Part shown: positions 1-64,000 of the stretch, one piece after another
How the letters are laid out: every line of letters begins with the position of its first letter
Position numbering within the stretch: position 1 is the first letter of the stretch
Assembly: GCA_002706765.1 (NCBI GenBank)
Contig: PAJV01000078.1
Coordinates: forward strand, 62,001-126,000
DNA: 64,000 bases
From: Gimesia sp.
Lineage (GTDB): Bacteria; Planctomycetota; Planctomycetia; Planctomycetales; Planctomycetaceae
Direction: 5' to 3'
Notes under the pieces: model-generated
What the model was told of the DNA's origin: nothing
What the model saw: the letters and a program-made list of their open reading frames with translations, nothing else
Database searches by the model: none
Position numbers and translations under genes: made by a program

Positions 1-53
1 AATTTATTCAAGTGCTTACGTTCCGCTGTTTGCGATTGGATAGCGGAAGCGGG

Positions 54-665
54 CTATCGAGGCTGCAGCAGTCTGGTGATGGTCTGCAGGCAGGCATTCC
101 AGTGAGTCTGAAATTCATCAGAGTCGACTTTATGGCCGGATATGAGTTGTGCCATTTGAGGCAGAGTGGCGGGGAAAAAGACCAGCGCGGTAAAGATCAG
201 CATCAGGCAGTCAGGATCAAGCTCTTCAGAAATGGCTCCTTCAGACTGTGATAGCTTCAGGCGTTCGATGTGGTTCTGGTAGTACTCTCTGCGCCATGCT
301 TCATCGATCAGCGGTTCTCCCTGATTCTGTTGCGCTTCGTTGAGCAGGACACGCACATAATTCTGATCACGCAGGTTTTCCTTGAAATAGAACTGCAGGA
401 CCTCGGAGAGTTCTCGAGGAATTTTCTCAACGCTTTCGTTTCGTTCTTCGAGTTTGCTTTTCAGGGCCGCTTCGAACAGTCCCTGTTTGTCGTTGAAATA
501 GCGGTAAATCAGGGATTTATTGAATTTCGCCTGCCTGGCGATCGCTTCGATCCGGGCTCCCTCCACACCCCGTTCAGCAAACTCTGCGATGGCAGCTTTG
601 AGGATGGCGTCGTGTGAACTGGTTTCCTTTTTGGGGGGGATTTTCCCGACTTCAGTCGAACTCAT
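54..665 (-). CDS. TetR/AcrR family transcriptional regulator
   Basis: A protein of about 203 residues with an N-terminal TetR-type helix-turn-helix: the AILKAAIAEFAERG helix, then the ARIEAIARQAKFNKSLIYRYF recognition segment. The C-terminal ligand-binding half is variable, as is normal in the family. I start at the ATG at 665 because a GGAG lies five bases upstream; an upstream in-frame start at 710 has no such site. The gene is divergent from the DUF1559 gene at 1169, and the palindrome at 824-855 between them is the natural candidate operator for autoregulation. The ligand and regulon cannot be read from the sequence. The family call is firm and the role is unknown. Confidence 0.9.
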   Translation of the reverse strand: MSSTEVGKIPPKKETSSHDAILKAAIAEFAERGVEGARIEAIARQAKFNKSLIYRYFNDKQGLFEAALKSKLEERNESVEKIPRELSEVLQFYFKENLRDQNYVRVLLNEAQQNQGEPLIDEAWRREYYQNHIERLKLSQSEGAISEELDPDCLMLIFTALVFFPATLPQMAQLISGHKVDSDEFQTHWNACLQTITRLLQPR

Positions 666-1168
666 GCTGGCTCCGTATGTGGAAAGGAATCTGAAGTATA
701 GCTGGAGCACTTGTGGAAGGGAAGAAGGGCAATTCCGGGGGCGAGTTCCCTGTCATCGTAATGAACCAGTAATTTTTCAGATTTTTGTTGAAATCGAAAA
801 GCGGCGGGTTTAACATCGAGATAAATAGTAACGGTAACGTTACCGGTTATCTATTCTTTTTTTCGAAGAAAAACACTGAATCCGGCTCACAATTTAAAGA
901 GCCAGGAGGTTTTTCCTTTGAGAATAGATAATTATGAGTTGTGAAGTTTCCCTTTGCGTGATGATTTTGAAGTCGTGAATTCACCCGTTCGACAGTCTGG
1001 TTAGGGTGGAATTCTGTCTGGGTCTTCAGGATTTCAAAAAGGGATCGCTTTCGGAGTGTGTGTTCGCGTCTTTTCACTGAGTGGTCCGTTTCCAAGCGGC
1101 TTACCAGAATTCTGATATTTTCGATTAAGACCTTTCATCAATCATCTGGAAATGCGAGGAGAAGCGCT
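666..1168. other. Divergent intergenic region, 503 bp
   Basis: Apart from the palindrome at 824-855 I see no gene here. Short reading frames across it have no family resemblance and no supported start. It should carry the promoters of the TetR gene (leftward) and the DUF1559 gene (rightward), but I could not pick convincing -35/-10 pairs. Confidence 0.5.
824..855. promoter_or_regulatory. Palindromic site, candidate TetR-type operator
   Basis: The core CGGTAACGTTACCG at 832-845 is a perfect 14-bp palindrome. With one-base shifts the symmetry extends outward through TTA/TAA to AATAG (824-828) and CTATT (851-855). It lies in the divergent gap between the TetR gene and the DUF1559 gene, 159 bp from the TetR start. 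Family knowledge says TetR proteins bind such palindromes in divergent promoters; binding here is inferred. Confidence 0.55.
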
Positions 1169-2179
1169 ATGCAACGTCGTAAGCCTCTGAGGAGAGGATT
1201 CACACTCATTGAATTGTTAGTCGTAATTGCAATCATTGCTATTCTGATTGCGTTGCTGCTGCCTGCCGTCCAGCAGGCCCGTGAGGCAGCCCGTCGAACG
1301 CAGTGCAAAAACAATCTGAAGCAGTTCGGACTGGCGATGCACAATTACCACGAAGCCCACCGCATGTTTCCCCTGGGAGCCAGTCTCCGCACTGGTTCAT
1401 CAGGTGGGGGTGATTTTTTTGCGAGCGGGATTGTGATGATGTTGCCTTATTTTGATCAGGCGAACCTCTCGAATCTTTATGATTCCGTCAAGCCCTGGGA
1501 ACAACAGGCTCCCGCAGTCGCGCGGACGGTGCTGCCCATTTTTGCCTGCCCTTCCAATGTGGGCGCGAATCCGATCAATGAGCCTGCTCTTGCCAGTGTC
1601 GTTCCCGCCGGCGGAACTTATGGAATCACCACCTATATCATGTGTCGGGGATCGAATGTCGCCTGGTGCAGTTCCAGCAATCATTCCAGTGCGGTGAAAG
1701 GGATGTTTGACCTCAACCGCGGCGCACGCATGTCAGACATCATGGATGGTTCCAGTAACACGATTGCCATGGGTGAAGCAGCGACCGGACCTCAATTCAA
1801 ATTATGTGAAGGTCAGGGCTGCACCACCGGGCCTGCGACGCCGGTCGAAGCAAGTCAAGGCTGGATGATCGCGCAGCCTCCCCCATCCGATTTCAAGGCA
1901 GGCCTGTTCATGGGGCCTCGTGCGAGTGTGTTCGGAAGTACTTCCGACCGCATCAACAAGAAATTTACCACTGAAACACTGATCGATCTGGCCAACTTCA
2001 CAGACTGCACGTTTGGAACCGGGGCAGATGCCACCAGCAATTTCCGCAGTCAACATGTGGGGGGAGCCCACTTTCTCTATGCAGATGGGTCAGTCCATTT
2101 CATCAGTGAGAATGTTGACCTGGGAACCTATCAGGCTCTCTCTACCATCCAGGGTGGGGAAGTGGTAGAGGCTCCATAA
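1169..2179 (+). CDS. DUF1559 protein with prepilin-type N-terminus
   Basis: A protein of 336 residues. Residues 8-31 form a type IV pilin-like signal: RRG, predicted cleavage before F11, Glu15 at the +5 position, then a hydrophobic helix. [13 protein letters not shown] follows, typical of planctomycete DUF1559 proteins. The C-terminus has the family H-X9-DG motif (His297 to Asp307-Gly308). I chose the ATG at 1169 because GAGGAGAAG lies just upstream; the longer frame from 1058 adds no conserved residues. These proteins are present in dozens of copies per planctomycete genome and are thought to be exported, pseudopilin-like surface proteins. The function of this copy is unknown. Confidence 0.95.
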
Positions 2180-2233
2180 ACAAGCCTTTACTGACGACTC
2201 GAACTTGAGTGCGGTTTAGAAACTGAGGGGGAA

Positions 2234-3922
2234 GTGACTCTGCATCGACAAAGTGTGAAGGGTTTGAACCTGTCTGAAATCGACCAGGCGCTGGAAGAAC
2301 TGACAGAGTCCAGCCAGTCAGAGGTGGGACTGTCAGTGGCCCGCCGGATTGAATTGACCGAGCAGTGTCTGCGCTGTCTATCCCAGGCCGCCAGAGACTG
2401 GGTTGATCTGGCGTGCCAGGCGAAACAGATCCCGCGGGAGGACGCTGCCTGCGCAGAAGAAGTGTTAGCCGGCCCGGTCTCAGTGGCCCGGTTTCTGCAG
2501 GTGTTGTTGCTCAGTCTGAAAGCCGTTAAAGACGACGGTAAGCCGCGATTACCGGGAAAACCTGAGTTAAAAGCGGGAGAGCAGATTCGGGTACCCGTGT
2601 TTCCGACGTCGGGGATTTATGATGCTCTGGTGTTTTATGGATTGACGGCGGAAGCCTGGCTGAAACCGGGAACGACTACAGCAAACCTGTTTGATCTGAC
2701 TCGCCTGGAAAGTTCGGAAAACTCTGCTTTACCCCTGACACTGGTGCTGGGAGCAGGCAATGTTTCAGCGATCCCCGCGACTGATGTGCTGACGAAAATT
2801 CTGCAGGATGGCGAACGGGTACTGCTGAAAATGAATCCGGTGAATGCATACCTCAAGCCGGTGTTCGAGCGGTCCTTTGCCCCGCTGATTGATGCCGGGC
2901 TGCTGAGGATTGTCAACGGTAAAGCAGAGGTTGGCGCTTACCTGGTTGCGCATCCCGCGGTCGAACGGCTTCATATTACGGGCTCGACTCAAACCCATGA
3001 TGCGATTGTCTGGGGCAGTGATCCGGAAGAACGTCGTGCGAGAATAGAAAGTAACCAGCCTCTCCGGGAGATCCCGGTGACGAGTGAACTGGGCAATGTT
3101 TCTCCGTGGATTATTGTTCCCGGTCACTACTCCGAAAAACAGTTACAGTTTCAGGCGGAAAACATTGCGGCTTCCATCGTGAATAATGCTTCCTTCAACT
3201 GCCTGGCGACCAAGGTCATTGTGACTTCCGCCAACTGGCCGGACCGGGATCGATTTCTGACGATGATCGAACAGAAGTTGCAACAGATTCCTCGACGCTA
3301 CGCTTATTATCCGGGCGCGCCCGAACGCTGGCAACGTTTTGCCGGCGCTGAACCTGATGACAGAGAGTATTTACCCTGGAGACTGATTCGCGATGCCGAT
3401 CCGGCGCAGTCACCTCATCTGTTTCAGGAAGAATCATTCGTCTGTGTCTGCGCGGAAACTGCATTGAGGGCGGAATCAGTCTCAGATTTTCTGGAGCGGG
3501 CGGTTGAATTTGTGAATCAGGATGTGTGGGGGACTTTGTGTGCCACGATTACGGTTCCCGATGCGTTTCGCAAATCAGATCACGCGATCCTGGAGCGTTG
3601 TATTGGAAAGTTGAACTACGGAGCCGTGGGGATTAATCACTGGCCGGCTTTGAATTACGCGTTCATGACGACTCCCTGGGGAGGGGCACCGGGAGCGACA
3701 TTGCAGGATGTCGTCAGTGGGATTGGAAATGTGCATAATACTTACTTCCTGACTGACGTGGAGAAAACTGTGCTCTACGGTCCATTAACCCTGTTCCCCA
3801 AACCAGTCTGGTTTCCATCACATCCCAATCCGGAAGCTGTCGGCTGGCGTCTGTTGGACCTGTATACGAAACCCTCACTGGGCAATCTGTTGCGCACCGG
3901 ATTAACGGTTGCGTTAAAATAA
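2234..3922 (+). CDS. Aldehyde dehydrogenase family protein
   Basis: A 562-residue protein with an aldehyde dehydrogenase fold over roughly residues 150-500. It shows LVLGAGNVSAIP and VERLHITGSTQTHDAIVWG for the nucleotide-binding part, Glu285 in SELGNVSP as the expected general base, and Cys323 in NASFNCLATK at the place of the catalytic cysteine. The usual GQ-x-C context is replaced, so the substrate is probably unusual. The N-terminal 130 residues are helical and not recognised. The start is GTG with AGGGGGAA directly upstream, a close spacing. It lies 54 bp after the DUF1559 gene and 40 bp before the beta-helix/cytochrome gene, so co-transcription with the latter is possible. The exact reaction is not known. 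Confidence 0.8.
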   Translation: MTLHRQSVKGLNLSEIDQALEELTESSQSEVGLSVARRIELTEQCLRCLSQAARDWVDLACQAKQIPREDAACAEEVLAGPVSVARFLQVLLLSLKAVKDDGKPRLPGKPELKAGEQIRVPVFPTSGIYDALVFYGLTAEAWLKPGTTTANLFDLTRLESSENSALPLTLVLGAGNVSAIPATDVLTKILQDGERVLLKMNPVNAYLKPVFERSFAPLIDAGLLRIVNGKAEVGAYLVAHPAVERLHITGSTQTHDAIVWGSDPEERRARIESNQPLREIPVTSELGNVSPWIIVPGHYSEKQLQFQAENIAASIVNNASFNCLATKVIVTSANWPDRDRFLTMIEQKLQQIPRRYAYYPGAPERWQRFAGAEPDDREYLPWRLIRDADPAQSPHLFQEESFVCVCAETALRAESVSDFLERAVEFVNQDVWGTLCATITVPDAFRKSDHAILERCIGKLNYGAVGINHWPALNYAFMTTPWGGAPGATLQDVVSGIGNVHNTYFLTDVEKTVLYGPLTLFPKPVWFPSHPNPEAVGWRLLDLYTKPSLGNLLRTGLTVALK

Positions 3923-3962
3923 CAAATTCATCTCAACTCATTTCTAAACAGGTATCTTTGAT

Positions 3963-6302
3963 ATGGTGCTTAATCAACGGATGACATGTTGCCGGGCGAT
4001 GATCCTGTCGCTGCTGGTCCTGGGAAGTGGTTTGCTGAGTGCTGCTGATGTGACAGGAGCCGAGAAAAAACAGCCACTCAAGCTGGAAGCATCCACGTAT
4101 ACTTTTTCACCCGGGCCAGACTTTCAGTTTGAATTTCAGTCGCGCCTGATTCAGGCGGTTCCCGGTGATGTGTTGATTCTTAAAGCAGGGCACTATGAAT
4201 TGCAGTCTGGCTTAAACCTGGTGACCGATAATGTCACCATACGCGGGCAGGGGCATGAAAAAACGGTGCTCTCTTTCAAGAACCAGACAGATGGCAGTTT
4301 CGGACTGCTTGCCAGTGGAGATAACCTGGTTCTGGAAAATTTTGCCGTTGAAGATACCAGTCACAATGCCATCAAAGTATTAGGAGCAGAGAATGTCACC
4401 TTTCGCGGTGTCCGTACCGAGTGGACCGACGGGCCGAAAACGACGAATGGTGCTTACGGATTGTATCCGGTGCAATGCAAAAACGTATTGATCGAAAACT
4501 GTGTCGCCATTGGTGCTGCGGATGCGGGCATTTATGTCGGGCAGTCGACTGATGTCATTGTCCGCAACAGCCGCGCGGAAGCGAATGTTGCCGGTATTGA
4601 AATCGAAAATACCGTCAATGCCGACGTGTATGGGAACGTTGTGACGGGAAATACCGGCGGGTTGCTGGTCTTTGATCTGCCCGGACTGCCTCTGAAAAAT
4701 GGGAGGCATGTCAGGCTGTTTCAAAATCGGATTTTCAAAAATAACCTCGCGAACTTTGCGCCCGAAGGAAATATGGTAGCCTCTGTCCCTGCCGGAACCG
4801 GGATTCTGGTGATGGCCACGGACGAAGTGGAAATCTTTGAGAATCTCATCAGGGATAATCGTTCGTTCAATGTGTCTGTCGTCAGTTTTCTGATCTTTGG
4901 TAAAAAGATGAAGGACCCAGACTATGATCCCTATCCGGAAGGCATTTTCATTCACGACAATCAGATACAGGGGGGAGGCCAGGATCCCGACGGGGAACTG
5001 GGGCTGCTTTTGAAATCAATGACAGGCACCACGTTACCCGAGATTGTTTACGATGGCGTGATTGATACTCGCAAGCTGGTCGATGGAAAGATGCCAGCTG
5101 AAAAGAGCCTGCGATTGGCTGATAACGGAGACATCCGATTTCTGAATATCGATTTCGGAAATCTGACACCAGCAAATATTGCGACCGGAAAATACAGGCC
5201 CGAGGCTGATATGTCGTCTTTTACCGGAAGGCTGCCAGCGCTGAAGCCGGTGGAACTCCAGCCTCATGGACAACCGGAGCCGAATAAAAACCGGTCATTA
5301 CAGGTCTATTATGATGCCCCGGGTAAACTGTCGGAACTCGGTTTGTTCCAGGGAACGGGAGCGACACAGGAGCCTACCGATGACGTGATCCCCTACGATC
5401 TGCTGACAACGCTGTTTACCGATTACACCACCAAGCATCGTTTCGTACGTCTGCCGCAGGGAGAAAAAATCCGATTTCAGGAATCCGGTGTGCTGGAGTT
5501 TCCGACAGGCAGCATGTTAGTCAAAACGTTTTCTTATCTGAAGGATCAGCGTAATCCTGCTGCTGGTGAGCGACTGCTGGAAACTCGCGTGGAGTTTCTG
5601 AAAGAATCCGGCTGGTATGGATATTCCTACATCTGGAATGAAGAACAGACCGATGCCGCGCTCAGCCTGGGAGGCGGGGAAATTGATGTTTCCTGGATTC
5701 ACTCTGATGGTCAGAAGCGATCGACGCGGCATCTGGTGCCCAATGCGAATCAATGCATCAGTTGCCACAGCCAGCATGACAAGTACGTGCCCATTGGTCC
5801 TGCCGCTGCGAATTTGAATCGTATGAATCACTATGCAGACGGGGAAGAAAATCAGTTAGCCTACCTGACGCGTAAAGGTCTGTTGCAGGGAACTCCCGGC
5901 TTGAACAAGATCAGCAAGCTCCCCGATTTTTCTGATCCTCATTCCGGTACGGTCGATCAACGGGCCCGTGCCTATCTGGCTGTCAACTGTGCCCACTGTC
6001 ACAGCCCGGGCGGGAATGCCCGCACGACGGGGCTGGACTTGCGTTTTTCGCAACAGGATCCGGCCCGGTGGGGCGTCTGGAAAAATCCGGTGGCAGCAGG
6101 CAGAGGATCGGGAGGTCACAGTTATGACATTGTTCCCGGTGCCCCTGAGAAGTCGATCCTGATGCATCGTCTGCAGTCCAGTGATCTGGCAGCAAGGATG
6201 CCTAATATTGGAAATCGGGTCGTGCATCAGGAAGCAGTCGATCTGATCGGGCAGTGGATCAGTGAAATGCCAGTGGAACGATCCGACTCCGGTATGCCTT
6301 AG
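3963..6302 (+). CDS. Parallel beta-helix / diheme cytochrome c fusion, exported
   Basis: A 779-residue protein with a signal peptide (about residues 10-35, hydrophobic, ending near SAADVTGAE). Residues 40-400 are a right-handed beta-helix: repeated short strands such as NVTFRGVRTEW, NVLIENCVAIG, DVIVRNSRAEA and NADVYGNVVTG. Residues 440-775 match the SO2930-type two-heme cytochrome family, with CISCH at 598-602 and CAHCH at 676-680. In Shewanella and others the two parts are neighbouring separate genes (families TIGR03805 and TIGR03806); here they appear as one chain. It should be periplasmic and may couple carbohydrate binding or cleavage to electron transfer, which is inference. Its TAG stop is formed with the first base of the 90-bp repeat at 6300. 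Confidence 0.85.
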   Translation: MVLNQRMTCCRAMILSLLVLGSGLLSAADVTGAEKKQPLKLEASTYTFSPGPDFQFEFQSRLIQAVPGDVLILKAGHYELQSGLNLVTDNVTIRGQGHEKTVLSFKNQTDGSFGLLASGDNLVLENFAVEDTSHNAIKVLGAENVTFRGVRTEWTDGPKTTNGAYGLYPVQCKNVLIENCVAIGAADAGIYVGQSTDVIVRNSRAEANVAGIEIENTVNADVYGNVVTGNTGGLLVFDLPGLPLKNGRHVRLFQNRIFKNNLANFAPEGNMVASVPAGTGILVMATDEVEIFENLIRDNRSFNVSVVSFLIFGKKMKDPDYDPYPEGIFIHDNQIQGGGQDPDGELGLLLKSMTGTTLPEIVYDGVIDTRKLVDGKMPAEKSLRLADNGDIRFLNIDFGNLTPANIATGKYRPEADMSSFTGRLPALKPVELQPHGQPEPNKNRSLQVYYDAPGKLSELGLFQGTGATQEPTDDVIPYDLLTTLFTDYTTKHRFVRLPQGEKIRFQESGVLEFPTGSMLVKTFSYLKDQRNPAAGERLLETRVEFLKESGWYGYSYIWNEEQTDAALSLGGGEIDVSWIHSDGQKRSTRHLVPNANQCISCHSQHDKYVPIGPAAANLNRMNHYADGEENQLAYLTRKGLLQGTPGLNKISKLPDFSDPHSGTVDQRARAYLAVNCAHCHSPGGNARTTGLDLRFSQQDPARWGVWKNPVAAGRGSGGHSYDIVPGAPEKSILMHRLQSSDLAARMPNIGNRVVHQEAVDLIGQWISEMPVERSDSGMP

Positions 6303-6393
6303 ACTGTGTCCAGTTTTACTGTAGCGTCTCCAGGGGCATTTGAATCGAGTATAATAGATTGAGAGATGTTATGGTTAAATGTGATGCGCTCTA
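6300..6393 (+). repeat. Dispersed 90-bp element, copy A
   Basis: The core is 6302-6391 (90 bp), flanked by TA at 6300-6301 and TA at 6392-6393. It starts GACTGTGTCCAG and ends GATGCGCTC; the ends are weak inverted repeats (GACTGTGTC versus GAGCGCATC). It has no reading frame of note. The left TA plus the first G of the element forms the TAG stop of the cytochrome gene. The right TA is followed by G, consistent with an original TAG. Related copies lie at 26915, 43568, 59442 and 59534. Confidence 0.85.
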
Positions 6394-6419
6394 GAGTAAA
6401 GCCCGGCTGCAGATTCGGT

Positions 6420-7355
6420 TCAAATCGCCTGTTTGTGTTCGTAGGAGTGGCTGTCCTGAATGATTAACTGATTGCGTCCCTGTTTCTGGGATTGCATCAA
6501 TGCATGTAAGCCACGCTCCAGAACCAGCTCGGCAGAATCGCCGGGTACACAGTTGAGATAAGCAAGACTCGCAGTCACGACTACTTCCGGGCTGTTGCTT
6601 TCCAGGCGGAAATGATGATGACGAATCGCTTCCCGAATCGTTTCTGCACAGTTCTGGCCGGCATCGACATCAACGCCAGGCAAGAGAATCGCCAGCGTGT
6701 CTGACTTCCAGAGACAGATGACATCTTCATCCCGTACATTGTGCATGATCAGGCGGGAAAAGGTTTTCATAAACTTGACAGGGGCCATGATCCCGAAGCG
6801 TTCTTTGAGCTGGTCGTGTTGATTCATCTGCACGAGTAACAGTCCGCTGTTGTTTTGCGTTGCAGTTCCTGTCAGCAGCATCATTTCCAGATTGGCTTCG
6901 AAAGCAGAAGAATCAGGCAGCTTGAGATGTGAGTGTTCCGGCTGGAATGCCCACTGTAACGCCGGAAACTCCTGCTGTTTCTTTTTTTCCTGTTTTGTGA
7001 GGGGCGGGGGCGCGTCCTGTTCTGCACTTTTTCGTTCCACCAGTCGATTGATCAGTGACAGCAGGCTGGTACGTTTGGAGTTCAGTTCCCGCGTCTGCTC
7101 ACTGGTCAGGATGGTGCCTGGAAATTTTTCGAGCAGGGAGCAGGCAGTGCAGGCAGTATCGAGTGTTTCTCTGACGTGCTGATAACAGTTCTGAAGATGT
7201 TTCCGGGCACGGCGGAAGTTACGCGCCGGCGCACTCTTGCCGAGGAAATAGCCGGCAGTAAAGCCGAGTAAGACCGCAATCATCAATCCCACACCGAAAC
7301 AGATGATTATTTCAGTGGGCAGAGTTGATAATGATGTTGATAGAACTGGCGTCAT
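6420..7355 (-). CDS. Membrane-anchored degenerate GGDEF-domain protein
   Basis: A 311-residue protein. Residues 13-36 are one transmembrane helix, followed by a basic, helical linker. Residues 155-305 have the shape of a diguanylate cyclase domain (LLLVQMNQHDQLKERFG, then FMKTFSRLIMHNVRDEDVICLW, then a C-terminal strand-helix unit with GRNQLIIQ). The signature loop GGDEF is replaced by WKSDT (residues 216-220). Catalysis needs that loop, so this protein should not make cyclic di-GMP; it may be a receptor or structural relic. It lies 244 bp downstream of the secreted protein gene on the same strand, probably as a separate unit. Confidence 0.75.
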   Translation of the reverse strand: MTPVLSTSLSTLPTEIIICFGVGLMIAVLLGFTAGYFLGKSAPARNFRRARKHLQNCYQHVRETLDTACTACSLLEKFPGTILTSEQTRELNSKRTSLLSLINRLVERKSAEQDAPPPLTKQEKKKQQEFPALQWAFQPEHSHLKLPDSSAFEANLEMMLLTGTATQNNSGLLLVQMNQHDQLKERFGIMAPVKFMKTFSRLIMHNVRDEDVICLWKSDTLAILLPGVDVDAGQNCAETIREAIRHHHFRLESNSPEVVVTASLAYLNCVPGDSAELVLERGLHALMQSQKQGRNQLIIQDSHSYEHKQAI

Positions 7356-7599
7356 AATTCTCTTCCTGTCCGGGAAGGAAATTGTTTGAAATGCGACTGA
7401 TCTGAAATGGGTTACCTGGAAAAATCAGGAAACTGCAAGCAGGTGACTGAAGTTTAGTGCGCATTTCGTGGTGAAGTGCAGGGCAATCCCTGATCTATCC
7501 CGAAACTCTGTGACCGATTGCAATGGTCGTGAGGATTATAATCCCGATGGGATCCGGCCCGGCTGCATCTCAAGTTCTGTCAGCAGAGAACCTGCTCGG

Positions 7600-9006
7600 C
7601 TATTTACGCTTGTTACCATCCAGGGGAGTTGCCTGGACGGGCGCTGGTTTGGGTTCGAGAAATTCCAGGCTCAGCACGATATCCGTGTCACGATTATCCA
7701 GTTCCTTGACCAGTTTCTCGTCTACGGTGAAGACAAACGAGATCTGTCTGCCGGAGGGGGCAGCGCACAGATAATAAATCCATTGAACAGGGATGTCGTT
7801 TGCTTTCCCGGCAACCGTGACGCGGTGGATGAAGCGTCCATCATCTGTCGAGAGGTTTTCTGCTTTGAGAATCTCGACAAGTTTGTCTCCCAGCGAAGTG
7901 CGGATATCCTGCTGGAACTGCTCTTCAGTGGTGTGTTCTCCCGCTTTCATGGTCGGGATTTTTGAGATATTGGCCTGTGAGACCAGGCTGCCTTTATCGA
8001 GCAGACGTAAGACGGCGACCTGCCCTGTCTGATGGAAGACATACCAGTCACGAGGCAGTAATAACCGGATGTCCCAGGGAGGTTCAAAGCTCAGGTATTT
8101 TGCTTCCGGGCTGGTCTCCAATGGAATGGATGCCAGGATTTCATCAGTTAACGGGCCGGGGGCCTTCGCAATGGAACGCGTCCAGTTGACGTCCGCGGTC
8201 ACTTTCATCCCCGGGCTGATAGATCCGACCGAGCGTTTTTCCGTCTGCTGCAGTTCCAGTTGGCTGATGTAGTTGTGATCGAGGCGGAACTGCAGTTTGC
8301 CTTTGACTGTAATCTCAGTTTGCGCACCAACGGTCGCGCCTTCAATACTGCCTTTGAAACTGATCGTGGCCAGTTGATCTTCCACGGAATCCAGTTGGCA
8401 GGTTAATTCGGATTTCAGGACCGCTTCCAGTCCGGTCAGTGACTGCAGAACCCAGCGGTCCGGAGTCCAGACTTCTCCCACTTCAACATCCGACTGGGGT
8501 AACAATGCCAGGACTGGCAGACTGTCTCCGGGCGAGTTAAGCAGTTCCACTTCGGAGGGCTGGAGATGGCTGTGGGGGGCATGCAGGGAGAGGCCTTCCA
8601 GTGTGCCTTCGGCGACGATGAGTCGATGCTTGTCACTGCCGCGGGCATAGGTTTTCTGGCCTTGAACGTCAATGGTGGCTGTGGCTGCTTCATAATAACG
8701 GAGTGAGCGAAATGCTTCTGCATCGCGTCCGGTTCCGGGCAGTCGTCGTTCGAGGTATTGAAATTTTCCATCGACGTCGAGTGCCAGCGAGCGGGCCTGT
8801 CCGGTTTTGATCGCCGTTTCCAACTGTCCCTTGACCCGGACGGTGGAATTCACGTTGAAAGTACGCGCGTCCTGAACGGGTTCTCTGAATTCATAAGTTT
8901 CCGCGAGAGCGGGGGGTGTCGCAGACGCTGACAGAACAAGGCTGACCAGCGCCAGGCAGAGAAAACCGGGAATCCGTACATCAGAAACAGAACTCAGTGA
9001 AAACAT
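7600..9006 (-). CDS. Exported protein of unknown function
   Basis: A protein of about 468 residues with a signal peptide (IPGFLCLALVSLVLSASATPPALAET, about residues 12-37). The rest is mostly beta-rich with charged loops and no motif that I recognise. The middle part resembles planctomycete proteins that measure a baseline-and-scaled property (segments such as GEVWTPDRWVLQSL), but I cannot assign a family. I use the ATG at 9006, which has GGAG eight bases upstream, rather than the TTG at 9027. It follows dxs by 54 bp on the same strand and is probably co-transcribed with it, although nothing links it to isoprenoid synthesis. Confidence 0.75.
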   Translation of the reverse strand: MFSLSSVSDVRIPGFLCLALVSLVLSASATPPALAETYEFREPVQDARTFNVNSTVRVKGQLETAIKTGQARSLALDVDGKFQYLERRLPGTGRDAEAFRSLRYYEAATATIDVQGQKTYARGSDKHRLIVAEGTLEGLSLHAPHSHLQPSEVELLNSPGDSLPVLALLPQSDVEVGEVWTPDRWVLQSLTGLEAVLKSELTCQLDSVEDQLATISFKGSIEGATVGAQTEITVKGKLQFRLDHNYISQLELQQTEKRSVGSISPGMKVTADVNWTRSIAKAPGPLTDEILASIPLETSPEAKYLSFEPPWDIRLLLPRDWYVFHQTGQVAVLRLLDKGSLVSQANISKIPTMKAGEHTTEEQFQQDIRTSLGDKLVEILKAENLSTDDGRFIHRVTVAGKANDIPVQWIYYLCAAPSGRQISFVFTVDEKLVKELDNRDTDIVLSLEFLEPKPAPVQATPLDGNKRK

Positions 9007-9060
9007 GCGGAAGACTCCGTAAATCAAGCGTCCATACAGATTGGAGAATGCGAGACGTAA

Positions 9061-10974
9061 CTAATCGTTGATTGCCACTTTGGTCTGCTGTGCCAGTTCA
9101 CGGGCCGTTGCGGTGATTCCAGCAACGTCCAGTCCCAGGTCAGCCAGTAATTCCTTGCGGTTTCCATGTTCGATGAACCGATCCGGGATCCCAAGTCGTT
9201 TGAGGTGACTGGTGTTTAATCCCGCATCATTTGCCGACTCGAGTACGGCAGAACCGAAACCGCCACAAAGTGTACCTTCTTCAATGGTAATCACAAAGCC
9301 CGATTCCTGCAGGGCCTGATGGATGACCTCCGTATCGAGTGGCTTGGAGAAGCGGGCGTTGATGACACCCACATCGAGTCCTTCTTCACGCAGTTTTTCC
9401 GCAGCCTGAATACAACTGGTGAACAGCGATCCAAATGCGATAAGCATGCCGTCTTTGCCCCAGATATAAACTTCGGATTTGCCCAGTTCCACCGGGGCGA
9501 CTTGACGTTCGACCGAATCCGCGGCTGCTTTGGGGTAGCGGATGGCCGTCGGTCCATCGTGCTGCAGTGAAAATTCGAGCATGGGTTCGACATCCAGTGC
9601 ATCGCCGGGAGACATGTTGACGATGTTCGGAAAGCACCGCATGTAGGCATTATCGAAGGCACCATGATGGGTAGGACCATCTTCTCCGGCGATTCCGGCG
9701 CGGTCCATGCAGAACGTAACGGGCAGGTTCTGCAACGCGACTTCCTGGAAAATGTGGTCGAAGCTTCGCTGCAGAAAAGTACTGTAGATATCGACAATGG
9801 GCCGCAGACCTGCTTTGGCCATCCCGCCTGCAAAGGCGACGGCATGGGCTTCACAGATCCCGGTATCAAAGAAGCGATCGGGAAAGCCGTCACGTACTTT
9901 TCCAAGCTTATTTCCCGCGCACATCGCTGCAGTGAGCACGACGACCCGTTCGTTGTCGGTCATTGCCTGGAAAATGGAACTGCTGACGACATCGGTAAAA
10001 GCTTTGGGAGAACTGCTGCCCGGCTTTTCCACAGGCACGATTTCGTTTTCTTCGTTTCTCTGGAAGGGAGCAGGGGCGTGAAATGAAACAGGATCATTGG
10101 TCGCCGGTTCAAAACCGTGTCCTTTTTCTGTTAATACATGCAGCAGGACCGGACCTTTGATGTTTTTGATCATCTTCAGATAACCGGTCAACGATTCAAT
10201 ATCATGGCCATCCACGGGGCCGATATAGCGGAAGCCCATCTCTTCAAACAGCATGCCTCCATGCAGGAAACCTTTGACTGCTTCTTTGAAACTGCCCAGG
10301 GTATTTTCCATGGACTCGCCTACCACGGGGAGTTTATTCAGGAGCCAGGAGACGTCGCGCTTCAGGCCATTATAAAAGGGAGCCACGCGTGCTTTATCGA
10401 GATACCTGGCCAGCCCGCCCACGCGGGGACAGATTCCCATTTTGTTATCGTTGAGAATGACGAGTACATCCTGGTCCATGCCCGCAGCGTTATTCATGGC
10501 TTCAAAAACGACGCCTGAGGGGAGCGCTCCATCACCGATGACTGCGACTGACTTACGGTTTGATTCTCCCAGCAAATCGTCGCCGGCTTTGAGCCCGAGG
10601 ACCGTGGAGACGCTGGCGCCTGCGTGCCCCGTCATGAACAGGTCGTAGTCACTCTCTTCCGGATTGGGGTAGCCCATCAGGCCGCCTTTGCGGCGGATGG
10701 TCGAAATTTCGGAGTAGCGTCCCGTCAGTAATTTGTGTGGGTAAATCTGATGCCCGGTATCCCAGATGAGTCGATCCCGGGAGAAGTCGTAGGACATATG
10801 CAGGGCGATGCAGAGTTCTACCACTCCCAGATTACTCGCGAAATGTGCCGAGCGGTCCTCCACCACGGTACACAAAACTTCACGAATTTCGGCAGCCAGC
10901 GTTTCGAGTTCAGTCCCGGATAAAGTTTGCATATCAAGTGGCGACTTGATCCGTGGTAGAATTTCGATGTTCAT
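9061..10974 (-). CDS. dxs: 1-deoxy-D-xylulose-5-phosphate synthase
   Basis: A 637-residue thiamine-diphosphate enzyme that condenses pyruvate with glyceraldehyde-3-phosphate, the first step of the MEP isoprenoid pathway, in the cytoplasm. Visible marks are FASNLGVVELCIALH near the N-terminus, the ThDP/Mg site GDGAL...NDNKMG, and the pyrimidine-domain segment DRAGIAGEDGPTHHGAFD. Length is normal for the family. I use the ATG at 10974; its A is shared with the TGA stop of ispA, giving translational coupling. A start at 11055 would lie deep within ispA. The pairing with a prenyl transferase upstream is a common bacterial arrangement. Confidence 0.96.
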   Translation of the reverse strand: MNIEILPRIKSPLDMQTLSGTELETLAAEIREVLCTVVEDRSAHFASNLGVVELCIALHMSYDFSRDRLIWDTGHQIYPHKLLTGRYSEISTIRRKGGLMGYPNPEESDYDLFMTGHAGASVSTVLGLKAGDDLLGESNRKSVAVIGDGALPSGVVFEAMNNAAGMDQDVLVILNDNKMGICPRVGGLARYLDKARVAPFYNGLKRDVSWLLNKLPVVGESMENTLGSFKEAVKGFLHGGMLFEEMGFRYIGPVDGHDIESLTGYLKMIKNIKGPVLLHVLTEKGHGFEPATNDPVSFHAPAPFQRNEENEIVPVEKPGSSSPKAFTDVVSSSIFQAMTDNERVVVLTAAMCAGNKLGKVRDGFPDRFFDTGICEAHAVAFAGGMAKAGLRPIVDIYSTFLQRSFDHIFQEVALQNLPVTFCMDRAGIAGEDGPTHHGAFDNAYMRCFPNIVNMSPGDALDVEPMLEFSLQHDGPTAIRYPKAAADSVERQVAPVELGKSEVYIWGKDGMLIAFGSLFTSCIQAAEKLREEGLDVGVINARFSKPLDTEVIHQALQESGFVITIEEGTLCGGFGSAVLESANDAGLNTSHLKRLGIPDRFIEHGNRKELLADLGLDVAGITATARELAQQTKVAIND

Positions 10975-11870
10975 CAGTGGTCTCGTTCTAATATAAAGTG
11001 GGCCAGTTCTTCCAATCGTTGGCCGTGGCTCCCAAGTGGGGCGATCGAGAGGCACGCTTCTTCAATTAAATTTTGAGAGCGTCGTCGACTTTCTTCAACG
11101 CCAATCAGGGATGGGTAGGTTAATTTACCGTGTTCGGCGTCTTTTCGCACGCCTTTTCCCATTTTTTCTTCATCACCGGTTAAATCAAGGAGGTCATCGG
11201 TTATTTGAAATGCCAAACCTATGCAGGTGCCGTATCTTTCCAGGCTTTTCAGTGTTTCCGAATCTGCTCCGCCGATGCGGGCTCCCATGGTGAGTGCACT
11301 GCAGATCAGGCGACCTGTCTTACGTTTATGAATGGCTTCCAGAATTTCGAGTGTGGGATTGTCGAGATGCTCTGATTCCAGATCAGCGACCTGTCCGCCG
11401 ACCATTCCCACAGCGCCGGCGGCATTCGCCAGGTCGGCACAACATGCTGCTGCACAGGACTTTATATCAATCTCGTTTGCCAGCAGTTCAAAAGCACGCG
11501 TTAACAGGGCATCGCCGGCGAGGATTGCATTTGCTTCGCCAAATTTGATGTGACTGGTGGGTAATCCGCGACGTAGTGCATCGTCGTCCATGGCCGGCAG
11601 ATCATCATGGATGAGGGAGTAGGTATGGACCATTTCGATGGCACAGGCAGCCGGGAAAGCGGTTTTCAGATCACCACCGCAGGCTTCACAGCTGAGTAGT
11701 ACCAGAATCGGCCGCAATCGTTTTCCGCCTGCGGAGAGGCTGTAAGACATTGCCTGTTTGAGAATCGGCGGGCAGTCAGCTGAGTGATCGAGGGCCTCTT
11801 CCAACTGGCGATTGACCAGCGTCTGCAGGTGACTCCACATATCTTTGAAGGGCAGGGATGGGTCGCTCAT
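10974..11870 (-). CDS. ispA: Polyprenyl (farnesyl/geranylgeranyl) diphosphate synthase
   Basis: A 298-residue trans-prenyltransferase that elongates allylic diphosphates with isopentenyl diphosphate. Both aspartate-rich motifs are present: DDLPAMDDD (first DDxxxxD form) and DDLLD (second). GGKRLRPILVLLSCEACGG and HTYSLIHDDLPAMD are typical of the IspA class. Chain length (C15 or C20) cannot be settled from the sequence. It ends by a one-base overlap with dxs and begins 48 bp after the M20 peptidase gene, so these three are likely to be one transcript. Confidence 0.93.
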   Translation of the reverse strand: MSDPSLPFKDMWSHLQTLVNRQLEEALDHSADCPPILKQAMSYSLSAGGKRLRPILVLLSCEACGGDLKTAFPAACAIEMVHTYSLIHDDLPAMDDDALRRGLPTSHIKFGEANAILAGDALLTRAFELLANEIDIKSCAAACCADLANAAGAVGMVGGQVADLESEHLDNPTLEILEAIHKRKTGRLICSALTMGARIGGADSETLKSLERYGTCIGLAFQITDDLLDLTGDEEKMGKGVRKDAEHGKLTYPSLIGVEESRRRSQNLIEEACLSIAPLGSHGQRLEELAHFILERDH

Positions 11871-11918
11871 TCAATCAGGATCTTTGACTGTTGTTTCGTG
11901 TAATTCGAGTGAGTATTT

Positions 11919-13124
11919 TCAGGCGGACTCTGTCGCCGTGGCCAGTAGCAGTCCAATCTGACAGGCCTTGAGATATTCATCAATCATCAGGGTTTCGCTG
12001 GTAGTGTGAATGTCCTGTTGGCCACATCCCAGTGTGACTGCAGGGTAACCATGCGCGGTCATCCAGTTGGCATCCAGACCGCCGTTGGCGATGGTCAGTT
12101 CCGGCTGTCCCCCCTGTTTTTCAATGGCAAGTCGCGCTGTCTGTACCGCGGGTTCCTCTTCGGGCAGGCGGAAGGATTCGTATTTCAAATAGGATTCGAA
12201 AGTTACGCTGCCCTGTTGTCCCAGGCTGTTTTTCACTGATTTAGCCGCTTTCAGGAATGCCTTTTTGTATTCATCCAGTATTTTCTGTCGAAAGCGGGGG
12301 TTGTGGCTGCGGGCTTCCGCTTTGATGGTCAGTTCGGGCATGACCACATTGGTTGCTGCGCCCCCCGCAATGACGCCGACATTACTGGACCCCGTGTTCT
12401 TCCCTTTGATCACCAGCCCGTGCCAGCCATTGCTGTAGAGGTCATCGATGGCGCGGGATGCGATCACGGCGGCACTGACACCACATTCTGGATGAGCACC
12501 GGCGTGACTGGCGATGCCTTGAATCTGGATCAGCATGCCGGAATCACCGGTTGCTCCGATGCAGAGCATATCCGACATTTTACCATCCCAGTTGAAGCAC
12601 ATCCTGGGTTTTCTCAGTTTGCTGGCCGTCAGCAGGCGAACGCCGACCAGGCCGATTTCTTCCTGAACCATCCAGCAGAAGGTAAGTGGCGGATGGGGGA
12701 GTTTCTGTTCAAGGATCGTAAGCAGTGCGTTGAGGATGACACTGCAGCCCGCCCGGTCATCCGCGCCAAGTGCAGTCAGATCGCTTCTGGAATGAATCAG
12801 ATCCCCTTTTTTGACCGGTTCTGCACCGACACACAGGGGCACGGTATCCATGTGGGCCATCAGCAGACGTCGTGGTCCCCGCATGGTGCCGGGTAACTTG
12901 ACGATCATATTTCCCGTCTGCCCGCCGATGGGACTTTTTTTATGGGCAGTATCGAACTGGATCATTGTTTCGGAGAGCCCTGCATTGAGCAGGCGGCTTT
13001 TAATTTCCGCGGCGATCAGTCCCTCTTCGCCACTTTTGCCGGGGATCGCCATAAGCTCGGTGACGAGCTGTAAGGCTTTTTTAGGATTGACTTTAATAGC
13101 AGTCTCCAGGGAATTGTTACTCAT
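11919..13124 (-). CDS. M20-family metallopeptidase (peptidase T-like)
   Basis: A 401-residue dizinc amidohydrolase of the M20/M25/M40 type. Metal and catalytic marks are HMDTVPLC (His, then catalytic Asp), the bridging Asp in LGADDRAGC, the catalytic Glu in VQEEIGLVG, and a C-terminal His in GQQDIHTTSE. A lid/dimerisation domain sits in the middle (about residues 205-320). Substrates in this group are di- or tripeptides or acylated amino acids; this one cannot be fixed. No signal peptide, so cytoplasmic. It heads the likely operon with ispA and dxs. Confidence 0.88.
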   Translation of the reverse strand: MSNNSLETAIKVNPKKALQLVTELMAIPGKSGEEGLIAAEIKSRLLNAGLSETMIQFDTAHKKSPIGGQTGNMIVKLPGTMRGPRRLLMAHMDTVPLCVGAEPVKKGDLIHSRSDLTALGADDRAGCSVILNALLTILEQKLPHPPLTFCWMVQEEIGLVGVRLLTASKLRKPRMCFNWDGKMSDMLCIGATGDSGMLIQIQGIASHAGAHPECGVSAAVIASRAIDDLYSNGWHGLVIKGKNTGSSNVGVIAGGAATNVVMPELTIKAEARSHNPRFRQKILDEYKKAFLKAAKSVKNSLGQQGSVTFESYLKYESFRLPEEEPAVQTARLAIEKQGGQPELTIANGGLDANWMTAHGYPAVTLGCGQQDIHTTSETLMIDEYLKACQIGLLLATATESA

Positions 13125-13467
13125 AAGAATGGATCACCGGCTGAGAATAAATGAGACACTCGATTGACAGCATCCTGTTTCGAATGATGCAAGTTAGGCT
13201 TTCACAAGAGTTTTTTCAATGCGGCTGAGACTGAACTTCTGAGATCAGTCCACGTGGTGATACAGACTCATATTGCTGTAATTGCTGATCAAAATTAGAA
13301 TCCCCGCTGATTTGTCGATAAATAGCTGCAATTGGCTTTTCTTAAGTCACTTCGTATTTATCCAGAAGAACAGTCGCATTTCCAGAGTTGATTCCCTGAT
13401 TGATGACAGGGGACAACGCATTCGTTAAGTAGAACCAGCTTAAAATCTTAACATCGGTTTCTGATAA
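13125..13467. other. Divergent intergenic region, 343 bp
   Basis: AT-richer than its neighbours and without a supported gene. It should hold the promoter of the leftward peptidase-ispA-dxs unit and that of the SGNH hydrolase. No clear hairpin, tRNA or operator was found. Confidence 0.5.
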
Positions 13468-14694
13468 TTGAAGATCATTCGCTCACCTCTGCGCTGGCTT
13501 AAGCATATTACGCTTGCTCTGATCACTCTCATCCTGTTAGCGGTGGGGAGCGAGGTCGCGCTGCGCGTTGCCGAATATCGAGATCAGGATTCGGTCAGCA
13601 GTTATGATGCCGAGGGCTTTCTGATCCCCTCTGATGTGAACTATCACCGCATCCGACCTATGCAGCAGGTCTCCCGCAAACATCCTGATACGGGGGAAAC
13701 GATTCAGTTTTCGATCAACAGTATGGGGCTCAGGGGGGCTGAACCGGCTGTCCCCAAGCCGGCGGGGGTTTTCCGGATTCTCTGCCTGGGCGGAGAGACG
13801 GTGCTGGCGGCGGAGATGGCAGACGAGGATACCTTCTGCTCGCGCCTGGAAATGCTGTTGCAGAAGCAGACCGAACTGAAGGTGGAAGTGATTAATGCCG
13901 GCGTGCCTGACTCCAGTCCCCTGATGTCGTATCTGCATTTAAGACATTCCTTGCTGGGTCTGCAGCCTGACCTGATACTATTTCATTTTGACATGTCCGA
14001 TGTTGCCGACGACCACGCGTTGCGGCGCTACACGCAGATCAGTGATGCCGGAGTTCCGTTGTGTGCAATGCATCCCCTGTTTGAAAAGATGCATGAACCG
14101 GAGCGGCTGGAGAGTCAGTTCTTTGTCTATCGGTACTCACTCCGCTGGCTGGGCGATTACTGGGTGGAAAATCAACCTGCAGGACTGGATCGCGATATTG
14201 ATACACCCCAGGGAAAATATCTGTGGCTGGAAGATCACCCGCCTGACTGGTCAGTTTATGTCCGGCAGACTCTGGAACCGATTCAAAACATTCAACAGAT
14301 TGCACAAGGGACCTACTCGCGATTTATCATGGCATCTTATCCCAAGCCCTGGCAGGTCTCTGAGTCAGCCATGAATGGAAAACATGCCAGGGTTCAACTG
14401 GGAGTTCGTGAAGGAGTGGCGTATGGCAGCCGTTTTCCTTTTGAACTGCTGGAGACTTATTCCCGACAGATCAATCTTTCTTTCTGTGATACCTCACCGA
14501 CTTTTCAGGCTATCCAGAACCCGGATCGATACTATCTACAGAATGTGCCCCAGTTTTCGCGGGAAGGGCATGCGCTATATGCCCGTGAACTGGCTCTGTA
14601 TATTCTCAAAGAGATTCCCGGCATCTGGTCGCGCGAAGTACCTTCACAGTCGGAACCACCGGCAGATCGACAGGCACTGGTTCCCCTACGATAA
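13468..14694 (+). CDS. SGNH/GDSL-hydrolase-like membrane-anchored protein
   Basis: A 408-residue protein with one N-terminal membrane segment (about residues 14-30, ITLALITLILLAVGSEVAL). A GDSL/SGNH-type fold follows: block I appears as RILCLGGETVLA (Gly-Gly-Glu instead of GDS), then INAGVPDSSPLMSYLHLRH resembling block II/III, and PDLILFHFDMSDV. The nucleophile is therefore doubtful, and the protein may be a non-catalytic or divergent esterase, as seen in proteins that act on surface polysaccharide. The only start is TTG at 13468 with no Shine-Dalgarno site. It stands alone on its strand. Confidence 0.7.
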   Translation: MKIIRSPLRWLKHITLALITLILLAVGSEVALRVAEYRDQDSVSSYDAEGFLIPSDVNYHRIRPMQQVSRKHPDTGETIQFSINSMGLRGAEPAVPKPAGVFRILCLGGETVLAAEMADEDTFCSRLEMLLQKQTELKVEVINAGVPDSSPLMSYLHLRHSLLGLQPDLILFHFDMSDVADDHALRRYTQISDAGVPLCAMHPLFEKMHEPERLESQFFVYRYSLRWLGDYWVENQPAGLDRDIDTPQGKYLWLEDHPPDWSVYVRQTLEPIQNIQQIAQGTYSRFIMASYPKPWQVSESAMNGKHARVQLGVREGVAYGSRFPFELLETYSRQINLSFCDTSPTFQAIQNPDRYYLQNVPQFSREGHALYARELALYILKEIPGIWSREVPSQSEPPADRQALVPLR

Positions 14695-15069
14695 AGAAGA
14701 AATCCGGTTCTCATGCCGGGTTATGAGGGATGTATAAATTTTTAGTAGCAATGAAGTAGCAACGAAACAGTATTTGCAGTGACCTTTAATTCAAGCAGGA
14801 ATCTTTCGCGGAGTTCAAATCTGAGGGAAAACTCTGATTTCGGTTGGGAAGTGTGGATTCCCTGATTTTCAAAGACTTTAAGTCAAAACGTGGCCTATTC
14901 TTTGATGTATGAAGAAATCTTAATCTTTTGACCACGCACTACGCTTTCACAATGAATTGAAAATCAGGAACGAATCCTCTGGAATTTTGATTTCAGATGA
15001 CTACGCTTCCTACCAGTCAGTTTTCTGGTTTTTTCAGATATCGCTCACGTAGAGACAGGACAGGATGTA
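14695..15069. other. Intergenic region, 375 bp, upstream of gdhA
   Basis: No gene could be supported. It contains a short imperfect direct repeat (GTAGCAATGAA / GTAGCAACGAA near 14743) and several AT-rich stretches that could carry the gdhA promoter. No terminator-like hairpin with a T tract was seen. Confidence 0.5.
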
Positions 15070-16299
15070 ATGAGTTCTTACGAAACCGCATGTCGTTATT
15101 TTGACCAGGCTTCACGCCAGGTCGGTTTATCAAAAAATATGCAGGATCTTCTGCGAACCCCGGAGCGCGAAGTCAAAGTGGAAGTCGCCATCGAACGGGA
15201 TAACGGTGAGATTGCAACCTACATCGGCTATCGAGTGCAACATGACAGTTCGCGGGGACCGATGAAAGGGGGGCTGCGTTTTCACCCCGAAGTCAACGGA
15301 GATGAAGTACTGGCGCTGGCCACGTTGATGACCTGGAAAACGGCTCTGGTAAATATTCCTTATGGTGGAGCCAAGGGGGGGATTTCCGTAGATACGAGTC
15401 AGCTGTCCCAAGGAGAACTGGAACGGGTGACCCGTAAATTCATCGATAAGATTTATGACGTGATCGGGCCTTTGAAAGATATTCCGGCACCCGATATGGG
15501 GACCAATGCCCAGGTGATGGCATGGATTATGAATCAGTATGAAAAGTACCGGGGCTTCAATCCGGCGTGTGTCACCGGTAAACCGCTGGAACTGCACGGC
15601 GCTGACGGGCGGGAAGAGGCAACCGGTCGAGGGGTGGCGATGATCACCCGCGATACATTGGAGCATATGAAAATTGACATGACGGGAGTCACGGTTGCGA
15701 TCCAGGGATTCGGGAATGTGGGCAGCTATACGGCGCATTTCCTGGATGAGTTTGGAGCGAAAATCGTAGCTGTTTCTGATGCCAGTGGTGGAATTTACAA
15801 TGCGAATGGGATTAATATTCCCAAGCTGATCGAATACACTAAGGATACGGGAGCCGTCAAAGGGTTTCCGGAAACGGAAGCCCTGTCGAACGAGGAACTG
15901 CTCACATCGAACGTGACTGTATTGATTCCTGCCGCTTTAGGGGGAGTCTTGACCAAAGACATTGCCAAAGAAGTTAAAGCGAGATGCATTATTGAGGCGG
16001 CCAACAATCCGACTGTCCCCGAAGCCGACGAAATATTCGAGAAAAACGGGATCATCGTGGTACCCGATATTCTGGCAAACGCCGGGGGCGTTACGGTCAG
16101 TTACTTTGAATGGGTTCAGAATCGGCAGCATTTCAGCTGGGAAAAATCCCGCGTTCGCTCTGAGTTAGACCGTATTATGAATGACAGTTTTAAACTGGTC
16201 TGGAAGATTGCCACTGATAAAAAAGTGTCTCTGCGCGTCGCCGCCTATATACTGGGGATTGGACGGGTAGGGCGTGCCACCGTGCTGGGAGGCATCTGA
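15070..16299 (+). CDS. gdhA: Glutamate dehydrogenase (Glu/Leu/Phe/Val family)
   Basis: A 409-residue enzyme interconverting 2-oxoglutarate plus ammonia and glutamate, cytoplasmic. Seen in the sequence are the substrate site [11 protein letters not shown], the catalytic lysine region [11 protein letters not shown], the aspartate loop PAPDMGT, and the nucleotide fold [19 protein letters not shown]. Length is typical of the hexameric about-410-residue class. The cofactor (NAD or NADP) cannot be chosen safely; VSDASGG after the second strand hints at NAD. It supplies glutamate to the proline and arginine genes found in this window. Confidence 0.94.
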
Positions 16300-16382
16300 A
16301 ATCCCGCCTTCACTTTCGTTAAGTTCAACTTGAACACAAAATAATAAACTATTTCTAAACTGGCGCTTACGAGGTAAAACAT

Positions 16383-16907
16383 ATGATATCCACAGAGGAA
16401 CTGATCAATGATTGCGTGCTGTTTCAGTCTGTAACACCGGCTGAGATGGAAGAATTGCTCTATTGCTCTGAAACCGAGGAGTTTTCCGAAGGATCCCGCA
16501 TTCTGGATGAAGGGAATTCCACACGCTATCTCTGGATTATTAAGAGTGGTTCCTGTGAAGTACGTAAAAAACTGGCCAATGGAAGCGAGCAGACTCTGGC
16601 GACTTTAAGCCCACTGTCTGTTTTCGGCGAAATGTCATTTTTCAAGCCGGCCCCTCACTCCGCGAGTGTCGTGGCGATTTCTGATGTGGAAGTCGTGCGA
16701 ATTCCCGGTCGTGAATTCGATCAGATGTTGAAAGCAGGGGCCAAAGGCGCTCAGAAGGTCGTATTCAATACCGTACGGATCATGTCAGACCGCTTGCGGA
16801 TGATGGATAAATGGTCAGCGGAAATGGCAGAGAGCTGCGGTTCCCGCACCAGAAATGCAGAATGGCACGACTTTCGGTCGAAACTATATTCAGACTGGAA
16901 GTTTTAG
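16383..16907 (+). CDS. Cyclic-nucleotide-binding-like (CRP-fold) protein
   Basis: A 174-residue protein made of one cNMP-binding beta-roll (about residues 12-130) followed by a helix; it has no DNA-binding domain. LDEGNSTRYLWIIKSGSCEV and the phosphate-cassette segment FGEMSFFKPAPHSASVVA are clear. The arginine that normally contacts the cyclic phosphate is a histidine here (PHSA rather than PRSA), so cyclic AMP binding is doubtful. It starts at an ATG 83 bp after gdhA on the same strand. It may be a stand-alone sensor or protein-interaction module. Confidence 0.8.
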   Translation: MISTEELINDCVLFQSVTPAEMEELLYCSETEEFSEGSRILDEGNSTRYLWIIKSGSCEVRKKLANGSEQTLATLSPLSVFGEMSFFKPAPHSASVVAISDVEVVRIPGREFDQMLKAGAKGAQKVVFNTVRIMSDRLRMMDKWSAEMAESCGSRTRNAEWHDFRSKLYSDWKF

Positions 16908-17135
16908 TCTCAAATCACGCCAGAATCGCCGTTTGTGATCCCCCGTTGACACATTTCGACGGATATTTGATACTCCGGTCTGTTGAACAGAATCAATCAG
17001 GCAATTAGTCTGCTGTGATCTGGTGCGCACCTTCCCCCTGCGTTGGGTGTCCTGACCAGAGAAGGATGCGTGAGGTACGTACCAGGATGGTCAATCAACA
17101 CATCTACCATCTGCCCGTAATTGATTAAGAGTAAC

Positions 17136-18401
17136 ATGACTGAATTAGACCTGGCGCAATATACAGAGCAATTGGCCTCGCAGGCGCGAGACGCCTCACG
17201 GAAACTGGTTTCCGCGAATGGGAATCAGAAAAATGCCTGGCTGCGCCGCATGATCGAGTTGATTCGGGAGCGAACCCCCGATCTGCTGGAAGCAAACGCC
17301 GTCGATCTGAAGCAGGCGCCCGAGTATGGTCTGACGGAAGCTTCGATTGATCGTCTGCGACTGACCGAGACCCGCCTCCAGGGGATTATCACGGCGCTGG
17401 AAGAAATCATCGCACTGCCGAATCCGATTGGCGAAGTCATTGACAGCAATATTCGTCCCAATGGCCTGCTGGTCACTCGCGTGCGGGTCCCCCTGGGAGT
17501 TGTGTTCTTCATTTATGAGTCACGACCTAATGTGACCATCGATGCGGCTGCCTTGTGTGTGAAAAGTGGAAACGCCGTGATCTTAAGGGGCGGTAAAGAA
17601 GCATTTCACAGCAATATCGCTTTCTATAAACTGCTGCAGGAGGGCCTGCGTGATGTCGGGCTACCTGAGCAAGCAGTACAACTGGTTGAGACCACAGATC
17701 GCGAAGCGGTGGGACATTTTCTGAAGCTGAGCGAATACATCGATGTCACGATTCCCCGTGGGGGAAAAGGGCTGATCGAGCGCGTGGCCCGCGATGCGAC
17801 GATGCCGGTCATCAAGCATTTTGATGGTGTGTGCCATGTATATCTCGACAGAACCGCTGATCCGGAACTGGCAGAGTCCATTACGGTCAACAGTAAATGT
17901 CAGCGTCCCGGTGTGTGTAATGCGGCTGAATGTCTGCTGGTGCACGTGGATGTCGCTGAAACGATTTATCCACGGGTAGCAGAGGCACTGAAAGCGCAGG
18001 GGGTCGAACTGCGCTGCTGTCCGCGTTCGCTGGAACTGACAGCCGGGGCAAAAGCAGCGACTGAAGAAGATTATGGCACGGAATACGGAGCAAAAATTAT
18101 CTCTGTCAAAATTGTGAATGACATGGATGAAGCGATCCGGCATATTCATCAATATGGATCGGGGCATACAGAGTCGATTGTCACAACAGAACTGGCGGCG
18201 TCTGAGAAATTCACGACACAGGTCGATTCGGCGGCAGTCATTGTGAATGCCAGCACGCGATTTAATGATGGTGGCGAATTTGGACTGGGGGCGGAAATCG
18301 GAATCAGTACCGATAAATTTCACGCACGCGGACCATGTGGATTAAACGAATTGACCAGTTATAAATATGTGGCCCATGGAGCAGGGCAGATTCGCGAGTA
18401 G
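17136..18401 (+). CDS. proA: Glutamate-5-semialdehyde dehydrogenase (gamma-glutamyl phosphate reductase)
   Basis: A 421-residue NADPH-dependent enzyme that reduces gamma-glutamyl phosphate to glutamate semialdehyde in proline synthesis. The sequence shows [36 protein letters not shown], and the catalytic cysteine at residue 261 in [12 protein letters not shown]. The C-terminus carries [20 protein letters not shown] use the ATG at 17136; the TTG at 17121 would add five residues. No proB (glutamate kinase) is adjacent, which is unlike the common proB-proA operon. Confidence 0.95.
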
Positions 18402-18428
18402 CAGTTAGATCAATAATTGAAATCCGGC

Positions 18429-18448
18429 CGCGGGCAAGGCTGCTCGCG
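18429..18448 (+). promoter_or_regulatory. Hairpin upstream of fliM
   Basis: CGCGGGCA and TGCTCGCG pair around the loop AGGC with one G-T pair. It lies 27 bases after the proA stop and 29 bases before the fliM start, with no T tract after it. It could be a weak transcript stabiliser or attenuator between the two genes. Confidence 0.35.
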
Positions 18449-18477
18449 AAGGGGGGCCATTTTCAGGGAGGCCAGGG

Positions 18478-19527
18478 ATGGCAGACGTACTCAGTCAAAA
18501 TGAAGTCGAGTCGCTCTTATCGGCGTTAGATCCCTCTGCGAACAGCGGCGGTGGATCGAGCCGTCCTGCGACGCGAAATACGGATTTCAATTCCCAGATC
18601 AGTATTTATGACTTCAAACGTCCCGAACGTGTCAGTAAAGAGCAAATGCGTGCCTTTCGCGCGCTGCACGAAAGTTTCAGTCGTGAATTCGGCGCTGCCC
18701 TCAGCGGGATGTTGCGCTCCATTATTGAAGTGAAGCTGATCAGTGTCGACCAGTTGACTTACAGCGAATTTGTATTCAGTCTGGAAAACCCGACCTGTTT
18801 TAACCTGCTGGAATCAGAAACACTCGATGGACACATCATTCTGGATATCAGCCCGTCGATCATCTTTCCGATCATTGATCGGTTGCTGGGCGGGGATGGG
18901 CATTCGCATGGTGCGTACCCGAATCGGGCGTTGACCGAAATTGAAATCCGACTGGTTTCCCGGATTACCGGACTGGCGATCGAAGGGATCGAATCGGCGT
19001 GGAGTAACCTGTGCGACTGGAAACTGCGGGTCTCCCAGGTCGAAAGCAATCCCCAACTGGTGCAGATTGTGCCTCCCAACGAAGTGATCGTACTGATTTC
19101 TTTCGAAGTCACGATGGGGGAGACACGCGGGATTATCAACCTTTGTATCCCTTTTAATACGATTGAGCCACTATCGAACAAGCTGACCTCCGATACCTGG
19201 TCTGCCTACAAGAAAAAGACTCCGGATTTGAGACAGCAGCTGAATCTGGAAGCCAGTGTTTCCAAATCGAAAATCGCGATGCGAGTCGAACTGGACAACA
19301 GTAAACTGACGGCACGCGAAATTCTGAATCTGGCGGTAGGCGATGTGATCATGTGCAACAAGGGAAGTGCGCAGAGCCTGACCGTTGAGCTGGAAGGCTC
19401 CCCGGTCTTTACAGCGTTCCCGGGAGTATATAAAGGGCATAAAGCCATCAGTATTGAGAAAATGCTGGCAATTCCCAAAGATGTGATTGAAGAGCGTCTG
19501 AAAAATTCTGAAGCTGCACAAGCTTAA
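18478..19527 (+). CDS. fliM: Flagellar motor switch protein FliM
   Basis: A 349-residue component of the flagellar C-ring. The N-terminus [17 protein letters not shown] has the CheY-phosphate-binding motif form. The middle domain (about residues 45-235) includes [10 protein letters not shown], and the C-terminal SpoA-like domain (about 260-335) contains [27 protein letters not shown] precedes the ATG. No other flagellar gene is near, so flagellar genes are dispersed, as in other planctomycetes. It implies motility at some stage of the life cycle. Confidence 0.94.
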
Positions 19528-19954
19528 GGTCAGTCTGTTTCAGAAACATCTCAGGCTGTACTTCTGAGAGGGATTGCAGTAAACTTGGTGTATCTCAGGG
19601 CATCTGAGCGATTTTCAGTGCCTTGGATTTCCTGTTTGCTGAAACGATCACCGGTCAGTAGACCGGGAAAAGTGGATTTTTAGTCAATCCGTCATTTTTT
19701 CTACGAAGTCACGGTGTTTTTAGCCTCGTTTCGGTGGAAAAAGTAACGTGAGGCTGATTATACTGCCCGATCAACCTCCCAGTTGAAGATCGGTCTATAC
19801 TGTTATGATGGACGGACGTGATCTTTCTGGTTGAGGAATCTGCGTCAGTGAATGCAGAATGTGTAGAGAATATGACTCAGGATTGATGACTGGATCTCTG
19901 TTTTCTCAGAGGCAGTACGTGTCTCTGAAACGTTTACGAAGATAGAAAAATATA
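19528..19954 (+). promoter_or_regulatory. fliM-rpmI intergenic region with possible r-protein leader
   Basis: This 427-bp gap has no gene. It contains a perfect hairpin CCGGTC-AGTA-GACCGG at 19651-19666, followed by an A-rich stretch and a T run, and a longer stem AGCCTC...GAGGCT near 19721-19754. A possible -10 TATGAT lies at 19804-19809. In other bacteria the L35-L20 operon is autoregulated by L20 through a leader RNA; whether these stems do that here is not shown. infC, the usual upstream gene, is absent. Confidence 0.4.
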
Positions 19955-20155
19955 ATGCCTAAGCAAAAGACACATAAAGGAATTAAGAAGCGATTTAAAA
20001 TTACCGCTTCTGGTAAAGCCAAGCACAGGAAAGCGTTTCGCGGTCACATTCTCAGTAAAAAGAGCCCCAAGCGAAAAATCAGACTTCGCGGTGATGGTAT
20101 TGTGACAGGCGCTGAAGCAAAGCTGATTGTGAATGCCCTGCGTCCCAGTTCATAA
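19955..20155 (+). CDS. rpmI: 50S ribosomal protein L35
   Basis: A 66-residue, very basic ribosomal protein. The N-terminus [17 protein letters not shown], the middle [25 protein letters not shown] and the end VNALRPSS fit L35 along the full length. The start ATG has no strong Shine-Dalgarno site. It is followed by rplT after 80 bp, forming the conserved L35-L20 pair. Confidence 0.96.
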
Positions 20156-20235
20156 CTTTGCCGGGATTCCCGGCTGTCTGAGCCGGGGTCTGTGCTGACA
20201 GAATCAAAATTTAACATCACAGTTGGAAAGTAATA

Positions 20236-20592
20236 ATGCGAGTTCGAAAAGGTGCAGCTCGACGTCGAGCCAAGAAAAGACTGTTCAAAGAAGCCCGGGG
20301 TAATTATGGCGGCCGCAGTAAACTGCTGCGAACTGTCAAAGAAACCCTGATTCGCGCCCGTGTTTACGCATACCGTGACCGCCGCGTGCGTAAACGTGAA
20401 TTTCGTGCTTTGTGGGTGACTCGAATCACTGCTGCCTGCCGTGCACGGGGAACGAATTACTCCCAGTTCATCAATGGTTTGAGTAAAGCTGGAATTTCAC
20501 TGAACCGCAAATCACTCAGTGAACTGGCCATTTACCAGCCACAGATCTTTGACGAAATTGTGAAGGCTGCCAAAGCCGCTTTAGCTGCATAA
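20236..20592 (+). CDS. rplT: 50S ribosomal protein L20
   Basis: A 118-residue basic protein that binds 23S rRNA early in large-subunit assembly. The N-terminus [32 protein letters not shown] and the core [21 protein letters not shown] are diagnostic. Length is standard. It is followed by a strong hairpin terminator at 20633. Confidence 0.97.
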
Positions 20593-20632
20593 TTCCAGGT
20601 TGCATTACCTGCTGAGTCAAATGACAAAAATC

Positions 20633-20670
20633 AGCCGGGTCTGTTCGATGAAGCAGCCCCGGCTTTTTTA
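20633..20670 (+). terminator. Rho-independent terminator after rplT
   Basis: AGCCGGGTCTG at 20633-20643 pairs with CAGCCCCGGCT at 20654-20664 with one mismatch, loop TTCGATGAAG, followed by TTTTTTA. It lies 40 bases after the rplT stop. Confidence 0.85.
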
Positions 20671-20830
20671 CGTACCGCTCTCACATTTGATGGTGCGTGG
20701 AACCTGACGACGATTTCCCAAATTGCAGTACGCCTGAATTCAAGGATCTGTTATATTGCCTGACGAACCTGTACAGGTAGAGTCAGGTTCTCTATCAAAA
20801 ATGATTCCCTCTCAGGGAGGACGGGATTAG

Positions 20831-21247
20831 ATGCAGGCAGGCGTGGAGTCAGATCGGGGGAACAGGCGCAGGCCCTGCCGGGGTATTGTGACGTGGCTTT
20901 GTCTGTTCTGTTTCTTGAATCTGACAGCCTGCACGGGCCTCAGGTCGGTCGTGCCCGCCCCTCTGGTCTTCGAAGAACAGTCGACAAAAATTCTGGAGAT
21001 CGCCCCACTGGGCACTCCCAAAGAACAGGCGATCCGGCAGTTAAACGATGCCGGAATCTCAGGTGATTTTTCCTCCAGTCCTTCGATCTACTATTGCGAT
21101 CTCTGGCAGCGGGAAGATGGCACTCAGTGGCATTTAAATGTCGCACTGCTGTTCAAGGAAGATGGAACGCTCTATAAAACGCGACCGGCCCAGGCTGACA
21201 TCAGCTGGGAGCAGGAAGCGTCCGCGACAGAGCAGACAGCGCCCTGA
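20831..21247 (+). CDS. Small predicted lipoprotein
   Basis: A 138-residue protein with a basic N-region, a hydrophobic segment (residues 19-33) and a lipobox LTAC with Cys34. The mature part includes LEIAPLGTPKEQAIRQLNDAGI, which resembles the start of small SmpA/BamE-like lipoprotein folds (a helix that begins with a conserved Gly-T-P), and a strand pair ending in LFKEDGTLYK. I cannot name a function. The first ATG at 20831 is used, and the N-region before the lipobox is rather long. Confidence 0.7.
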   Translation: MQAGVESDRGNRRRPCRGIVTWLCLFCFLNLTACTGLRSVVPAPLVFEEQSTKILEIAPLGTPKEQAIRQLNDAGISGDFSSSPSIYYCDLWQREDGTQWHLNVALLFKEDGTLYKTRPAQADISWEQEASATEQTAP

Positions 21248-21283
21248 AGCGTTCTCCATGCTTCTGACAAGTAACCTGCCAGG

Positions 21284-21733
21284 TCATTGATCGACCGGGT
21301 CTGCGGGTTTCTCGAGCAACTGAATGTGTCCCTGGCAGAATTTGCAGGCTGCGACTGTTCCCAGGTATTTGTGGGCAATCCGCAGTTCTTTGCGACAGTG
21401 CGGGCAATTGGTGTAAAATCCCTGAGAGATCGCTTTGCTGGCATCAATTTTCAAGGCAAACGGCGCCTGGCAGAATTTGCAGGAGACCTGCTTGCCCAGA
21501 TATTTTTTATGGACGCGTAATTCTTTCCGACAGTCAGGGCACTGGAAAAAGTACCCGACCGGAAACGCATCACAGCAGACCGCCAGTTCTTTTAACGGGT
21601 GGAAAGCGGGGATTTCGACTGTGTCATGCTCCAGGTCATCATTGAGCAGTTCACGGCAGGTTTGACAGTGTACCAGATTTGCAGGCATGTCCTCCCCACA
21701 TTGCGGGCAGGGGCCACCGGGCCAGGCGGGCAT
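21284..21733 (-). CDS. Zinc-ribbon protein
   Basis: A 149-residue protein with three paired-cysteine units. CPQCGEDMPANLVHCQTC is at residues 9-26. CPDCRKELRVHKKYLGKQVSCKFC and CPHCRKELRIAHKYLGTVAACKFC follow; these two are duplicates of each other. Each unit can hold one zinc. No catalytic domain, signal or membrane segment is present. Such proteins are common in planctomycetes, often as scaffolds or nucleic-acid binders, but the role here is unknown. It is convergent with the lipoprotein gene. Confidence 0.75.
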   Translation of the reverse strand: MPAWPGGPCPQCGEDMPANLVHCQTCRELLNDDLEHDTVEIPAFHPLKELAVCCDAFPVGYFFQCPDCRKELRVHKKYLGKQVSCKFCQAPFALKIDASKAISQGFYTNCPHCRKELRIAHKYLGTVAACKFCQGHIQLLEKPADPVDQ

Positions 21734-21955
21734 AATAAATCCTTGTTATTCAATCAATCAGTCAGTTTTCAGGTTACTGAAGTTTTGAGATGGCCCGTAT
21801 CTCAGTGGAAGTGTTACTTTGATGTCATCAATACCGTAGAGATCACATCGTGGATGTGCTTTATTCTATTGAACTGTCGATAGCCGGATTATAGCAAACT
21901 CACAGGCAGAATGAATCAAATTTTGCCACGTTCAGGAGACATTCCCGGCAGAAGC

Positions 21956-23221
21956 TCATTTCTGAGGTTGCAGACAGTACAGATGCTTGAAGGTTCTCAG
22001 AAACATCTGGCCGTTGGCAACCACCACCGTCGCGTGGCTGGGATCTCCCAGTTTGACTTTTCCGTGTGACTTGAACTGGGGTGAGGCTTCGAGCAGGGCA
22101 AGATCACCATTTTCATTGATGCAGTACAGGACGCCGTTGATGCAGACCGGTGAGCTGCTGAAGTCTCCGTCAACGCGTTCGGTCCAGACGTTTTTCTGAG
22201 TTGCCAGATCCACGCAGCTGACGACGCCGGCATCTCCCCAGAGGTAGAGATGACCTTCGTAAACAACGGGAGTCGGAACGTAAGGAAGTTTGGTAGATCG
22301 CTGATATTTGATGTGGGTTTCTTTGATGTTCCCGGAGCCGGTGGGATCGACGCCGTACAGCAGCTTACCTCTGCCACCGCCGCCGCAAGTGGCGAAAATC
22401 AGCCCTTCGCCGTAAACGGGTGAGGAAACCGTTCGCTGGGGAAATTCTCCAGTGGTCCAGTTCACTTTGCCTGTTTCGGGATCTAGGCTGCTCACGCCGG
22501 TTGCGCCACTGACACAGATCAGCTGCGGTCCGGTATTGGGATGGTTGATAATGATGGGGGTCGCGTAGGAAGTTCTCCGAACCGCCCGCTCTGCCTGCCA
22601 GACCGTTTCGCCCGTCTTTTTATTGAACGCGGTGACGAAGCTGGGACCCATCTGATCGTTGGTGGCGATCACGAGATTTTTGTAGATGATGGGAGAGCTG
22701 CCATGCCCGTGCTGGCTGTTAAAGGCTCCCAGGTTGCGTTCCCAGATTTTGTTGCCTTCCAGATCGTAGGCAATCAGCAGGTAGGATTCTTCGTCTGCAA
22801 ATTCGACATAGACATGTTCGCCATCAGTGGCAGGGGTGCTGGAGGCCCAGCTGCCCTTGCGATGCTTATGGCTCTTTTTCAGTTTGGTTTCCCGTCGCCA
22901 TTTTTCTTTCCCGGTTTTGGGGTCGATGCAGAACAGGTACCGGGTTTCACCTTCGTCGATTGCCGAAGTGACGAACAGGTTGTCTCCCCAGACCGAGGGG
23001 GAAGAGTGTCCTATTCCCGGCAGTTCCCTATGCCAGGCGTAGTCTTTCTCTGTCCACTCCAGGGGGAAGCCCTTTTCGTCGGAAATGCCAGAGCCGTCAG
23101 CGCCCCGAAAGCGGGGCCAGTTTTCGGCCTGCAGAGAGCTCAGCAGGGTAAAAGAGCAGCATACGATCAGCATGATCCGCAGGGTCTGGGTAAAACAGCG
23201 GTTGGAAAGTAGTCTGTTCAT
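21956..23221 (-). CDS. Exported PQQ-type beta-propeller protein
   Basis: A 421-residue protein with a signal peptide (about residues 15-32, ending SLQAENWPRFRG). The mature part is a propeller of outer-membrane BamB/PQQ-like blades with repeated tryptophan-docking motifs: DPKTGKEKWRRE, DLEGNKIWERN, NKKTGETVWQA, DPETGKVNWT and DLATQKNVWTE. It has no dehydrogenase active site, so a scaffold or binding role is more likely than PQQ enzymology. The opening NWPRFRGADGSGISDEKGFP is a recurrent planctomycete form. It is monocistronic. Confidence 0.88.
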   Translation of the reverse strand: MNRLLSNRCFTQTLRIMLIVCCSFTLLSSLQAENWPRFRGADGSGISDEKGFPLEWTEKDYAWHRELPGIGHSSPSVWGDNLFVTSAIDEGETRYLFCIDPKTGKEKWRRETKLKKSHKHRKGSWASSTPATDGEHVYVEFADEESYLLIAYDLEGNKIWERNLGAFNSQHGHGSSPIIYKNLVIATNDQMGPSFVTAFNKKTGETVWQAERAVRRTSYATPIIINHPNTGPQLICVSGATGVSSLDPETGKVNWTTGEFPQRTVSSPVYGEGLIFATCGGGGRGKLLYGVDPTGSGNIKETHIKYQRSTKLPYVPTPVVYEGHLYLWGDAGVVSCVDLATQKNVWTERVDGDFSSSPVCINGVLYCINENGDLALLEASPQFKSHGKVKLGDPSHATVVVANGQMFLRTFKHLYCLQPQK

Positions 23222-23359
23222 GGGAGATTCTCATTTGAGGCAGGAGGTAATTCAGATTTCACACAATAAGCTTGACGAATTTTATGTTCTGGTGCAAGTT
23301 AATTGAATATAATAAATGTCCGGGCTATCGTAAGTAAATAGGGCGTACTGATTTCGGCA

Positions 23360-25492
23360 ATGTTTGCGGGGCGGGTGCCTGTTGGCTCTTACAAGAGGGA
23401 TCACGTTCGCTGTTTCTCAGGCAGTGGAACGAGTCCTGTGTCATCATACATGCATAATTCTGAAAAGAAAAACTCAAACGTGACTTCCTCTGTAGCGTAT
23501 CTGATTATTCAGGAACTGGAAGAGCGGGGAAAGGTGTATCGCCTGGTAGATCGCCAGGTGACGACGATTGGTCGCGCGCCAACGAACCGGATTGTGCTTG
23601 ATGATGAGGTCTGCAGCCGCAACCATTGTGAGATTTTCTACAGTGACTCGGCCTGGTATATCCGCGATCTGGGCAGCCGCAACGGGACCCTGGTGCAGGG
23701 AATTGCCATCAGTCAGGATTATGAACTCCAGGAAGGGGATGTCGTCGAGATTGGCGATAGTCAGGCGATCTTTACGTTTGATGTTTCCCGTTTTTCCTCG
23801 CGTCCCACGTCAGATGGTTCCAGTGCGGAGCTGGAGAGTGCGACCATGGGGGCAGGGCATCAGTCCAGCTGGGACGAGTTTAATGTCCCCGAGATCATCC
23901 AGCGTAAGAGCCATACGCGTTTTCACACGCCGCCACCTGTTTCTCATTCAGACCGGGATCGGGATCGAACCAGCCGTGAGCTGGGGCGACTGTATCGCCT
24001 GGCGCTGGATATGGGCAATGTCCAGTCCGAACTGGAACTCTCGCAGATTGTCTTAAACGGACTGTTTGAGGGGACCAGTGCCGACATTGGAGCCATTTTA
24101 TATTTTGATTCAACGCAGCAGCACCAGCCACTCAAGCCTGAACACCTGAAGGTCATCGCTTTTCAATCGGTCGATGAACTACCTTACCAGAAGCCGTCTC
24201 AATTACTGTCCGAAATGGTATTTGACGAGGGGGATGCGATCCTGGCTCACAATATCGCCGATGACAGCAAGCTGTCGACGCGGGACAGCCTGGGGAAGAT
24301 CCATGCCCAGAGCGTCATCTGTGCGCCGCTGCGAAACAAACGGGGAGTTGCGGGGCTGATTCACCTGTATTCAACCAATCCTGATAATCCACTCGATTCG
24401 GATGATCTGGAGTTCACGCTGGCTCTCGCGGATCAACTGGCGATCTCGTTACAGAACCTGAGTGAGAAGCTGCGTCTCTCGGACGGTCTGGCGCGGATGG
24501 AGGGCGAGAATAAAGCCCTGCGGGAGCAGCTCGAGCTGGAGAGCGAACTGGTGGGGAAAAGCCCCAGCATGATCGCGATGAAGGAGCAGATCCTGCGGAT
24601 CGCGCCGACCGATGCGAGTGTGTTGATTCGTGGTGAAAGCGGGGTCGGGAAAGAGCTGGTAGCCCGGGCCATTCATTTCAACAGCCAGCGAAAGAAGCAG
24701 CCCTTCGTCTGTATGAATTGTGCGGCCCTGAGCGAAGGCCTGCTGGAGAGTGAACTGTTCGGCCATGAAAAGGGCGCCTTTACGGGTGCGACCGGTCAGA
24801 AGCCCGGAAAATTCGAACAGGCACACAAGGGGACCCTGTTTCTGGATGAAGTCGGGGAAATGTCTCTGGCTGTGCAGGCAAAGTTCCTGCGTGTGCTGGA
24901 AGGTCATGCTTTCGAGCGAGTAGGGGGCAGTGTATCGATCAATGTTGATGTGAGAGTGGTGGCTGCGACAAACCGGGATATGGAGAAAGCAGTCGCCAAA
25001 GGGATTTTCAGGCAGGATCTTTATTTTCGACTGCATGTCGTGGAGGTCAGTGTTGACCCGCTGCGCGTGCGTACTGATGACATCCTGTTGCTGGCTGATT
25101 ATTTCCTGAATCGCTTTGTGGTCAAAACAGGGCGTCCCATACGTGGGTTTACAGAGGAAGCCAGGGAACTGCTGGAAGCGTATCACTGGCCGGGCAATGT
25201 CCGGGAACTGCAGAATACGATCGAACGGGCTTTCATATTGTGTACCGGCGATATTCTGGATGCCTCGGATATTCAACTGTCCGCAGTGGGAATGGAAAGC
25301 GATCCGCAAAATGTACTGCCTGTGTCTCATGCCCGTTTCCGTGAAGTCTCGCTGGAGATGGTGGAGCAGGAACATATCCTGGCAGTGCTGGATAATACCA
25401 ACTGGAATAAGTCGCGATCGGCGCAGATACTGGGCATCGAACGCTCCACTCTGGATCGGAAATTGAAACGTTATGGCATCAATCGACCCTGA
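23360..25492 (+). CDS. FHA-GAF-sigma54 activator with Fis-type HTH
   Basis: A 710-residue regulator. An FHA domain (about residues 48-145; [21 protein letters not shown] and DLGSRNGT) should read phosphothreonine. A GAF domain follows (about 220-375). The AAA+ domain has Walker A GESGVGKE at 425-432, the sigma54-contact loop GAFTGA at 472-477, and Walker [11 protein letters not shown]. The C-terminal Fis helix-turn-helix is [21 protein letters not shown]. All residues needed for sigma54-dependent activation are present. A later ATG at 23450 is an equally possible start, since the first 30 residues are not conserved. The FHA input suggests control by a Ser/Thr kinase; the target genes are unknown. 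Confidence 0.93.
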
Positions 25493-25995
25493 GTTGTGAA
25501 CGAGTGCTACTGTTGTATGTTGTCACCATGTGGTTTTGATTCATCAAAATTTCTGCAGATTCAGCCGAAACAGACGAGAAAATCTGATTCTCAGGGGACT
25601 GTTGCCTGCTGAGGGATTCGATTTCAGAGTAGTTTGCAAAAATGTGAAAAATCTTGTTGACATTTTACCATAAAAACTCAAGAATTGTCCTAGAAACAGG
25701 GGATACTTATTGGGTGTCCTCTCTTGCGGTTTTCAACTGCAGCCAAAAAATTCGGGATGTTTTTTAACCACCAATTTAGAAGAGTTTCCCACCTGAAAAA
25801 ACTTCCCACACCCTTGGAGGGTGTTGCTTTCAATCTCCCAAATAACGCAATGGATGCGTACGCTACGAGCGATTGAATTTCTCGGTTTGGTAGAGATGAC
25901 TGATTGTTTTGTTCCACGTAGAAGGTTTGTCCACTCATATGGTATGGGTGGAGATTCTGGACTTTTGTAATTGTTGTTGGAGAAAGAAGAAGAGA
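25493..25995 (+). promoter_or_regulatory. 503-bp intergenic region with a candidate promoter
   Basis: No gene is supported. TTGACA at 25657-25662 is a perfect -35 hexamer, with a weak -10 (AAGAAT, 25680-25685) after 17 bases. A short stem CACCC-TTGGA-GGGTG lies near 25808. These may drive the acidic protein at 25996, but the distance of about 300 bases leaves a long leader. Confidence 0.35.
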
Positions 25996-26325
25996 ATGTC
26001 GGCATTTTTGATGGGTACGGATGACGTTGAGACTCTTTCATACGAACTTGAAGATGATCAGTCATTGGTCAGCTACGAAGATGGTGATTACCAGGATTTT
26101 TCTGGTGAAGATGGGTATGATCCCAACTTCGATGCCCTGTTCGGTGAAGAAGAGTACCGGGAAATGGGCATTAACCCGGACGAAGCAACACAGGCGAAGC
26201 CTGGTTCAGAACAGAAAGTTCTGATGCTGGCTGCACGCTATGCTGCTGGTCTGCCACTCTGGAATAACAGTGATTGTTATGATCACGGTCCAGGGGAAAA
26301 CCTGCTGCAGGGACTTCTTGCTTAA
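25996..26325 (+). CDS. Small acidic protein of unknown function
   Basis: A 109-residue protein, strongly acidic in its first 65 residues (ETLSYELEDDQSLVSYEDGD, then FSGEDGYDPNFDALFGEEEY). The C-terminal half is less charged and ends DHGPGENLLQGLLA. No signal peptide, membrane segment or known domain. I use the ATG at 25996 because GAAGAAGAGA precedes it; an earlier start at 25909 would add a cysteine-rich, unlikely leader. A strong hairpin follows the stop. I do not recognise the family. Confidence 0.6.
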   Translation: MSAFLMGTDDVETLSYELEDDQSLVSYEDGDYQDFSGEDGYDPNFDALFGEEEYREMGINPDEATQAKPGSEQKVLMLAARYAAGLPLWNNSDCYDHGPGENLLQGLLA

Positions 26326-26383
26326 AATCATCGATTTCGCAGCGTCTTTTTTCACAACGCGAATCGTAATGTTCACGATAGAA

Positions 26384-26417
26384 AAGGGTCTTCAGTCAAT
26401 TGGCTGAAGACCCTTTC
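26384..26417 (+). terminator. Hairpin terminator after the acidic protein gene
   Basis: AAGGGTCTTCAG pairs exactly with CTGAAGACCCTT around the loop TCAATTGG, 58 bases after the stop. The T run is short (TTT then CC), so termination may be partial. Confidence 0.6.
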
Positions 26418-26586
26418 CTTGCGCTGAGACAGACGACTTGTCTCGTATCCCTGCTATTAACAGTTGGATGGATGACGTGACACAGAAGGTGATGAGGTGT
26501 GTCCTCTTGCTCTTTGCTGCAATCGCTCTTGAGGCGGTTCAGCAGTATCGGGTCGCCATCGTCGCCTGCCGCTTCCAGAGGGGCTG

Positions 26587-27137
26587 TTGGACGTGAAGGT
26601 GGTCTTCTCTGCGAATCAGAAGCGCTCTGGTGTGTTCTTTTCGCCTGCCGGGAACTCACCAGGTACCGCCTCTGTTGAACTGAATCGGTTTATAGACACC
26701 GAAGTCAGCCTCAGAACCGGGCTCTGGTCACTGGCTGGGACGCTTTCCGTTCCGGTAGTGGAGGGGAAGCTGCCAACTGTCGTGTTGGTACACGGCATCG
26801 ACCCACACAAGATCGGAAAGAAATGATTGGGCTTCCTCAGCCATTTCTGATCCTGCAGGGGCAGCGGGATTATCAGTCGGCGATGGACGACTTCGCGAAG
26901 TGAAAACAGGCTTTTAGGCTGGGGCAGTTTTTCGGTAGTCTCTTCAGGGCTGTTTGGGCCGAGTATCATAGATTGAAAGACGCTTCGGTTCATTGTGATG
27001 GGCTCTGCAAAACCGGAAGCCAGGTTGTCAGGTTCGAGGCCCGCCCTGAATCGAATCGCCCGTTGCTGGCAGGTGAGGAGCCGGGGGCTGCCGCGGATTA
27101 CATGATTCCAGGCAATGTGGCAAAGAGGGTGGTTTAG
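26587..27137 (+). pseudogene. Decayed alpha/beta hydrolase gene, split by a 90-bp repeat
   Basis: The first part reads DTEVSLRTGLWSLAGTLSVP and then KLPTVVLVHG, which is the beginning of a serine alpha/beta hydrolase core. A shift of frame with loss of the central part (including the nucleophile region) leads to PFLILQGQRDYQSAMDDFAK, which is the acid-residue region, followed by a TGA where the family has Trp, then KQAF. The repeat copy at 26915-27007 intervenes. After it, VRFEARPESNRPLLAGEEPG and ADYMIPGNVAKRVV match the C-terminus of the same family, with the catalytic His replaced (NRP for NHL). The gene is clearly dead. Remnants may begin further upstream, near 26470. Confidence 0.75.
26915..27007 (+). 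repeat. Dispersed 90-bp element, copy E (diverged)
   Basis: The core is 26917-27005 (89 bp), flanked by TA on the left and TG on the right. It aligns end to end with copy A: GGCTGGGGCAG for GACTGTGTCCAG, the shared TCTTCAGGG/TCTCCAGGG block, GAGTATCATAGATTGA, and the end GTGATGGGCTC. It lies within the hydrolase pseudogene, so an insertion event can be recognised. It is the most diverged of the five copies apart from copy D. Confidence 0.75.
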
Positions 27138-27554
27138 GGCGTCACGGGTTGGCTCTCCGCTCAGAAGTAATTCATCCATCAACGTTTCCGCTGAAGAGTC
27201 CTTCTGTCAGTCACTTCGTTCTCGCCCCTGGTGGCAGGGTGACTCGCTTGTGTGTGAGAGTGGCAGCGGGCTTACGCACACTTTTTGAGCATCCCTGAGA
27301 GCACCCGCAAAAAAACGACGCACACAGAAACTTCATGTTGGAACCTTGTTTATTTGCAGCCAGTTAAGATTCGGTTCAAAGTTGATTTAACTAAGTCTTG
27401 AGCATTGAAACAGATACACTTCTCGCGTATACACTCTCAGTGGATTGCGAATGCTGTTTTTTGGGAACAGTTTTCATTTCGGCACATGATTCGCGACTGT
27501 TCTGAAAACAGTACAAAACAAAGCCGACACACTTTTTTAAGTTGGATGATTGCA
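27138..27554. other. Intergenic region, 417 bp, with two inverted repeats
   Basis: No gene is supported. Two short inverted repeats with the same arms occur near the downstream gene: CTGTT...AACAG at 27454-27470 and ACTGTT-CTGAA-AACAGT at 27496-27512. They may be a pair of operators for the BON-like gene. The spacings (9 and 7 between CTGT and ACAG) do not fit the enterobacterial LexA box of 8. Confidence 0.4.
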
Positions 27555-27896
27555 ATGTCTTTGCAAATTTTACAAAAGCCTCAGCGTCCCGTTGCAGAAG
27601 AAACAATCACAGTAGAACCGCGTTTTGAGCGTGTGGAAAATCAGCCGGAACGGGAAGTTTCCCGGCAGCTGACTGCAGCCTGGGATTCCTGTCCTGCTCC
27701 TGCGAAGCTGGAATCAGAGATTCATTCTGGCACACATCATCAGGTTCAGAATGTCAAAGTCCGTTGTGACCATGCAGGGATCACGGTCTACGGCGTCAGC
27801 TCCAGCTACTATCTGAAGCAACTGGTCACGCAAACCGTGCAGACGTTTGCACCCTCGATTCCCCTGATGAATCGAGTGCTGGTTCAGGCCAAATAA
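27555..27896 (+). CDS. Small BON-domain-like protein
   Basis: A 113-residue protein. The C-terminal half (HHQVQNVKVRCDHAGITVYG, then SSYYLKQLVTQTVQTFAP and NRVLVQ) has the strand-helix-strand pattern of a BON domain, which in other proteins contacts membranes or phospholipid. No signal peptide is seen with the start at 27555; ATG codons at 27546 and further upstream are alternatives. The first 45 residues are acidic and unrecognised. It ends 154 bp before the shared terminator with greA. Confidence 0.6.
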   Translation: MSLQILQKPQRPVAEETITVEPRFERVENQPEREVSRQLTAAWDSCPAPAKLESEIHSGTHHQVQNVKVRCDHAGITVYGVSSSYYLKQLVTQTVQTFAPSIPLMNRVLVQAK

Positions 27897-28050
27897 TCTG
27901 TAGCCGGTTGAGAATCGCATCTGCGAGGCACGTGGGCCTCTGGTTGTGGGAAACTGAGATGCTCTCAATCTGCAACCCTGATACAGCATGGCCAGTACAA
28001 CCCGGGATGTCTGACGACTTTTCTCTTCTGTCTGGAATCAAACCATATAA

Positions 28051-28085
28051 AAAAGCGGCGTGAGTCATATCTCACGCCGCTTTTT
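28051..28085. terminator. Bidirectional terminator between the BON-like gene and greA
   Basis: AAAAGCGGCGTGAG pairs with CTCACGCCGCTTTT around TCATAT, with T runs on both strands. It should end transcripts from both converging genes. Confidence 0.9.
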
Positions 28086-28107
28086 ATGTTTTCTGTGCCG
28101 GATGAAC

Positions 28108-28584
28108 TCAGTCTTCAATTTCCAGGACTTCAAACCGGAGCGTCCCTGAAGGGACTTCCACTTCGACCTTGTCTCCGACTTTTCTGTTGAGCAGGCCTTC
28201 TGCGAGCGGGCTGGACGTGAGAATCTTCATGACTTCACCCAGATAGTCTTCTTCACCCGGCCCCACGAATTCGTATTTCTCATCCAGTCCGTCATCCAGG
28301 TTCTTTACGGTGACGATCGAGCCGAATGTGACGACTCCTTTGGGCATCGTGGATTTGTCGGCGATATAGCAGTTGGCCAGTTTGGATTTCAGCTGATTGA
28401 TCTTCGCCTGGGTCATGCCCTGTGCTTCACGCTGGGCATGGTATTCGGTATTTTCTTTCAAATCACCTTCTGCACGGGCATCTGCGATTTTTTCCGCGAT
28501 CTCAGGCATGACGTCGCTTTCGAGATGTCGAATTTCTTCGCGCAGCTTATCATAACCTTCTTGTGTGATTGGATGACGGTCCAT
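28108..28584 (-). CDS. greA: Transcription elongation factor GreA
   Basis: A 158-residue factor that stimulates transcript cleavage in backtracked RNA polymerase. The N-terminal coiled coil (about residues 8-75) ends in [22 protein letters not shown], with the acidic tip residues (D-x-x-E in ARAEGDLKE) needed for cleavage. The C-terminal FKBP-like domain includes [21 protein letters not shown]. Length is normal. It is monocistronic between the terminator at 28051 and its own promoter region. Confidence 0.96.
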
Positions 28585-28717
28585 CTTTTTGACTCCCGAT
28601 TCGTGCTATCTTCAGTTTTGTTGTTCATTATATAGCAAAAACGGGCGACGCGGAGTGCCACCCGTTTTTGCAAAGACTTGTTATACAGGCATTATAACAG
28701 AAAACCTGCCTGAAATG

Positions 28718-29875
28718 CTATGCTATTTCAACCCATTGCTTGTCTTTCGCGCTTTGCAGCACGGCGTCACAGACCTTCTGTGTTTCCAGGGCCGCCCGGA
28801 AGTCGGGCTGGGTGGGTTTGCCGTTATCCAGACCCTGGAAGAAGTCAGCCAGGGCATTCGTGAAGGTGTGTTCGTATCCGATGGTACAGCCGGGAACCCA
28901 CCAGTGATCCATGTAGGGATGTTCGAAGTTGGTTACGTGAATCCGTCGCCAGCCGGTCACATGGTCTTCCACCTTCTTCCCGGTGGTTGGATTGGCATAT
29001 TCGAAGTACTGCAGGATCTGTGGATCTTCCAGATCGAAGTAGACGGAGCCATCTTCGCCGTTCAGTTCGAACGTGTTGAAATTCTTGCGTCCGCGGGCGT
29101 AACGGGAACTTTCGAAGGTTCCCATCGAGCCATTGGCGAAGCGGGCCAGGAACATGCAGGCATCATCTATTTCAACTTTCGTCTTTTCGCCGGTTTCCTG
29201 ATGAATGCGTTCTTTGATGAAGGTTTCCGTAGCAGCGGAGACCGAAGTGATCGGCCCGTTGAGCCAGATGGCTGAATCTATGGAGTGGGCCAGCAGGTCG
29301 CCAGTTACGCCGCTGCCGGCGACTTTTGCATCCAGTCGCCAGAGTGTGGCCCCCCCCTGGGGAACGTCTTCGGCGATGGTCCAGTCCTGCAGGTACTGCG
29401 CCCGATAATGGAAGGGCCGCCCGATGCGTTTTTCGTCGACGAGCTGCTTTGCCAGTGTAATCGCAGGGACACGACGGTAATTAAACCAGACCATGTTCGC
29501 GACGCCCGCTTTTTCGATGGCGTCTGTCATCGCGACTGCTTCTGCAGTGTTCATGGCCAGCGGTTTTTCACAGAGTACCATTTTACCGGCTTCTGCTGCC
29601 GCGATGGCAATGTCGTGATGCGAGTTATTGGGGGTGGTGATGTCGATCAGGTCGATGTCATCACGTTCGATCAGCTTGCGCCAATCGGTTTCGTAGGACT
29701 CCCAGCCCCAGTTGTCAGCGAAGTCTTTGATCTTGTCTTCGCTGCGGGCACAGCAGGCCTGCAGGACAGGCGTGTGTTCGATGTCAAAAAATTTACCGAC
29801 TTGTCTATAAGCATTGGAGTGGGTACGTCCCATGAATCCGTAGCCGATCAGGCCGACGCGTACGGGTTTGCTCAT
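28718..29875 (-). CDS. Gfo/Idh/MocA family oxidoreductase
   Basis: A 385-residue NAD(P)-dependent dehydrogenase of the glucose-fructose oxidoreductase/inositol dehydrogenase family. It shows a Rossmann fold beginning [17 protein letters not shown] and the catalytic-lysine motif CEKPLAMN at about residues 98-105. GGAG lies seven bases before the ATG. It is the third gene of the leftward group with a sugar isomerase/epimerase and a cupin protein, which points to oxidation and rearrangement of a sugar or inositol. The precise substrate is unknown. Planctomycetes carry many members of this family. Confidence 0.92.
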
Positions 29876-29933
29876 TGGTGTGACTCCTTCAATATGAAAA
29901 TACAGGTTGAGATTGAAATAAAATTAAGCAGGA

Positions 29934-30986
29934 TCAGGACCAGCCGTGGGCTTTTCTGACGTTAATCATGGCTTCCAGAATGTCATTCCAGGTCTGCGGG
30001 CTCATCATGATTTCGTTCGAGAACATGCAGCCATCCCAGCAGATGTGCTCGAATTTCTTCGTGGGGTTGCCACTTTCATCCTTGAGCCAGTAGCCGGCCC
30101 GTTTGACGATATCGAGTTTTCCATTCGGATCTTTCGGCAGACAGTGGCGGCCGGTTTTATCGTGCGAACCGGTGCCGTGTACCGTGCCATCATTCTGGGC
30201 GACGTGGAAATCGATCGTCCAGGGACGCAGGGCATCGGTCAGGGTTTTATACGCGGCATCGAAGGTCGCTTCATCACTCCAGTCGAAGTTTTCGGGGAGC
30301 AGACGATCTTCAGGGGCGTTATACCCCATCAGGTAGAGCAGGGTGTGCGACATGTCTGCCTGAAAGCCGAGCGTGTCGGGGCGATCGACCAGTTCCAGCA
30401 GTTGCACCATACGTTTCCAGCTGTGCATGCCGCCCCAGCAGATTTCACCTTCCGCAGCGAGCCGTTCGCCCTGCTCGGCGGCGATGTCGGCGGCCTGTTT
30501 GAAGGTCTCAGCGATTTTGGCCTGGTTGCCTTCGGGATCACCGACCCAGTCGCTCACGCCGGCTGCAGAGTCGAGTCGCACGACGCCGTAAGGACGCACA
30601 CCCAGTTCACGCAATTTCCGGGCGATGTTACAGCCTTTGAGGACCTGTTCGAGAAACTGGCCTCGTTCTTCTTCGCTTCCCATGGCCGAGCCACCCCCGG
30701 TGGGAGGCCAGACCGGTGCTACGACCGAACCAATCACCAGGTTGCGGCTCTGGACTTTTTCGGCCAGTTGTTTCAAATCGTCATCTGTGGAATCGATGCT
30801 CACATGAGGGTCGAACAGGAAGAGGTCCGTCCCGTCAAACTTGATGCCATCGACTTCCGCGGCGGCAGTCAGGTCGAGCATGGTATCCAGGTCGATGGGG
30901 GGTTCGGAGTCAGGGCCTTTCCCGACTACACCCGGCCAGGCTGCATTATGAAGTTTGGGTAAGGTGTTAGCTGCGTTATCACTCAT
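29934..30986 (-). CDS. Sugar phosphate isomerase/epimerase-like TIM-barrel protein
   Basis: A 350-residue protein of the xylose-isomerase-like TIM barrel superfamily (AP endonuclease family 2 fold). Segments such as [57 protein letters not shown] and [19 protein letters not shown] carry acidic and histidine residues suited to bind a divalent metal. I use the ATG at 30986, with AAGGA eight bases upstream, over that at 31001. It lies 58 bp before the oxidoreductase on the same strand. A terminator-like hairpin separates it from the cupin gene. Confidence 0.85.
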
Positions 30987-31019
30987 GAGACGGTCCTTCA
31001 TGTTAGCAGGATTTGCAAG

Positions 31020-31054
31020 ATCAAAAAGAAAACTGCCCGAGAGTTCGGGCAGTT
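31020..31054 (-). terminator. Hairpin terminator between the cupin and isomerase genes
   Basis: AACTGCCCGA and TCGGGCAGTT pair around GAGT or a shorter loop, and on the minus strand are followed by TTCTTTTTGA. It sits between the cupin stop (31074) and the next start (30986), so it may reduce read-through from one gene to the next. Confidence 0.7.
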
Positions 31055-31073
31055 CCTGTGTGAGGGATCGGTT

Positions 31074-32297
<1,224 letters not shown>

Positions 32298-32808
32298 TCT
32301 TTCCTCTTCTTTATTCCGTGTTGAACTGGCGCATGTCCGCTGGTTACCCTGATGACGACCTCACCGAAAGCATCATCCTGTTAAGGGCCCTGGAACACAG
32401 GCAAATTGAATGGCTGTCGAAAAAACGACCTGAATCAATGATTTTATTGTGATGTGTCGACTCGTTTTTGAAAAGGAAACCGAATTGATTTTGCCCCTGA
32501 ATTTGAAAGAATCACAGTCAAACTCGGTGTGGGAGTTGACTTTGTTGATTCTAAACAACCATTATAAAATCAGGGGGCTGACACAGACGGAAGCAGTTCG
32601 TCAGTTCAGCAGGTGGATCTGAATTGTTTTTGGTGATCTGATGTTTTATCAGTGTTGCCGGAACAGAATCTGGATAAAGCGGGCGATCCTTTCTGCGCAG
32701 TTACTTGTCGTCTTCGTCATCAGGCCTAGAATGTACGTTTTGAATCTTTATTGGCAGGAGTCGATCCGCAGTCGGTTCTGCAGCAAAAATTAGTCGGACC
32801 AGTTAACA
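32298..32808. other. Divergent intergenic region, 511 bp
   Basis: It should hold the promoters of the leftward cupin group and of argC. TTGACT near 32535 with an AT-rich ATTATAAAA about 19 bases later is a weak candidate for the rightward promoter. I saw no ARG-box-like palindrome, no tRNA and no supported gene. Confidence 0.45.
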
Positions 32809-33822
32809 ATGACAAAAGTTGCCATCATGGGAGCCACCGGTTATGCGGCTCTGGAACTCATTAAAATTCTGTTGCGAAATCCGGACGTCGAAATCGTGGC
32901 GCTCACTTCTCGTTCTGAAGAATCGCCGCACATCAGCGAGATTCATCCCTGCCTGACCGGTCGCCTGGATCTGTGCTGCGAAGCATTGACGCCAGCCGAG
33001 ATCGCCGCACGTTCTGATTTCGTCTTCTGTGCGCTCCCGCATGTGGCCAGCATGGAAGTCATTCCCGATCTGCTGGCAGAAGGCTGCCGGGTCGTGGATT
33101 TGAGTGCCGACTATCGACTGAGCGATCCTGCCGTCTATGAAAAATGGTATCACCACGTGCATATCGACCCTACCCGGCTGGGAAGTACCGTGTATGGTCT
33201 GCCCGAATTGTGGGCGGATAAGATTCCGGATGCCGACCTGATTGCCAATCCCGGCTGTTACACGAGTACAGCGATTCTGGGACTGGCGCCACTGATGGCG
33301 GCCGGCCTGATTGAACCGACGGGCATTATCATTGACGCCAAGAGTGGTGTGAGCGGTGCGGGCCGGAATCCCAAACTGGGAACCCTCTATCCGGAGTGTA
33401 ATGAGAGTATTACCGCTTATGGGGTGGGCACCCATCGCCATACTCCCGAAATCGAAGAAGTGCTGACCACCGTGGGAGGGAAAGAAGTCAAGGTGACTTT
33501 CACGCCTCACCTGACGCCGATGAACCGGGGGATTCTGGCGACCATGTATCCCCGTCTGACGAAAGCTGTCAGCCGCGAAGAACTGCTGGACGTCTATCGG
33601 TCTTTCTATGAAGGCAAGCCGTTCGTTCGAATTATTGATGCGATTCCGGCGACGAAAAATGTATCGGGGACCAATTACTGTGATATTTCGGTGCAATTTG
33701 CCGGCGATCAATTGATTGTGTTCTCCGCCACCGATAATTTGATCAAGGGGGCAGCCGGTGTTGCCGTCCAGAATTTCAATCTGATGGCCGGGTACCCGGA
33801 AACCACGGGCCTGATCGTCTGA
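32809..33822 (+). CDS. argC: N-acetyl-gamma-glutamyl-phosphate reductase
   Basis: A 337-residue enzyme for the third step of arginine synthesis: NADPH reduction of N-acetylglutamyl phosphate to the semialdehyde. The N-terminal fold starts [18 protein letters not shown], and the catalytic cysteine is in [13 protein letters not shown] (about residue 149). The His of [11 protein letters not shown] is also present. Type 1 length. Followed by argJ after 27 bp. Confidence 0.95.
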
Positions 33823-33849
33823 AACTATTATTATCGCGAGGAGAAGCAG

Positions 33850-35049
33850 TTGACTGCTGACATGATATTACCCCGGGGATTTCGTTCCGCGGGTCTGGCC
33901 TGTGGCATCAAAGAAAAAAAAACGACCTTTGATTTATCGCTGTTTGTCTCAGATGTGCCGTGCGCCGGTGCTGGCGTATTCACGAAAAATCAGGTGTGTG
34001 GTGCCCCGGTGAAAGTCTCCCGCGAACGGGTGCCCGGCGATTCCCTGCGAGCGGTTGTAATCAACTCGGGCAATGCGAATGCCTGTACCGGGGAGCAGGG
34101 AATCGAAGATGCCAAGTGGATGACCGGGCTGGTCTCTACAGGTTTGAATGTTGCTGCGGAAGATGTCCTGGTCTGTTCAACAGGGATCATCGGCCGGTTT
34201 CTGCCTCGCACTCCGATTGAAGCCGGGATTCCCGCAGCGATTCAACAGTTGGGCGCTGACTCCGAATCCTTTCTGAATGCAGCCCGGGGAATGATGACGA
34301 CCGATACGGTTCCCAAGCAGGCGACGCGGCTGATTAACGTCGGCGGTCAGGAGATCCGGGTGAGTGGCGTTGCGAAAGGGGCGGCGATGATTGCCCCCAA
34401 CATGGCGACCATGTTATCGGTGATCATGACAGATGCGCCCCTGGATGCGGCTCAGGCCGACCAGATGTTAAGACACGCCGTCGATCGCAGTTTTAACTGT
34501 GTTTCCGTAGAAGGCCATACGAGTACCAGTGATACCGTCATACTGCTGGCCAACGGTGCTGCGGGATCGAAGCCGTTGTCGGATGCGGAACGGGGAGAGT
34601 TACAGACTGCACTGGATGAAGTGGCGATGGAACTGGGGCAGGCAATTATCAGGGATGCGGAGGGGGCCGATCATTTTGTGACCGTAGAGGTTTCCGGTGC
34701 AGCAGCACGTGCTGACGCGATGGAAATTGCCCGCACGATTGCCAATGATGCGCTGGTGAAAACGGCAATCGCAGGCTCCGATCCTAACTGGGGGCGGATT
34801 GTCTCTGCCACGGGACGCACCAGTGTGAAACTGACTGAGCGGGACATCGTGCTGCATATCAACGGAACGCTGATTTATGAAGATGGCAGGCCCGCAGATT
34901 ATAACGAACAGGCGATCTCGGATGGGATCAGGCAGAACCGGGATGTGCTGATTCAGGTTCAACTGCCGTTTGGAGAGGAGCAGGTTGTATTCTGGACCAG
35001 CGATCTGACGCAGGAATATGTGCGACTGAATTCGGAATACACAACCTGA
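33850..35049 (+). CDS. argJ: Bifunctional ornithine acetyltransferase/N-acetylglutamate synthase
   Basis: A 399-residue enzyme that moves the acetyl group from N-acetylornithine to glutamate, recycling acetyl in arginine synthesis. The precursor cleaves itself before the threonine in [14 protein letters not shown], giving two chains; this motif is intact. [13 protein letters not shown] near the C-terminus is also typical. I use the TTG at 33850, placed four bases after GAGGAGAAG; an ATG at 33862 is possible. It is in an operon with argC. Whether it can also use acetyl-CoA is not visible. Confidence 0.95.
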
Positions 35050-35070
35050 TCGAGTTCGTTTCAGACAATA

Positions 35071-35113
35071 AAAAAGAGCGGGAGTTTTCTTAAAAACTCC
35101 CGCTCCCGTTTTA
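35071..35113 (+). terminator. Terminator after argJ
   Basis: GAGCGGGAGTTTT at about 35076-35088 pairs with AAAACTCCCGCTC ending at 35105, followed by CCGTTTTAT. A-rich sequence before it could allow leftward use too. It lies 20 bases after the argJ stop. Confidence 0.85.
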
Positions 35114-35178
35114 TCCTCAGCATGCTGGCCCGCAAATGGATGCTGAGGGAAAACTCAATTCAGTCGACTGGAAAGAGA

Positions 35179-35616
35179 TTACTTTTCAGTGACTTTGAAT
35201 CCTTTTTCGAAGGCTTTGTCGTTGAAGATCAGTTTGATCTGTTCATCGCCTTCGGCTTTCGCTGCTTTGCCTTTGCAGTTTCCACAGCAGAATTTTACTT
35301 CTGTACCAGCAACAGTTACAGACTGAGCAGGATTGACTGGTTTACCGGCGAAGGGGCAGTTGACCTGCTTGGCCTGCTTGGTGGCAACCAGCTGCAGGTT
35401 GGCTTTGGCAGCAAACTTTTTGGGGTTGGCTGTGAAAGCAGCTTTGCATTTGCCACAGCAGAGGCTGACGGTTCCGCCTTTGTAGTCGACAGTCTGTGCC
35501 GGGTTGGCAGGTTTGCCGGCAACGGGGCAAATTGCTTTGCCTTCTTCAGCAGCAAAGCTCTGACCAACAAATGCAGCGACTGCAACTAAAGCAGCGATAG
35601 ATAATACTTGACGCAT
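35179..35616 (-). CDS. Exported protein with two YHS-like cysteine modules
   Basis: A 145-residue protein with a signal peptide cut after about residue 22 (AAFVGQSFAAEEG). The mature part has two copies of one module: CPVAGKPANPAQ...LCCGKC (about residues 30-57) and CPFAGKPVNPAQ...FCCGNC (about 87-114). The pattern resembles YHS/TRASH-type metal-binding domains and suggests copper, mercury or zinc handling outside the cytoplasm. GGAGAAACCC precedes the ATG. It lies beside another cysteine-rich exported protein. Metal identity is unknown. Confidence 0.75.
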   Translation of the reverse strand: MRQVLSIAALVAVAAFVGQSFAAEEGKAICPVAGKPANPAQTVDYKGGTVSLCCGKCKAAFTANPKKFAAKANLQLVATKQAKQVNCPFAGKPVNPAQSVTVAGTEVKFCCGNCKGKAAKAEGDEQIKLIFNDKAFEKGFKVTEK

Positions 35617-35798
35617 GGGTTTCTCCTTGAAAGTTAAAAAAAGTCATTGTTACAAGATTGTATAGCACATATACGAAAGCAGGTTCCGTTCCGATTCTCC
35701 GCTGCGTGATTCAGTTTTGGCAGGGGAAAGCGCAAGCGTCAGACAAGAGCGTCTGCTGCTTGAGAACGGCGCTGGTCAATCCGGTTTTGGATGGAAAA

Positions 35799-36251
35799 CT
35801 AGATTAACCAGAGGCAGAAGTGCGCGCAAAACTCCCCTGAGGAGTAAGAAATTTCAGGGGGACGCCGCTCAAAATGGCGTGAGGCGGCGGGGCGAACAGA
35901 GTGAGTGAGCTGAGAAGTCAGGTCGATCGATTCGAATTGACTGCGTAACTGCTGCTCTAGCTCGACTGCTTTTACAGAGATGGTTGTTGCTGTTTGGGAA
36001 AACGTCTGCTGACAGTGGCAATCCGGTTTCTGACATTGAGTCTGTTTGTGATTCGACTCAGACTGTTTTTCCGTTTTGTGGGAAGTCCGGCAGCAGCAGG
36101 ATTTTGTCGGGACCTGCTTATCAGTGGCTGATTTGCTGCAGCAGCAGCCTTGGGCCTGGCTGGTCTGCTGCTGACTGCATTCGCAACCCGAAACGGGGGC
36201 GGCTGGTAAAACCAGGCAAGCAGTCAGAATCAGAACTAAGAAACGGTACAT
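35799..36251 (-). CDS. Cysteine-rich exported protein or lipoprotein
   Basis: A 150-residue protein. Residues 1-22 are a signal peptide (FLVLILTACLVLPAAPVSG) with Cys23 at a lipobox-like VSGC. The mature N-terminal half is packed with cysteines (CECS, CCCSKS, CCCRTS, CQKPDCHCQQ), 14 within about 65 residues, and rich in Gln, Ser and Lys. The second half is free of them until GEFCAHFCLW at the end. It resembles no family that I can name; metal binding is the natural guess. I use the ATG at 36251 because it begins the signal peptide. Its 5' neighbour on this strand is the large propeller gene, 84 bp away. Confidence 0.6.
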   Translation of the reverse strand: MYRFLVLILTACLVLPAAPVSGCECSQQQTSQAQGCCCSKSATDKQVPTKSCCCRTSHKTEKQSESNHKQTQCQKPDCHCQQTFSQTATTISVKAVELEQQLRSQFESIDLTSQLTHSVRPAASRHFERRPPEISYSSGEFCAHFCLWLI

Positions 36252-36334
36252 GGACGCTTTCTTCAGTTTGACGAAAATACCGATGCGAAACGCCCTCATT
36301 GTATTTTGATGTGGGTTATTTCGCAAGCAGAAAT

Positions 36335-39300
36335 TTAATTCTTTTCAGTCGCCTGTTGTTCAGGTGGTGGCTGAGGCGCTGCCTGCTGCTGGTCCCGGAT
36401 TGCCAGTTCATCGGCATCGTACAGGCGAATTCTTGCATTATAAGTCAGAATTTCCACCATTTTCTCCGCATAATCGACATTCAGATCTTTGATATTGTCA
36501 ATCGGCGCCTGCCAGGAGAGCAGGCTGTCTCCCGACTGTTTGTCGACCGCCTGGAGATGGATGATGCTGGTAGAGCGATTTCCCATGCGTTTGTAATCTC
36601 GCGACACCAGCAGGACAAACGGCAGCAGATTCTGCTGGTCGAGGACCAGATGCTGTTTGTCGATTTCCTGACTCCAGAGCCGTTTCCCGGTCTGGCGATT
36701 GAAAGTGTAGAGCATCCCGTTGACGGGGACTGAGGGGATATTCACTGAAATCGAATTGGGCGAAGGCAGATGAGCGGCAAAATAAATGTGTTCGTGATCT
36801 GCTACCAGGTAGAAGTTCTGACGATCTTTCAGTTCCGCCCGCGGGATGTTTTCCAGCTCAGAGCGTTTCCCCGTTCTAAGATCAACGATCGACAGTTCTC
36901 CCTTAGGACTTAATGCTGACAGGTAATGGTGGCTGAACAGGCCGAACTGGGAGTCGCGGGGAAAATCGAGTTTCCAGTTCAATTCTTTAGACTGGGGGTG
37001 AAAACTGAAGAGGGAACTGACGCCGGCGGTCAAGCCAGGCAGTTTGGCATCTTCCGGGGACGAGATGGCAACAAACGCGGATTCACCCTGGTAAATCGCA
37101 TTTTCCAGATACTGACCGGTTTCTCCGATCTCCACCAGTCGGCCATCACTGACACGCAGGATCTTTTTCGTCGTCCGATCCCGGGTGACCAGGTAGATCA
37201 TGCGATCGTCGCCCAGCACGCGGGTCTCTTTGTCAACATTTTCGTGGGTCCAGCGCACTTTCCCGGTGCGGGTATCGATCAGGATGATCTGCCGACGACT
37301 GTAGTAACAGGTGTAATCTGCGTTGGCAGCGGCGATCATTCCGATCCTGCGAACGGCGATGGAAGGATGGTGCCGATGCACAAGAGTGGCTTCATTTCCC
37401 AGTTGCGCGGGCGTCAGTCGATAGGAACTGGAGTAATAGCGGTTTGCCTGTTCCTTCTCGAGCTTCTGGCTCCAGATCAGTTTACGATCGACCAGGTCAA
37501 AGAAGTGCAGCATGTCTCGATGTTGCAGAATCAGGTTATGGCCGACCACATCACTCTCGTTAAAGCTGGATGAGCGGGACTGAATGGTTGACCGCAGGGG
37601 AGTCGACCACATCTGCTGATTTCCTGCAGGCTGCTCCATCGTCATTCGATTTTCTTTGGGTTCGACTGCCAGGATCAGCGAGCGGTAAAACGGCAGACTG
37701 GAACCACTGGTGTCCAGCGTATTTTCCCGCGAGGAATAATTTCGCGACGAACCTCCTACAATCAGCTTCAGATTGCGGGGACGCCAGTTTCCGGGAATGG
37801 TTTGCTGTTTGTCAGTCGTCAGCTTCTGAAGATACTGTTCCTGAAATTGTGCAGCAGTCTGATTCTCAGCTACCTTCAGGTCAGGATCAAGCTCTGAAAG
37901 TTGATCCATATAATAAGCGGCGTCCTCTGCCAGGTTGAATTTGATGCAGAGCTGTACCATCCCGGCCAGTGCTTCCGCTGTCAGTTCTGGCGATTTGCGT
38001 TTCATCAGCTTTGTCAACCAGAGTTCTGCTTCAAAGAACTGTCCCGATTGCATCGCGGTGTTGATTTGCAGCCGCAGCACCGGAATTGAGGCATCGAGAA
38101 AACCAAACTGCTGCAGAAAGCGTTCTCTGGTTTCGGTATCTGCCGCGAGAGTCAGGCGGGCACGCGCGCTGATCTGTTGGGAATACTGTTCCTGTTGTGC
38201 AGGCGTGGCCTGTTGCCAGAGATCGCCGGCCTGCCCGGCAATCCAGCAGTCAATCTGTGTCTCTGTTGCGCCCGTTTTGATGAATGTCTCTACCGGGGCA
38301 GCCGCGAGTTTGAGCAGGGTTTCCAGGGCCATGGAAAACTCTTTGCGAGCCACGGCACGTTCCACAAGCAGTCTTTGCAGTTCGATGCGTTCTGTTTCGG
38401 AGGCAACCTGTTGTTTCAAGCGGGGAACCAGTTCGTCATGCTGCTGGAAGTCAGAACGAATGATGGAGGTCAGGCAGTCAATCAGCATTGCCTGATACTG
38501 AGGTCGATTTGAAACAGGGAGCTGCGCAGAATCAATCTGCTCAAGCTTCTTCAGAGCCTGGGGATAGCTGTGACTCATCATCAGCAGTTCTGACTCTTTA
38601 AACAGCACCAGCGGATTACGGGCGTCCTGCAGTTTGAGCTGCTCAATTTCCGCTTCAAAAGTCTGTTTCTGTTCGTAGCTGGTCAGCCCCATGGCATTGA
38701 GTGATAAAAACTGACCCTGGTAAATAATCAGGTTTCCCAGCGGCTGGCTCGAGTCGGAGCTGAACAGCTTGTTCAGAATGATTCCTGATTTGACGTCAAA
38801 GGTCCAGATTTGTCCGCTCTGCAGGGGAACGTGCAGACGTTGATCGGCGATGACTGCCTGACCGGAAGGGAGACCCGCCGCGGAATCGAAAGACTTGTTC
38901 CAGACTGTTTTTCCATTGGTGAGTGATACCGCATGCACACCATTCAGACCGACCAGCAGAATCAGATCGTCTACCACTCCTGCCAGGTAGAGCGAGCTTT
39001 CTTTGGCGCGGCGGGTCCAGCAGGGAGAGCCGGTAATCAGATCAAGGCACACCAGCGTTTCATCATCCTGGGGCGTATACACCACTTTATTCCCACTGAT
39101 GATGGGGGCAGAGGGGCACCAGCGATGATTGAGGGGTTCCCGGGGCGTCTGGTTGATATGATTAAATCTCTGGTTGTTTTGACTGACGGTTGCCGGCTCG
39201 TATCTGGTTGACCAGAGAATCGAATGATTCAGGCGGTCGATGGCGGTTAACAGGCCAATTGTCGTCGGGCAGATAATGACGCCCTGGTCAATTGCCACGG

Positions 39301-41047
39301 GAGCAATCCACCAGCGGCGCACCATGTCGAGTTCAATATCCTGGTCCGGGTTACCGATCTGTTGAGACCAGCGTTCCGCGCCCGTTTCCGGATCCAGCGC
39401 ATACAGGCGGATTTCCCGTTCCCGTTCGCCGATAATGTAAATTTCGTTATCAGCCGGTGTGGGCGCACCAAAGAAAAAAGTACCCGCCAGGGGCAGGTCG
39501 AAGGATTCATCGAAGCGGGTTCCCCCCACTTTCCATTTAGGCTGGCCGGTTTTCAGGTCATACGCTACCAACTGGTTCGCTGACCAGAGATCGGCATCAA
39601 TGCCTCCCCGCTGTCGCAGGCGGTTGAAATTCCTTGTCGAGCCGGATGAGCCCAGGTTCAGACGCATGCTTTCCAGTACGAACAGGTGCTTGCCGTCGCT
39701 GCTCTGGCTGCCCCAGTTGGCATTTCTGTAGAGCAGGCTGGTTAAAGCGTGGGAGTCCGGGTCGGTCCCGTTATAAGGTGAGAATGACTGTTGTTCCTGT
39801 TCGGCATCAAACAGGCCTCGGGCCTGGGCGGTCTTGCTGCCTTTGAGCTGCGCATTGATATAGGCTGTTTCAGGTGAGTTTTCGAGTGCTGCTTCCCAGA
39901 GTGGGGCTCCTGAGCGGGCATCGAGAACCTGCACTCCCTTGAGTGTGCGGAAGATGACTTTTCCATCAATGGCCAGGGGAGGCAGAGCGGGAATGGTAGC
40001 ATGACTCGAACTGATGAGATCTTCCTGGATCTGTTGCAGTTGTGTATGGATGGAATGGTTTGAGGTAAGTGGATAGGACCAGCGGGAAATCAGTAACGGA
40101 TCGGCGGCCTGCGCCCGGGCGGCGTGGTTGGGTGAGCCGAACAGCATCGGCCATTCGGTCAGCATCAGATTGGCGGTGGTTTGCAGGATTTCCTGTTTCT
40201 GCAGCCATTTTAACGGGCTTTCTTCGGCACCACCGATTTTGATCGGTTGATTGCCCTCGGTAGACTCGTTATCCGGATTGAGCAGTTGGGCGACCAGTTC
40301 TTCATGACCTGTCTGCTTTACGATGTAGGCTGCTTTTGTCCTCCATTGTCGCGATTTGGTAATCGGGGCGTTCATTTTCAGCAGGCGCTGCAGATACTGA
40401 GAAGCCAGGCCAAATTCCCCTCGCTCAAGATGGTACGAGGTCAGGAAGTTCATGGAGTCAAAGCCGGCGGGGGTGCTGGCGAACCGGGTAGCGATCTCTG
40501 CATAAGTCTCGGGAGGGGCATTATTCTGCAGGGCATCGGAGAACAGTTTTCTGGCAAGGGCTTCATACTGGCGAGTGAATTTCTCCTGCTCTGCTTCCGG
40601 CAGGAGGTGCAGCAGTTCATAGATTAATTCACGATCCGTAATCAGTTCACGTTCGCCATCGATGTGAACCGGTAGATTCAGGCTGTTCTCCAGCATCAGT
40701 TGCAGTTTTTCTCGCGCGGCTTCCCATTGTTCTCCGTCAATTAACTGCTGTACGCTTTTAAAACGTCGTTCCTGTTCCAGATCCTGGGGGAAGCGATAAT
40801 AGTCAGGACTTTTCGATTCAGCGGGTTTGTTCGCCTGTCCCGCCGCTTGGGGTTTGCCAAACCAGCCCTGAATGATTTTTTTCAGGGGATTCAGCGGATT
40901 CTGAGCGGGAGCCTGTTTTTCGGCATTGGGTTGAAACGGGTCCAGTTTTTCATCCGGCTCATCGGCAGAAAGTCTAGAGGCCGGGAGCAGGAGCAGGCAG
41001 ATTATAATGAAAAAAACGTTTGTTCTGATTATTCTGTTCGAAATCAT
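36335..41047 (-). CDS. Very large exported PQQ-type propeller protein
   Basis: A protein of about 1570 residues. Signal peptide at residues 9-28 (VFFIIICLLLLPASRLSADE). An N-terminal helical part with TPR-like periodicity (about 80-270) is followed by a first propeller (about 340-760; KVIFRTLKGVQVLDARSGAPLWE, GQPKWKVGG, ETGAERWSQQ, HSILWSTRY, GKTVWNKSF). A second helical region (about 790-1090) and a second propeller (about 1150-1550; DRKLIWSQKL, GKVRWTHEN, GKRLWSQEI) come next. It has no known catalytic motif. The end is glutamine- and proline-rich. I use the ATG at 41047, which begins the signal peptide. A scaffold at the cell surface or in the periplasm is the best guess. Confidence 0.85.
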   Translation of the reverse strand: MISNRIIRTNVFFIIICLLLLPASRLSADEPDEKLDPFQPNAEKQAPAQNPLNPLKKIIQGWFGKPQAAGQANKPAESKSPDYYRFPQDLEQERRFKSVQQLIDGEQWEAAREKLQLMLENSLNLPVHIDGERELITDRELIYELLHLLPEAEQEKFTRQYEALARKLFSDALQNNAPPETYAEIATRFASTPAGFDSMNFLTSYHLERGEFGLASQYLQRLLKMNAPITKSRQWRTKAAYIVKQTGHEELVAQLLNPDNESTEGNQPIKIGGAEESPLKWLQKQEILQTTANLMLTEWPMLFGSPNHAARAQAADPLLISRWSYPLTSNHSIHTQLQQIQEDLISSSHATIPALPPLAIDGKVIFRTLKGVQVLDARSGAPLWEAALENSPETAYINAQLKGSKTAQARGLFDAEQEQQSFSPYNGTDPDSHALTSLLYRNANWGSQSSDGKHLFVLESMRLNLGSSGSTRNFNRLRQRGGIDADLWSANQLVAYDLKTGQPKWKVGGTRFDESFDLPLAGTFFFGAPTPADNEIYIIGEREREIRLYALDPETGAERWSQQIGNPDQDIELDMVRRWWIAPVAIDQGVIICPTTIGLLTAIDRLNHSILWSTRYEPATVSQNNQRFNHINQTPREPLNHRWCPSAPIISGNKVVYTPQDDETLVCLDLITGSPCWTRRAKESSLYLAGVVDDLILLVGLNGVHAVSLTNGKTVWNKSFDSAAGLPSGQAVIADQRLHVPLQSGQIWTFDVKSGIILNKLFSSDSSQPLGNLIIYQGQFLSLNAMGLTSYEQKQTFEAEIEQLKLQDARNPLVLFKESELLMMSHSYPQALKKLEQIDSAQLPVSNRPQYQAMLIDCLTSIIRSDFQQHDELVPRLKQQVASETERIELQRLLVERAVARKEFSMALETLLKLAAAPVETFIKTGATETQIDCWIAGQAGDLWQQATPAQQEQYSQQISARARLTLAADTETRERFLQQFGFLDASIPVLRLQINTAMQSGQFFEAELWLTKLMKRKSPELTAEALAGMVQLCIKFNLAEDAAYYMDQLSELDPDLKVAENQTAAQFQEQYLQKLTTDKQQTIPGNWRPRNLKLIVGGSSRNYSSRENTLDTSGSSLPFYRSLILAVEPKENRMTMEQPAGNQQMWSTPLRSTIQSRSSSFNESDVVGHNLILQHRDMLHFFDLVDRKLIWSQKLEKEQANRYYSSSYRLTPAQLGNEATLVHRHHPSIAVRRIGMIAAANADYTCYYSRRQIILIDTRTGKVRWTHENVDKETRVLGDDRMIYLVTRDRTTKKILRVSDGRLVEIGETGQYLENAIYQGESAFVAISSPEDAKLPGLTAGVSSLFSFHPQSKELNWKLDFPRDSQFGLFSHHYLSALSPKGELSIVDLRTGKRSELENIPRAELKDRQNFYLVADHEHIYFAAHLPSPNSISVNIPSVPVNGMLYTFNRQTGKRLWSQEIDKQHLVLDQQNLLPFVLLVSRDYKRMGNRSTSIIHLQAVDKQSGDSLLSWQAPIDNIKDLNVDYAEKMVEILTYNARIRLYDADELAIRDQQQAAPQPPPEQQATEKN

Positions 41048-41771
41048 CCACTCAACCTTATGTTTGTCTGACTGTGTCCCAGGCTGTGGCTCGCGAACCC
41101 GCCAGATGACGGGAGGAGACAATAGCAGAAACTGCCAGAACATTTGAGTCACACTCTATTCTACAGTCTGTATTGCTTGAGCCAATATGTAATCTGGTGG
41201 AATCACCTTCTGAAGGAATGATCGGGTTCCTGATTGCCGGTCGGGAGTGGCTGGTTGATTCGTGTCATGTTTTTGTGTACACTTTTTCTGGCGGAAAGAA
41301 AGTCGGTCTGATCCGGACGGGGAGAATCGACTTCCGGAAATCAAAAAAAACAGTGTGTCTTGGAACTTTCAAGCAAGATAGAGGGGGGAATCGGTTGCAG
41401 ATTTGTGCGCGGGAAGTTATTTTTGCACGCTTCAACTATAGCAAACTGGTGAAATACCAGCCGCCCAGGCGGGTGGTATCGCTGGGGTTGCCCTTGGACC
41501 TTATGTGCTTTTCGGACGGAACTGCCTTTCCTGTCTGACTTTAGCCTGTGCCCAATTGATTGATGTGACTGGGGAAACATTTGCCTGTTGCAAATGGTGA
41601 GAGACAGTCATCAATAAAAGGGGCACGCCAGTAAGCACTGATCAGGCAGGGTACTGGTTGACCATCAACAGTAAATTTTAATGACATAGTGTCAGGTGAT
41701 AGATTCAAAAGTCTTTAATGAAGAGTTGATCGACGTTTGCCGTTGTATCACTCCTCGAGGAATGTTGGGAA
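41048..41771. other. Divergent intergenic region, 724 bp
   Basis: No gene is supported; a 121-codon frame at 41173-41538 on the plus strand has no family resemblance or start signal. A small palindrome TGACA-TAG-TGTCA lies at 41682-41694, 78 bases before rplY. The promoter of the rplY-dnaB cluster should be here, and on the other strand that of the propeller gene. Confidence 0.45.
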
Positions 41772-42404
41772 ATGTCAGACGATTTTGTATTGCAGAAAAT
41801 CAGTGCTACGAAGCGTGAAAAATTAGGCTCGATCGAAAGTCGACATATCCGCCGTGCTGGTCGGATTCCGGCTGTTGTCTATGGTCACGGTCAGGATCCT
41901 GCCCATCTGAGTGTGGATGAGCGCGAACTGCAGGATCTGGTCAAGAACCGCGAACGTGTATTTGAAATCGACGTTGATGGTAAAGTCGAAGAAACCATGC
42001 TGCGGGATCTGCAGTGGGATACGTTCGGCACACAAATTCTGCATGTCGACCTGATGCGAATTAACGCTTCCGAACGAGTCACTCTGGATGTTCCCGTAAG
42101 ACTGCGGGGAACTTCACCCGGTGCGACAGAAGGTGGTATCCTGGAGCAGCCACTGCATGCTCTGGAACTGGACTGTCTGGCTCACAGTATTCCTGATTAC
42201 ATTTCCGTGAAAATCAATGCACTGGAAATTGGCGATGCCATTCATGTCAGCGATATTGAAGTGCCTCGTGGCTGTAAGATTCACAATGATCCGGAACTGG
42301 TCGTCGTGCATGTGCTGTCACATGGTGTTGAAGAAGTAGTGCCGGCAGGAGAAGAAGAAGCAGAAGCAACAGAATCGGAAACAGCAGAAGCATCAGAAGA
42401 GTAA
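41772..42404 (+). CDS. rplY: 50S ribosomal protein L25 (Ctc type)
   Basis: A 210-residue protein: an N-terminal L25 domain that binds 5S rRNA (about residues 6-95; RRAGRIPAVVYGHG, LHVDLMRINASERV), then a Ctc-type beta domain (to about 185), and an acidic tail of Glu/Ala/Thr. This is the long TL5/Ctc form. It opens the cluster rplY-pth-rpsF-ssb-rplI-dnaB, an order found in many bacteria for its first two genes. No strong Shine-Dalgarno site (GAGGAATG is 12 bases upstream). Confidence 0.95.
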   Translation: MSDDFVLQKISATKREKLGSIESRHIRRAGRIPAVVYGHGQDPAHLSVDERELQDLVKNRERVFEIDVDGKVEETMLRDLQWDTFGTQILHVDLMRINASERVTLDVPVRLRGTSPGATEGGILEQPLHALELDCLAHSIPDYISVKINALEIGDAIHVSDIEVPRGCKIHNDPELVVVHVLSHGVEEVVPAGEEEAEATESETAEASEE

Positions 42405-42459
42405 GATCACCGGGCGTGATCAGAATGGGTTAAGAAAATAGTATCTGGCGGGTGTCGCT

Positions 42460-43029
42460 GTGAAAGTGGTCGTAGGCCTGGGGAATCCCGGTAAGAAATA
42501 CGAACGAACGCGCCACAATGTCGGGTTTGATGTGTTAACTCAATTGGCGGAATGGCACGGGGCACCCGGATCAAAAAGCCAGTTTGAGGCGGAAATTACA
42601 GAGATTTCCTGTGGTGGCGAAAAAGTATTACTTGTGGCCCCGCAAACGTTTATGAATTTAAGTGGACGCAGCGTATCTGCTGTGGCCCAATTTTTCAAAC
42701 TGCCAGCTACAGATGTGATGGTCGTTTGTGATGATATGAATCTGCCTGTCGGGCGTCTCCGGTTGCGGGGCTCTGGTTCAGCAGGTGGGCAAAAAGGATT
42801 ACAGGATATTATTCAGAAGCTGGGTACTCAGGAAGTACCACGCCTGAGAGTGGGTGTGGGTCGACCTCCTACCGGATTTTCAGCCGCGGATTATGTCCTG
42901 GGTCGATTTCAGGGGAAACAGGAATTCGAGCGGATCGCGACGGCAGTCGACAATGCTGCCAGGGGGATCGAATGCTGGGTTCAGGAAGGACTTGAAATGG
43001 CCATGAACCAGGTTAATGCGCCTGAATAA
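42460..43029 (+). CDS. pth: Peptidyl-tRNA hydrolase
   Basis: A 189-residue enzyme that frees tRNA from stalled peptidyl-tRNA. Conserved marks are VVGLGNPGKKYERTRHNVGF (with the catalytic His in RHNVGF), TFMNLSG, and VVCDDMNLPVGRLRLRGSGSAGGQKGL. The start is GTG at 42460, 55 bp after rplY. Length is standard. Confidence 0.96.
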   Translation: MKVVVGLGNPGKKYERTRHNVGFDVLTQLAEWHGAPGSKSQFEAEITEISCGGEKVLLVAPQTFMNLSGRSVSAVAQFFKLPATDVMVVCDDMNLPVGRLRLRGSGSAGGQKGLQDIIQKLGTQEVPRLRVGVGRPPTGFSAADYVLGRFQGKQEFERIATAVDNAARGIECWVQEGLEMAMNQVNAPE

Positions 43030-43129
43030 ACAGATCCCGGTTTAGTGGAACCGGCAAAACGAAATAAATGAGAATTGGATCAACAATCTGGCTGAATCAC
43101 GTAAGCCAAATTATTCCGGGAGAAAAGTC

Positions 43130-43570
43130 TTGTCAGTAGCAGAAAATAAAGCAGTTATGGTAAATTACGAAGGCATGTTCCTGCTGGACAGCGGCAAATT
43201 TGCTGCTGATCACGAAGGGACCGTTGCTCATCTGATGGAAATCCTCGAGAAGGCTGGTGCCGAAATTGTGGCACACCGCCCCTGGCAGGATGGCAAACTG
43301 GCTTATGAGATCGAAGGCCACATGAAAGGCCTGCATTATCTCGTCTACTTCACGATGCCAGGCAGTGGTATGGACCTGATTACCCGTGCCTGTCACCTGA
43401 GTGACATCGTCATTCGTCAGATGGTAATCAAGCAGCCTCAAACACTGTTTGATGCGATGGTCTCTGCCATCGACCCCAGTTCTGCTCCCGAAGCACCGGC
43501 AGAAGAGGTCAAAGGGCAGGCAGACGATGATGGTCCTGATTACGATGCCATCGACGATGATGAAGACTAG
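43130..43570 (+). CDS. rpsF: 30S ribosomal protein S6
   Basis: A 146-residue protein with the S6 ferredoxin-like fold (YEGMFLLDSG, HRPWQDGKLAYEIEGHMKGLHYLVYF, LSDIVIRQMVIKQP). The C-terminus is long and acidic (DDDGPDYDAIDDDED), as in other long S6 forms. The start is TTG at 43130 with GGGAG upstream; an ATG at 43157 (VNYEG) is the alternative. Its TAG stop comes from the target TA plus the first G of repeat copy B. Confidence 0.93.
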   Translation: MSVAENKAVMVNYEGMFLLDSGKFAADHEGTVAHLMEILEKAGAEIVAHRPWQDGKLAYEIEGHMKGLHYLVYFTMPGSGMDLITRACHLSDIVIRQMVIKQPQTLFDAMVSAIDPSSAPEAPAEEVKGQADDDGPDYDAIDDDED

Positions 43571-43661
43571 ACTGTGTCCAGTTTGACTGTAGCGTCTCCA
43601 GGGCCATTTGAGCCGCGTATAGTAGATTGAGAGACTCGATGGTTAAATGTGATACGCTCTA
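43568..43661 (+). repeat. Dispersed 90-bp element, copy B
   Basis: The core is 43570-43659 (exactly 90 bp), with TA at 43568-43569 and TA at 43660-43661. It is very similar to copy A (same ends GACTGTGTCCAG and the AATGTGATACGCTC end). It sits in the rpsF-ssb gap of an operon. As in copy A, the left TA and first G form the TAG stop of rpsF, and the right TA is followed by G, reconstructing a TAG. Confidence 0.85.
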
Positions 43662-43745
43662 GTGGCTCATCGCCGGTTCGGTGATTCAGAAATAGTACTT
43701 CTGGAATGTTCCCGTTTATAACATTCAACCCCAGGGAGGCCAACT

Positions 43746-44237
43746 ATGGCCAGTTTTAATAAAGTCATACTGGTAGGCAATTTGACACGTGACCCACAGG
43801 TGCGCTATACACCGGGTGGGAGTGCGGTCGCTGAACTTGGCCTCGCGGTGAATCGCAGCTGGTTTGACAAGAACTCCAATTCCCGCAAGGAAGAAACCAC
43901 CTTCATTGATGTGACGTTATGGGGGCGAACGGCCGAAGTTGCCAGTGAGTATCTGACCAAAGGACGTTCGGTTCTGATTGAAGGTCGGCTGCAACTGGAT
44001 CAGTGGGATGATAAAGAGTCCGGACAGAAACGCAGCAAGCTCAAAGTGGTCGGCGAAAACATGACCATGCTGGGCGGCAAAGGTGAATCGGGCGGCGGCG
44101 GTGGTGCACCATCGGGTGGGGGCGGCGGATATGCCTCACGCGGAAATGCTCCTTCGCAGAGCGGTGGTTCGAATCCGGCAGATTCTTTTTATGATGACAC
44201 TCCTGGTGGGATTCCTGATGATGATGTGCCCTTCTAA
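43746..44237 (+). CDS. ssb: Single-stranded DNA-binding protein
   Basis: A 163-residue protein: an OB fold (residues 1-105; [41 protein letters not shown]), a glycine-rich flexible linker, and the acidic tip DDDVPF that contacts partner proteins. GGGAGG is present upstream. Its place between rpsF and rplI is the classical one, but rpsR (S18) is missing from the set. Confidence 0.96.
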
Positions 44238-44323
44238 TCGAGGCGCAATTGCTGCTGGATGACACACAGGTAACAGTATTTTTAAAACGATTGTATAATA
44301 CAAAATTACGGAAGTGATTGATA

Positions 44324-44830
44324 ATGGTTCGTAAACAACGTAGCTCCGCTGTCGTCGGTAGTACTAAGTCATCTATCGAAGTTTTGCTGGCAGAAAAAGT
44401 GGATAGCCTTGGTGAGCAGGGTGATATTGTCCGGGTCAAGCCTGGCTATGCCCGTAACTTCCTGTTGCCTTATGGCCTGGCCACGATTGCCACTGATCAC
44501 AATAAATGGATGGTCGTCCAGCATCAGAAGCGGATGGCCGAGCTGGAAAAAGACCGTCTGAAGTCTTTGAAGAATCTGGCCGACAAGTTGAGCAAGCACT
44601 CCGTGACGATGGAAGCCAATGCCAACGAAGATGGTCATCTTTACGGTTCAATCGTTGCCGTTGATATCAGCAAGTCTCTGAAAGAGAATGGCTTTGATAT
44701 CGATGCAGACAGCATTCGCCTGGAAGGCCCCCTGAAAGAACTGGGGATGTACACCGTGAAAATGCAGCTGCATGAAAAGGTAAAAACGGAAGTCAAAGTC
44801 TGGGTTGTACCGACTGCAGAAAAAAGCTGA
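44324..44830 (+). CDS. rplI: 50S ribosomal protein L9
   Basis: A 168-residue protein with an N-terminal domain (VLLAEKVDSLGEQGDIVRVKPGYARNFLLPYGLA), a long connecting helix (QKRMAELEKDRLKSLKNLADKLS), and a C-terminal rRNA-binding domain. A short extra N-terminus (about 18 residues) precedes the usual beginning. I use the ATG at 44324 with GGAAG upstream, not the TTG at 44318. A hairpin terminator follows at 44876. Confidence 0.94.
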   Translation: MVRKQRSSAVVGSTKSSIEVLLAEKVDSLGEQGDIVRVKPGYARNFLLPYGLATIATDHNKWMVVQHQKRMAELEKDRLKSLKNLADKLSKHSVTMEANANEDGHLYGSIVAVDISKSLKENGFDIDADSIRLEGPLKELGMYTVKMQLHEKVKTEVKVWVVPTAEKS

Positions 44831-44875
44831 ACGCAGCCTGGTAAGTATCAATTTACCACATCAGGTTTCCCGAAT

Positions 44876-44916
44876 AAGAGAGAGGTCCGGTATATTGCCG
44901 GGCCTCTTTCCGTTTT
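44876..44916 (+). terminator. Hairpin terminator after rplI
   Basis: AGAGGTCCGG pairs with CCGGGCCTCT around TATATTG, followed by TTCCGTTTTAT. It comes about 50 bases after the rplI stop and 110 bases before dnaB, so it may separate the ribosomal part from dnaB. Confidence 0.75.
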
Positions 44917-45024
44917 ATATGATTGCTCCTGCAGTGCGAACTGATTCGCATCGGAGAGGCTTTGCTCTGAAAAGGCCAGCGAGCTGCAGAGAGAACTCAC
45001 TTCTATTGCCTACAGAACCAGGGG

Positions 45025-46458
45025 ATGGTTATGTCAGTTGCCGGTAAAGGAAATTTTCGCCGCCCGAAACAGGAATCCGTCGAAGAGCTGTTCGGCAAGG
45101 TTCCCCCGCAGAACCTGGATGCGGAAAAAGCGGTGCTTGGCGGGATTCTGCTGGATAACGTGGTGATTGATGATCTGGTACAGATAGTCAAAACCAACCA
45201 TTTCTACAGTGACAAAAACACCCGTATTTTTTCCGCGATTCTCCGCTTGCACGATTCCGGCGTGCGCGGCATTGATGCGGTGACGGTGGCGGAAGAACTG
45301 GATTCCAAAGGTGAACTGGAAGAAGCCGGCGGAGTGCTGTATCTGCATGAGGTTCTGGAAAGTGTACCCCATGCTGCACACGCCGAGTATTATGCGAAAA
45401 TTGTCCGAGATAAATCGGTACAACGCACCCTGATTCATTCCTGCACCGAAATCATCCGTGAAAGTTATGCGCCGCAGGGTGACACACTGGACGTGTTGAA
45501 TAAAGCCGAGCAGAGCATCTTCAGTATTCTGGAACAGCAGGGAGAAGGGGATAAAATCGAAATCCGGGACATCCTGATGGATGCCTTCGATCGGATTCAT
45601 GAACGCTCCCAGAAAGAGGGCATGCTGACCGGGCTGACCTCGGGCTTTCTGGATCTGGATACACAGATCAATGGTTTTCAGCCATCGGAACTGATCATCC
45701 TGGCGGCTCGTCCCTCGATGGGTAAAACGGCGCTGGTCTGTAACTTCGCCGAAGCGGCCGCCGATGAAGGCGGGACGGCTACGATTGTATTCAGCCTGGA
45801 ACAGTCCAAGCTGGAGTTGGCCGAGCGTCTGCTCTGTATTCGTTCCGGCGTCAATGGTCACTCACTGCGGGCCGGCGATCTGGAAGACGACGAGCGCCAC
45901 CGACTGATTGAAGCCTCTTCGGAACTCAGCGAGATGCCTCTGTTTATTGATGACAAACCGGGGCGGACCATTCAGGAGATCAGTGCGATCTGCCGACGAT
46001 TAAAGCGGCTCAGTAACCTGGGGCTGATCATTATTGACTATCTGCAGCTGATCGAACCGGAAGACAAAACGATGCCTCGTGAGCAGCAGATTGCACAGAT
46101 CACACGCCGCCTGAAAGGCCTGTGTAAAGAATTGAATATCCCGATCATCGCGCTGGCCCAGTTGAACCGCGGTGTCGAACTGCGGGATGACAAACGCCCG
46201 CGACTGGCCGACCTGCGAGAGAGTGGTGCCATCGAACAGGATGCCGACCTGATCATGTTTCTGCATCGTCCTGATAAATACGATCCGGAAGATAACCCGG
46301 GTCTGGCGGAAGTCATTGTGGCCAAGCACCGTAGTGGCCCGACCGGAATTATCAATCTGACCTGGATGGCATCATCAATGCGATTTGCCAACTATGCCAA
46401 CCTGAATGTCCCCGAAGGGGGTTACATGGGTGATGGCGGGGGAGGCGGCTTCGGTTAA
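45025..46458 (+). CDS. dnaB: Replicative DNA helicase DnaB
   Basis: A 477-residue hexameric helicase that unwinds the fork 5' to 3'. The N-terminal domain (about 24-125; PQNLDAEKAVLGGILLDN) contacts primase. The RecA-like domain has Walker A ARPSMGKTAL (about residues 230-239), Walker B LGLIIIDYLQLI, and the arginine finger region KHRSGPTG. Length is normal; no intein is inserted. The ATG at 45025 follows CAGGGG, with a second ATG at 45031. Confidence 0.96.
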   Translation: MVMSVAGKGNFRRPKQESVEELFGKVPPQNLDAEKAVLGGILLDNVVIDDLVQIVKTNHFYSDKNTRIFSAILRLHDSGVRGIDAVTVAEELDSKGELEEAGGVLYLHEVLESVPHAAHAEYYAKIVRDKSVQRTLIHSCTEIIRESYAPQGDTLDVLNKAEQSIFSILEQQGEGDKIEIRDILMDAFDRIHERSQKEGMLTGLTSGFLDLDTQINGFQPSELIILAARPSMGKTALVCNFAEAAADEGGTATIVFSLEQSKLELAERLLCIRSGVNGHSLRAGDLEDDERHRLIEASSELSEMPLFIDDKPGRTIQEISAICRRLKRLSNLGLIIIDYLQLIEPEDKTMPREQQIAQITRRLKGLCKELNIPIIALAQLNRGVELRDDKRPRLADLRESGAIEQDADLIMFLHRPDKYDPEDNPGLAEVIVAKHRSGPTGIINLTWMASSMRFANYANLNVPEGGYMGDGGGGGFG

Positions 46459-46504
46459 AGCCTGCCTGCCTGAATCGGCTGACTTTTACGTGAGGGGGCG
46501 TGTG

Positions 46505-48469
46505 ATGAGACTGACCTCTGAATTGAAGTCCCAAGGTGTGTTGCTGCTGCTGGCGATGCTGACGCTTTGTTCTCTGGCGACTCACCCGTTGTTCGCCGCT
46601 GATATTCCTGCCGATGACGCGGTTCCCTTCACAATTGAATCCCCTTTCGCCTGGAACCGCACCGATCGTTATGTGCCTCCGGATTTTGATTCTTTTTTCC
46701 CGGACGACATAGAAGGCGGCAAACAGCTCGATCTACTGCTGGAAGGCAAATTACAGGTGACGGGCATTGATGCGCGTCTGGCTTTGATTCGACGCGGTTT
46801 GCGGCATTGTACGAAGCATCGTACGACACTGTTAGGCCAGGTGGGAAATCAGTACATCTGGAACCGGAAGCAGCAGGATCCTCGCGCGATCGAACTCATG
46901 TATCACGCGAGTGCCAGCGATGATAGCGGAGTGGCGCATTACGCGATGTACCATGGCCCGACAGTGGTGTCGAATCGTTCGGCCAATCTGGTGCGGATGT
47001 TGATGGACAAATACCCGTCACTCGATGCGCAGATGCAGCAGCGGATCGCCTGGGGCATGCAGACTTATGGCGACAAAGAGCAGACGCGGAAGTTGCTGCT
47101 CGGACTGTTGAGTGATTATCAACGGTTGAATGATTCCACGATCGGGGCGGCGCTGGAAACTTACCAGGCTGTCTTCAAAGCAGACCCGCCGGAGGTGAGT
47201 CGTTTTAATGATGTGGGTTTGTGGGTGATCGTCTTTCATCGGAGTGATGTTTCTGCCACGCATCCCCGGGCCGCGGAGATTCTACGAGAAATGGTCGCAA
47301 AACCGTTGCGTGGTCAGGAGGAGATGTTGCTGGAATTTGTGACCCGCGTTAATGAGGGGCAGGAGACGGCAGTGGTCCTGCTGAAGGGGTTGAAGGCACG
47401 GCAGCTGCTGGTGGATTATCTTGAAAAACGGAATTATACGGAACTTGATTTCAACGAACTGTTTTCAGCACGGGTGCTGCAGGAGCGGCGACTTCAGGAG
47501 TTTGCGCGTTTTCTGCCGGAAGGGGCTCCTGCCAGCAGGTTGCCTGCTTACACGCGTCCCCCTGCAGACGAAACCTACGCTTATCGGGCACCAGAATTTG
47601 TGGCTCCCGATTATCAGTCTTACTTTGCAGATGATGTGCAGGCGGGCAGGAAACTGGATGAGTTGTTTGAAAATCGGGGAAAGCTGGAACTATCTGATCG
47701 CGAATTGCTGGAAGCGTTTCGACGCGGACTTCGTCATTCCTCTTCGCCGAATACGATGTTCGGGTGGATTTCCGGTGCACTGGGTTGGCCCCGTGATCCC
47801 CGTCTGACTGAAATCTTCTATCAGGCGCTTGATCCGAAAGGTCCCGAAGATGTGCGGAAAGCTGCCCTCTATTTTGGGTTTGGGCTGGGAACTGATAAGA
47901 CCAGTAATGTTTTGCGGGCCCTCTTTGATGTCTATATGGCTCCGCCGTTCGATGATACTACCAATCGAAACATGCGGTCGCGAATATTGTGGAGCGTACG
48001 CGATCATGAAGATGATAAATACTACTTGTCGACCCTGTTTGCAGAAGCGTTAAGCGAACATGCGAAGCTGTCCGATGTGGCGCTGCAACAGGCTGACAGT
48101 GCGTACAAACAGCTGACAGGCGAAGATCCACCGAATGCGAAAGAGTTTAGCTCGCGGGGCGTGTATCTTGTCATGTTCGGCTGTGAATCGACGAGCACGA
48201 TACCGGCTTCAAAGCAATACATTTCGCAAAGGCTGGGTGACTCCCCGCATCTCCTTACGAAAAAATTTCGGGAAGAGAAGGGAGAAGTCAGCGTCATGGT
48301 GCTCGTACGGGGAACTGCCGGTCTGAAGTGGATGATCCATAAGCTGCAGGAGCAGCCCGCGCTGCCCATCTATTTTGCAGGCCTGCTGACGCCGGAATTG
48401 ATCGAAAAAGGAGACCACCTGCAGGAGTTCAAAAAATATCTGCCAGTGGAACCTCCGGGTAAAAATTAA
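46505..48469 (+). CDS. Exported protein with two related domains, unknown function
   Basis: A 654-residue protein with a signal peptide (residues 8-32, LLLLAMLTLCSLATHPLFAAD). It is made of two similar halves. Each starts with a PP/AP-D-(F/Y)-x-S-(F/Y)-F-x-DD motif (VPPDFDSFFPDD; VAPDYQSYFADD), followed by an LxRRGLRH-type helix (LIRRGLRHCTKHR; AFRRGLRHSSSPN) and further helices. An internal duplication is therefore clear, and the halves end at about residues 340 and 640. I know no named family. It is downstream of dnaB but begins its own signal peptide at 46505 after GAGGGGG. It converges on putA with 16 bp between the stops. Confidence 0.7.
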   Translation: MRLTSELKSQGVLLLLAMLTLCSLATHPLFAADIPADDAVPFTIESPFAWNRTDRYVPPDFDSFFPDDIEGGKQLDLLLEGKLQVTGIDARLALIRRGLRHCTKHRTTLLGQVGNQYIWNRKQQDPRAIELMYHASASDDSGVAHYAMYHGPTVVSNRSANLVRMLMDKYPSLDAQMQQRIAWGMQTYGDKEQTRKLLLGLLSDYQRLNDSTIGAALETYQAVFKADPPEVSRFNDVGLWVIVFHRSDVSATHPRAAEILREMVAKPLRGQEEMLLEFVTRVNEGQETAVVLLKGLKARQLLVDYLEKRNYTELDFNELFSARVLQERRLQEFARFLPEGAPASRLPAYTRPPADETYAYRAPEFVAPDYQSYFADDVQAGRKLDELFENRGKLELSDRELLEAFRRGLRHSSSPNTMFGWISGALGWPRDPRLTEIFYQALDPKGPEDVRKAALYFGFGLGTDKTSNVLRALFDVYMAPPFDDTTNRNMRSRILWSVRDHEDDKYYLSTLFAEALSEHAKLSDVALQQADSAYKQLTGEDPPNAKEFSSRGVYLVMFGCESTSTIPASKQYISQRLGDSPHLLTKKFREEKGEVSVMVLVRGTAGLKWMIHKLQEQPALPIYFAGLLTPELIEKGDHLQEFKKYLPVEPPGKN

Positions 48470-48485
48470 CTCAGTTTGCCAGTTT

Positions 48486-51400
48486 TTAATCTTCTTCGTC
48501 GTCTTCACCAACTGCGGTAGGCGCAAAGCCGCGACGCATGGTATTTTCGGTGACGTTAACGGGAACCAGGAACTGCAGCAGGTAATCGGGTCCGCCGGTT
48601 TTGCTGCCCATGCCTGACATTTTGAAGCCGCCGAACGGGTGGCGTTCGACCATGGCGCCGGTGATATTGCGATTCAGGTAGATGTTGCCTGCCATCAGTT
48701 CCATGCGGGCTTTCTGCAGGTGAGCCGGGCTGCGACTGTAAATACCGGCAGTGAGGGCATAGGGTGTATCATTGGCGATGGTAATCGCTTCCTCAAAGTC
48801 ATCAGCTTTCATGACCGCCAGCACGGGGCCGAAGATTTCTTCCTGGGCGATCTGGCAGGTGGGGTCGACATCGGTGAAGATATGCGGGCCGACATAGTAG
48901 CCTTCTTCGTCCAGTTCCGAGGTATCGCAGGCCAGCGCGAGCGTGGCTTCTTCTTTGCCGATTTCGATGTATTCCAGAATTCGCTGTCGGGCCTCCTGAT
49001 CAATGACAGGTCCGACGATGGTGCCGGGATCTTCTGCGGGGCCGATCTTCAGGCTCCGGGTGGCTTCGACCAGACGGCTGACGAATGTGTCGTGAATGGA
49101 TTCGAGTACAATCACCCGCGAACAGGCCGAGCATTTCTGGCCGGCGTAGTTGAAGGCAGAATGAATCACGCCCAGCACGGCTTCGTCAAGGTCGGCGTCA
49201 TCATCGACTATGATGGCATTTTTGCCACCCATTTCTGCGACAACCCGTTTGACCATTTTCTGACGAATGTCGGTATTGGAAGCCGATTCATTGATCGCGA
49301 GACCCACATCACGTGAGCCGGTGAAAGTGATCATCTCGACATCCGGGCTGCCGACCAGTTCGGGGCCGACTTCTTCGCCGATCCCGGGCAGAAAATTGAC
49401 AACGCCATCGGGGATACCGGATTCGTGAATCAGGTCCATCAGCTTGGCAGCGACCACAGACGACTGTTCGGCGGGCTTCATGACGACCGTATTTCCCGTC
49501 ACCAGGGCGGCGGCAGTCATGCCTGTCAGAATCGCCAGAGGGAAGTTCCAGGGAGCGATGACGGCGACAGTTCCCCGGGGGCGATAGAAGTAAACGTTTT
49601 CTTCGCCGGGCACGTCACAATGCTGAGGGTTTGCCAGCTTACGCATCTGGTCGGCGTAGTACATGCAGAAGTCGATCGCTTCGACCACGTCGCCATCTGC
49701 TTCTTCCCAGGGTTTACCACATTCATAAACAATCCAGGCTGCCAGCTCAAAACGCTTGCGCCGCATGTTGGCTGCGATCAGTTCCAGGTATTCGGCGCGG
49801 TACTCGGGCTCGGTCTTAGACCAGCCGGGGAATGCGCGGCGGGCGGCGTCGATGGCGTCAATCGCATCGTCGGCGGAAGCGGATGAGATGGTTCCCAGTG
49901 ATTCCGAGAGATGCGAAGGATTGCGTGAGGTGAGCGTAGCTTTGGTATCAATGGCCCGTCCGTTGATCAGCAGTGGATACTCCTTACCGAACTGGTCTTC
50001 GACGGCTTCAAGTGCTTCACGCATTTTCTGGCGTGATTCTTCCAGACTGAAATCGGTCAGTGGTTCGTTCTGGAAATGCTTTTCTTCTGCGGACGCTTTT
50101 TTCCGTTTGGATTTGCTGGCGTGATCGGACGGGTTCATCATCAAGGTCTCCAGGTTGACGTGCTCGCTAAAGCTTTGTCGAAGGAATGAGTCGTTAGAAG
50201 TATTTTCCAGCAGGCGGCGGACGAGATAAGCCATGCCGGGAATCAGTTCGCCGAACGGCGTATAGATGCGGACCCGATGGCCCATCTCCGCAAAGACCTG
50301 CGCCTGTTCTTTGCCCATCCCGTACAGCATTTGAATCTCATACGCCGAAGGGGGGACATCCAGTTCGTGTGCGACGGCGATCGCGTATGCCAGGCTGCGC
50401 ATGTTGTGACTGCCAAACGCGGGTTTGAGCCACTCGAAGTTCTGCAGCAGGGTCAGCGTCAGTTTCTCGAAGTTCGCATCCGACTCCCATTTTTCCTGGA
50501 AGACGGGGATCGGCCAGTTACGGTACTGCGAGACGATCGTTTCGTAATCCCAGTAAGCGCCTTTGACAAGACGAACCCAGACGGGGGTCTTGCGTTTTTT
50601 TACCCATTTCAAGAGATCCAGCAGGTCGGCTTCCGCCTGGGGCTGGTAAGCCTGGATCACAATGCCGACGTTGTCAAAGTCGCGGAATTCGCTTTCCATC
50701 AGCGTCTGCTTGAAGATCTCCAGCGTGAGTGGCTTATAGGAATTCTGTTCCATGTCGACGTGCAGATAGGCATCGTACTTCATGGCATATCGCAGCAGTT
50801 TTCGCAACCGAGGTTGAACCGCCGCCATTGTGCCCACCGGATCGGTGGGTTTGAACTGGCTGCAGAGTGCAGAGAGCTTAATCGAAACATTGGTGCGGGG
50901 CAGGTGTCCCTGGTTATCCCAGTCAAGCTGCACATTTTCGGACCATTTGCGGACACGCGGTGCCAGGCCTCTGATCAGGTCAATGTAGGACTGCAGATAA
51001 GCTTCGGCTTCCACTTCACTGATGACGGCCTCACCCAGCAGATCCAATGTGAAGGTGAAGTTCTCACTGCGGAGTCGATCGACGGTGCGGTGGACTTCAT
51101 CGACCGAAGAGCCCGCAATAAAGCGGCTGGCCATCCGGCGGGCATTGGAGCGGGCGTTCAGGGCGAGGGCACGTCCGAGAACCGAATTTGGTGTCGAAAG
51201 TTCCAGGCCGATACGGGCCGCCCAGGGGAGATGCTTACGGACATCTTCAAAATATTCGTGCAGGTGCCTGACGATCGATTCATGAGAGCGGAGCATGGGC
51301 AGCACATCCACAAAGCGGAACATCTGCACTTTGACGGACTCGTCGGCCATCGCCCAGGAGAGAATTCGATCGTCCCACCAGTGTTTTTCGAACATCGTCG

Positions 51401-51500
51401 GTTCGCGGCGTTCGAGCAGACCCCAGATCTGCTCGCCCAGCTCCTGCGTTCGCTGTTCAAAATTCTGATTCGAGATGGAAGTCGCTTTTTTTCGTGCCAC
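48486..51500 (-). CDS. putA: Bifunctional proline dehydrogenase / glutamate semialdehyde dehydrogenase
   Basis: A 1004-residue enzyme oxidising proline to glutamate in two steps. The FAD-dependent proline dehydrogenase barrel lies at about residues 140-450 (NVSIKLSALCSQF, VHVDMEQNSYK-like segment, GVIQAYQPQAEADL-like strand, WVRLVKGAYWDYE). The aldehyde dehydrogenase is at about 530-985, with FTGSRDVG, EMGGKNAIIVDDDAD, and the catalytic cysteine in AGQKCSACSR. There is no N-terminal ribbon-helix-helix, so it does not bind DNA as the E. coli PutA does. The start is GTG at 51500. The acidic tail (DDEED) is unusual. Confidence 0.93.
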   Translation of the reverse strand: MARKKATSISNQNFEQRTQELGEQIWGLLERREPTMFEKHWWDDRILSWAMADESVKVQMFRFVDVLPMLRSHESIVRHLHEYFEDVRKHLPWAARIGLELSTPNSVLGRALALNARSNARRMASRFIAGSSVDEVHRTVDRLRSENFTFTLDLLGEAVISEVEAEAYLQSYIDLIRGLAPRVRKWSENVQLDWDNQGHLPRTNVSIKLSALCSQFKPTDPVGTMAAVQPRLRKLLRYAMKYDAYLHVDMEQNSYKPLTLEIFKQTLMESEFRDFDNVGIVIQAYQPQAEADLLDLLKWVKKRKTPVWVRLVKGAYWDYETIVSQYRNWPIPVFQEKWESDANFEKLTLTLLQNFEWLKPAFGSHNMRSLAYAIAVAHELDVPPSAYEIQMLYGMGKEQAQVFAEMGHRVRIYTPFGELIPGMAYLVRRLLENTSNDSFLRQSFSEHVNLETLMMNPSDHASKSKRKKASAEEKHFQNEPLTDFSLEESRQKMREALEAVEDQFGKEYPLLINGRAIDTKATLTSRNPSHLSESLGTISSASADDAIDAIDAARRAFPGWSKTEPEYRAEYLELIAANMRRKRFELAAWIVYECGKPWEEADGDVVEAIDFCMYYADQMRKLANPQHCDVPGEENVYFYRPRGTVAVIAPWNFPLAILTGMTAAALVTGNTVVMKPAEQSSVVAAKLMDLIHESGIPDGVVNFLPGIGEEVGPELVGSPDVEMITFTGSRDVGLAINESASNTDIRQKMVKRVVAEMGGKNAIIVDDDADLDEAVLGVIHSAFNYAGQKCSACSRVIVLESIHDTFVSRLVEATRSLKIGPAEDPGTIVGPVIDQEARQRILEYIEIGKEEATLALACDTSELDEEGYYVGPHIFTDVDPTCQIAQEEIFGPVLAVMKADDFEEAITIANDTPYALTAGIYSRSPAHLQKARMELMAGNIYLNRNITGAMVERHPFGGFKMSGMGSKTGGPDYLLQFLVPVNVTENTMRRGFAPTAVGEDDEED

Positions 51501-52001
51501 TTATATAACCTGCCTCTGAGTGCAGACTGCACTTTCTGTGTCGCGGTATTAATGTTGATCTGAGACCACTGGACAGGGCAGCTAACTGGCGGAAAGGCCC
51601 GATTTAACGACATCCTGTCAGTAATACTCTTACGTTAACACTCCCTTGAGTGTTGGGGGGCTGGCCTCTCGTCTTACAGGCCTTTGTGGCCCGAAATATT
51701 CTTATATGATGTTTACTGCAAGCAGGTTACCAAATCCGCATAGGCGAGGTAAGTCTTGCGGGTCAGGCAATCGGAACTTTTCTGCTTCGTTGAGCGAGAA
51801 TCGGCCTTGCCAGACGGGAGAGAGGCTTTATTCTCAAGGAAATTATAAAATTAAGAAATTAGGCTGCCTGTTCCTCTTTGGTTGCATTGATGTTAGTTGA
51901 CAGGTGACTGATAATGAAGCCAAAGTGACACTCAATGACCACTCAGAGACTCGCCTTGAATCATTGGTGGTCAGGACAATTAGGAGAGGGATGAACCTGC
52001 G
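51501..52001. other. Divergent intergenic region, 501 bp
   Basis: No supported gene. A stem AACACTC-CCTT-GAGTGTT lies at 51637-51654, followed by GGGGGG rather than T, so it is not a standard terminator. It could be an operator or a transcript-start hairpin for either putA or the molybdenum hydroxylase genes. Confidence 0.45.
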
Positions 52002-52871
52002 ATGCGTGACTTTGAATACGAAGCCCCGACTTCACTGGCAGATGCCGTCGGTCTGCTGGCCAGAAGTAACGGAAATGCCCGCCCGCTCGCGGGGGGAACC
52101 GATTTAATTGACCATGTGCGTACCGGTCGGTTGTCGACCGACCTGATTGTCGATCTGAAAAAGATCCCGGAACTCATGGCGCTGGAACTGAATGACGCAG
52201 GCCTGCGTCTGGGAGCTGCAGTTCCCTGTTACCAGATCTACAGTCATGCGGGAATACTCGAAAACTATACGGCGATTGCGGACAGCAGTAATATCATCGG
52301 TGGCATGCAGATTCAGAACCGGGCCAGCGTCGGCGGGAACCTGGCGAACGCGGGTGCCGCTGCAGACTCCACTCCGGCATTGATCGCCCTGGAAGCAACG
52401 GTAGTGATTCAGGGGCCTGCAGGAAGCAGAGAAATTCCCGTGGATCAGTTCTGTACCGGACCGGGCAAGAATGTCCTGGAACCGGGCGAGATTATTGTCG
52501 AACTCAAATTTCCACCGCGGCCTGGGCATAGCGGCTCGCATTACCGGCGGTTCATTCCCCGGAATGAAATGGACATCGCTGTGGTCGGCGTGGGGGCCTC
52601 CGTGGTTCTGGACGAGAGTGGCGAAAACTTCGTCTCCGCCCGCATTGGTCTGGGAGCCGTTGCTGCGAAACCATTTTATGCCCAGGAAGCCAGCGAACTG
52701 CTGGCAGGCCAGCCTGTGAATGATGAGACGATCAAAAAAGCAGGAGAGGCGGCACGGTCCGTGATTAAGCCGATTACGGACATGCGGGGAACCGAAGAGT
52801 TCCGCCTGCATGTGACAGGCGTGCTCACCGAACGTGTCTTGAAAAAAGCGGTCGAACGTGCTCGCGGTTAA
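52002..52871 (+). CDS. FAD-binding subunit of a molybdenum hydroxylase
   Basis: A 289-residue medium (M) subunit of the xanthine dehydrogenase/CO dehydrogenase family. The N-terminal FAD fold shows ARPLAGGTDLIDHVRTG, and NRASVGGNLANAGAAAD gives the second FAD segment. The C-terminal domain ends with KKAVERARG. The ATG at 52002 follows GAGAGGGATG. It is first in the order FAD, 2Fe-2S, Mo subunit, followed by a MoaD-like gene. It passes electrons from the 2Fe-2S centre to the final acceptor. Confidence 0.92.
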   Translation: MRDFEYEAPTSLADAVGLLARSNGNARPLAGGTDLIDHVRTGRLSTDLIVDLKKIPELMALELNDAGLRLGAAVPCYQIYSHAGILENYTAIADSSNIIGGMQIQNRASVGGNLANAGAAADSTPALIALEATVVIQGPAGSREIPVDQFCTGPGKNVLEPGEIIVELKFPPRPGHSGSHYRRFIPRNEMDIAVVGVGASVVLDESGENFVSARIGLGAVAAKPFYAQEASELLAGQPVNDETIKKAGEAARSVIKPITDMRGTEEFRLHVTGVLTERVLKKAVERARG

Positions 52872-52942
52872 TTCCTCAACTGACTGCTGTCTCACTCAAT
52901 CAACAAAATATTAATAGATCATTTTTGAATAAGGACTTTTCG

Positions 52943-53449
52943 ATGGCGAAGAAACGGATCGTAACCGCGACTGTCAATGGGCGGGAAGAGGAATTCCTCT
53001 GTCAGCCACGGCAGACATTGCTCGAAGTCTTACGAAACACACTGGGTTTGACCGGCGCCAAAGAAGGTTGCTCGAACGGTAACTGTGGCGCCTGTTCCGT
53101 GGTGATTGACGGGAAAGCCGTCAATACCTGCATGGTGCTGGCTGTCGAAGCAGAAGGTGCCAATATTGAAACGATTGAAGGCCTGGCGCCCGTCGATGGA
53201 CTGGACCCGCTGCAGGAAGCGTTTCTGGAAAACGCGGCACTGCAGTGTGGCATCTGCACTCCCGGTTTTATCATGTCTGCCAAAGCGTTTCTGGATGAGA
53301 ATCCGAACCCGACCGAAGAAGAAATTCGTTTTTCGATGGCGGGCAATCTGTGTCGTTGCACCGGTTACGACAAGATCGTGCGTGCCATCCAGCAGGCTGC
53401 AGAAACACGATGTGCTCAATCTGCCTCATGTGAGAAGGAGACTGTCTAA
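52943..53449 (+). CDS. 2Fe-2S subunit of a molybdenum hydroxylase
   Basis: A 168-residue small subunit. The N-terminal plant-type 2Fe-2S domain has GCSNGNCGACSVVIDGKAVN, with the fourth Cys in NTC. The C-terminal helical 2Fe-2S domain has CGICTPGFIM and NLCRCTGY. I use the ATG at 52943, with AAGGA seven bases before it, over a TTG at 52925. It overlaps the Mo subunit start by one base (TAATG). Confidence 0.95.
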   Translation: MAKKRIVTATVNGREEEFLCQPRQTLLEVLRNTLGLTGAKEGCSNGNCGACSVVIDGKAVNTCMVLAVEAEGANIETIEGLAPVDGLDPLQEAFLENAALQCGICTPGFIMSAKAFLDENPNPTEEEIRFSMAGNLCRCTGYDKIVRAIQQAAETRCAQSASCEKETV

Positions 53450-55743
53450 TGGCGACCATTGATGAAACCAGAACCGCAGAAGGTAGCGAAGAGACTCCTA
53501 AATATAAAGTGATCGGTACCCGGCCGATTCGTCATGACGGATCAGACAAGGTCACCGGCCGTGCGTTGTACGGTGCGGATATCAAAGTCAAAGGCATGAT
53601 CTTTGGCGCGGTGCTGCGGAGCCCGCATGCGCATGCGAATATTAAATCGATTGATACCTCAAAAGCCGAAGCTTTCCCGGGTGTGCGCGCCGTTGTCACC
53701 AGTGCGGATCTGCCGGAACCCGGTGATAAAATTGCCGAGCTGGGGGAAGGGGCTGTCGTCCTGAACCATCTCAGCAGTAACAATCTGGCCCGCACCAAGG
53801 TGCTTTACAAAGGACACGCAGTTGCTGCGGTTGCTGCCGACAATCTGCATATCGCACAGGAAGCAGCCAGCCTGATCGAAGTCGAATATGAAGTTCTGCC
53901 TCCCGTGATGAATGTGCTGAAAGCGATGGAAGATGACGCGCCTGTTTTGAATCCGGATGTGCGGACGGAAGAAGCCTCCACAGGCGAAACAGGGGACAAG
54001 CCGAGTAATATCGCCAAGCATATCGTGTTTGAAAAAGGGGATCTCGAAAAAGGATTCGCCGACGCCAAATATGTTGTCGAACGCGAATTTCGCACATCGA
54101 CCGTGCACCAGGGTTATATCGAACCGCACGTTGCGACCGTATTGTGGAACAACGATGGTCAAATTACCGTCTGGACTCCGACGCAAGGCACGTTTTCGGT
54201 TCGCTCGCAGATGGCAGAGTTATTGCATGTGCCCCTGGCCCGCGTGAAAGTGGTCCCTGCAGAAATTGGCGGGGGATTTGGTGGCAAGATTTCCGTTTAT
54301 CTCGCACCAGCGGCTGCCGTCTTATCCCGTAAAGCAGGGGTTCCCGTTCAAATTGTGATGGACCGGGCAGACGTGCTGCAGGCAACCGGCCCTACTCCCG
54401 GTTCCTTTATCAGAATCAAGATGGGCGTCGATGCAGACGGACGTCTCACCGCTGCCGAGGCCTGGATGGCTTATGAAGCAGGCGGTTATCCCGGTTCTCC
54501 GATTGGTGCCGGCGCCATGTGTGTCTTCTCCTGTTACGATATTCCCAATGGTCGCGTCGAAGGTTATGACGTCTGCGTCAACAAGCCCCGTACCAACGCG
54601 TATCGCGCGCCGGGAGCGACCAACGCTGCCTTTGCCACGGAGACCGTGGTGGATGAACTGTGCGAACAGATGGGCATGTCCCCCCTGGAATTCCGTCTGT
54701 TGAATGCTTCGAAAGAAGGAACCCGCCGCATAGACGGGGTGACGTATCCCCGCATCGGTCTGGTGGAAACGCTGGAAGCGATCAAAAACAGCGAGCATTA
54801 TAATACGCCGCTGACCGGTGAAAATCAGGGACGGGGCATTGGTTCCGGTTTCTGGTTCAATGCGGGTCTGAAATCGGCCGTGACCGCGACCGTCAACTCG
54901 GATGGTTCGGTTGGTCTACTGGAAGGTTCTACCGATATCGGCGGCTCACGCACCGCGATTGCCATGCAGTTCGCAGAGGCAATCGGGCTGGCAGCGGAAG
55001 ACATCAAACCGGCCGTGGTGGATACAGACAGCGTAGGCTATACCGACGTGACCGGCGGAAGCCGCGTGACCTACGCGACAGGCTGGGCCGCTTATGAAGC
55101 TGCTCAGGATCTGAAGCGCCAGATCGTCAGCCGGGCAGCTGAGCTGTGGGAAGTGGATCCGGATCTCGTGTCTTACGAAGATGGTTCAGTCATTGGCCCC
55201 GACAAATCCATGACCTTCAAGGAGATTGCCATCGAATTATCTCTGGGAGGTGAGCCGCTGGTGGGGCGTGGTGTTTCCAATCATAACGAACCTGGCGGCG
55301 CCTTTGGTACGCACCTGGTCGATGTGGAAGTCGATCCTGATACCGGCAAAGTTGATATTCTGCGTTACACCGCGGCCCAGGACTGTGGAACAGCAATTCA
55401 TCCTGCGTATGTCGAAGGACAGATTCAGGGGGGCGCGGTACAGGGAATTGGCTGGGGGTTGAATGAAGAATACTGGTATGACGAAGCAGGCAGCATGCGA
55501 AATGCCAACTTCCTCGACTATCGGATCCCGACCTGTTATGACCTGCCGATGATCGATCCGATTATCGTGGAAGTGCCCAACCCGGGGCATCCCTATGGTG
55601 TGCGGGGCGTGGGGGAAGTTCCCATCGTACCGCCGCCAGCGGCCCTGGAAGCGGCCATTTATGACGCGGTCGGCGTGCGAATGTATGAACTGCCGATGTC
55701 ACCGCCGCGGGTTCTGCATGAACTGTTGAAGAAAGAATCCTGA
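53449..55743 (+). CDS. Molybdopterin-binding subunit, xanthine dehydrogenase family
   Basis: A 764-residue large subunit. Marks are the ald/xan fold start RPIRHDGSDKVTGRALYGADI, VPAEIGGGFGGKIS, KPRTNAYRAPGATNAAFATE, and the catalytic glutamate in VRGVGEVPIVPPPAALEAA. The cysteine loop AYXCSFR of CO dehydrogenase is absent, so it is not a CO oxidiser. Substrate is unknown; purines, aldehydes or aromatic acids are all possible. It is translationally coupled to the 2Fe-2S subunit. Confidence 0.93.
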   Translation: MATIDETRTAEGSEETPKYKVIGTRPIRHDGSDKVTGRALYGADIKVKGMIFGAVLRSPHAHANIKSIDTSKAEAFPGVRAVVTSADLPEPGDKIAELGEGAVVLNHLSSNNLARTKVLYKGHAVAAVAADNLHIAQEAASLIEVEYEVLPPVMNVLKAMEDDAPVLNPDVRTEEASTGETGDKPSNIAKHIVFEKGDLEKGFADAKYVVEREFRTSTVHQGYIEPHVATVLWNNDGQITVWTPTQGTFSVRSQMAELLHVPLARVKVVPAEIGGGFGGKISVYLAPAAAVLSRKAGVPVQIVMDRADVLQATGPTPGSFIRIKMGVDADGRLTAAEAWMAYEAGGYPGSPIGAGAMCVFSCYDIPNGRVEGYDVCVNKPRTNAYRAPGATNAAFATETVVDELCEQMGMSPLEFRLLNASKEGTRRIDGVTYPRIGLVETLEAIKNSEHYNTPLTGENQGRGIGSGFWFNAGLKSAVTATVNSDGSVGLLEGSTDIGGSRTAIAMQFAEAIGLAAEDIKPAVVDTDSVGYTDVTGGSRVTYATGWAAYEAAQDLKRQIVSRAAELWEVDPDLVSYEDGSVIGPDKSMTFKEIAIELSLGGEPLVGRGVSNHNEPGGAFGTHLVDVEVDPDTGKVDILRYTAAQDCGTAIHPAYVEGQIQGGAVQGIGWGLNEEYWYDEAGSMRNANFLDYRIPTCYDLPMIDPIIVEVPNPGHPYGVRGVGEVPIVPPPAALEAAIYDAVGVRMYELPMSPPRVLHELLKKES

Positions 55744-55761
55744 TCAGGAACGGAAGCTGCT

Positions 55762-56025
55762 ATGCCTCGTCTGTTTATTCCACCGCTGCTCAAACCCTAT
55801 TGCAAAGGAGCAGCGGAAGCCGTCGTGGAAGGGACCACCGTCAGGGAGGCGGTGGAGTCTTTAGACGAAATGTATCCCGGCGTCAAAGAACGACTCTGCC
55901 CTGAGGGCACACTCAGGGCGGGGCTCGCAGTCACCGTCGACCAGAACGTGACCCCTCGCGGCCTGTCTGAAAAGGTGACACCCGAAAGTGAAATCCATTT
56001 TCTCCCCGCAATCGGCGGCGGGTGA
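55762..56025 (+). CDS. MoaD/ThiS-family sulfur carrier-like protein
   Basis: An 87-residue ubiquitin-fold protein (MPRLFIPPLLKPYCKGAAEA, TTVREAVESLDEMYPGVKERL) with the C-terminal IGGG needed for adenylation and thiocarboxylation. It starts 18 bp after the Mo subunit stop, so it is probably in the same operon. MoaD carries sulfur into molybdopterin; some xanthine-dehydrogenase operons carry related proteins. No MoaE, MoeB or XdhC is next to it in this window. Acting in cofactor supply for this enzyme is inference. Confidence 0.85.
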   Translation: MPRLFIPPLLKPYCKGAAEAVVEGTTVREAVESLDEMYPGVKERLCPEGTLRAGLAVTVDQNVTPRGLSEKVTPESEIHFLPAIGGG

Positions 56026-56038
56026 GCAGAATTAAAAC

Positions 56039-56874
56039 CGGGTGACCCCGGATGTAATCCGGGTTGTCGCAGACAACGGGAGGTGGCAGTGTTGATGATG
56101 TCTGGTGAGAGAACGTGCCTCATTTTCTGAACTGAAGAGGCAGGTGGCGTTGCTTTGGGCCGATCGCTGCAGCAGGGACCTCTTGCTCGCTGCGCTCGTA
56201 CCGGATTTCATCCGGTAGCACCCAAGACATTCTTGGAACCCACCTTTTCCGGGTGACCCCGGATGTAATCCGGGGTTGTCGCAGACAACAGGAGGTGACA
56301 GAGTTGTTGGTGCCTGATGAGAGAACGCGTCTCATTTTTGGACTGAAGAGGCAGGCGGCATTGCTTTGGGTCGATCGCTGCAGCTGGGACCTCTTGCTCG
56401 CTGTGCTCGTACCGGATTTCATCCGGTAGCACCCAAGACTTTCTTGGAACCCATCTTTTCCGGGTGACCCCGGATGCAATCCGGGGTTGTCGCTAGACAA
56501 CGGGATGTGGCAGTGTTGGTGATGTCTGGTGAGAGAACGTGCCTCATTTTCTGAACTGAAGCGGCAGGCGGCATTGCTTTGGGCCTATCGCTGTAGCAGG
56601 GACCTCTTGCTCGCTGCGCTCGTACCGGATTTCATCCGGTAGCACCCAAGACATTCTTGGAACCCACCTTTTCCGGGTGACCTCGGATGTAATCCGGGGT
56701 TGTCGTGAGACAACAGGAGGTGGCAGTGTTGGTGATGTCTGGTGAGAGGACGCGACTCACTTTCTGAACTGAAGAGGCAGGCAGCATGGCCTTGTCCCGA
56801 TCGCTGCAGCTGGGACTTCCTGCTCGCTGTGCTCGTACCGGATTTCATCCGGTATCACCCGTTTTCGCGCACTA
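56039..56874 (+). repeat. Tandem array 1 of a 211-bp unit (four copies)
   Basis: Units start at 56039, 56250, 56461 and 56674 (periods 211, 211 and 213); the fourth is cut at about 56874. Each unit has several short hairpins: CCCGGATGTAATCCGGG, GTTGTC-GCA-GACAAC, and ACCGGATTTCATCCGGT, plus a conserved CCGATCGCTGCAGC core and GCTCGCTGCGCTCGTACC. Reading frames across it on both strands are not conserved and no start signal exists, so I treat it as non-coding. Function unknown. Confidence 0.85.
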
Positions 56875-56931
56875 TTTACTATAGGAACTTCCCAGTTACC
56901 TTCAGAGTTAACTACGCTCTATCAGGGTGGT

Positions 56932-57312
56932 TTATTCCGGTTTCAACAGTTTATTGACTGCTTTGACCAGGTCTTCGATGTGGTAGGGTTTGGCGACGAA
57001 GAGATCGACGCCGCGATCGAGGGCCAGTTCGCGGTATTTGGGTTCGCTGTTTCCCGTCACCATAATGACGCGGGGGGCCCGCTGTTTGTAGTTGGTGATG
57101 CTGTCGAGGACGGCGAAGCCGCTGCGACGGGGCATGACCAGATCCAGCAGGACCAGATCGGGCGCGTCGCGCTCGATTTTCATCAGGCCTTCGTTTCCGT
57201 CGTGGGCGATGAAAACTTCGTACCCGGCGGCTTCCATGGCCATTTGCAGTGGTTCGGTCAGACCTTCGTCATCGTCAATAATCAATACGCGTTTTTGAGG
57301 AGTTATGTTCAT
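56932..57312 (-). CDS. Single-domain response regulator
   Basis: A 126-residue receiver domain. It has the acidic pocket IIDDDEG, the phosphorylated aspartate in LVLLDLVMP, Thr in IMVTGNS, and Lys in VAKPY. It has no output domain, so it may act like CheY or Spo0F by protein contact. I use the ATG at 57312; an upstream start at 57345 adds a non-conserved stretch. The cognate kinase is not in the window. It converges on tandem array 1. Confidence 0.9.
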   Translation of the reverse strand: MNITPQKRVLIIDDDEGLTEPLQMAMEAAGYEVFIAHDGNEGLMKIERDAPDLVLLDLVMPRRSGFAVLDSITNYKQRAPRVIMVTGNSEPKYRELALDRGVDLFVAKPYHIEDLVKAVNKLLKPE

Positions 57313-57553
57313 TATCCTGCTGAAATTTCCTGGTCTGGCCCGCACGGAGGCGATCTGTACAAGGAATTATATCAACACTGGCAGCGAAAATCCAATTATT
57401 AAGATCAACCTGGCGCGTGGCGCTCCCCAAATGGGATGTGGTTCGATAAAATGGGCCGGTGCGCGCCTGGAGTGCGCCCTGTCTGTTTGCTTCTGAAGCA
57501 GGCAGGATAGTCTTATTCTCAGTTTTATTTTATCTAACCAGCGGGATAGTGTT

Positions 57554-58840
57554 GTGTCAGCGACGTCGGTAATTGGATTACAGTGGGGCGATGAAGCCAA
57601 GGGCAAAATTGTAGATTTACTCTCAGAGCAGCACGAAATCGTGGTGCGGTACCTGGGGGGGAATAACGCAGGTCACACTGTCAAATTTGATGGAAAGACT
57701 TATAAGCTCTCACTTTTACCGGCGGGAGTCCTGAATCCGAATGTCACCTCCGTGATTACGGGAGGGGTGGTCATCAATCCCAAGGCCTTCCTGCAGGAAA
57801 TGGCGTCCATTGTCGAGCAGAATGGTCCGATTGCAGCCAGTCGGCTGCTGATCAGTGACCGGGCCCATGTGATTTTTCCCTATCATATGCAGGAAGAAGT
57901 GGTTTTCGAGCAGAGTCGCAAGGAAAAAGCGATCGGCACGACCATGCGGGGGATCGGGACCTGTTACCGCGATAAAGCGGGCAGAACCCACGCCATTCGG
58001 ATGGGGGACATGGTTCGTCCGGAATTTTTCCGCAGCCGTCTGGAAGAAATCGTCCCCTACAAAAACAAGATTTTTCAGGCCCTCGATCCGGAAGCGGAGC
58101 CATTGGATGTCGATGCCATCTACGAAGAATATTCGGGTTATGCAGAGCAATTGAAGGATCATGTCGTCGACACCAATACGTATCTGTTAAACGCGGTCGC
58201 TGAGAAGAAAAAAATTCTGTTCGAAGGTGCCCAGGGAAGCCTGCTGGATATCGATCATGGAACGTTTCCCTATGTGACCTCTTCTAACAGTTCCGGTTGT
58301 GGAATTCACAATGGAAGTGGTGTCTCCGAACGCTATATCGATAAGATGATTGGAGTTGTGAAGGCCTATACCACACGGGTGGGGGGCGGCCCCTTCGTCA
58401 CCGAACTGCATGATGAAATCGGCCAGCGCATCCGTGACGTGGGGAACGAATATGGTACGGTCACCGGTCGGCCTCGACGCTGCGGCTGGTTCGATGCCGT
58501 CGCGACCCGTTATGGTGCCAACATCAGTGGCGTGGACTGCATTGCCGTTATGCTGCTGGATGTCTTGAGTGGTATGGATGAACTGAAGATCTGCGAAGCC
58601 TATGACGTGAATGGCAAGCAGGTCATTGACTTCCCCAGTCATATTCTCGATCTGGAACAGGCCAAGCCCGTATACCGTACCATTGCGGGCTGGAAAGAAG
58701 ACATCACCGGCATTCGTAAGATGGAAGATCTGCCGGAAAATGCGATTGCTTATATCAAGGCGATTGAGGAAATCATCGGCAAACCGGTAGAAATTGTTTC
58801 CGTCGGCCCGGACCGTGAGCAGACGATTCTGTTGAAGTAA
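57554..58840 (+). CDS. purA: Adenylosuccinate synthetase
   Basis: A 428-residue enzyme that joins IMP and aspartate using GTP, for AMP synthesis. The N-terminal loop reads [14 protein letters not shown], where most family members have QWGDEGKGK; the one-residue change (Gly to Ala) is notable but the loop is otherwise intact. GGNNAGHTV follows, with the catalytic histidine. [13 protein letters not shown] and the C-terminal [13 protein letters not shown] complete it. The start is GTG at 57554. Between two 211-bp repeat blocks. Confidence 0.95.
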
Positions 58841-58880
58841 GCTCCCGTTTTTTCTCAGCTGTTGTTGTTCTATGGGCGTC

Positions 58881-59228
58881 CCTCATTTTCAGAACTGATG
58901 AGGCGGGTTGCTTATTTTGTACCGATCGCTGCAACTGTGACCTCCTGCTCGCTGCGCTCGTACCGGATTACATCCGGTAGCACCCGATGTTCAAGCACAT
59001 CAAATATATTTGGGTGACCCTGGATGCAATCCGGGGTTGTCGTAGACAACAGGAGGTGGCAGTGTTGGTGATGCCTGGTGAGAGATCGCCCCTCATTTTC
59101 TGAAATGAAGTGGTATGCAGCATTGCCTTGTACCGATCGCTGTAGCTGCGACCTCCTGCTCGCTGCGCTCGTACCGGATTGCATCCGGTACCACCCCGTA
59201 CTCGCTGGAATCAATCTTTTGCGGGTGA
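58881..59228 (+). repeat. Tandem array 2 of the 211-bp unit (1.6 copies)
   Basis: A partial unit at 58881-59010 is followed by a complete one from 59011 to 59221. It has the same hairpins as array 1 (ACCGGATTACATCCGGT, GTTGTC-GTA-GACAAC). It is in the same orientation as array 1, 41 bp after the purA stop, so the two arrays flank the response regulator and purA. Confidence 0.8.
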
Positions 59229-59441
59229 AACTATGAAAGAAGCTCGAACCGGTGGTGATAACAGGACTCGTGGCGGCGGTGTCTGTCGGATCTGATGGTT
59301 TATCCCTGCATCGTACTGAGCACCGGTGATTGATATTCAGCTGGGCGTGCTGCTGCGTTTCAGTAATATTGGTCGGGTGACTGTTCGCATTCTCTGATGT
59401 CGGGCTGACAGCAGTCGTCAAATTCGTCGGCGCTCGCGGTT

Positions 59442-59535
59442 CAGACTGTGTCCAGTTCTAATACAACGTCTCCAAAGCACTTTGGACCGGGTAGATTGGA
59501 TTGAGGGATGCTATGGTTGAATGTGATGCGCTCTG
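59442..59535 (+). repeat. Dispersed 90-bp element, copy C
   Basis: The core is 59444-59533, exactly 90 bp, flanked by CA and TG. It starts GACTGTGTCCAG and ends GATGCGCTC, exactly as copy A does. It shares its right flank TG with copy D, so the two lie head to tail. Confidence 0.8.
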
Positions 59536-59627
59536 TGCTGTATCCAGTTTTACTACAACGTCTCCAGGGCACTTTGGACCGGGTAGATTAGATTGAGAAA
59601 CGCAACGCCTGAATGTATTGCACTCAA
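59534..59627 (+). repeat. Dispersed 90-bp element, copy D
   Basis: The core is about 59536-59625, 90 bp. Its left end reads TGCTGTATCCAG and its right end TATTGCACTC, so the ends are decayed, but the internal CAACGTCTCCAGGGCACTTTGG block is shared with copy C. It follows copy C directly. Confidence 0.75.
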
Positions 59628-60139
59628 GATTGCGGAAATGCAGGCGATACGATTAATCATTTTTTATGCATCGTCCATTCTGCCCTGATTCAGGGCGGGG
59701 AGTCCGGACATGCGGTTCGGGAGGGAGTTGTTCATGATTCATAATGCTTACTCTGTCAGTGAAATTCTGAAGAAGAGGATGCCGATTTGCATTCCGATGA
59801 TCTGTGATCTTCGCGAAGGGCGTGACGCTGTCAAGAGGATTCAAAAACAAACGGGGTGGCGATACGGGTTGACAGGGAACCGATGTGCGGCGGTGCTGAG
59901 GCGGTACCGGGACGAAGCTTTGCGATGTGTGGCGACCCGCAGGATAACATCTCGAACGGGTGCGGTTTCAGGCAGTGAAGATCTGGAAAAAACAGGCTCA
60001 TTTGTCATGAAGATCAAGAACAGGTGGCCCGTGTTTCAGTGCACTGTAAACTGGGCACGCGCGCGACTCAGAATAGCGCTTATCGCCAGCGGCGCGAGCG
60101 GGTCAAGAGTAATTTATTCAGTAGATGTGTAAAGGATGC

Positions 60140-60571
60140 TTATGTGGTCACTACCCCTTTTTTGAGAATCAGGTTGGCATACAGGGCGGATTCGCTGGTG
60201 GCGATGATGGCATAGGCGTTTCTGGCGCGTTCATAAAATTCAAAACGTTCGATTTTTTCCAGTTCCGGCTTGCGGGGGGCATGCTGTTGAATAAGATTCG
60301 CATAGGTTTGCCAGATGGGAGGCGTGGGAGTCTGGTCGTCGACCGGTTGCATTACGCCGGCTGGTTGATCCACAAAGGTGTCGAGGGGGAAGAACTGCAG
60401 AAGTGCCTCCAGGATTTCCGGCACATTATGTCCGTCGAGACGCACGAGTCGCTGGGCATGGGAGTCGGCGGGGAAATTACCGTCGGCGAGGACAATGTCA
60501 TCGCCGTGGCCCATTTTCAAGAGCACATACATCAGATCAGGCGAGAGGAGGGGAGGGATGTTTTTCAGCAT
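60140..60571 (-). CDS. fucU: FucU/RbsD family protein (L-fucose mutarotase-like)
   Basis: A 143-residue protein matching the FucU form: MLKNIPPLLSPDLMYVLLKMGHGDDIVLADGNFPA, with the conserved histidine and aspartate, and a C-terminal part ending ERARNAYAIIATSESALYANLILKKG. FucU changes alpha- and beta-fucose anomers. I use the ATG at 60571; a start at 60613 would add a tail outside the family. No fucose catabolism genes are adjacent, so it may act on a different sugar. It is divergent from sucC. Confidence 0.88.
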   Translation of the reverse strand: MLKNIPPLLSPDLMYVLLKMGHGDDIVLADGNFPADSHAQRLVRLDGHNVPEILEALLQFFPLDTFVDQPAGVMQPVDDQTPTPPIWQTYANLIQQHAPRKPELEKIERFEFYERARNAYAIIATSESALYANLILKKGVVTT

Positions 60572-60834
60572 GCGATTTCTCGAAAAGGGTTGAGAGGAGT
60601 TGAGAATTTTCATCTGGATTCTGATTTTGACGTATCAAAAAACAGAATGAAACCGGCAGCAGACATGGATTTTCATTATGCAGAAATTTTAGGTCGCTGG
60701 CGCGGATGGCTTGCTGGATATGCTGTTATGAACCCGCTATGATGGCCTGAGTTCAAGCTGTGGGCTCGACAAAGTTTTTGAACGCCGCTTTTTCTAATCG
60801 GTAGCAAATTTTCAGGAGAAAGTCTGAAAAATCA

Positions 60835-62022
<1,188 letters not shown>

Positions 62023-62137
62023 GACCGACTGCGGCCTGTTGACCGATCAACGGGCCGCGATCATTTGACGTGGTTGTTTTGTAAAAAGCGATCTTTGCCT
62101 TCATTCAAACACATATTTCCCGCAAGGGTGACAGATT

Positions 62138-63016
62138 ATGAGTATTTTAGTTACTGAAAAGACGCGCGTCATTTGCCAGGGGATCACTGGTAAGTCGGGG
62201 CTGTTTCACAGCCAGCAGTGCCGCGAATATGGAACTCCCCTGCTGGGCGGAGTGACTCCCGGAAAAGGGGGAACCGAGGTCGATGGTTTTCCTGTTTTCA
62301 ATACGGTGGAAGAAGCTGTTGAGAAAACCGGTGCCAACACCAGCCTGATCTTCGTGCCGCCCCCGTTCTGTGGCGAAGCGATCATGGAAGCCGCGGATGC
62401 CGGCATAGAACTGATCATCGCGATCACCGAAGGCGTACCCGTGTTCGACATGGTGCGAGTGATGGATTATCTGAAAGGTAAAAACAGCCGCCTGATCGGC
62501 CCGAACTGTCCTGGTGTGATTACACCGGGGATTGCCAAGATCGGGATCATGCCTGGTTATATTCATACGCCAGGTACCGTGGGGCTGATCAGCAAGAGTG
62601 GAACTCTGACTTATGAAGCAGCCTGGCAGCTGGGTAATATCGGTCTGGGACAGAGCACGGCAGTGGGCATTGGTGGTGACCCGATTATCGGAACGACCTT
62701 TATCGATCTGCTGGAGCTGTTCGAAAACGATCCGGCTACGGAATCGATCATGCTGATTGGTGAAATTGGTGGAACGGCGGAAATCGAAGCAGCCGAATAC
62801 ATCAAGGAACATGTCACCAAGCCAGTAGCTGGTTTCATTGCCGGCAAGACTGCCCCTCCCGGAAAACGGATGGGTCACGCTGGCGCGATCATCAGTGGTG
62901 GAAGCGGAACCGCGGATGAAAAGATTGCTGCTCTGGAAGCAGCCGGCGTTGTCGTGGCGGAAAGTCCCGCTGACATGGGTACGGCGATGAAGCGAGCGAT
63001 TGAAGCAGCAAAATAA
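62138..63016 (+). CDS. sucD: Succinate-CoA ligase alpha subunit
   Basis: A 292-residue subunit that binds CoA and carries the phosphohistidine. It shows [38 protein letters not shown], and the active histidine in [14 protein letters not shown] terminator at 63044 ends the sucC-sucD transcript. Confidence 0.97.
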
Positions 63017-63043
63017 GCTGCTTTCAGCTGAGAGTCAAAACAG

Positions 63044-63079
63044 AAAAAGGCCATCCTTAAATTCAGGATGGCCTTTTTT
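63044..63079. terminator. Bidirectional terminator between sucD and ndk
   Basis: AAAAAGGCCATCCT pairs with AGGATGGCCTTTTT around TAAATTC; both strands have a T run. It lies between the converging sucD and ndk genes. Confidence 0.92.
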
Positions 63080-63107
63080 ATGGCTTCAAATATGTGGAGC
63101 GTCGAGA

Positions 63108-63575
63108 TTATTTCTCGTCGTCTGCACAGACCCAGTCACCCAGGGCAGTGCCGTATTCGATGAGTTCTTCAGACTTGAAGTAGATTTTGATTTCGCGGGT
63201 TGCAGCATCGGGGCCGTCGCTGCCATGCACCAGGTTCATCTGGCGACTGATACCGTAATCGCCGCGGATGGTTCCCGGGGCGGACTCACGACCATTGGTG
63301 GAACCCATCATGGAGCGGACAACGGAGATTGCTTCGGGGCCTTCGGCGACAATCGCGACGACGGGGCCGGCGGTGATGAATTCTTCCAACAGCGGGTAGA
63401 ATGGTTTTTCCACATGCTCTGCGTAATGCTCTGCTGCTAATTCTTTGGTGACCTGCAGCAGTTTGAGGCCGACGATTTTCAGACCCTTATTTTCGAAGCG
63501 GGTCAGAATTGTTCCTGCCAGGCGACGCTGAATTGCATCGGGTTTAATCAGAATCAGAGTTCGTTCGAGAGCCAT
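63108..63575 (-). CDS. ndk: Nucleoside diphosphate kinase
   Basis: A 155-residue enzyme that equalises nucleoside triphosphate pools. ERTLILIKPDAIQRRLAG at the start and the phospho-accepting histidine in NLVHGSDGPDAA are present. RGDYG and the C-terminal W-V-C-A-D end are standard. It lies downstream of carA on the same strand. Confidence 0.96.
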   Translation of the reverse strand: MALERTLILIKPDAIQRRLAGTILTRFENKGLKIVGLKLLQVTKELAAEHYAEHVEKPFYPLLEEFITAGPVVAIVAEGPEAISVVRSMMGSTNGRESAPGTIRGDYGISRQMNLVHGSDGPDAATREIKIYFKSEELIEYGTALGDWVCADDEK

Positions 63576-63793
63576 GTGGGTTTCTTTCTATCTTGTCAGT
63601 TGTCTGTAAAAAGGAGCGGGATCAGATTATGTTCCTGCCTGTCTGTGTATTTGTGGATTGATGTTGTCTCAAAATTTGTATCTGCAGGGGCTGGTGAGTC
63701 TCGATTGAACGGATCTTCTACGCCTGATGGAAGTGAATTGAAATGAAATTCAGCAATCATTTCAACCCTGATTCCGATGAATCATACGAGGGA

Positions 63794-64000
63794 TCAGGAA
63801 GAAACACGTTCCTGACTGATGCTTTCAAAAAACTGCTGGAACAGATAATGGCTGTCGTGCGGGCCAGCAGAGGCTTCGGGGTGATATTGCACGCTGAAAG
63901 CCGGGTGTGTTTTGTGGCGTAACCCGGCGACGGTGTTGTCATTCATATTGATATGAGTGATTTCCACATCATCGGGTTTTGATTCCGGATCGATGGCAAA
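63794..64000 (-). CDS. carA: Carbamoyl-phosphate synthase small subunit, C-terminal end (partial)
   Basis: The last 68 codons of a reading frame that runs off the window edge; the 5' part is outside. It reads [20 protein letters not shown], then [20 protein letters not shown] with the next residues [10 protein letters not shown], then [18 protein letters not shown]. The HPE pair carries the glutaminase His and Glu. It makes carbamoyl phosphate from glutamine with the large subunit and would supply arginine and pyrimidine synthesis. Confidence 0.93.

Follow-up and report, generated by a model that had tools for sequence, protein, structure and literature searches.

The closest described case to the element analyzed here is RUP, a non-coding repeat of 107 bp present in 108-110 copies per pneumococcal genome, for which IS630-Spn1 is the proposed mover (PMC2229807; PMC3049150; PMC10969869). 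In the available portions of these sources, RUP shares with the present 90-bp element IS630-like terminal inverted repeats (TIRs), TA target sites, and repeats that insert into one another. However, the host of RUP belongs to an unrelated phylum, and the genomes with the most copies of the 90-bp element yielded no intact partner IS. The 90-bp element also targets [C/T]TAG in a fixed orientation, an analysis with no counterpart in the portions of the RUP literature used. Among insertion sequences of the IS630/Tc1-mariner group, ISY100, a member of the IS630 family, inserts almost exclusively at TA and duplicates it, and IS630 prefers the TA in CTAG according to a title cited in the same, partly available paper (PMC2170065). 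TA duplication is common to these sequences and the 90-bp element, but they carry their own DDE_3 transposase, whereas the element carries none; for the 90-bp family, both TA duplication and a partner with DDE_3 and IS630 profile matches were found. Correia/NEMIS and ERIC are small TA-ended repeats with TIRs whose transcripts would form long stem-loops (PMC2229807). They resemble the 90-bp element in their TA ends, TIRs, and predicted stem-loops, a likeness of description. In contrast to the 90-bp element, and RUP excepted, the available part of that source reports no TIR-sharing IS for them. The accessible part of another study describes GTAG and CGTC REP repeats in planctomycetes (PMC3733652). 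These repeats are of another kind than the 90-bp element. Nezha, a cyanobacterial MITE, is reportedly an active bacterial MITE.

The 90-bp element is best regarded, with a probability of roughly 0.88, as a MITE mobilized in trans by an IS630-type transposase and inserted by cut-and-paste into [C/T]TAG. Its kind is known, and it appears to represent a new, undescribed family of IS630-linked MITEs. The initial annotation, which classed it as a Tc1/mariner-IS630-type miniature element, is supported by exact ends, TA duplication, empty sites, and an end-matching IS in the genus. Its statement that no description of the element was known agrees with the literature searched, where no planctomycete IS630-linked MITE was found (most subscription journals lay outside the scope of this search).

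The window, meaning the whole 64-kb stretch of DNA analyzed, contains five copies of this non-coding element, all on the + strand. The copy at 6300-6393 (core 6302-6391) has TA at both ends, and its left TAG serves as the stop codon for the ORF at 3963-6302, which encodes a beta-helix protein. The copy at 43568-43661 also keeps both TAs and lies within the stop codon that ends the gene for ribosomal protein S6. Besides these two intact copies, three are worn: a decayed copy at 26915-27007 with an 89-bp core, TA on its left, and TG on its right, and the two members of a tandem pair, the first at 59442-59535 with CA/TG and the second at 59534-59627 with TG/AA instead of TA. The pair is arranged head-to-tail with a 92-bp period, corresponding to 90 bp and one shared dinucleotide. 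The other four copies are 67, 88, 77, and 72% identical to the 6300 copy (95 nt, ungapped repeat comparison). The family profile scored the five copies at 104.6 to 67.1 bits, compared with 7.8 bits for the best match in 20 dinucleotide-resampled windows. Because the five copies are themselves members of this profile, the independent evidence comes from the single-sequence genome search and the end-pattern searches described below. Repeat comparison and profile scores locate every copy that had initially been annotated, and the accompanying claim that the two best copies are flanked by TA on both sides is true of those at 6300 and 43568, and of only these. The shared orientation of the five copies is most simply read as chance, since the left-end pattern occurs genome-wide 39 times in forward and 49 times in reverse orientation on the contigs as stored.

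A consensus of 44 copies reads TA-GACTGTGTCCAGTTTTACTGTAGCGTCTCCAGGGCCATTTGGACCGAGTATAATAGATTGAGAGACGCTATGGTTAAATGTGATGCGCTC-TA. The core is 90 bp long, and its ends, GACTGTGTCCAGTTTTACTGTAGCGTCTC and, in reverse, GAGCGCATCACATTTAACCATAGCGTCTC, are related but dissimilar. By direct reading of the consensus, the arms match at 21/31 positions, which bears out the initial description of the ends as imperfect inverted repeats. In the genome to which the window belongs (G000; 78 contigs, 7.9 Mb), a single sequence used as query against the whole assembly yielded 41 matches, including a 22-base piece. A covariance model built from the 44 copies identified at least 150 full-length copies, all with E-values of 2.1e-12 or better. 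This number is a lower limit, as all 150 scored candidates matched over the full model and the candidates totaled 1712. End-pattern searches of G000 allowing up to three mismatches found 88 left and 46 right ends, and reversed-pattern controls found none in the same genome.

A genome-wide count of copies, exact ends, and flanking TAs had been proposed as a check with the initial annotation. The copies are many, and their ends are sharpest in a congener, G014, where the core is exactly 90 bp in 49 of 51 copies and TA is present on the left in 49, on the right in 47, and on both sides in 45. This set combines 40 stretches around better-scoring matches with loci L128, L129, and L145, and counts five copies from two tandem arrays separately. 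TA at both ends is less general in the older G000 set, in which 42 of 64 copies have it on the left, 41 on the right, and only 30 on both sides. The G000 set comprises 58 fetched loci and the window, drawn from single-sequence, covariance, and end-pattern matches; 64 of 72 profile matches reached both model ends, and the remaining eight were dropped, the same filter being used for G014. Both sets are biased toward well-preserved copies. The ragged ends in G000 are best read as a sign of age, because mean identity is 81% among 57 of its copies as against 93% among 49 equal-length copies of G014. A solo left end at C62:45713 (L081) was considered as the end of a longer element; it looks instead like a copy that loses similarity internally.

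Comparison with relatives provides direct evidence for insertion. At all three loci that could be compared at base level, the TA is single in the empty site and double in the filled one, in keeping with the target duplication expected from the initial annotation. The first is in the gene for ribosomal protein S6 (43130-43570; PF01250), at its TAG stop codon. This site is empty with a single TA in G008 (GAAGAA-TA-GAG) and G006 (GAAGAC-TA-GTG), and G014 is filled at the same place. Six more congeners lack the element there, with flanks too diverged for base-level reading. The G014 copy at L190 is missing from both G008 and G000; the uninterrupted sequence there is ATAT-TA-AGATT, a TTAA target. 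The duplicated bases are hence TA, and the adjacent G is part of the element, which rules out a 3-bp TAG duplication. The third locus is that of the G000 copy at L039, and both G014 and G008 lack the element there. For the 59442 pair, at which G008 and G014 carry a degenerate piece, congeners yielded no clean empty site.

The flanks of the copies reveal a marked target preference. Among the 45 G014 copies with both TAs, the target is CTAG in 20, TTAG in 21, ATAG in three, and TTAA in one. CTAG or TTAG therefore accounts for 41 of the 45, against a share of 5.6% among TA sites across the G014 stretches (P ~7e-47; CTAG 2.6% and TTAG 3.1%, element copies included). The element's orientation follows the target, since G014 copies occupy TTAG in 21 cases and its mirror CTAA in none (P ~1e-6). 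The 30 G000 copies with both TAs display the same [C/T]TAG tendency in blurred form: the left TA is preceded by T in 17, C in 10, and A in three, and the right TA is followed by G in 25 and A in five. A present-day A can be a later change, as the L039 empty site has G. We put forward only tentatively, and would not be surprised to see it fail, the proposal that target recognition by the element ends is polar, with the [C/T]TA side nearly always joined to the left end and the G side to the right end. A literature search on directional target use found no relevant paper.

Such target choice has consequences for where copies come to rest. Insertion into [C/T]TAG in a fixed orientation leaves a TAG stop, from either side, when the target is a stop codon that starts with TA. 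Copies abut the stop of an ORF (an open frame of at least 100 codons, rather than a called gene) in 14 of 64 cases in G000 and nine of 51 in G014. The strand-specific background is 253/15747 over all TA sites in G000 and 135/7497 in G014, the latter control, like that of TA context in G014, including element copies. Against matched [C/T]TAG sites the excess shrinks, with backgrounds of 45/503 in G000 (P 0.004) and 33/225 in G014 (P 0.67); the matched controls and the G000 controls omitted listed copies. A special preference for stop codons was accordingly rejected, and the excess is owed mainly to the choice of target, perhaps together with selection. A newly inserted copy also rebuilds CTAG at its right end, so the tandem pair in the window is an expected outcome, as is a triple array in G014 that has a 92-bp period and one TA shared per junction.

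A candidate partner for the element is present in the genus. DDE_3 (PF13358) matches occur in 9/17 congeners, and the transposase fragment of G000 is matched in 4/17 genomes of the genus, G000 included. Only in G016 and G001 was a complete IS found, which measures 1025 bp including both TAs. It has a helix-turn-helix reading frame and an overlapping DDE_3 frame, which in G001 measure 111 and 213 codons and meet at a run of A. The second frame matches PF13358 (E 5e-33) and the IS630 equivalog NF033545 (143 bits, cut-off 100), to which the first frame scores 46 bits. The IS of G001 begins in the stop codon of a DDE_5 transposase frame (L125:59-1093 and 1091-2115), a transposon placed at the end of a transposon. 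Both IS ends begin TAGAGCGCATCACA, and the ends of two more distant IS630 relatives on alphaproteobacterial plasmids also begin TAGAGCG (two inspected of 1000 matching records). The initial annotation had implied a partner IS630-type transposase elsewhere in the genome, with the same ends. An IS with matching ends does exist in the genus, but in the search with the transposase fragment G000 itself shows only two truncated copies, besides an end remnant (L099). The same search found no IS in G014 and G008, and the burst in those species was therefore driven by a since-lost transposase or an unseen relative. The sameness of the ends extends to the right arm of the MITE, which agrees with the IS ends at 24/27 (G016) and 25/27 (G001) bases, and fails for the left arm, which agrees at only 16-18/27.

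These data leave room for a further explanation, according to which another autonomous element, since lost and with left and right ends like those of the MITE, mobilized the copies, and the IS630-type element found is only a cousin. This explanation, which we consider unlikely but the most substantial of the alternatives, draws on the dissimilarity of the MITE left arm to both IS ends and on the distribution of the IS, which was not found in G014 and G008, the genomes with the most MITE copies. G001, conversely, has an intact IS, yet only two MITE copies. Against the cousin stand the close agreement of the right arm and the end scan, which took in 30 of the 31 DDE_3 matches: at these 30 loci, only the IS lineage of G016 and G001 and its remnants exceeded 20/27 on a degenerate two-arm consensus, and no better match was seen. 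In addition, both intact IS copies lie in CTAG, as read directly from their flanks. Mobilization in trans may be due to the transposase found or to a lost close relative. In the scheme that best accommodates the sequence comparisons, an IS630 transposase would recognize the ends of the 90-bp element in trans, excise it, and reinsert it at the TA within [C/T]TAG, so that the TA is duplicated; such transfer would probably be of the cut-and-paste type. Nested insertion, with each new copy entering the CTAG rebuilt at the right end of an earlier one, would then produce 92-bp arrays with a shared TA. The element probably spreads by borrowing an IS630-type transposase.

A second alternative, which we judge improbable, is that the element is a REP-like or other structured RNA or DNA repeat, kept for a host function such as that of a terminator or mRNA stabilizer and spread by other means. 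Some copies sit directly behind genes, and the element can fold. A G014 copy forms a long hairpin (-34.2 kcal/mol, z -3.4 on the + strand; -21.5, z -1.5 on the - strand), z-scores for the + and - strands are -2.7 and +0.2 for the 6300 copy and -2.0 and -0.9 for the 43568 copy, and the + strand fold is the more stable in 42/44 copies. Tests of pairing in the named structure against 500 shuffles lean partly toward structure, with 90.7% of cells paired vs 89.8% (one shuffle as high), 10 cells with double changes vs 5.0 (11 as high), 38 further pair types vs 34.7 (31 as high), and a covariation score of 0.107 vs 0.100 (34 as high). However, related copies may exceed shuffles even without structure, and pairs with double changes on both sides number six vs 4.1, a value reached by 101/500 shuffles. 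With regard to the strand asymmetry of the hairpin, all six transition differences between the 31-base arms of the consensus, read directly, fall on the side that permits G-U pairs, an observation that carries little weight. RNAalifold gave approximately 0 kcal/mol for the element copies, and an Rfam search of the window found no match. Copies that abut stop codons present their left or right end without bias (6/8 in G000, 5/5 in G014). A conserved RNA was set aside on these last three results, and TA duplication and empty sites require transposition in any case. We take the hairpin to be a by-product of the inverted ends of the MITE; transcripts of other bacterial MITEs reportedly fold into long stem-loops as well (PMC2229807). 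Lastly, chance or tandem or segmental duplication in place of transposition, an origin to which the tandem arrangement of the 59442/59534 pair lends its one point, can be dismissed: the copies have exact ends amid differing flanks, resampled windows gave no comparable match, and the empty sites in relatives refute it.

Among the relatives sampled, the element is largely confined to its genus. In 30 genomes searched, it is carried by 17/17 members of the genus, G000 included, and by 0/13 other relatives. The number of copies per congener ranges from one (G005, G009, and G012) and two (G001) to at least 135 (G000, G008, and G014). The sole copies matched in G005 (G005:C8, L111) and G009 (G009:C15, L116) lie beside the same flanking sequence, and this copy looks to have been inherited vertically, despite the lack of any other matched copy there. 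A sample of 120 genomes of the order, searched under stricter filters that may lose weak matches, contained 16 with matches, 15 from the same genus and one from another genus of the family (G042, genus g23). G042 gave 28 model matches with much weaker scores (best E 2.3e-11), which perhaps represent a diverged sister family of the 90-bp element. Other collections were scanned with the proviso that records near G000 may be excluded from them. An exact 33-base scan of genome contigs found four stretches in two planctomycete metagenome-assembled genomes, an exact 22-base scan of viral contigs found none, and a blastn search of plasmids with the element gave no match.

Other repeats are also present in the window. 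Those at 56040-56918 and 58917-59254 make up a second family of tandem copies of ~211 nt, which are 67-96% alike and contain palindromes of the GGATGTAATCCGG type; more copies lie ~2.1-2.3 kb downstream. The sequence at 59649-60125 includes a segment of ~200-470 bp with dozens of matches at ~72-87% in G000, G014, G008, and G006, several of them near contig ends in G000. ORFs over this segment have no Pfam family and nothing significant in NCBIfam, and the segment looks to be another dispersed repeat.

The 90-bp family adds to a planctomycete-like lineage a well-resolved, genus-wide group of MITEs with a traceable IS630 partner. It accounts for repeats that might otherwise pass for regulatory RNA, and it shows how a stop codon can survive insertion at TA. 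The aspect most deserving of a test is polar target use. If it is true, an IS630-type transposase uses an asymmetric 4-bp target directionally, and each insertion rebuilds a preferred CTAG at the right end, which would explain the head-to-tail arrays. The spread of copies among congeners, from one to at least 135, together with the empty sites and the intact IS in some species, makes this genus a natural system for the study of how MITE bursts start and stop.
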